Notes under the pieces: generated by a model
Databases searched by the model: none
Told to the model about the DNA's origin: nothing
What the model saw: only the letters and a program-made list of their open reading frames with translations
In this document: piece after piece, positions 1 through 23,214 of the stretch
Layout: each line of letters starts with the position of its first letter
How positions within the stretch are numbered: the stretch's first letter is position 1
Position numbers and translations under genes: made by a program
From: a virus
DNA length: 23,214 bases
Reading direction: 5' to 3' (one strand)
Virus record (IMG/VR): IMGVR_UViG_3300024520_000510
Span: 1 to 23,214 of that record

Positions 1-943
1 TGACTTTTTCAGCATCCAGATAGATGATGCCCTCAGAGAGAAGCCAGCGAAAACCGTTTGTCACGTATATGCAGCCGATAAAGACGGCGACATTCTAGAT
101 GAAAAGCAGTGGTACAAGGCAAATCCAGCGCTTGGTCAATTTAGATCATTGAAGGATATGCGAAAGCAGGCGGAGAAGGCCGCTAGAATGCCGAGCTTCG
201 AAAACACCTATCGCAACCTGAATCTAAATCAGCGGGTTTCAACTGTGAGCCCGTTTGTTAGTCGCTCCGTGTGGGAGGAAAACGGGAGTGAGTCGGCCGA
301 TGTTGAGTCGGTTGAGGTTTGGTATGGCGGGCTAGATTTATCTGCTAGAACGGACTTGACAGCCTTCGTGCTGATTGGTCGCAATTCGTCAGGGAAGATG
401 ATAGTTGAGCCGCACTTCTGGACACCTGAAAAGGGTCTGTATGATCGAGCTAGGACAGATCGACAACCGTATGACATATGGGTTAAGCAGGGATTTATGA
501 GAACAACACAGGGCGCCACGGTTGATTATGGTTTCGTAGTTACGGAAATGGCGGAAATCATAGGCGACAGGCATGTTGAAAATATTGCGTTCGATAGGTG
601 GCGAATAGATGTATTTAAGGCTGAGTGCGAGCGGTATGGTATAGAATTCCCGCTAACCGAGTTCGGGCAAGGATTCAAGGACATGTCGCCAGCGCTGGAT
701 AATCTAGAAGCGGAGCTTTTGAACTCTAAGCTCGAGCACGGCATGCACCCAGTGCTAACGATGTGTGCAGCGAACGCGGTGGTGTCCAAGGATCCGGCGG
801 GCAACAGAAAATTGGATAAACACAAGGCAGTCGGGCGCATAGATGGTATGGTTGCACTAGCAATGGCTATAGGCGTAACTGAGAAAGAGCAGGATATTGA
901 GCCGCCATCGCCTTGGGAAGATGAAGGATTTAGTATTTTATAG
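1..943 (+). CDS. Terminase large subunit, C-terminal part (5' end outside window)
   Basis: Packaging motor subunit that pumps DNA into the prohead and cuts the concatemer. The frame is open from base 2 to the stop at 941-943 with no start that must be used, so the gene enters from the left; the ATPase Walker motifs lie outside. The first ~60 residues (ILDEKQWYKANPALG, then KAARMPSFENTYRNLNLNQR) match the linker typical of HK97/COG4626-type terminases. The RNase H-like nuclease follows: GLDLSARTDLTAF carries the first metal-binding Asp, IAFDRWRID a second, and GRIDGMVALAMA the last. The downstream portal, protease and capsid order agrees. A TTG at 149 is only an internal codon. Family assignment is firm; the nuclease residues are assigned by motif. 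Confidence 0.93.
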   Translation, partial: DFFSIQIDDALREKPAKTVCHVYAADKDGDILDEKQWYKANPALGQFRSLKDMRKQAEKAARMPSFENTYRNLNLNQRVSTVSPFVSRSVWEENGSESADVESVEVWYGGLDLSARTDLTAFVLIGRNSSGKMIVEPHFWTPEKGLYDRARTDRQPYDIWVKQGFMRTTQGATVDYGFVVTEMAEIIGDRHVENIAFDRWRIDVFKAECERYGIEFPLTEFGQGFKDMSPALDNLEAELLNSKLEHGMHPVLTMCAANAVVSKDPAGNRKLDKHKAVGRIDGMVALAMAIGVTEKEQDIEPPSPWEDEGFSIL

Positions 944-950
944 GTGATAT

Positions 951-1016
951 ATGAATCAGAGATCGGAAGTGTCTGCGAGCTTAGAAATAGTTTTGTTTGA
1001 CGGATACCCTACCTAA
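951..1016 (+). CDS. Possible 21-codon ORF between terminase and portal
   Basis: An ATG at 951 opens a 21-codon frame (MNQRSEVSASLEIVL...). It is preceded by AGGTGA with a 3-base gap, the same ribosome-binding layout as the tail tube gene at 6160 (AGGTGA, 3 bases, ATG). No family is recognised. It could be a small peptide or only a leader that keeps ribosomes moving toward the portal gene. Length alone gives no coding support. Confidence 0.28.
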   Translation: MNQRSEVSASLEIVLFDGYPT

Positions 1017-1036
1017 GTTTGCACGTTTGCTTTCAT

Positions 1037-1073
1037 GTGTTACCATAACGACTATTGATACTATAGGTAACAC
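1037..1073. promoter_or_regulatory. Inverted repeat covering the portal ribosome-binding region
   Basis: GTGTTACC (1037-1044) and GGTAACAC (1066-1073) are perfect 8-base inverted arms. The pairing can extend by ATA/TAT if A1065 is bulged. The right arm contains the only SD-like sequence (AGGTAA) for the portal ATG at 1078, so a folded hairpin would hide it. It could equally be a DNA operator. No T-run follows, so it is not a terminator. Confidence 0.4.
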
Positions 1074-1077
1074 TTGA

Positions 1078-2343
1078 ATGGCTTGGTTTCGTAAAGAGAA
1101 GCGCGCCAGAAGCGCCGAAAATCCTGATACACCTATTAGCGATAGATCTATTCTTGAGTTTTTTGGGCTTGAAGACATGTCAAGCGCAGGCGCTAGCGTG
1201 AATCTTGATAACGCTTTAACCGTTCCGGCTGTCTTTGCTGCTATAGAGTTTTTATCGAGCACAATAGCTGGTTTGCCTCTGAATGTCTTTAAGAAGACCT
1301 CTAGCGGGCGAGAAAAGCAGAAAAGCGGCTTACAGCTAGTCTTGCAGAAAGCCCCCAATGACGAAACCACGTCTTTTGATTGGCGCAAGTACTCTATGTC
1401 TAGAACGCTCAGTAATGGGCGCTCTCTGACTTATATTGAGCGCGACAGAGACGGTCGCGTCAGCAACTTATTCCCGCTAGATCCATCAACAATAAAAATC
1501 ATAAAAACTGGTTTTAGGAAGCGGTACGTCTATCGCTACGGCGAGTCAGACGAAATAATTTATAACTCAAGCGAAATTATTGATATCCCATTTTCAGTTG
1601 CTCAAAATGGCTTAGATGCCATTAGTCCGATTATGAAAAACAAGGATACTATAGGGCTGTCTATAGCGGCGACTAATTACGGCGCTAAATTTTTCAATAA
1701 TGGCGGCGTACCTCCGTTTGTGCTTTATGGAAAATTTGAGACAGGGAAAGGATTAAAGCGCGCTAGTGATGATTTGCAAAGCGCCATAAAAACGCAATCA
1801 AAAGAAAATAGACTTGCGCTAACATTGCCGAATAGCCACGAATTAAAATCAATCGGAGCAGATCCAGAAAAGAGCCAGTTAGTTGAGGTTAAGCGTTTTC
1901 TAATAGAAGAAATAGCGCGAATCTTTTCGTTGCCGCCCGTGTTTCTTCAGGATCTTACTCATGGTACTTTTAGTAACACTGAGCAACAGGATTTGCACCT
2001 AGTAAAGCACACGATCAGACGATGGGTAACGCAGATTGAGCAAGAATTGAATCTGAAGCTCTTTGGCCGTGAAGAAACCGAGCTTTATGTTGAATTTAAT
2101 ATCGATGGCTTATTGCGCGGTGACTTCGCAACCAGAATGAGCGGTTATGCAACTGCGATTCAAAACGCGGTCATGACGCCTAACGAAGCAAGGGCGCAAG
2201 AGAATAGACCTGACGATGATAATGGTAACGACCTGCTAATCCAGGGCGCAACCGTTCCACTAGGTTCACAGCCAATGGCTGAGCCAGAAAGCGAGCCAGC
2301 GACACCCGAAAGTGAGCCTGAAGAGGATAATGAAGATGGATAA
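1078..2343 (+). CDS. Portal protein (HK97 gp3-like)
   Basis: Dodecameric portal ring at the capsid vertex through which DNA enters and leaves. The 421 aa length fits the HK97-type portal family. Recognisable stretches are FLSSTIAGLPLNVFKK (about 60-75), SLTYIERDRDGRVSNLFPLDPS in the wing region, and GTFSNTEQQDLHLVKHTIRRW followed by IEQELNLKLF in the crown-side helices. The last ~25 residues are acidic and Pro/Glu-rich (repeated ESEP), probably disordered. The gene overlaps the start of the protease gene by 8 bases. It sits after a 134-base gap holding an inverted repeat, unlike the tightly packed genes downstream, so its expression may be set separately. Confidence 0.93.
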   Translation: MAWFRKEKRARSAENPDTPISDRSILEFFGLEDMSSAGASVNLDNALTVPAVFAAIEFLSSTIAGLPLNVFKKTSSGREKQKSGLQLVLQKAPNDETTSFDWRKYSMSRTLSNGRSLTYIERDRDGRVSNLFPLDPSTIKIIKTGFRKRYVYRYGESDEIIYNSSEIIDIPFSVAQNGLDAISPIMKNKDTIGLSIAATNYGAKFFNNGGVPPFVLYGKFETGKGLKRASDDLQSAIKTQSKENRLALTLPNSHELKSIGADPEKSQLVEVKRFLIEEIARIFSLPPVFLQDLTHGTFSNTEQQDLHLVKHTIRRWVTQIEQELNLKLFGREETELYVEFNIDGLLRGDFATRMSGYATAIQNAVMTPNEARAQENRPDDDNGNDLLIQGATVPLGSQPMAEPESEPATPESEPEEDNEDG

Positions 2344-2905
2344 AGAGTTTAGAAGTGGCACGCCAGCCGAAATCCGTGAAGATGAAAATGGTTTGGTGAA
2401 AGTTTCAGGTTACGCGGCGGTATTTAATAGTGAAACCGATATTGGCGGCTATTATCGTGAAAAGATAGAGCAAGGTGCTTTTTCAGATGCAATAGGCCGA
2501 GATGACGTTGTGTTTCTGATAAATCATGACGGTTTACCGATGGCGCGCACAAAATCAGGAACGTTGACACTCCGAGAAGATGATCACGGTCTATTTATGG
2601 AGACAGAACTAGACCCAGAAGACCCAGAAGTAAAGTCAATTCTTCCTAAAATGAAGCGCGGCGACTTGGATAAAATGAGTTTTGCGTTCATTCCAGAGAC
2701 TCAAGAGTGGGATGATTCGGGTGACATTCCAGTAAGAACCATTAAAAGCGCCTCGTTATACGATGTTTCTATCGTTACATTTCCAGCTTATAACGACACA
2801 GACATCGGATTACGTAGCTTAGACGCGTCACGAACAGAGAATAAGCGCAGTAACGAGCCATTGAAAGCTCGAATGCGCATGAAATTGGCATTAAGCCGAG
2901 GTTAA
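2336..2905 (+). CDS. Prohead maturation protease (HK97 gp4-like, peptidase U35)
   Basis: Serine protease that removes the capsid scaffold domain inside the prohead. Counting from ATG 2336, the visible catalytic residues are His64 (LINHDG), Ser115 (KMSFAF) and an acidic residue in LYDVSIVTFPAY (Asp143), the order and spacing of the U35 family. ATG 2336 is chosen because GAGG at 2323-2326 lies 9 bases upstream. ATG 2330 (3 bases away) and GTG 2312 (overlapping the portal further) are alternatives in the same frame. The C-terminus is basic and probably flexible. The gene lies directly before its substrate, the capsid protein. Confidence 0.92.
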   Translation: MDKEFRSGTPAEIREDENGLVKVSGYAAVFNSETDIGGYYREKIEQGAFSDAIGRDDVVFLINHDGLPMARTKSGTLTLREDDHGLFMETELDPEDPEVKSILPKMKRGDLDKMSFAFIPETQEWDDSGDIPVRTIKSASLYDVSIVTFPAYNDTDIGLRSLDASRTENKRSNEPLKARMRMKLALSRG

Positions 2906-2970
2906 GCGCGGTTCCCGCACTTAGCGCCCATTTTGCGCCCTTGGGCAAGGCATATTAAGAGGTTTACACT

Positions 2971-4224
2971 ATGGATCCTAAGATTCTAGAAATGCGGGAA
3001 AATATGGCGAAACTCGCTACAGAAGCCCGCGCCGAGCTTGACAAAATCAACGAAAAGACAGACGAAGCGCAAGCGAAAGAGCTTGAGGCACGTTTTGATT
3101 TAATCATGTCAGACCATGATGCGATTGCATCAAAGGTTGAGCGCGAAGAGCGCTTGATGGCTGCTGAGAGTCAGGCAATTGAAGCTCGCCGCCCTTTACC
3201 GGCGGGTGAAGCGCAAGCAAACGAAGAGCAGCGTCAGTCAGCGCCAGAATATAAAGAAGTTTTTGAAAAGCAGCTTCGGTTTGGTGCTTCAACACTAGAT
3301 GCAGAAGAGCGTGGCGTTTTGATGTCTGGTCGCGCAGAGCATCGAGCACAGTCAACTGGTACAGATTCAGCGGGTGGCTACACTGTCCCTGAAGGCTTTA
3401 GTGGTGAAATTGACAAGGCAATGTCCGCTTGGGGGCCGATGTGGGACGCGAACATCTGCCGCGAATTGGTTACTTCTACCGGCAATGCGCTACCTTGGCC
3501 AACTGTAGACGACACTGCGAAAACAGGCCGGCTAAAGACTGAGAATGCATCTGTAGACGATGACGGCACAGACGACGTTGTATTCGCTGAGAAGCTATTG
3601 AACGCTTATATCTACGACACTGGCATGGTTAAGATTCCGATTGAGCTATTACAGGATTCAGCTTTCAATATCGAAGGCTTGATGACTGAGCTTTTCGCTG
3701 AGCGACTAGGCCGACTAGCTAACACTGCGTTGACTACTGGTACAGGCTCAAGCCAGCCTAACGGTATAGTGACAGCTTCAGCGGAGGGCAAAACAGCGGC
3801 AAGCGCAACGGCTATCACGTCAGATGAACTGATTGATTTGTTTCACTCAGTTGATCCAGCTTACAGACAGTCTCCACAGTGCCGATGGATGTTTAACGAC
3901 ACTACGCTTTCAGCAATCCGTAAGCTGAAGGACGGTGACGGCAACTATTTGTGGCAAATGGGCGATGTTCGCCTAGGTGAGCCAGATCAGTTCCTAGGCA
4001 AGGCTTACAGCGTGAACCAAGCAATGGCCTCAATTGCAACCGGCAATAAAACAGTATTGTTTGGTGACTTAGGCAAATATGTTGTACGTAAGGTTCGCGG
4101 TTTTGACGTGATGACTTTGCGTGAGCGTTATGCTGAAGCTTTTCAGGTCGGCATGGTTGGCTTTAAGCGCTTTGACGGTGAGCTGCTAAACACAGCAGCG
4201 GTTAAGCACTTAGTACAAGCGTAA
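2971..4224 (+). CDS. Major capsid protein with N-terminal scaffold (delta) domain, HK97 fold
   Basis: Main shell protein. Residues ~1-100 are a charged coiled-coil-like helical region (MRENMAKLATEARAELDKIN...), the built-in scaffold removed by the upstream protease. The mature shell domain probably begins near SGRAEHRAQSTGTDSAGGYTV (about 118-140), the usual linker-to-N-arm region. Conserved HK97-fold stretches include GYTVPEGF, VKIPIELLQDSAFN and RYAEAFQVGMVGFKRFDG near the C-terminus. The total of 417 aa is somewhat longer than HK97 gp5 (385). The SD is AAGAGG, 9 bases before the ATG. A 65-base gap before the gene and a hairpin after it suggest that its dosage is set apart from its neighbours. 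The exact cleavage site cannot be read from sequence alone. Confidence 0.93.
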   Translation: MDPKILEMRENMAKLATEARAELDKINEKTDEAQAKELEARFDLIMSDHDAIASKVEREERLMAAESQAIEARRPLPAGEAQANEEQRQSAPEYKEVFEKQLRFGASTLDAEERGVLMSGRAEHRAQSTGTDSAGGYTVPEGFSGEIDKAMSAWGPMWDANICRELVTSTGNALPWPTVDDTAKTGRLKTENASVDDDGTDDVVFAEKLLNAYIYDTGMVKIPIELLQDSAFNIEGLMTELFAERLGRLANTALTTGTGSSQPNGIVTASAEGKTAASATAITSDELIDLFHSVDPAYRQSPQCRWMFNDTTLSAIRKLKDGDGNYLWQMGDVRLGEPDQFLGKAYSVNQAMASIATGNKTVLFGDLGKYVVRKVRGFDVMTLRERYAEAFQVGMVGFKRFDGELLNTAAVKHLVQA

Positions 4225-4230
4225 GCTTAG

Positions 4231-4258
4231 AGCGCGTCTTTAGGGGCGCGCTTTTATT
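4231..4258 (+). terminator. Intrinsic-terminator-like hairpin after the capsid gene
   Basis: AGCGCGTC pairs with GGCGCGCT (one G-T wobble) around a 6-base loop, followed by TTTTATTT. It lies 6 bases after the capsid stop. Since all following genes point the same way and have no clear promoter of their own, it is more likely a partial terminator that lowers transcription after the capsid gene, or an mRNA-stabilising hairpin, than a full stop. Confidence 0.6.
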
Positions 4259-4270
4259 TGAGGTTACTGT

Positions 4271-4450
4271 ATGAAAGTTAAATTAATTGTAAGTCGTGCC
4301 GGTATTGATTTCACTCAGAACGCGGGCGATGAAATAACTGTTACAGACAAAGAGGGCTTGGCGTTAATTCAAGCAAACCAAGCTGAGCCGATCACAAAGA
4401 TCGAAAAGGCGGCTGGTAAAAAGGCAACCAAAAAAGCTATAAAGGCGTAA
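4271..4450 (+). CDS. Small conserved-type phage protein after capsid, Lys/Ala-rich tail
   Basis: A 59-aa ORF with a good SD (GAGG, 8 bases upstream) immediately after the terminator-like hairpin. It begins MKVKLIVSRAGIDFTQNAGDE and continues with an acidic stretch containing TVTDKEGLALIQANQAE. It ends in a strongly basic tail (KAAGKKATKKAIKA). Short proteins of this sort, with a GDE-x-TV-x-D-x-E pattern, are common between capsid and connector genes; the function is unknown to me. The basic tail could touch DNA or the acidic surface of a head protein (inference). The next gene starts 1 base after its stop. Confidence 0.7.
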   Translation: MKVKLIVSRAGIDFTQNAGDEITVTDKEGLALIQANQAEPITKIEKAAGKKATKKAIKA

Positions 4451-4451
4451 T

Positions 4452-5033
4452 ATGAGAGAACTCTATAGTTTAGTGACGGCAGCGGTTGAGCTTCCTGTGA
4501 GCGTGGACGACTGCAAATCTGATTTAAGAATTGACGGATCAACTGAAGATAGTTTGATTGAATCTTATATACAGGCCGCATCTAAATTATGCTCCGAGAT
4601 AGTGGGGCGAAAACTGATAAACGAGACGTGGAAGTTGTCACTAAAAACAGCGTCAGCAACGATTGATTTGCCTTTCAATCCTTGCTCAAGCATAACTGAA
4701 ATTCAATATTACGATTCAGATAACAATGCGCAAACGCTAAGTACATCTGACTTTAATTTATATAGCTATGATGATATTAGCCAAATCGAGACGGTAAGCG
4801 GTTTCTCATGGCCGCAACTATATAATCGGCGTGATGCACTTAATATCACATTCGTGACGGGGTACGGTGCTGCGGCCTCTGATATTCCTGATACGATAAA
4901 GCGCGCAATACGATTAACGGTTGCTCACTGGTATGAGCACAGAGAAGGTGTCGTGATGGGCGTTACAGCAAGCGAAATACCTTATGGAATACACTTACTG
5001 CTAAATGTTGAGCGTGTCGGGTGGGTAGGCTGA
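4452..5033 (+). CDS. Head-tail connector (HK97 gp6-like adaptor)
   Basis: Adaptor ring protein that binds under the portal. The first ~75 residues match the gp6/YqbG pattern: VSVDDCKSDLRIDGSTEDSL, then an amphipathic helix (IESYIQAASKLCSEIVGRKL) and the WKLSL strand. The C-terminal half (ALNITFVTGYGAAASDIPDTIKRAIRLTVAHWYEHREGV) is also typical: FVTGYG followed by a helix with AHWYEHRE. The 193-aa length is usual for the long form of the family. Its stop overlaps the next start as TGATG, implying coupled translation. Confidence 0.88.
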   Translation: MRELYSLVTAAVELPVSVDDCKSDLRIDGSTEDSLIESYIQAASKLCSEIVGRKLINETWKLSLKTASATIDLPFNPCSSITEIQYYDSDNNAQTLSTSDFNLYSYDDISQIETVSGFSWPQLYNRRDALNITFVTGYGAAASDIPDTIKRAIRLTVAHWYEHREGVVMGVTASEIPYGIHLLLNVERVGWVG

Positions 5034-5371
5034 TGCATAAGAATATGGCCGGCAAGCTTGATAAAAGAATCTCTATATTGAGGGAGTATCAGGCAGATGA
5101 CGGTCACAACGGCAAGATATCTAATTTTAGAAACCTAGCAGACGCTTGGGCTCAGGCTTATATATCAAGTGGGTCAGAAGATTACAGATTTAATCGCGTG
5201 TTTTCTAAAGATAACTATGTGTTTGTTATACGCAGCAGATCAGACCTTGAGATAACCACAAAAGACGTTATTGAATATGACGGCGTTAGAATGAACATAA
5301 AAAGCACAACAAAGATTGACGGGCGTGAGCTTTATATGGCGCTCGAAGCTGAAAAAGGTGCGGGTGTATAA
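5033..5371 (+). CDS. Head-closure / head-tail joining protein (Phage_H_T_join family)
   Basis: Small beta-barrel stopper ring that seals the head and receives the tail. From ATG 5033 it is 112 aa. The pattern MAGKLDKRISILREYQADDGHNGK, then WAQAYISSGSE, then FVIRSRSDLEITTKDVIEYDGVRMNIKS is characteristic (SPP1 gp16/HK97 gp9-type). ATG 5033 shares its A with the upstream TGA. GTG 5021 and ATG 5045 (MAGKL, where many family members begin) are alternatives. The stop overlaps the next ATG (TAATG). Confidence 0.85.
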   Translation: MHKNMAGKLDKRISILREYQADDGHNGKISNFRNLADAWAQAYISSGSEDYRFNRVFSKDNYVFVIRSRSDLEITTKDVIEYDGVRMNIKSTTKIDGRELYMALEAEKGAGV

Positions 5372-5772
5372 TGTCGAAAATAAATCAAGAGCTTTCGGAG
5401 CTGATTAAGCGTTTTGATAAGCTGGATGCGTCCCTTGACGGCTTGCTTGATGGATTGGTTCTTGATAGCGCAAAATCAACACAGCGTTTTGCAAAAAACA
5501 GCATGAAAAAAGTCACTTCTGCTAAAAATGAAAAAGGTAAAGGTACAGCGCCGAATGTGGATACGGGCAAGCTGATTAATTCTATTAAAATAGTGCATGA
5601 AAAAGGATCAAAGACGGCGCATGTTGAGTCTGACCTTGATTATGCAGGTATTCTTGAAACCGTAAGAAATCGTCCTTGGTTACGTCCTGCACTTAAGAAA
5701 GTGAAGCGCAGCTACAAGACTAGAGTCAGGCGTGTTCTAAAGAAGGCGATAAAGCAGGCTGAAGCGATATGA
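5371..5772 (+). CDS. Tail completion protein (HK97 gp10-like)
   Basis: Neck/tail-completion protein of 133 aa. The N-terminal ~45 residues are a helix with heptad-like hydrophobics (ELSELIKRFDKLDASLDGLL). The family signature follows: TAPNVDTGKLINSIKI, then VESDLDYAGILE and RPWLRPALKKV. The protein is strongly basic, particularly the last 40 residues (KKVKRSYKTRVRRVLKKAIK). It overlaps the next gene by ATGA. The family assignment rests on the VDTG-LxxSI and RPWLxPA motifs. Confidence 0.85.
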   Translation: MSKINQELSELIKRFDKLDASLDGLLDGLVLDSAKSTQRFAKNSMKKVTSAKNEKGKGTAPNVDTGKLINSIKIVHEKGSKTAHVESDLDYAGILETVRNRPWLRPALKKVKRSYKTRVRRVLKKAIKQAEAI

Positions 5773-6152
5773 TAGAAATACAGGGCGCGATTATTTCTAA
5801 AATAAAAGCCTCAATACTTACGAACGTTTATTCGTATGTGCCAGAAAAAACAGACCCGCCGTATATTGTTGTAAGTTTTCCAGAATTGGACGAAAATGAT
5901 ACGGACACGGAGGAGGGATTTATATCTACTGTTCAAATCACATCAACAAGTAGATACAGAGGATATAAAGAGATATCGGACATAAACAAAGAGCTATATA
6001 GCCTGCTCCATAGAACGGCAATGGATGATACAGATGAATATGCTTTTTCGACAATCCAACAAGAATTTAGTAGTATATTAACAGATGACGATGGCTTGAC
6101 GCGAGTTAGCGTCCAGCGATTTAGCGTTATTTTTGAACCCAAAACAGTATAG
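5769..6152 (+). CDS. Tail terminator protein (DUF3168/gp11-like)
   Basis: Ring protein that caps the tail tube at the head end. It is 127 aa; YVPEKTDPPYIVVSFPELDENDTDT followed by a beta strand (STVQITSTSRYRGYKEISDINKELYSLLH) is the DUF3168 arrangement: an N-terminal helix, a P-P-Y-I-V strand, and a central helix after a strand. The C-terminal strand (TRVSVQRFSVIFEP) is the usual end. The start overlaps the upstream stop (ATGA). Position just before the tube gene supports the call. Confidence 0.83.
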   Translation: MIEIQGAIISKIKASILTNVYSYVPEKTDPPYIVVSFPELDENDTDTEEGFISTVQITSTSRYRGYKEISDINKELYSLLHRTAMDDTDEYAFSTIQQEFSSILTDDDGLTRVSVQRFSVIFEPKTV

Positions 6153-6159
6153 GTGAATC

Positions 6160-6555
6160 ATGAGTGTAGGAATTGGAATTGTAGGGCGTGATATTACGTT
6201 CACGCTTGGTGGGTCGGCGCTAGTCGGTGTTAACTCAAAAGGCTTTACGTTTAACAACGAGGCACTAGACACAACAGATGATAACTCTAGCGGATGGCAA
6301 GAGCGACTTGCAACGTCCGGTTTGAAGTCGCTAGAATTCACAATGTCAGGGCTGATCAAAAATCTTGAGTTAATCAAGGCTTATTCAGGCGCTAGTCAGA
6401 TTTTCCCTGTTGCGATCACTTATCCAGATGGCTCAACAGTAACGTTTGACGCTTTCTTAGATTCGGTTAGCGCAACTGGCGAATCAAACGGTTTAACAAC
6501 GTTTGACGCTTCGTTTAGCTCATCTGGCGCAATGGTCTTTGTAGCGGGTACTTAA
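6160..6555 (+). CDS. Major tail tube protein
   Basis: Monomer of the tail tube, 131 aa, with the beta-rich, Gly/Ser/Thr-rich composition of TP901-1/HK97-type tube proteins. GRDITFTLGGSALVGVNSKGFTFNNEALDTTDDNSSGWQ is the family N-terminus: a strand pair, then the GFTFNNEALDTTD loop. It is followed by LEFTMSGLIKN and a C-terminal FDASFSSSGAMVFVAGT strand. A strong SD, AGGTGA, stands 3 bases before the ATG, and 7 bases separate it from the previous gene. High expression is expected from the role. Confidence 0.86.
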   Translation: MSVGIGIVGRDITFTLGGSALVGVNSKGFTFNNEALDTTDDNSSGWQERLATSGLKSLEFTMSGLIKNLELIKAYSGASQIFPVAITYPDGSTVTFDAFLDSVSATGESNGLTTFDASFSSSGAMVFVAGT

Positions 6556-6556
6556 T

Positions 6557-6907
6557 ATGGCGATTAATAAGCGAGTGGATCTAACTTGGGGCGGTAAAAC
6601 GTACCCGATTTTGATTACTATGAGCATTATTGAGCGGTTAGAGGAAAATCTAAACCTTGCTAAAATGGCTCAAGATTGTGCTACGGGTAACATAAAATTT
6701 AGTCAGGCAGCGCGCCTAGTTTCAACGCTGTTGAACGAAGCGGGTGCAACGGTAACGACTGAAGAAGTGTTTAGTGGAATGTTCGATGGCGGCGAGGTGA
6801 GTGGCGCAGATGTTGTGCTCATGGTTTCATCTATTTTAGGGGCTGTTTTTCCAGCACCAAAAAAAAAGCCTTCCACATCGAGCAAGCCGCGCAAGCGCAG
6901 AGCCTAG
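6557..6907 (+). CDS. Tail assembly chaperone, short form (lambda gpG analogue)
   Basis: 116-aa zero-frame product thought to coat the tape measure during tail assembly. MAINKRVDLTWGGKTYPILITMSIIERLEENLNL is the typical N-terminus (a short beta hairpin, then a helix) and the middle (FSQAARLVSTLLNEAGATVTTEEV) is helical. After the slip site the zero frame reads a basic, low-complexity tail (KPSTSSKPRKRRA) and stops, as in other gpG-type proteins. One base separates it from the tube gene. Confidence 0.85.
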   Translation: MAINKRVDLTWGGKTYPILITMSIIERLEENLNLAKMAQDCATGNIKFSQAARLVSTLLNEAGATVTTEEVFSGMFDGGEVSGADVVLMVSSILGAVFPAPKKKPSTSSKPRKRRA

Positions 6908-7119
6908 AAAACGAATACCCTTGGAGTGAGCTTTACCAGTTAATGGTTGCTGAGTTCAATGTGTCACCTTCTGAATACTGGAAAATGACACCCTCCGAGG
7001 TGGCTTTAATTTTGGACTCAAAGCGGCCTAAGACGATAGGCGGAATCCCAGAGGATGACGTAGCGGATATGTTGCAGAGACGACAAGAACTAATTGAAAA
7101 AGGCGTTGATGTATTATGA
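6557..7119 (+). CDS. Tail assembly chaperone, long -1 frameshift form (gpG-T analogue)
   Basis: Reading the zero frame to 6868 and then slipping back one base gives a 187-aa product. The second segment begins AFHIEQAAQAQSLENEYPWSELY and runs in the -1 frame to TGA 7117-7119. That segment carries the usual T-domain features, a W-x-E-LY helix and PSEYWKMTPSEVALIL, which recur in tail chaperone extensions. It has no start codon with an SD of its own, and without the slip about 210 bases between chaperone and tape measure would be noncoding. The stop overlaps the tape measure ATG (ATGA). In lambda the long form recruits the tape measure; the same role is inferred here. Confidence 0.85.
6859..6868 (+). 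other. Programmed -1 ribosomal frameshift site
   Basis: Nine A bases followed by G. In the zero frame bases 6862-6868 read A AAA AAG, the heptamer known from E. coli dnaX as highly slippery. A second phase, A AAA AAA, is available at 6859-6865. Downstream 6882-6900 is GC-rich with a short GCGC-AA-GCGC hairpin, a weak candidate stimulator. The slip joins the two chaperone segments in the correct -1 direction. Confidence 0.85.
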
Positions 7120-9059
7120 GTATGACCACAATCGGCGCATTAAATGTCTTAATCAACGCAGATAATAAAAGCTTTAAATCAGTTGTAAAAGACACTCAGA
7201 AGACACTCAAAAAAGCCAGAAAATCATTAAATGATAATGCGGTTTCGTTCGCTAAATGGAGCGCGGCTGGCATAACGGCAAGCGCTGGCATATCTGCTGC
7301 TATTTTCAAAGATAACTCTTCAAACATTCGAGAACTGAAAAACCTATCAGCGGCGGCAAACGAAGTTGTTGGCGATTTTCAGCGCGGCGCATTTGCGGCG
7401 CAGCAGTTTGGAATAGAGCAGGACAAATACGGCGACATTCTAAAAGATGTTAATGACCGCATAGGTGACTTTGTCACCACAGGCGGCGGGCCAATGCTTG
7501 ATTTCTTTGAGCAAGTTGCACCCAAGATTGGTATAACGGCCGATGCTTTCAGGGGGTTATCAGGCCAAGATGCGCTAGGCTTGTTTGTAAAATCCCTCGA
7601 AGATGCAAACCTAAGCCAGGAAGAAATGACCTTCCATATGGAAGCGTTGGCGGGTGATGCTACGCTTTTGCTGCCGCTTTTTCAGGATAACGCCAAGGCG
7701 CTAAACAGACTAACAGAAGAAGCAAGGTCTTTAGGTGTTGGATTATCTGCAATAGATGTTGAAAAAGTTGAGCAGGCAAATAGAGCGCTAGATGCAGCAG
7801 GCGCATTGATTGGCACAGCACTGCAAGAAGCAACAGTTGAGCTTTCACCCGTCATCACGGCAGTTGCAAAGCAATTCAAAGAGGCTGCGATTGAGGCTGG
7901 CGGTTTTGGCGATATGGCGCGAGACGGAATAAACGAAGTCATAAACGCTATTGGCTTTGGTATGGATGCCGTGGAAGGAATAAAGCGAACCTTTCAAGTA
8001 TTAGGTAGCTCTATTGCGCTGGTTGTGCTGGGAATTGAAGAGGGCATGCTATCAGTAGCTGACTTTATCGTAAATAGACCAGTGCAGGCGGTTAACGAGC
8101 TAATAGATGCTCTCAATACGCTGCCGTGGCATAACATAGATCCTATTGAGCTTTCAGGTTTTGGCGAGACGATAGAAACTGAGTTAGGCATTGTTCAAGA
8201 AGCTATACGGCTTGGCGTAGATAATATAGCAGCAATATTAGCCGCACCAATGCCCTCAGTTGAACTAAAGAAGGCGGTAGAAGAGGCGCGAGTTGCAGCA
8301 GACGAACTGGCTAAAATCACAGAAGAAGATGAAAAGAAGCGAAAAGATAATAAAGAAGAAAGCCCGCGCGTTCAGGCCATGTCATCTGAAACGGCGGCAA
8401 TATTAGCAGAATTGCAAAACAGATATGCGAGCGAGCTTGACCTAGAGAATGAAAAGTTTATAGCGGAGCAGGAAGCTATAGCGGCAGCGCGTGAGGCCAA
8501 TCAGATAACTGATGCTGAGCACATGGCGCTAATAGAACAGAACAATCAAGAGCACCTTGATAGGCTCCAGGCGATGGAAGACGTACGCCAGCAAAACCAG
8601 CTAAATCAAGCAGCGGGTGTTTTTGGTGCACTGGCCACTATAATGAGTTTGGGCGGCAAGAAAACAGAGAAGGCGGTTAGAGCTCTATCTATTGCTACAG
8701 CTATCATAAAGGGTCACGAATCAGCAGTTGCGGCTTATGCGGCAGGCATGTCAATTGGCGGCCCGACAGCGCCAGCAACGGCGGCTTTGTATGCAGCAGC
8801 ATCTATAGCGCAGACAGGTATGATGATTGCCAGACTCAAAAGCGGCAGTAAATCAACGGCAAAACCGACAGGAAGCACACCTCAAGCGGCGACTTCAAGC
8901 GGCGGTGCTTCAGGGTCTGGGTCAGGTGTCGGCACAACAAAACGCATAGATATTAATATTGGCGGTGAAGGTTTCTTTTCTTCGGGTCAAGTGCGACAAT
9001 TAATAGAACAGATAAACGAACAGTTAGACGATGGCGTACAATTAGGCGCGGGAGCTTAA
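7116..9059 (+). CDS. Tail tape measure protein
   Basis: Elongated protein inside the tail tube that sets tail length and is ejected with the DNA. It is 647 aa, Ala-rich and mostly helical. The N-terminus (LNVLINADNKSFKSVVKDTQKTLKKARKSL) is the standard beta-hairpin-plus-helix opening of tape measures. A hydrophobic stretch lies near 292-312 (FQVLGSSIALVVLGIEEGMLS). A Lys/Glu-rich coiled-coil-like part spans ~385-500. The conserved Ala/Gly region TEKAVRALSIATAIIKGHESAVAAYAAG...PTAPATAALYAAASIAQTGMMIARL lies near the C-terminus. Scaled on lambda (853 aa, ~135 nm) the tail would be about 100 nm, a rough inference. ATG 7116 overlaps the chaperone stop; ATG 7122 is an alternative. Confidence 0.92.
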   Translation: MSMTTIGALNVLINADNKSFKSVVKDTQKTLKKARKSLNDNAVSFAKWSAAGITASAGISAAIFKDNSSNIRELKNLSAAANEVVGDFQRGAFAAQQFGIEQDKYGDILKDVNDRIGDFVTTGGGPMLDFFEQVAPKIGITADAFRGLSGQDALGLFVKSLEDANLSQEEMTFHMEALAGDATLLLPLFQDNAKALNRLTEEARSLGVGLSAIDVEKVEQANRALDAAGALIGTALQEATVELSPVITAVAKQFKEAAIEAGGFGDMARDGINEVINAIGFGMDAVEGIKRTFQVLGSSIALVVLGIEEGMLSVADFIVNRPVQAVNELIDALNTLPWHNIDPIELSGFGETIETELGIVQEAIRLGVDNIAAILAAPMPSVELKKAVEEARVAADELAKITEEDEKKRKDNKEESPRVQAMSSETAAILAELQNRYASELDLENEKFIAEQEAIAAAREANQITDAEHMALIEQNNQEHLDRLQAMEDVRQQNQLNQAAGVFGALATIMSLGGKKTEKAVRALSIATAIIKGHESAVAAYAAGMSIGGPTAPATAALYAAASIAQTGMMIARLKSGSKSTAKPTGSTPQAATSSGGASGSGSGVGTTKRIDINIGGEGFFSSGQVRQLIEQINEQLDDGVQLGAGA

Positions 9060-9062
9060 ACA

Positions 9063-10607
9063 ATGGCAATAACACCAAAGACAGAAGGTGCGATTGATGC
9101 GCCAAATACATTAACACCAGAAAGCGCGGGCAGCGTAGCGGTTCCTAATACACTTGCACCAGAAAGCGCCGGTTCGGTTGCTGCGCCTAACACCCTAGCG
9201 GCCGAAAGCGCGGGCAGCGTTTCCGCACCCAACACGCTAACGGCCGAGAGCGCAGGTTCTGTATCTGTTCCGAATACCCTAACATCCGAAAGCGCTGGAA
9301 GTGTAGCAGTTCCGAATACCCTCACGCCAGCATCGGCAGCGGTTTTGCCTAGAGCGCTCACGCCCACAGTTGATATAAACTATGCATCTGGTTTGTTTGC
9401 TCAAAATGGCTCGCCCGTGACTGAATCAAGCTTGATCACATTTGCGCGCGCCTCAACTGCCACTTTCATAAGCAGGCAGGTTGGCGTAACAGGGCGCTAT
9501 GAATATTTCCTAGATACAGCCTTAAGCGGCGTGCAGCGAATCGAATATGACGCGGCAACGGGTGAATGTTTGGGCGCATTGATTGAGCAGGGGAGTACTA
9601 ATTTGTGCTTAAGGTCTGAAGAGTTTGATAACGCAAGCTGGAATAAAGTAAGCGTTACAATCGAAGATAACTCAACAACCGCGCCAGATAATGCGGCAAG
9701 CGCGGATAAGGCGGTTGCAAGTTCTACCTCGTCTTTATCGCTTAGGATGTATCAAGATATCACCAGCACAGCTACATCCAGCTATACTATTAGCTCATTT
9801 GTAAAACGAGCGGAGTCGTCTGTTATACAGATTTGGTTTGAAGACGGGCATGTTGCAAATGACCCGCGTGTGAATTTTGATCTTTCTGTAGGGGTAATAT
9901 CCGCACAAGATGCAGATATTCTTGACGCGTCAATAACGCCTGTTGGCGGGGGCTGGTTTAGGGTTACGGCTTCAATCGTGGCTGTTGGTACTTTATTGCG
10001 CCCTATTTTACAAATTGCCAGTACTACAACTGAGCTAAGAGGCGCGTCTTCCGCTTGGGCGGCAGACGAAGGGCTTTATATCTGGGGCGCTCAAGTGGAG
10101 CAGGCACCTATTCCTACAAGCTACATTCCAACTACTACGACGGCAGTTAGTCGGTTGGCTGATCAGGCTTCAATGCCGGTGGCGGGCAATGTACCAAGCG
10201 GCGATATGACAACGATGGTAGATATAGTAGCGAAAGGTGATAGCGGGGCAGCAAGAAATATTTATTTTTCTGACGCTTCAAGTCTTGCTATCTTTGCTCA
10301 AGTAGCTGCTGCAAACTCTATTTCAATTGCTAAGGGTGGAACTGGCGCGCAGGTAGTTTCCGGCGGGGCGAGACCTGATAGTGTAAAATTATCGGCTGTT
10401 TTTGATTCTTTTGAAAACGAGATCAGCGGTTATTTAGATGGGGCGCTAACAGTGACTCAATACGCTGGTGCAATTAATATACCAGATACTGGCGGGGTAG
10501 TGGGTATAGGGAACAGTAAAGTTCTAACAAACCAGCTCAACGGCCATATAAAGCGATTCACAATCTACGATGCTGCATTGACAGCAACTGAAGTGTCAGA
10601 GCTATGA
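9063..10607 (+). CDS. Tail-associated fibre protein with repeat stalk and lectin-like domains
   Basis: 514 aa. Residues 14-97 are six tandem 14-residue units of the form PNTLxxESAGSVxx (the last degenerate), probably a fibrous stalk. After this come NYASGLFAQNGSPVTESSLITFARASTATF and ALIEQGSTNLCLRSEEFDNASWNK, a pattern common in phage structural proteins with jelly-roll carbohydrate-binding modules (strands ~190-350, ending GLYIWGAQVEQAPIPTSYIPT). The C-terminal third resembles a concanavalin/LamG-type sandwich (ISGYLDGALTVTQYAG...IKRFTIYDAALTATEVSEL). Position between tape measure and distal tail genes suggests a tail-tip or head decoration that binds cell-surface sugar. The sugar is unknown. 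GGGAG stands 9 bases before the ATG. Confidence 0.75.
   Translation: MAITPKTEGAIDAPNTLTPESAGSVAVPNTLAPESAGSVAAPNTLAAESAGSVSAPNTLTAESAGSVSVPNTLTSESAGSVAVPNTLTPASAAVLPRALTPTVDINYASGLFAQNGSPVTESSLITFARASTATFISRQVGVTGRYEYFLDTALSGVQRIEYDAATGECLGALIEQGSTNLCLRSEEFDNASWNKVSVTIEDNSTTAPDNAASADKAVASSTSSLSLRMYQDITSTATSSYTISSFVKRAESSVIQIWFEDGHVANDPRVNFDLSVGVISAQDADILDASITPVGGGWFRVTASIVAVGTLLRPILQIASTTTELRGASSAWAADEGLYIWGAQVEQAPIPTSYIPTTTTAVSRLADQASMPVAGNVPSGDMTTMVDIVAKGDSGAARNIYFSDASSLAIFAQVAAANSISIAKGGTGAQVVSGGARPDSVKLSAVFDSFENEISGYLDGALTVTQYAGAINIPDTGGVVGIGNSKVLTNQLNGHIKRFTIYDAALTATEVSEL
9102..9353 (+). repeat. Tandem 42-base coding repeat, six units
   Basis: Units begin at 9102, 9144, 9186, 9228, 9270 and 9312, an exact 42-base period. 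The peptide core PNTL-ESAGSV is kept in the first five while third-codon positions differ between units (for example AATACATTA, AATACACTT, AACACCCTA, AACACGCTA). The sixth is degenerate. The protein repeat is therefore kept by selection rather than by recent duplication. Confidence 0.9.
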
Positions 10608-10654
10608 TGTATATTTTCAAGGTGCCTAGGGCCGCAACTGGATTTATTAAATGA
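10604..10654 (+). CDS. Possible 16-codon bridging ORF between two tail genes
   Basis: MMYIFKVPRAATGFIK, starting in an ATGA overlap with the stop of the fibre gene and ending in an ATGA overlap with the start of the next gene. The next gene (ATG 10651) has no SD within 15 bases, so ribosomes probably reach it through this ORF. It may be purely a coupling element or a real peptide; nothing is recognised in it. Confidence 0.35.
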   Translation: MMYIFKVPRAATGFIK

Positions 10655-11409
10655 TCTCAATTACGCCAGATAAAACGGATTCATGCGCGGTTATCGGTTA
10701 TGAAAACCTACTGATAACCACCTCTGACGCGCCGCTTGCTTTAACACCTAACACTTATCAGCGGTATGAGCTGCCAAACTCAGCTACGACTATAAAATTT
10801 CAACTAGAGGCGCTAACAAGTATTAATTATATTGCGCTAGGTGCACATAATCTAGGGACGCATGACGGCGGCGTAGAGGTGTTAATTGAGTATGCGACTA
10901 CTATCGGCGGCTCGTTGACCGAAATAGACACGATAAACCCGACAGACAACGAAGCAATAATGATATTGCTAGATGATTTAAGTGTAGCTGAAATTGCGCT
11001 TACAGCCACAACGCCAGAGTGGGGCGCTAAGATAGGCGTAATCCAAGCGGGTAACTATTTGCGCATGGAGCAGCCGATATATGGCGGGCATTCGCCTATA
11101 GATTTAAGTCCAGACATAGATTATCAAGATAGTTTATCAGAAACTGGTCAGTTTTTAGGCCGTAACATAGCAACAAAGGGTACTGAAAGTTCGTTCAGTT
11201 GGCAGCACTTGAGCCCGTCTTGGGTCAGAGGGACGCTTAAACCTTTCATGATTCATGCGCGCACGCTGCCATTTTTTATAAAGTGGCGACCAGATTTATA
11301 TGATTCAACTGTTTATGGTTATTCAGGCTTAATGAAACCTGTAAATATGGCGGGCGGCTCTGGCTTAATGGCAGTAGAAATGACAATGCGAGGCCACAAT
11401 GACGTATGA
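10651..11409 (+). CDS. Distal-tail-like protein with N-terminal jelly-roll-like domain
   Basis: 252 aa, not matched confidently to a named family. Residues ~5-125 look like a galactose-binding/discoidin-type fold (NTYQRYELPNSATTIKFQLEAL, then INYIALGAHNLGTHDGGVEVLIEYA). The C-terminal half is beta-rich and ends WRPDLYDSTVYGYSGLMKPVNMAGGSGLMAVEMTMRG, as expected for a ring-forming belt domain. Genes at this position, after the tape measure and directly before the hub, usually encode the distal tail ring (Dit/gpM-gpL region), and I infer that role. Its start lacks an SD and overlaps the 16-codon ORF; its stop overlaps the hub gene by 11 bases. Confidence 0.6.
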   Translation: MISITPDKTDSCAVIGYENLLITTSDAPLALTPNTYQRYELPNSATTIKFQLEALTSINYIALGAHNLGTHDGGVEVLIEYATTIGGSLTEIDTINPTDNEAIMILLDDLSVAEIALTATTPEWGAKIGVIQAGNYLRMEQPIYGGHSPIDLSPDIDYQDSLSETGQFLGRNIATKGTESSFSWQHLSPSWVRGTLKPFMIHARTLPFFIKWRPDLYDSTVYGYSGLMKPVNMAGGSGLMAVEMTMRGHNDV

Positions 11410-13942
11410 CAGCCAGAAGAATAAATTTGATAAAGAGCACTTTTATATTGTAGAGCTTGAGCTTGATTCGTGCCCGCTTGATCATGGTTCGAATCCCTGT
11501 ACGGCTACAGAGACAGGGGATGACAAATGTTTCAACACATTTGAGACGTGCAACGATCTACCTAATTATAAGCCGACAAGAACGAGCGAAGGTTATAGTA
11601 TACGATTTGTCTGTGTCGGCCCGTTAGACTTTTCATACTACGAACTTCAATCTGGTTCGGGTGTTACTTGGCAGGACCTAGGTTTTTTAGATGATACGAA
11701 TACTAATTATAGAGTTAAGGGTGTCGGTTTTGCTAACCCTATAGCCAACTTGGAGCGGGGGGTGTCGATAGGTGGCACAGCTACAAAGTTATACACATAT
11801 TGCGCAGAGCCAGCCTTCACAACCAGTTACTCTATAGATCATATTATTACTCAAACAACGGGCAGAACTTATAGATTCTGCGAACCTAGAAGCCCGCACC
11901 CAATAGCGGTACACCCGCACACCTTCGATGCAATACCTTCGCTGAAATCGGTATCATTAACGCCTTCAAAGATAGATGTAGCGGGTGGGCTTGGTGAGCG
12001 CTCAAGCGTGTCTCTAGTATTTAATGATCACACGCATAATGATGTAGGTCATAAAATATTTGGAGACGGCACAGATATTGATAGATATATTTCTGATAGA
12101 ACTTATATAGCTACTGATCGCGGCACATTCTGGACAAAGCTGAGAGCTAGAAATCCGAATTATCAGTTTAGAGCATTAAGGATTCTAACAGGGTATTTAA
12201 AGAACGGAGAGTATGAGCCGTCAAACTTTAAGACGCGAAACTATATCATTGAGAAAATGGACGTTGGCGGCGGCACATGCAGGATCACCGCTAAAGACCC
12301 TCTTAAAAAAGCCAGTTCAAAAAAGGCTCAAGTACCAAAGCCCAATAGCGGGACGATAAATGATTCAGGCGGCATTAACGCAACTGCCACATCGTTAACG
12401 CTTACTCCAACGGGAGTTGGCGATGATGAGTATGAAACAAGCGGATATGTCGCGCTGGGTGGCTCAGAGATAGCCAGCTTCACACGCATTAGCGACACGT
12501 TAACGCTGGTCAGAGCTCAATATAACACGACAGCCAAAGAGCATGATCAATATACAGTTGTACAGCAATGCTATCAGAAGCAAGCAGAAGTAAATGTCAT
12601 CGCGCGTGACGTCCTAGTAAATTTCGCTGACTTCGACCCTGATTTCATTAATGATACAGCATGGCAAGCGGAGGTAGATACAACCAGTTTAAATGGTAAT
12701 TTAGACGGAATAATTCCTAAGCCCACGGATGTTGAAAAGGTATTGAAAGAACTGGCTGAAGCAAAGCCGCACTTTATTTACTGGGATGAGCTGAATCAGC
12801 AGGCTAGATTTACGGCCTTGAAAGAGCCCCCCGAAGATGCTAACGAGTTTGACATGGATAGCAACTTGATTAAAGGTTCCGTCAATTTTCGCGATTTGCC
12901 AGAGATGCGAGCGTCAACTATTTATTTTACGTTTGGACAGATTGACCCGACAAAAAGCTTAACTGACTTTAGTAATTTCACGCAAACGATTGTCCGAACT
13001 GACACAGATTCAGTATTAAAGTACGGTTCAAATCAGATTAAGAATATAACTTCACGGTGGATACCTTCAACTAATTTAGCAATAGCTGAAGATGCGGCGC
13101 AGGTTCTTGGGCGCAGACTGTCAAATATACCGCGTGAAGTATCGTTTTCAGTGGACGTAAAAGATAATGATTTAAACCTGGGCGACACCAAAAAAATAAG
13201 TCATCGCGATACGGTAGACGCTACAGGGTCTCCACTAGGTGTCATCTATCAAATAATAAGCAAGCAAGAGTCAGGAAACTTTAATTATAAAGGTGTTGAG
13301 TATACGTTTGGCGCAGTTATGCCAGCCGATAATTTATTAACAGACGATACAATTTACATATCAATAAACGAGCAGAACCTTAACTTATATGATAGATATG
13401 TAGCGCTTATCGGCAGCGCTCCAACAGCAAGTACAGACGCGGTTTATAAGGTTCGTGCTGGCGTTGTTGTTGGATCTGCTACAACTGGCGGCTACGCTGT
13501 CGATACAGGCACTGGCTGGCCCTCTGGCGCAACGATCACGCTTATAAACGAAGGTCATATAGTTGGTGCGGGTGGCGCAGGCGGCAGTCAAGCAGACCGA
13601 GACGGCCAGAGCGGAGGAGACGCCATGAATTTACAGTTCGACCTAGCGCTGAATAACTTAAATATCATTGGCGGCGGCGGAGGTGGTGCGCCTTATTTGA
13701 ATGGCGGCGGCGGTGCGGGTAATACTGGCGGAGTATCCGCCGCAGGGTCTGACGGAGGCTTAGAAATCGGCGGTGACGGTGGCGGCGGGTTTCCATCTCT
13801 AAAAGGTGGGGATTTGGGAGAAAGCGGCCCAGATGATGCGCCTAACTCAAGGTACGGCGGTGCGGCTGGTGCGGCTATAAACAAGAACGGCAATACACTG
13901 ACATACACTTATGAAGGTGATATAAGAGGCTCAGTATCGTGA
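11399..13942 (+). CDS. Tail hub/tip protein with Cys cluster and C-terminal polyglycine adhesin-like domain
   Basis: 847 aa. The N-terminus holds C25-x8-C34-x9-C44-x6-C51 (CPLDHGSNPC...DDKCFNTFETC), followed by NDLPNYKPT, a pattern seen in hub-type tail proteins and reminiscent of the iron-sulfur site of lambda gpL. Residues ~150-680 are beta-rich hub sequence (LKSVSLTPSKIDVAGGLGERSSVSLVFNDHT; KTRNYIIEKMD; VEKVLKELAEAKPHFIYWDE). From ~680 a module begins that is common at the ends of phage central tail proteins (VRAGVVVGSATT...TGWPSGATITLINEG). Residues ~717-847 are then glycine-rich with GGGGGG runs, like polyglycine-II sandwich receptor-binding domains (T-even gp38 type). It is expected to bind the host receptor. 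SD GAGG stands 6 bases upstream. Confidence 0.82.
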   Translation: MTYDSQKNKFDKEHFYIVELELDSCPLDHGSNPCTATETGDDKCFNTFETCNDLPNYKPTRTSEGYSIRFVCVGPLDFSYYELQSGSGVTWQDLGFLDDTNTNYRVKGVGFANPIANLERGVSIGGTATKLYTYCAEPAFTTSYSIDHIITQTTGRTYRFCEPRSPHPIAVHPHTFDAIPSLKSVSLTPSKIDVAGGLGERSSVSLVFNDHTHNDVGHKIFGDGTDIDRYISDRTYIATDRGTFWTKLRARNPNYQFRALRILTGYLKNGEYEPSNFKTRNYIIEKMDVGGGTCRITAKDPLKKASSKKAQVPKPNSGTINDSGGINATATSLTLTPTGVGDDEYETSGYVALGGSEIASFTRISDTLTLVRAQYNTTAKEHDQYTVVQQCYQKQAEVNVIARDVLVNFADFDPDFINDTAWQAEVDTTSLNGNLDGIIPKPTDVEKVLKELAEAKPHFIYWDELNQQARFTALKEPPEDANEFDMDSNLIKGSVNFRDLPEMRASTIYFTFGQIDPTKSLTDFSNFTQTIVRTDTDSVLKYGSNQIKNITSRWIPSTNLAIAEDAAQVLGRRLSNIPREVSFSVDVKDNDLNLGDTKKISHRDTVDATGSPLGVIYQIISKQESGNFNYKGVEYTFGAVMPADNLLTDDTIYISINEQNLNLYDRYVALIGSAPTASTDAVYKVRAGVVVGSATTGGYAVDTGTGWPSGATITLINEGHIVGAGGAGGSQADRDGQSGGDAMNLQFDLALNNLNIIGGGGGGAPYLNGGGGAGNTGGVSAAGSDGGLEIGGDGGGGFPSLKGGDLGESGPDDAPNSRYGGAAGAAINKNGNTLTYTYEGDIRGSVS

Positions 13943-14304
13943 TGTATTTCAAACCTAGTGAATTTAGCTGCAAATGTGGAGCTTGCGCAATGGGATTAAA
14001 AGACATGAATCCGTTACTCGTTCAGCGGTTAGATTTAGCTAGAGCCATAGCTAAAACGCCGTTTACCATTAATAGTGCGCTACGCTGCAAGCGCCACAAC
14101 AGGAAAGTGGGCGGGATAGAAAACTCTGCACACATGAGTGGGCATGCAGTCGATATAGCGTGCACAGATTTAAACAAGCGGTTTATTATAATAGATGCGC
14201 TAATTCGAGTCGGTTTTAATAGAATTGGAATATATGATACATTTATTCATGTAGACAATGACGAAACAAAAACGGCGCGGGTTGTGTGGATTGATGGCGG
14301 TTGA
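13942..14304 (+). CDS. Zinc peptidoglycan peptidase, M15 family (endolysin-type)
   Basis: 120 aa. The M15 metal site is complete: SAHMSGHAVD supplies His64 and Asp71, FIHVD supplies His103, and NSALRCKRHNRKVGG precedes them as in M15_3 members. It probably cuts the peptide stems of peptidoglycan. No signal peptide is seen, so it would need the holin-like protein encoded next. The N-terminus (EFSCKCGAC) is the usual opening and may hold a second metal-binding or structural Cys pair. ATG 13942 overlaps the hub stop (TGATG). GTG 13939, 9 bases after AAGAGG, is an equally good start adding one Met. Small size and position fit lysis; tail-associated cell-wall opening is an alternative. Confidence 0.85.
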   Translation: MYFKPSEFSCKCGACAMGLKDMNPLLVQRLDLARAIAKTPFTINSALRCKRHNRKVGGIENSAHMSGHAVDIACTDLNKRFIIIDALIRVGFNRIGIYDTFIHVDNDETKTARVVWIDGG

Positions 14305-14578
14305 AGTTGCTTTAGTTTCATTGATCGGCTCGGGGATATCTTTAATAGAGCCGAAAGAAACAACATTTAAAATCAAAGCCAGAAGATTAAGCGCGGGCTT
14401 TTTCCTGGCGTTCTTTGCGGGCCAAGATGTTGCGGCTTTAATACAGCATTTTCTAAACTTTAATGTAAGTGAAGGTGCGACTGTTTTCTTTACGGCCTAT
14501 ATAGGCTCAACTTTTCTTGATCGTGTTATAGTGTTGATCAATGCAGTTAGCATAAAGCGCACTTGGGGCAAAAAATGA
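14294..14578 (+). CDS. Holin-like membrane protein (three hydrophobic segments)
   Basis: 94 aa from ATG 14294, overlapping the peptidase stop by 11 bases. Hydrophobic segments lie at ~1-18 (VEVALVSLIGSGISLI), 32-55 (LSAGFFLAFFAGQDVAALIQHF) and 62-85 (ATVFFTAYIGSTFLDRVIVLINAV). The tail is basic (SIKRTWGKK). Size, three segments and position after a cytoplasmic peptidase gene fit a class I holin that opens the inner membrane. An upstream ATG at 14258 would add 12 mostly polar residues and overlap the peptidase by 47 bases, so it is less likely. No sequence family is recognised. Confidence 0.65.
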   Translation: MAVEVALVSLIGSGISLIEPKETTFKIKARRLSAGFFLAFFAGQDVAALIQHFLNFNVSEGATVFFTAYIGSTFLDRVIVLINAVSIKRTWGKK

Positions 14579-15027
14579 CTTTGTTTGATGTACTTGATGC
14601 GGGTATAACCGCTTTGGTGGTAGTTTTGGCTTTTAGGTTTTGGAAGAAGCATATACATAGGCCGCGTGTTTGGGTTATAGATGATTCTGAAATGGATTTA
14701 TCGTTATTCAAACTGAACATAAAGCTGGATGATTGCGACATTAGATACTTCACGAAGGCCGATAACATCATTAACGAATACATTAAATCCATCCTCTGTT
14801 TCAACTCTCCAACTTGCGTAGTTGTCGATTACTATTTAAGCTCAAATATCAAAGGTGACGAAGTTTTGAACCACTTTAGAGCAAACGGAGTACCCGCTGT
14901 AGTTGTCACTGGGCATGATGGTGATATATCGGGAATAGCAAAGCGTGATATCATTCACAAAACGCCTGATCCAGATTATTTTAGACAGGTGGAATATTGG
15001 GTAAACACAAAAACGGGGAAAGCATGA
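14575..15027 (+). CDS. Membrane-anchored response-regulator receiver-domain protein
   Basis: 150 aa from ATG 14575, overlapping the holin-like stop (ATGA). Residues ~5-22 are one hydrophobic segment followed by the basic RFWKKHIHRPR, which predicts the N-terminus outside and the rest in the cytoplasm. Residues 31-145 form a receiver (CheY-like) domain: the acidic pair Asp36-Asp37 in VWVIDDSEMD, the phospho-acceptor Asp85 in CVVVDYYLSS followed by GDEVLNHFR, Thr112 in AVVVTGHDG, and Lys129 in IIHKTP. All key residues are kept, so phosphorylation by a host histidine kinase or small phosphodonor is plausible. There is no DNA-binding or output domain. The ORF can be extended to TTG 14563, but ATG 14575 has a nearby GGGG and the coupled overlap. 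Its role in lysis timing is inference. Confidence 0.82.
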   Translation: MTLFDVLDAGITALVVVLAFRFWKKHIHRPRVWVIDDSEMDLSLFKLNIKLDDCDIRYFTKADNIINEYIKSILCFNSPTCVVVDYYLSSNIKGDEVLNHFRANGVPAVVVTGHDGDISGIAKRDIIHKTPDPDYFRQVEYWVNTKTGKA

Positions 15028-15476
15028 AAAATTTATTTATAGCATTAATCGCAGTGATAACTATATCTGGTTGCTCAGCACTTGAAACGCTGGGTGATTA
15101 CGTTAACGAAAATCAGCTTTTCGCAGACATAGCGACACGGCAAGCGGTGGGTCGATATATTGCGGCAGGTGACACGATAGAAGCCGAAAAGTCTAGAGCG
15201 CTGCAAGTTGAAACGCGGCTAGAAAGAATCCTCAGATATGTTGACGGAAACCCTAGTGCAACAACTGGGGGGCTCATGTCGATTATTGAAAAATCTATAG
15301 ATTGGGGTGAGCTTGAACCGGCCGATAGATTGCTAGTAACTGATATTCTGACACTATTAAATAAAGAGCTTGATCAATACGAGGGTGGGCCGAAACTGAG
15401 CGATACGGCACAAATAGCTATTCGAGGTTTATTTGAAACTGCCATGAGTGCGGCCCGCGTTTATCTCTTGAGGTGA
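15024..15476 (+). CDS. Lipoprotein in the lysis region
   Basis: 150 aa from ATG 15024 (ATGA overlap with the receiver gene; GGGGA 5-6 bases upstream). MKNLFIALIAVITISGC is a lipoprotein signal peptide with lipobox ISGC and lipidated Cys17. The mature part is helical (LFADIATRQAVGRYIAAGDTIEAEKSRALQVETRLERILRYV...) with no C-terminal membrane segment, so it is not a unimolecular spanin. It is longer than most outer spanin subunits and no inner subunit is evident nearby. It could be an outer-membrane lysis factor or a moron protein. The family is not recognised. Confidence 0.75.
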   Translation: MKNLFIALIAVITISGCSALETLGDYVNENQLFADIATRQAVGRYIAAGDTIEAEKSRALQVETRLERILRYVDGNPSATTGGLMSIIEKSIDWGELEPADRLLVTDILTLLNKELDQYEGGPKLSDTAQIAIRGLFETAMSAARVYLLR

Positions 15477-15480
15477 TATT

Positions 15481-15861
15481 ATGCCATTTATGAATAAAGC
15501 CATTATGGAGCCATACAGTGACGAACGGTGGCGAATGATTGAGGATTTCGACTACTTGACGGAAGATGATAGATTTATCCGTATTCCGCATGGCTTTGTT
15601 CACGATCTGGCTTCAATTCCGCGTGTGTTTCGATTGTTCTTTTCAGTTAATGGGAGGCATCGAGAAGCGGCCATTCTTCATGATTGGCTATACCACAATC
15701 AAGGCTTGGTTAGTGAATTCAAAAGATTCACGCGCGCAGAAAGTGACAAGCTGTTTTTAGAGGCGATGAAATCGAGTGGCGTGGGTTATTTTAAACGTCA
15801 CTCAATGTATTGGGGTGTCAGAGTTGGAGGTTTTATAGCGTGGAGCTCAAAAAATGATTAA
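15481..15861 (+). CDS. DUF1353 family protein
   Basis: 126 aa. Family pattern: FIRIPHGFVHDLASIPRVFR (positions ~33-52), REAAILHDWLYHN, the helix RAESDKLFLEAMKSSGV and MYWGVRVGGFIAW at the end. DUF1353 proteins are frequent near phage lysis and tail genes; the function is not established to my knowledge. The conserved His/Asp residues in FVHDLASIPR and ILHDWLY could form a catalytic or metal site. SD GAGGTGA stands 4 bases before the ATG. It overlaps the next gene by 8 bases. Confidence 0.82.
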   Translation: MPFMNKAIMEPYSDERWRMIEDFDYLTEDDRFIRIPHGFVHDLASIPRVFRLFFSVNGRHREAAILHDWLYHNQGLVSEFKRFTRAESDKLFLEAMKSSGVGYFKRHSMYWGVRVGGFIAWSSKND

Positions 15862-16213
15862 AAAACTATCTGCTTTGTTTCTGTTTGTTTTTTCTGGATT
15901 TTCCCAAGCTGCTGATATAGCTTTGGCTTGGGATAAGCCGCTATTGAGAGAGGACGGTGCTCAGATAGAAATTATTGACCACTTTAATTTGTATGTAACT
16001 ATAGACAATATTTCACAAGAGATTATTAGAATCCCAGCCGGTTTGAGCGAGTTCAGTTTTTCAGATGTGGTGGCGGGCAATTACTTGTTTCAAATAAGCA
16101 CTGTTGAGAACGGTTTAGAAGGCGATCTTTCCAGCCCTGTATCAGTTAACATTCCAGCCGCCTCGCAGTCAAAGCCGATAAGAATAGAACTCACAGTTAA
16201 GGTGGTTGAATAA
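15854..16213 (+). CDS. Secreted fibronectin type III-like protein
   Basis: 119 aa. The N-terminus MIKKLSALFLFVFSGFSQA is a Sec signal peptide cut near A19/A20. The mature ~95 residues read as one Ig/FnIII-like beta sandwich: ALAWDKPLL, then IDHFNLYVTIDN, SEFSFSDVVAGNYLFQISTVENGLEGDLSSPVSVNI. It would reach the periplasm of the infected cell. Its genes on either side are DUF1353 and a huge fibre protein. Possible roles are periplasmic chaperone, receptor masking or virion decoration; none is shown by sequence. Overlaps the next gene as TAATG. Confidence 0.7.
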   Translation: MIKKLSALFLFVFSGFSQAADIALAWDKPLLREDGAQIEIIDHFNLYVTIDNISQEIIRIPAGLSEFSFSDVVAGNYLFQISTVENGLEGDLSSPVSVNIPAASQSKPIRIELTVKVVE

Positions 16214-19200
16214 TGGCTGCACCCAGTATAAGTGGAGGCATTACAGTACTAGAGACGTGTGATAACGGCGGCTCTTCTGGCGTTGCTCCATCCAACCCTC
16301 TGGCAAGCTCAACAATAAACGCAGCTACTAGCTTTTCAACGCTGTTTGCAGCTGGTATTAATGGGACGGGTGCTTCACGCGTAAATAATGGCAGTGATAA
16401 TCAAGCTGGCGCATTGATGGGTGGCGTGTATACCCTTAGCTCCTCGACAGACATATCAGCTTCAAGACGGTTAGCTTTCTTTCACTTCACGAATGATGCA
16501 GAAGTTAAAGATTTAACAGCATCTAACGGTTTAATGCTCCTTGCTAACTCTGGGTCTCTAGGGACAGAGGAGGCAGTATTCCCTATCAACGGGGGAGATA
16601 ATCCTATAGCCGCATTTGCTTGCGGAGTTGTAAATCTTAATCGTTCTACAGATGCAAACACATATACAGGAACATTCGACCCAGCAGACATTACCCATAT
16701 GGGTATAGCGGCTAACTTTGACCAGACATTCCGTAATGCCCCAATGGAGACGTTTGGATATGTTGATCCTATAGTCGTGATAAACGGTGAAACCGCTAAC
16801 AAGGGCGACTTTACCGATGTGACAGCACATATAGACAGTAATGACACAAGATTAAACGAGTCCCCTACTGATAATATGCATCATTGCTTTTTTGGCTGGG
16901 GAGTCGGGGATAGCTCTACGCTGACTAAATTTAGTGAAACATTAAAAGTGTTTGAGTTTGTTCGTCAGGTCAATATAGCGGGCGGCTGGGGACGGGCGCA
17001 TATTAATGATAATGATATTGGATATGAAACCAACGCGGCAGCTACAGACGAAATAGATTTCACGCTATGTAATTGGATCAGTGATGATAAGTTTTACTGG
17101 AACTCTATTGGCTCAACAGCGGCTACAGTAAGTTATACGTCATGTATTATTCAGAACGCGGGCAACTTGACTATTGTTGATGGTCACACTTTTGATGGCT
17201 GCACCTTTGATACTTGTGCGGAGATATCAGCAACAGCACCAAGCTTTACAAGCACAGCCTTTAAGAACGCTACAGGCGCAGCATTATCTGTTGGTGCGGC
17301 TGGTGCTGCTAATATGACTAGCGTTACGTTCTCTGATAATCAGACAGCGCTAAAAGTAGATGTTGCGAGCAGCACAACTCTAGATGCTACAGAGTTGACC
17401 TTTGATACATCAAACACATATTACATTGAGTATACAGGCACGGGCACATTAACCGTTACAAGTCCTACCTCTATTGCAGCAGGTAAGCTCAACGCTAGTG
17501 GCGGCGGTACGATTACGGTGGTTAGTCCTACAGCAGATTTGACGGTTAATAGTAGTGAATCAGCAAGTCAGATAAACGTGTTTACCACCTCAACTCAATC
17601 AGTTATAGATACTGAAGCTAGCGCCTCACAGCTCGTCTATACGCACTCTAACGAGACTGTAGATATAACAGTATTGAAGGACGGGTTTATACCGTACAGG
17701 CAAACAGGCGTTGTTTTATCAGGCAATATTACTATTGATGTGCAGCTTGTAGCTTCTCGTGAATACGACAGCACTCATGGCTTAACGTACACAACGGACG
17801 CTAGTTGGTCACGCTCATTGAATCAGCTTACTGTACCTACTTGGGGTGTCACTGGTCAGGGCGTGTTTAGCTTAATAATGGAAGCTTTCAAGTCTCAGAC
17901 TTCTTTACGTAATACAGCGTTTAACTTACAGATGGACGGTGCAGGCTCGTTGTATCTCGTAAATAACGCTGAAGGCGCAACAGACGGTGACATAGAGAAT
18001 CTTATCGAGTGCGGTGTTGCCTACCTTGATACATCTGGTACAACTACAGCTTCATGGGTAGGTGTTAAGTCAGTTGGCACAGCGACTGGTTTCACTGGTG
18101 AATACCAGCAGCAGGACGGAACAGGAACAACAGATGCTAGAGCAACAGGTATATTCAACGAAGTAATTAAAATGTACGGTGATGCAAGTCGCGGTAACTT
18201 TGACTATACAGGACATCTAGTGCTGAAGTATCAACCTAACGGCTACAGAGAGGCGCGAGTAGATGTATTAGACTCTTATGGTATTAGTGCACTATCACCA
18301 ACACTTTACATTGTAGCTATGCAGCCCGTCGCTATCGCGGCAGCTACGGGTGATCCAGCTTTAACACTTACAATCACAGACCACGGTGCAAGCCCTGTTA
18401 CTTGGAATTCTAAGGACTTCTCAATCACTGTTACAGCAGATGCAGCTGATAGCGGCGAGGATATTCTAAGAGAGATCAACTATAACTTATCTCTAGATGC
18501 TACTTATAGCGGAAAAGATCCGTTTAACTGGCCTGAAATGGTACTAGAAGCGGGTACGGCCTATGAGACCTTACAAGGCGTAACTGAAGGCGGCACAGGT
18601 GCAACGCTGAAAGGTGTTCGTGTTGTCGATAGTGGTGGAAACCCTCACCCAGATTTCACGCGTTTTCAGTCTGATGATGGTACTTATTACACTGTGCCAA
18701 TAACGGCTAATATCACGATCTCAAATCTGCCGGATGATGTAGGTGGTGATACACGCTTACAGATTTACAACGTAACAACATCAACGCTAATTTATTCAGG
18801 TGATCCAGCTGGCACTAGCTACTCTGATTCATACACTAATGGCGATGCGGCTTATGCCTCCTCGGGTGACGATGTACGCATACGCTTTGCTCATGCTAAT
18901 GCAGGTACTACGTTTGAGCTAGGACAAACTACCGTCACGGCAACAACGGATGGTATCACTGCTAACGGTGACAACTTCATAACGGCTGATGGTGTGTATG
19001 CTACCAATGGTATCGACGGTTCGACTATCACGAAGTTTAGCTACACACCTGTAAATGACCAGTTCAACTTAATCATTAATTCTAACTTTACAGCGGCAGA
19101 GATGTACGCTTTCTATTGCTACACGCTGACAACAGCTGACGGTATTGAAGGCGCTTATGGTGCGTTTGAGGCGTCAGATGCAGGCAACTACAAGAACATT

Positions 19201-19962
19201 GCAGCCATCACCAGCATTTACTTAGACAACGAAACAATAGCGTCAAAAAGGCAGACAGACACAGCTAGAATTTACCGTGACGATGGGGCTTATCCTGTAT
19301 TAGATCCAACCACTAGCGGTTTTGGTATCGACATTAATTGGCAAAATGTTGTTTATGTTGTAACGGCAGGCAGTGGATTGACAGCACCCCAAGCGGCTGA
19401 GCTAACATCGGCAGCAGAGGCAGCGACAGTCAATACTAAAGTGGGTACGCCGTCCGTGACAATTAGCGATGATATAGCGGCAATCAGTGGAGGAGATGCA
19501 ACAGAGGCAAATCAGGTGTCAATAGCGGCAAGCATTGCAGCTTTACACGATTTCAACCCAGCATCGGACATAGTGGCAAGGGTTACTTTATGTGACGCGG
19601 TGACAGTAAACGCAGACATGCGCGGGACGGATGGCGCAAATACCACCACTCCAGATAACGCGGGAATTACTCAAATTCAAGCAGATATAGCGACACTTAA
19701 TAACCTGTCAGCAGCAGATGTGACAGCCGCAGTGCCAACAACAGCTGATATAGCAGATAAAACGCTTTCTAGAAATCTCGCAGGCGGAGTAGATGGAGGG
19801 AGAACAGTGCGGGACGCGTTGCGCGCTAACAGGAATAAGGTATCAATTGACTCAATAGCTGATACAATAACAGTTTTTCAAGAAGATGACGCCACGCCCG
19901 CGTGGTCTGGCGCAATAACAACTGAGTCTAGGGATCCAATAAGCGAGGTTGATCCCTCTTGA
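16213..19962 (+). CDS. Large tail fibre / tailspike-like protein
   Basis: 1249 aa, rich in Thr, Ser, Ala, Gly and Asp, almost lacking Lys, typical of trimeric phage fibres. Residues ~300-470 show stacked short strands (VSYTSCIIQNAGNLTIV, HTFDGCTFDTC, PSFTSTAFKNATGAALSV), suggesting a right-handed beta-helix. Further beta-rich modules follow. The C-terminal ~100 residues (ADIATLNNLSAADVTAAV, then RTVRDALRANRNKVSIDSIADTITVFQEDDATPAWSG) form a module I recognise from the ends of other phage tail proteins and may serve as an attachment or chaperone-binding segment for the two small genes that follow. No catalytic motif is evident. SD AAGGTGG; stop overlaps the next start. Confidence 0.75.
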   Translation: MAAPSISGGITVLETCDNGGSSGVAPSNPLASSTINAATSFSTLFAAGINGTGASRVNNGSDNQAGALMGGVYTLSSSTDISASRRLAFFHFTNDAEVKDLTASNGLMLLANSGSLGTEEAVFPINGGDNPIAAFACGVVNLNRSTDANTYTGTFDPADITHMGIAANFDQTFRNAPMETFGYVDPIVVINGETANKGDFTDVTAHIDSNDTRLNESPTDNMHHCFFGWGVGDSSTLTKFSETLKVFEFVRQVNIAGGWGRAHINDNDIGYETNAAATDEIDFTLCNWISDDKFYWNSIGSTAATVSYTSCIIQNAGNLTIVDGHTFDGCTFDTCAEISATAPSFTSTAFKNATGAALSVGAAGAANMTSVTFSDNQTALKVDVASSTTLDATELTFDTSNTYYIEYTGTGTLTVTSPTSIAAGKLNASGGGTITVVSPTADLTVNSSESASQINVFTTSTQSVIDTEASASQLVYTHSNETVDITVLKDGFIPYRQTGVVLSGNITIDVQLVASREYDSTHGLTYTTDASWSRSLNQLTVPTWGVTGQGVFSLIMEAFKSQTSLRNTAFNLQMDGAGSLYLVNNAEGATDGDIENLIECGVAYLDTSGTTTASWVGVKSVGTATGFTGEYQQQDGTGTTDARATGIFNEVIKMYGDASRGNFDYTGHLVLKYQPNGYREARVDVLDSYGISALSPTLYIVAMQPVAIAAATGDPALTLTITDHGASPVTWNSKDFSITVTADAADSGEDILREINYNLSLDATYSGKDPFNWPEMVLEAGTAYETLQGVTEGGTGATLKGVRVVDSGGNPHPDFTRFQSDDGTYYTVPITANITISNLPDDVGGDTRLQIYNVTTSTLIYSGDPAGTSYSDSYTNGDAAYASSGDDVRIRFAHANAGTTFELGQTTVTATTDGITANGDNFITADGVYATNGIDGSTITKFSYTPVNDQFNLIINSNFTAAEMYAFYCYTLTTADGIEGAYGAFEASDAGNYKNIAAITSIYLDNETIASKRQTDTARIYRDDGAYPVLDPTTSGFGIDINWQNVVYVVTAGSGLTAPQAAELTSAAEAATVNTKVGTPSVTISDDIAAISGGDATEANQVSIAASIAALHDFNPASDIVARVTLCDAVTVNADMRGTDGANTTTPDNAGITQIQADIATLNNLSAADVTAAVPTTADIADKTLSRNLAGGVDGGRTVRDALRANRNKVSIDSIADTITVFQEDDATPAWSGAITTESRDPISEVDPS

Positions 19963-20216
19963 TTTTTGGATTTTTAGGAAGACTTTTATTTGGCGGTAAG
20001 AAAAAAGACGCTGCATACCGTCAGCCACGGCATGAGATGACTGTTTCTTCAGAGTGGCGTGATTTGGTGGTATTTATGGAAAATAGAATAATGACAGTCA
20101 CCAACGAGGATCGTTTACTACTCACCACTTCTGAAAAAAGAATGCTTTTGGTAGAATTAGAGGGTAGACGAATGATAATTAAAACTGAAAATAGAATATT
20201 GAAGGCTGTAAAATGA
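19959..20216 (+). CDS. Small protein of six 9-residue E-x-R repeats
   Basis: 85 aa starting at TTG 19959, which overlaps the fibre stop; no in-frame ATG occurs before 20037. The N-terminus MIFGFLGRLLFGGKKK is hydrophobic then basic. From residue 32 to the end the protein is six consecutive 9-residue units with Glu at 32, 41, 50, 59, 68, 77 and Arg two places later in each, separated by hydrophobic strands (IMTVT, LLLTT, MLLVE, MIIKT). This suggests a narrow beta-solenoid or stacked-strand structure. Similar E-x-R repeats occur in small proteins at the ends of phage tail operons; no function is known to me. Coupled to the next gene by ATGA. Confidence 0.72.
   Translation: MIFGFLGRLLFGGKKKDAAYRQPRHEMTVSSEWRDLVVFMENRIMTVTNEDRLLLTTSEKRMLLVELEGRRMIIKTENRILKAVK
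20052..20213 (+). repeat. Six tandem 27-base coding repeats (E-x-R units)
   Basis: Units start at 20052, 20079, 20106, 20133, 20160 and 20187. Each begins GAx-nnn-(A/C)Gn, encoding Glu-x-Arg. The DNA between these positions is largely diverged, so the repeat is visible mainly at protein level. Confidence 0.8.
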
Positions 20217-20515
20217 GTGATTTTATAAGTGATGGTACGTTCATACCGGATGCACCACCAAAAGACCCTGATTCAATAATTGATTACGGCGTTGACTGGT
20301 CTAATTGGCTTGCAACAGGCGAAACTATCACCTCAAGCGCTTGGATTGTCCCTGCCGGCTTAACTAACGATAGCGACTCAAACACATCGACAGCAACAGC
20401 TATCTTTTTAAGTGGCGGCACTTCTGGCACAACTTACGAGCTAACCAATCGCGTAACAACAAGCGGCGGCAGAACAGAAGACCGCTCTATGTTGATTAAG
20501 TGCCAGCCGAAATAA
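20213..20515 (+). CDS. Fibre-tail adaptor-like protein
   Basis: 100 aa. Pattern: PPKDPDSIIDYGVDWSNWLATGETITSSAWIVPAGLT, then TATAIFLSGGTSGTTYELTNRVTTSGGRTEDRSMLIKC. It is one beta-sandwich domain, recognisable as a recurring phage tail protein often annotated as fibre-tail adaptor. It is encoded directly after the fibre genes and is the last plus-strand gene of the late operon here. The start overlaps the upstream stop by ATGA. Confidence 0.72.
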   Translation: MSDFISDGTFIPDAPPKDPDSIIDYGVDWSNWLATGETITSSAWIVPAGLTNDSDSNTSTATAIFLSGGTSGTTYELTNRVTTSGGRTEDRSMLIKCQPK

Positions 20516-20516
20516 A

Positions 20517-20900
20517 CTAAAGCTCTATTAGCGTTTGGTATAGATCCTCCTCGATGTCGCAAGTGGGCGATTCTGAAGAGTAGACGCAGACGAAAATAGA
20601 GTTTTTGCTTAATTGCTCTCTGTTTATTCTTGCATCTTGAGTTAAAACAGTGAATCGACCCTTGAACCGATTAAAAAAAACACTGCACCTTTCGTATCTG
20701 CACAATGCGACTCTGATCTCTCTTTTGGCTCTTGCTATGATGCTGTATTGAGCCTTACCAGCTGGCGGCAGTCTTTCGCTTAATTTGTCGTATTGCGCCT
20801 TAAGATGCCCGATTTCAATTTCGTAGCTTTTGAATCGTTCAATGATATAGGCTCGACTTTCTGCATCTAATGGCGCGACCCGCTCAATGATATCTTTCAT
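20517..20900 (-). CDS. Unknown 127-aa protein, last gene of the minus-strand operon
   Basis: Not recognised. Residues ~5-45 are helical and charged (ERVAPLDAESRAYIIERFKSYEIEIGHLKAQYDKLSERL), possibly a coiled coil. The middle is basic (ARAKREIRVALCRYERC) and the C-terminus acidic (CDIEEDLYQTLIEL). SD GGAG stands 5 bases before the ATG and the start overlaps the upstream gene's stop (ATGA), so both are co-translated. Its stop lies 1 base from the stop of the plus-strand operon, so the two transcripts converge with no intergenic room. Confidence 0.62.
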   Translation of the reverse strand: MKDIIERVAPLDAESRAYIIERFKSYEIEIGHLKAQYDKLSERLPPAGKAQYSIIARAKREIRVALCRYERCSVFFNRFKGRFTVLTQDARINREQLSKNSIFVCVYSSESPTCDIEEDLYQTLIEL

Positions 20901-21058
20901 CTTAGCTCCGCCTTTAAAAAAAGATTTCTCATTAAGACCTCTGGTGCATCCGTTCTATCTGGACAATATTTGCCAAGCTTTGCGTTTTTCTTTGCGCAAG
21001 GAGGTGAGCAGGTTAATTTTTTCCGTTTATGGGGTTTGTTGCATATTACGCATTTCAT
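20897..21058 (-). CDS. 53-aa zinc-ribbon-like protein
   Basis: MKCVICNKPHKRKKLTCSPP... has C3-x2-C6 and C17-x3-C21, plus C32, a treble-clef/zinc-ribbon spacing, in a very basic N-terminal half. The SD AAGGAG is perfect, 7 bases before the ATG, and the stop overlaps the next gene's start (ATGA), strong signs of a real gene despite its length. Zinc binding and contact with nucleic acid are inferred from Cys spacing and charge. It is the third of three Cys-rich proteins in a row. Confidence 0.72.
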   Translation of the reverse strand: MKCVICNKPHKRKKLTCSPPCAKKNAKLGKYCPDRTDAPEVLMRNLFLKAELR

Positions 21059-21060
21059 TT

Positions 21061-21111
21061 TTATGCTCCTTGTTGTTGTGTTTGTAGATGTCTAAAGCGC
21101 TTTAACGACAT
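21061..21111 (-). CDS. Possible 16-codon minicistron (MSLKRFRHLQTQQQGA)
   Basis: Starts directly after the stop of the upstream gene (TAA then ATGTCG), ends 2 bases before the zinc-ribbon gene, and contains that gene's SD (AAGGAG) in its last codons. It is one of several ATGTCG leaders in this cluster. It may be a translational coupler rather than a functional peptide. Confidence 0.3.
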   Translation of the reverse strand: MSLKRFRHLQTQQQGA

Positions 21112-21129
21112 TTAAGCGTCTTGTTCTTC
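21104..21129 (-). repeat. Stop-side repeat A, copy 1
   Basis: Covers the last codons and stop of the gene at 21112-21333. Minus-strand pattern GAAGAACAA, 4 variable bases, CTTAAATGTCGTT; matches 21815-21840. The encoded ends are FEEQDA and LEEQQP. Confidence 0.8.
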
Positions 21130-21333
21130 AAACAGTTCAAACTTATTACATAAGAAATCACAACTAATATTCATAGGTTGTGATCCATGTAATGCACTTT
21201 GCTCATTTTCTTCATTCATACAATACGCACTCATATATACATTCTTAACGCGCTTATTTAATTGGTTATGCTTGCAGTCAGAACAAGTCATATCGTGTTC
21301 TACAGCTAATTTAAAATCTGTTTCAAAATCCAT
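21112..21333 (-). CDS. 73-aa Cys-rich protein, unknown function
   Basis: Cysteines at 17, 20, 38, 58 and 62 (MTCSDCKHN, AYCMNE, ISCDFLCNKF), with a CxxC pair and a CxxxC pair that could bind zinc. The end is acidic (FELFEEQDA). The layout (CxxC knuckle, a central Cys, then a C-x-F/C-N-x-F end) recurs in small phage proteins of unknown role. The start is supported by the 21-base repeat containing TCGGAG placed immediately before it. An internal Met15 would be an alternative start without SD. Confidence 0.65.
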   Translation of the reverse strand: MDFETDFKLAVEHDMTCSDCKHNQLNKRVKNVYMSAYCMNEENEQSALHGSQPMNISCDFLCNKFELFEEQDA

Positions 21334-21350
21334 AACTATTTACTCCGACA
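21330..21350 (-). repeat. Start-side repeat C, copy 1
   Basis: 21 bases identical to 21578-21598. On the minus strand it reads TGTCGGAGTAAATAGTTATG plus G, containing the SD and the start codon of the gene at 21333. Confidence 0.9.
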
Positions 21351-21356
21351 AATTGA

Positions 21357-21581
21357 CTATTTATAACTATTGATTTTCTTGGTTAACATATCTATAAATT
21401 CGTCTCTTATAGGCCATGTCACACCATCGATATTATTGCCAGCACCAAAGCAATCTATATCTTGGCTTGCTATGAATTCTCTCATGTCTGAAAGTTCGTT
21501 TCTTAACTTGCGTTTAAGCTGTAATGCGCAGCTATGATTTTTCTTACCACTGTTGTATCCACACGTTTTACATTTAGCCAT
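21357..21581 (-). CDS. 74-aa protein with CxxCG zinc-ribbon-like N-terminus
   Basis: MAKCKTCGYNSGKKNHSC has C4-x2-C7-G and C18, and C44 lies further on. A basic helix follows (LKRKLRNELSDMREFI) and the C-terminus is WPIRDEFIDMLTKKINS. Possibly binds zinc. The start has the same 21-base repeat upstream as the next gene. The function is unknown. Confidence 0.65.
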   Translation of the reverse strand: MAKCKTCGYNSGKKNHSCALQLKRKLRNELSDMREFIASQDIDCFGAGNNIDGVTWPIRDEFIDMLTKKINSYK

Positions 21582-21598
21582 AACTATTTACTCCGACA
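21578..21598 (-). repeat. Start-side repeat C, copy 2
   Basis: Identical to 21330-21350, giving SD and start codon to the gene at 21581. Here its left end joins stop-side repeat B, forming ATG-TCG-GAG-TAA, a three-codon minicistron. Confidence 0.9.
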
Positions 21599-21610
21599 TT
21601 ATTTAGAGTC
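21594..21610 (-). repeat. Stop-side repeat B, copy 1
   Basis: Minus-strand GA, one variable base, TCTAAATAATGTCG over the stop of the gene at 21599-21793; 16 of 17 bases match 22478-22494. Confidence 0.8.
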
Positions 21611-21793
21611 GGGCCAGTACTTTTTAGGCTGACACCAAATTTTAAGTTCATCATAACGACCGTTCATTTTTTCGATAAAGGTCTCTTTTGCTTCAAGACA
21701 GTCAGGGCGAGAGGGAAACTCTTGATTTAAAGCGCCTCCGATTTCTACTCCGTGACCTACATTTATTAGTACTACAAAAAGTATTTCAATCAT
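21599..21793 (-). CDS. 64-aa protein with hydrophobic N-terminus and two Cys
   Basis: From ATG 21793 (codon 8 of a longer frame that could start at TTG 21814) the protein begins MIEILFVVLINVGHGVEIGG, a short hydrophobic segment that may be a signal peptide or membrane anchor. It is followed by FPSRPDCLEAKETFIEKMNGRYDELKIWCQPKKYWPDSK. The pair Cys32 and Cys54 could form a disulfide in the periplasm. GGAGG lies 11 bases before ATG 21793, and a minicistron ends there by ATGA. The family resembles short phage proteins with a C...(helix)...WC pattern; no function is known. Confidence 0.58.
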   Translation of the reverse strand: MIEILFVVLINVGHGVEIGGALNQEFPSRPDCLEAKETFIEKMNGRYDELKIWCQPKKYWPDSK

Positions 21794-21822
21794 TTGATAT
21801 TCAACCTCCGACAAAACGACAT
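21790..21822 (-). CDS. Possible 10-codon minicistron (MSFCRRLNIK)
   Basis: Begins with the ATG directly after the upstream TAA, includes the SD TCGGAGG of the next gene, and ends ATGA on that gene's start. The peptide probably matters less than the coupling. Confidence 0.3.
   Translation of the reverse strand: MSFCRRLNIK
21795..21815 (-). repeat. Start-side repeat D, copy 1
   Basis: 21 bases identical to 22209-22229, core TTTGTCGGAGGTTGAATATC on the minus strand, ending just before ATG 21793. It begins with the same TTGTCGGAG as repeat C. Confidence 0.9.
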
Positions 21823-21840
21823 TTAAGGCTGTTGTTCTTC
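21815..21840 (-). repeat. Stop-side repeat A, copy 2
   Basis: Covers the last codons and stop of the gene at 21823-22131; at least 22 of 26 bases match 21104-21129, including 13 contiguous bases over the stop codon and the following ATGTCG. Confidence 0.8.
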
Positions 21841-22131
21841 TAAAAGCTTCTCTCTTACTTCAGAAAGTCGCTCAATTAGAACATCGATGGACTGCACTTT
21901 ATCGAAGCGCATGTAGCATTTTAGGTCAGGCAAATAGTTAAAGCTTTTGCCCTCCAAGTGCGGATCAATAACCGATCCGATACTGGTGTTTTCTGGTGCT
22001 AAAGAGAACAGAACCCCATCCATTCCGTCCCCGTCCTTCCATCCAGATGTAACGCGAATATTTCCCCCTCCGAATGTAAAGGTCGGGACTTCAACTCCGT
22101 CAAAATTTATTACTTCAAACCCGTATTCCAT
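21823..22131 (-). CDS. Unknown 102-aa protein
   Basis: Not recognised. The first half is beta-rich with glycines (MEYGFEVINFDGVEVPTFTFGGGNIRV, SGWKDGDGMDGVLFSLA). The C-terminal 30 residues form a charged helix (VLIERLSEVREKLLEEQQP). TTGGAGG lies 6 bases before the ATG inside a repeated leader shared with the gene at 22454. Soluble and probably cytoplasmic. An antisense frame of 103 codons on the plus strand has no SD and is a shadow. Confidence 0.6.
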   Translation of the reverse strand: MEYGFEVINFDGVEVPTFTFGGGNIRVTSGWKDGDGMDGVLFSLAPENTSIGSVIDPHLEGKSFNYLPDLKCYMRFDKVQSIDVLIERLSEVREKLLEEQQP

Positions 22132-22169
22132 AAAGCCTCCAAGGCTGTGTTATTTTGTTTATCACTCAT
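22110..22169 (-). CDS. Possible 19-codon minicistron overlapping the next gene (MSDKQNNTALEALWNTGLK)
   Basis: Carries the leader repeat also found before 22454, whose minicistron reads MSNNTALEGL. The shared peptide core is NNTALE-L. It overlaps the first 22 bases of the following gene in another frame and holds its SD. Confidence 0.28.
   Translation of the reverse strand: MSDKQNNTALEALWNTGLK
22129..22154 (-). repeat. Start-side repeat E, copy 1
   Basis: 24 of 26 bases match 22452-22477, with 19 contiguous; core AATAACACAGCCTTGGAGG on the minus strand. It supplies SD and ATG for the gene at 22131. Confidence 0.9.
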
Positions 22170-22174
22170 TAAGG

Positions 22175-22228
22175 TCAAGCTGCGTTGACTATCAAATAAC
22201 GCTTAATCTGATATTCAACCTCCGACAA
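22175..22228 (-). pseudogene. Possible decayed gene start (TTG, MSEVEYQIKRYLIVNAA)
   Basis: The 21 bases at 22209-22229 are identical to those before the gene at 21793, but where that gene has ATG this copy has ATT, and the frame ends after 17 codons. It looks like a leader whose gene has been lost or replaced, or like a spare insertion boundary. The remaining sequence up to 22131 holds another minicistron. Confidence 0.3.
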
Positions 22229-22229
22229 A
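22209..22229 (-). repeat. Start-side repeat D, copy 2 (no gene attached)
   Basis: Identical to 21795-21815 but followed by ATT instead of ATG. It directly follows the stop of the gene at 22230-22454. Confidence 0.9.
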
Positions 22230-22454
22230 TTAGCTTTTTAGCTGTTCGACTTCTTTAAATACGGCCTCAAAAATAGAAGGGTTAACAGATTGATAGTTAA
22301 TATCCGCGCCCTTGTTTAACTCGCTGACCTGTTCAAGCATTAACACGCATGAGTCTGCACCGACAAGTGCAAATGTAGTTCCGACAGGCAAAAAATTAGG
22401 CTTATTGTCGATCCACTGACAGCTAAAAGGAATTGTGTTTGTATAAAGTTTCAT
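22230..22454 (-). CDS. Unknown 74-aa protein
   Basis: Not recognised. MKLYTNTIPFSCQWIDNKPNFLPVGTTFALVG, then DSCVLMLEQVSELNKGADI and a C-terminal helix (PSIFEAVFKEVEQLKS). Mixed alpha/beta with two Cys. SD TTGGAGG stands 6 bases upstream; the start overlaps the end of a 10-codon leader by ATGA. Confidence 0.6.
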   Translation of the reverse strand: MKLYTNTIPFSCQWIDNKPNFLPVGTTFALVGADSCVLMLEQVSELNKGADINYQSVNPSIFEAVFKEVEQLKS

Positions 22455-22483
22455 AAGCCCTCCAAGGCTGTGTTATTCGACAT
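22451..22483 (-). CDS. Possible 10-codon minicistron (MSNNTALEGL)
   Basis: Its ATG overlaps the upstream stop (TAATG) and its stop overlaps the next start (ATGA). It contains the SD TTGGAGG of the next gene. Sister of the leader before 22131. Confidence 0.32.
   Translation of the reverse strand: MSNNTALEGL
22452..22477 (-). repeat. Start-side repeat E, copy 2
   Basis: Partner of 22129-22154; supplies SD and ATG for the gene at 22454 and joins stop-side repeat B upstream. Confidence 0.9.
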
Positions 22484-22494
22484 TATTTAGATTC
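22478..22494 (-). repeat. Stop-side repeat B, copy 2
   Basis: Same TCTAAATAATGTCG element over the stop of the gene at 22483-22695, here joined to start-side repeat E instead of C. Confidence 0.8.
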
Positions 22495-22695
22495 AACCTC
22501 TTCCCAATAAACGCGCATAGCGAGCAATGCAGGAAAGCGGTCATACTTTAGCACCACACCGGCCGCGCGTTTTATGCTTGGCTTTAGCGTTGTGCGCTTG
22601 ATCTTTTTAGCTAGCGTTAGCACTTGCTCATCTGGGCTATCTGCCATATAAGCTGCTAGCGCCAGGTGTATCACTTCGCGCGCTACTTCTGCCAT
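22483..22695 (-). CDS. Unknown 70-aa helical basic protein
   Basis: MAEVAREVIHLALAAYMADSPDEQ, then VLTLAKKIKRTTLKPSIKRAAGVVLKYDRFPALLAMRVYWEEVESK. The protein is helical with a basic middle, so nucleic-acid contact is possible but unproven. SD GAGG lies 8 bases before the ATG. It overlaps the upstream gene by 13 bases. No family is recognised. Confidence 0.6.
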   Translation of the reverse strand: MAEVAREVIHLALAAYMADSPDEQVLTLAKKIKRTTLKPSIKRAAGVVLKYDRFPALLAMRVYWEEVESK

Positions 22696-22868
22696 GAGTG
22701 CGCCTCATCATACGCTGGCAGCTTTGTTATCTTGCCGCCCTGCTCTAAAAAGAACCGCACTTGGTGGTTAATGATCTCTTGGCGAAAGTTTGCCGCGTCT
22801 TTGTTGTAGTATGCCGCTTTGTCTTCGTCAGTTTCTTTTGTTAGTCTTAGCGGAATTCGGTTGCTCAT
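22683..22868 (-). CDS. Unknown 61-aa protein
   Basis: ATG 22868 is preferred: GGAG stands 8 bases upstream and the upstream 25-codon ORF ends there by ATGA. The protein (MSNRIPLRLTKETDEDKAAYYNKDAANFR..., ending LPAYDEAHSWQK) is charged and helical in the middle. The frame stays open to ATG 22952, which would add 28 residues, but that stretch overlaps the 25-codon ORF and lacks a good SD. The function is unknown. Confidence 0.58.
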   Translation of the reverse strand: MSNRIPLRLTKETDEDKAAYYNKDAANFRQEIINHQVRFFLEQGGKITKLPAYDEAHSWQK

Positions 22869-22942
22869 ACTAAACACTCCACGATCAAGTTTGCGAAAAT
22901 AAATATTGTCAGTGCTGCAAGTGCTTTTTGGTTGTCTGTCAT
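22865..22942 (-). CDS. 25-aa single-span membrane peptide (candidate)
   Basis: MTDNQKALAALTIFIFANLI plus five residues ending CLV: a polar head followed by a hydrophobic stretch (residues 7-25) long enough to span the membrane. It starts 2 bases after the upstream TAA and its stop overlaps the next ATG (ATGA). The SD is weak. Composition, not length, is the argument: a random frame rarely gives a clean head-plus-span. The role is unknown. Confidence 0.45.
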   Translation of the reverse strand: MTDNQKALAALTIFIFANLIVECLV

Positions 22943-22944
22943 TT

Positions 22945-23214
22945 TTACTCATGCCCCGTCTTGGTTGCTGGGTTTTGCTCGATTAGTTGCTTTAGCATCG
23001 GCTCCCATTGCGCCCAAAAATCAAGCGCTCGCTGCCCGTCCATTCCCTTTATGCGGTCGTTGTCGAACAGCCACCAATCGTTTATTAAATGTCGCTCGCA
23101 ACCTATTTGCAAATATTCGCTAGTGTAAGCAATCGGGTACACTTCAGAGACAAATAGCGTTTTTAGTTCTTTTGAATTACCGGCAACCCCGCGCAAGTTG
23201 GCCCCGCGCAAGTC
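22945..23214 (-). CDS. Pentapeptide-repeat protein, C-terminal part (5' end outside window)
   Basis: The frame is open to the right edge. The visible start DLRGANLRGV is two A(D/N)LxG pentapeptide units, so the missing N-terminal part is probably a repeat beta-helix. The C-terminal domain (GNSKELKTLFVSEVYPIAYTSEYLQIGCERHLINDWWLFDND, then GQRALDFWAQWEPMLKQLIEQN) is a phage-type tail domain I have seen attached to pentapeptide repeats, with Cys and His in IGCERH. The function is unknown; pentapeptide repeats can mimic DNA in other proteins. TTG 23211 lies inside a repeat unit and is not taken as the start. Confidence 0.75.
   Translation of the reverse strand, partial: DLRGANLRGVAGNSKELKTLFVSEVYPIAYTSEYLQIGCERHLINDWWLFDNDRIKGMDGQRALDFWAQWEPMLKQLIEQNPATKTGHE

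Follow-up and report, generated by a model that had tools for sequence, protein, structure and literature searches.

Why would a phage lysis cassette contain a gene for a response-regulator receiver domain, and what could such a domain do there? The timing of holin action is mainly seen as an internal clock that lysis-inhibition signals adjust in a few phages. A preliminary description of the marine phage record analyzed here (23,214 bases; "the window" below means this whole stretch) had proposed that a membrane-tethered receiver encoded among its lysis genes could tie lysis to a host two-component signal. We asked whether the protein is a receiver, whether its position recurs in other phages, and which role explains both best.

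The receiver gene and its lysis cassette

The proposed lysis setting was supported (Table 1). The gene for the probable M15 endolysin comes first, and the genes for a small hydrophobic protein and a lipoprotein both overlap the receiver gene between them, through the ATGA overlaps reported earlier (14575-14578 with the preceding gene and 15024-15027 with the next). The label "holin-like" for the upstream gene, which has an alternative in-frame start at 14258, held only in part: hydropathy and position fit it, but the product matched no family in Pfam, PHROG, or NCBIfam, holin families included, and our search found no relatives of the gene. The lipoprotein weakly matched gp27 of Cobetia phage Carin1 (E 0.01), whose gene adjoins an amidase gene, and it also weakly matched the Cor superinfection-exclusion PHROG (E 0.0053, signal-peptide region only). 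The GC content of the receiver gene (0.393) is below that of the window (0.448) yet near that of its cassette neighbors, giving no clear sign of recent acquisition.

Table 1. Features of the lysis cassette, in window coordinates
Feature	Position	Strand	Details
M15 family peptidase, probable endolysin	13939..14304	+	GTG start; Pfam Peptidase_M15_3 E 1.5e-18; PHROG 894 endolysin E 4.4e-29
Small hydrophobic protein, holin-like by position	14294..14578	+	94 aa; up to three hydrophobic segments: 1-19, 32-50, 64-82
Membrane-anchored single receiver-domain protein	14575..15027	+	150 aa; ATG start, TGA stop; ATGA overlap at each end
Membrane helix	14578..14634	+	About residues 2-20; Kyte-Doolittle 2.04; basic residues next
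Receiver domain	14662..15024	+	Residues 30-150; D36/D37 acidic pair, D85 phospho-acceptor, T112, K129; probably shortened alpha4 region
Lipoprotein, possibly outer-membrane lysis component	15024..15476	+	Lipobox ITISGC; weak Carin1 gp27 match
DUF1353 protein, flanks cassette downstream	15481..15861	+	Pfam DUF1353 E 2.3e-28

Because the tail gene of the window is closest to those of phages of Idiomarinaceae, Alteromonas, and Pseudoalteromonas, its host is likely a member of the Alteromonadales. Searches with the same gene found no prophage relatives, and no cognate kinase for the receiver was seen within the window. In the tail region, the protein encoded at 9063-10607 starts with imperfect 42-base tandem repeats (9087-9326) that encode a repeated 14-residue unit (about PNTLTPESAGSVAV).

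A divergent but recognizable receiver

All five residues named in the preliminary description (D36, D37, D85, T112, and K129) are present in the window protein, and the motifs VWVIDD, VVVD, VVVTG, and HK lie within residues 30-150 at about receiver spacing. By itself, this pattern is suggestive but no proof and would be weak evidence, because 240 of 200,000 shuffles of the protein carried the same set at the same spacing. A check against Pfam Response_reg (PF00072) gave a match (E 0.001, 19.6 bits) that stayed under the curated cut-off of 30.2 bits, but other profiles supported receiver homology. The best curated family match was the FixJ receiver domain in NCBIfam (NF006900), covering residues 29-118 at E 8.6e-5, with 22 bits against a cut-off of 255 for that model. 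An HMM of nine other receivers, eight from Alteromonas phages and one from Stenotrophomonas phage Bhz63, was built without the window protein and scored it at E 1.5e-4 among 2,001 sequences; the best of 2,000 shuffles reached 0.11. Profile comparison with receivers by hhalign gave 3.4e-6, and the two best matches in a PDB sequence search were receivers. The agreement of FixJ, the receiver HMM, and the profile comparison points to a divergent but recognizable receiver.

The claimed absence of an output domain was borne out: Pfam gave no second domain, and specifically no C-terminal winged-helix DNA-binding domain of the PhoB/OmpR type, and only ~20 residues follow K129. The protein also matched no holin family in Pfam, PHROG, or NCBIfam, and a PADLOC search returned no match.

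Hydropathy indicated a single hydrophobic segment at about residues 2-20 with RFWKKHIHRPR directly after it. Because of these basic residues, the positive-inside rule would place the receiver on the cytoplasmic side of the membrane, as had been proposed. A single-sequence structure model was poor (mean pLDDT 46). A second model used an alignment with five receiver relatives, trimmed before alpha4 to avoid forcing the register, and showed at moderate confidence (mean pLDDT 65) an N-terminal helix (residues 3-27) followed by a receiver-like beta1-alpha1-beta2-alpha2-beta3-alpha3-beta4. All 50 PDB matches listed for this model were receiver domains or receiver-containing response regulators, and its best viral match was the V22 "hybrid kinase - response regulator," itself a lysis-region receiver. 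Because the alignment rows were themselves receivers, the modeled fold is supportive but not independent.

The description of the receiver as "complete" needs qualification. All five catalytic residues are there, but the second model had no confident structure at residues 114-150, from alpha4 onward. T112 and K129 are 17 residues apart in the alignment, compared with 20-22 in the phage receivers keeping both, so alpha4 is probably short. Still, the lysis cassette does encode a membrane-anchored receiver, if a divergent one. Searches of viral contigs, phage records, and bacterial genome contigs yielded no close homologue of the fused TM-receiver.

Receivers at the lysis genes of Alteromonas phages

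Alteromonas phages PB15 and XX1924, reached by synteny through the tail gene, each carry a "response regulator" gene at their lysis genes. The PB15 receiver precedes an M15 endolysin and a holin that closely matches the XX1924 holin, with near identity; the XX1924 receiver precedes a DUF5675-like protein and the three-TM holin. Starting from these two receivers, we recovered further Alteromonas phage receivers by similarity alone, ignoring position. In Foturvirus phages H4/4 and R8W, the order is holin, TM/coiled-coil protein, receiver, and in siphophages R9Y1-3 and metagenomic relatives L020 and L022, it is TM/coiled-coil protein, receiver, GH108 endolysin. PT15-A5 (Schitoviridae) and L054 have TM/coiled-coil protein, receiver, Rz-like spanin, two-TM protein, and endolysin, with a lipoprotein frame overlapping the end of the spanin gene in L054. 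PT11-V22 (Myoalterovirus) and L053 have amidase, TM/coiled-coil protein, receiver, Rz-like spanin, and hydrophobic protein. Because receivers found by similarity in unrelated phages adjoin holin, spanin, or endolysin genes, their recurrent placement supports a putative lysis-related role. DUF5675-like proteins near a receiver in three phages (L016:5027-5422, L017:6080-6487, and L014:2438-2836) may be an uncharacterized lysis or cell-wall component.

PT11-V19 is a weaker case. Its receiver lies after a TM/coiled-coil gene and convergent with a two-TM protein and a DUF5675 gene, and no lysis family was matched in this neighborhood. In this receiver (L016:3998-4450), the acidic pair remains, but the phospho-Asp (FIPASEKG), the Ser/Thr, and the Lys are gone; by these residues, it appears to be a natural pseudo-receiver. 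In all other receiver groups, the Asp pair, phospho-Asp, Ser/Thr, and Lys are kept at 20-30% identity.

The relatives' receivers contain no membrane helix, and each is encoded directly after a single-TM protein that has a long, coil-like helical part. In XX1924, this protein matches PHROG 937 "hemolysin" (E 1.2e-12), and the PB15 counterpart is near-identical. By the positive-inside rule, the coil would be cytoplasmic in H4/4, R9Y2, A5, and V22, where basic residues follow the TM. The window has no separate TM/coiled-coil gene, and its receiver bears its own TM in the same orientation. Taken together, fusion in the window phage and adjacency in the others suggest a membrane site of action for the receiver.

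How independent these placements are affects their weight. Receiver identities are about 48% for H4/4-R9Y2, 45% for V22-A5, and 62% for PB15-XX1924. The R9Y2 receiver scores 156 bits to H4/4 compared with 86 bits to the highest-scoring of the listed plasmid-borne bacterial receivers, so this pair, at least, appears to be a lineage of phages. V22 and A5 are reported to share a module through exchange (PMC10579305). Given this within-pair similarity and module exchange, we count three or four receiver groups, plus the window. Assuming a 5-20% chance per genome of placement within two genes of a lysis gene, a rough inference from gene counts, recurrent placement by chance is unlikely, at about 1e-2 to 1e-4, the figure varying with the number of groups taken to be independent, for the limited sample of receivers within reach of these searches.

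A custom HMM found no receiver in 14 tail-gene relatives, several of whose contigs end before the lysis region. Response_reg matched in 13 of 32 records, yet it missed the window's own divergent receiver, and absence in other records is therefore weak evidence. An alignment of seven receivers was too diverse for scanning, and a scan with the PB15/XX1924 receiver alignment found nothing.

Several candidates were set aside. The receiver of Stenotrophomonas phage Bhz63 belongs to a full-length response regulator with a neighboring kinase-like gene and is no lysis-cassette receiver. That kinase-like gene (L018:3702-4532), which follows the response regulator, encodes VTGVQTCALPI, a stretch that we take to be a translated sequencing-adapter artifact, and the two-component genes of this record may be contamination. 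Many other "phage" matches (Listeria, Acinetobacter MD-2021a, Staphylococcus Kay, and fecal contigs) appear to be bacterial DNA within phage records, judging from record names, lengths, and annotation, and were left uncounted. As a side observation, in Pseudomonas phage Komp_PAO1_1 (L019:2911-3615), an unannotated frame opposite an annotated hypothetical gene scores as a receiver (E about 5e-16).

Known systems and earlier annotations

Like the window's receiver, those of H4/4, R8W, R9Y1-3, PT15-A5, PT11-V22, PT11-V19, PB15, and XX1924 are output-less, lie at or in lysis genes, and stand beside a membrane protein gene. By contrast, they follow a separate TM/coiled-coil gene, whereas the window protein is self-anchored and about 20-25% identical to them. 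With CheY and other single-domain response regulators, it shares the five catalytic residues, the lack of an output domain, and probably the receiver fold signature; unlike CheY, it is membrane-anchored, has a probably shortened alpha4 region, and sits in a phage lysis setting with no cognate kinase in the window. It also differs from FixJ in having no DNA-binding domain.

Published descriptions class the R8W gene as PhoB and as an auxiliary metabolic gene (PMC8228385), the V22 gene as a class II AMG (PMC7289586), and the A5 gene as CheY-like and belonging to a host-recognition module (PMC10579305). The genes of H4/4 (L010:3983-4444) and R8W (L012:3983-4444) are annotated "putative DNA-binding response regulator," but the PhoB or DNA-binding label is unsupported: in Pfam, both 153-aa proteins have a receiver domain only and no DNA-binding domain. 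Neither these three papers nor other openly licensed papers that we found link such receivers to lysis. The preliminary description had known of no lysis cassette with this arrangement. Receivers at these positions were in fact already annotated in Alteromonas phages, as PhoB, CheY-like, or AMG and not as lysis genes. What is new, then, is the occurrence of stand-alone receivers in or beside the lysis genes of several Alteromonas phage families, an arrangement undescribed as such in the papers found.

The pinholin gp63 of phage N4 has a "Receiver domain," a cytoplasmic, membrane-proximal region proposed to receive a lysis-inhibition signal (PMC12642591). Because this region was defined by mutations and two-component signaling goes unmentioned in that paper, the shared word does not mean homology with the window receiver. 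Still, it shows that holins with a cytoplasmic input are being seriously considered.

Possible roles and implications

The reading that we tentatively favor, though we put it somewhat short of an even chance, is that the protein acts at the membrane to regulate lysis timing and that host phosphoryl donors determine its state. Co-made with the holin-like protein and the lipoprotein, the output-less, tethered receiver would sit beside the holin and control lysis from the cytoplasmic side of the inner membrane. Host histidine kinases or small phosphodonors would phosphorylate D85 and so set the receiver's conformation, which would speed or delay holin triggering. In the other Alteromonas phages, a separate soluble receiver would probably dock on the membrane/coiled-coil protein of the preceding gene, the counterpart of the anchor fused to the receiver in the window phage. 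The sequences themselves show the domain, its residues, the anchor, the gene order, and the recurrence in unrelated phages; we infer membrane docking in the relatives, phosphorylation, holin contact, and the effect on timing. Against this reading stand the upstream gene without a holin family match, the V19 loss, the lack of a fused homologue, and the 14 tail-gene relatives without a receiver, several of them on contigs that end before the lysis region. A bolder version, in which unrelated phages of one host group repeatedly placed a receiver at the holin, coupling lysis timing to host kinase signaling so that the environment sensed by the host sets lysis, and the window protein is a one-piece phospho-regulated antiholin, seems doubtful to us.

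Retention of the catalytic residues in all groups but V19 favors the phospho-switch originally proposed, but phosphorylation appears dispensable in V19. Because that receiver lost the phospho-Asp, Ser/Thr, and Lys, a phospho-switch cannot explain all lineages; either the V19 receiver is now a locked form, or the core function of the fold is binding. The receiver fold could instead be a phosphorylation-independent dimerizing or docking domain for a holin or antiholin, with catalytic residues largely inherited. V19, which retains the gene and its partner without a phospho-site, is consistent with this, as is the reduced look of the alpha4-beta5-alpha5 side of the window protein, but the five catalytic residues persist in all other groups despite low identity, and we regard the idea as quite unlikely.

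Another alternative, which we judge unlikely, takes the receiver as a decoy or modulator of host signaling that, late in infection, would block a host histidine kinase or draw off its phosphoryl groups, for example, in an envelope-stress or phosphate system, with the cassette giving only late expression and membrane proximity. An intact phospho-site without an output domain fits a sink, an anchor would bring the receiver near membrane kinases, and relatives were published as auxiliary metabolic genes or PhoB (PMC8228385, PMC7289586, PMC10579305). However, expression just before lysis is a poor moment for host reprogramming, the recurrent direct partner is a membrane/coiled-coil gene among lysis genes, and V19 has no phospho-site. 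The least probable of these explanations is a cargo gene unlinked to lysis, serving superinfection exclusion, anti-defense, or another purpose in a late-gene insertion hotspot. The tail-fiber/lysis junction is a common site for extra genes, and the weak Cor match of the lipoprotein would fit such cargo. The CheY-like gene also belongs to a module exchanged among phages V22, A5, and P24 (PMC10579305). Yet the window's receiver gene overlaps both neighbors, separate receiver groups occupy the same setting, and the protein gave no PADLOC match.

These observations correct the published readings of such receivers as PhoB or generic auxiliary metabolic genes, and the link between receiver and lysis is testable in the cultured phages R8W, H4/4, R9Y1-3, PT15-A5, PT11-V22, and PB15. 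With a receiver recurring at the lysis genes, the holin clock would take host two-component signals as a direct input.
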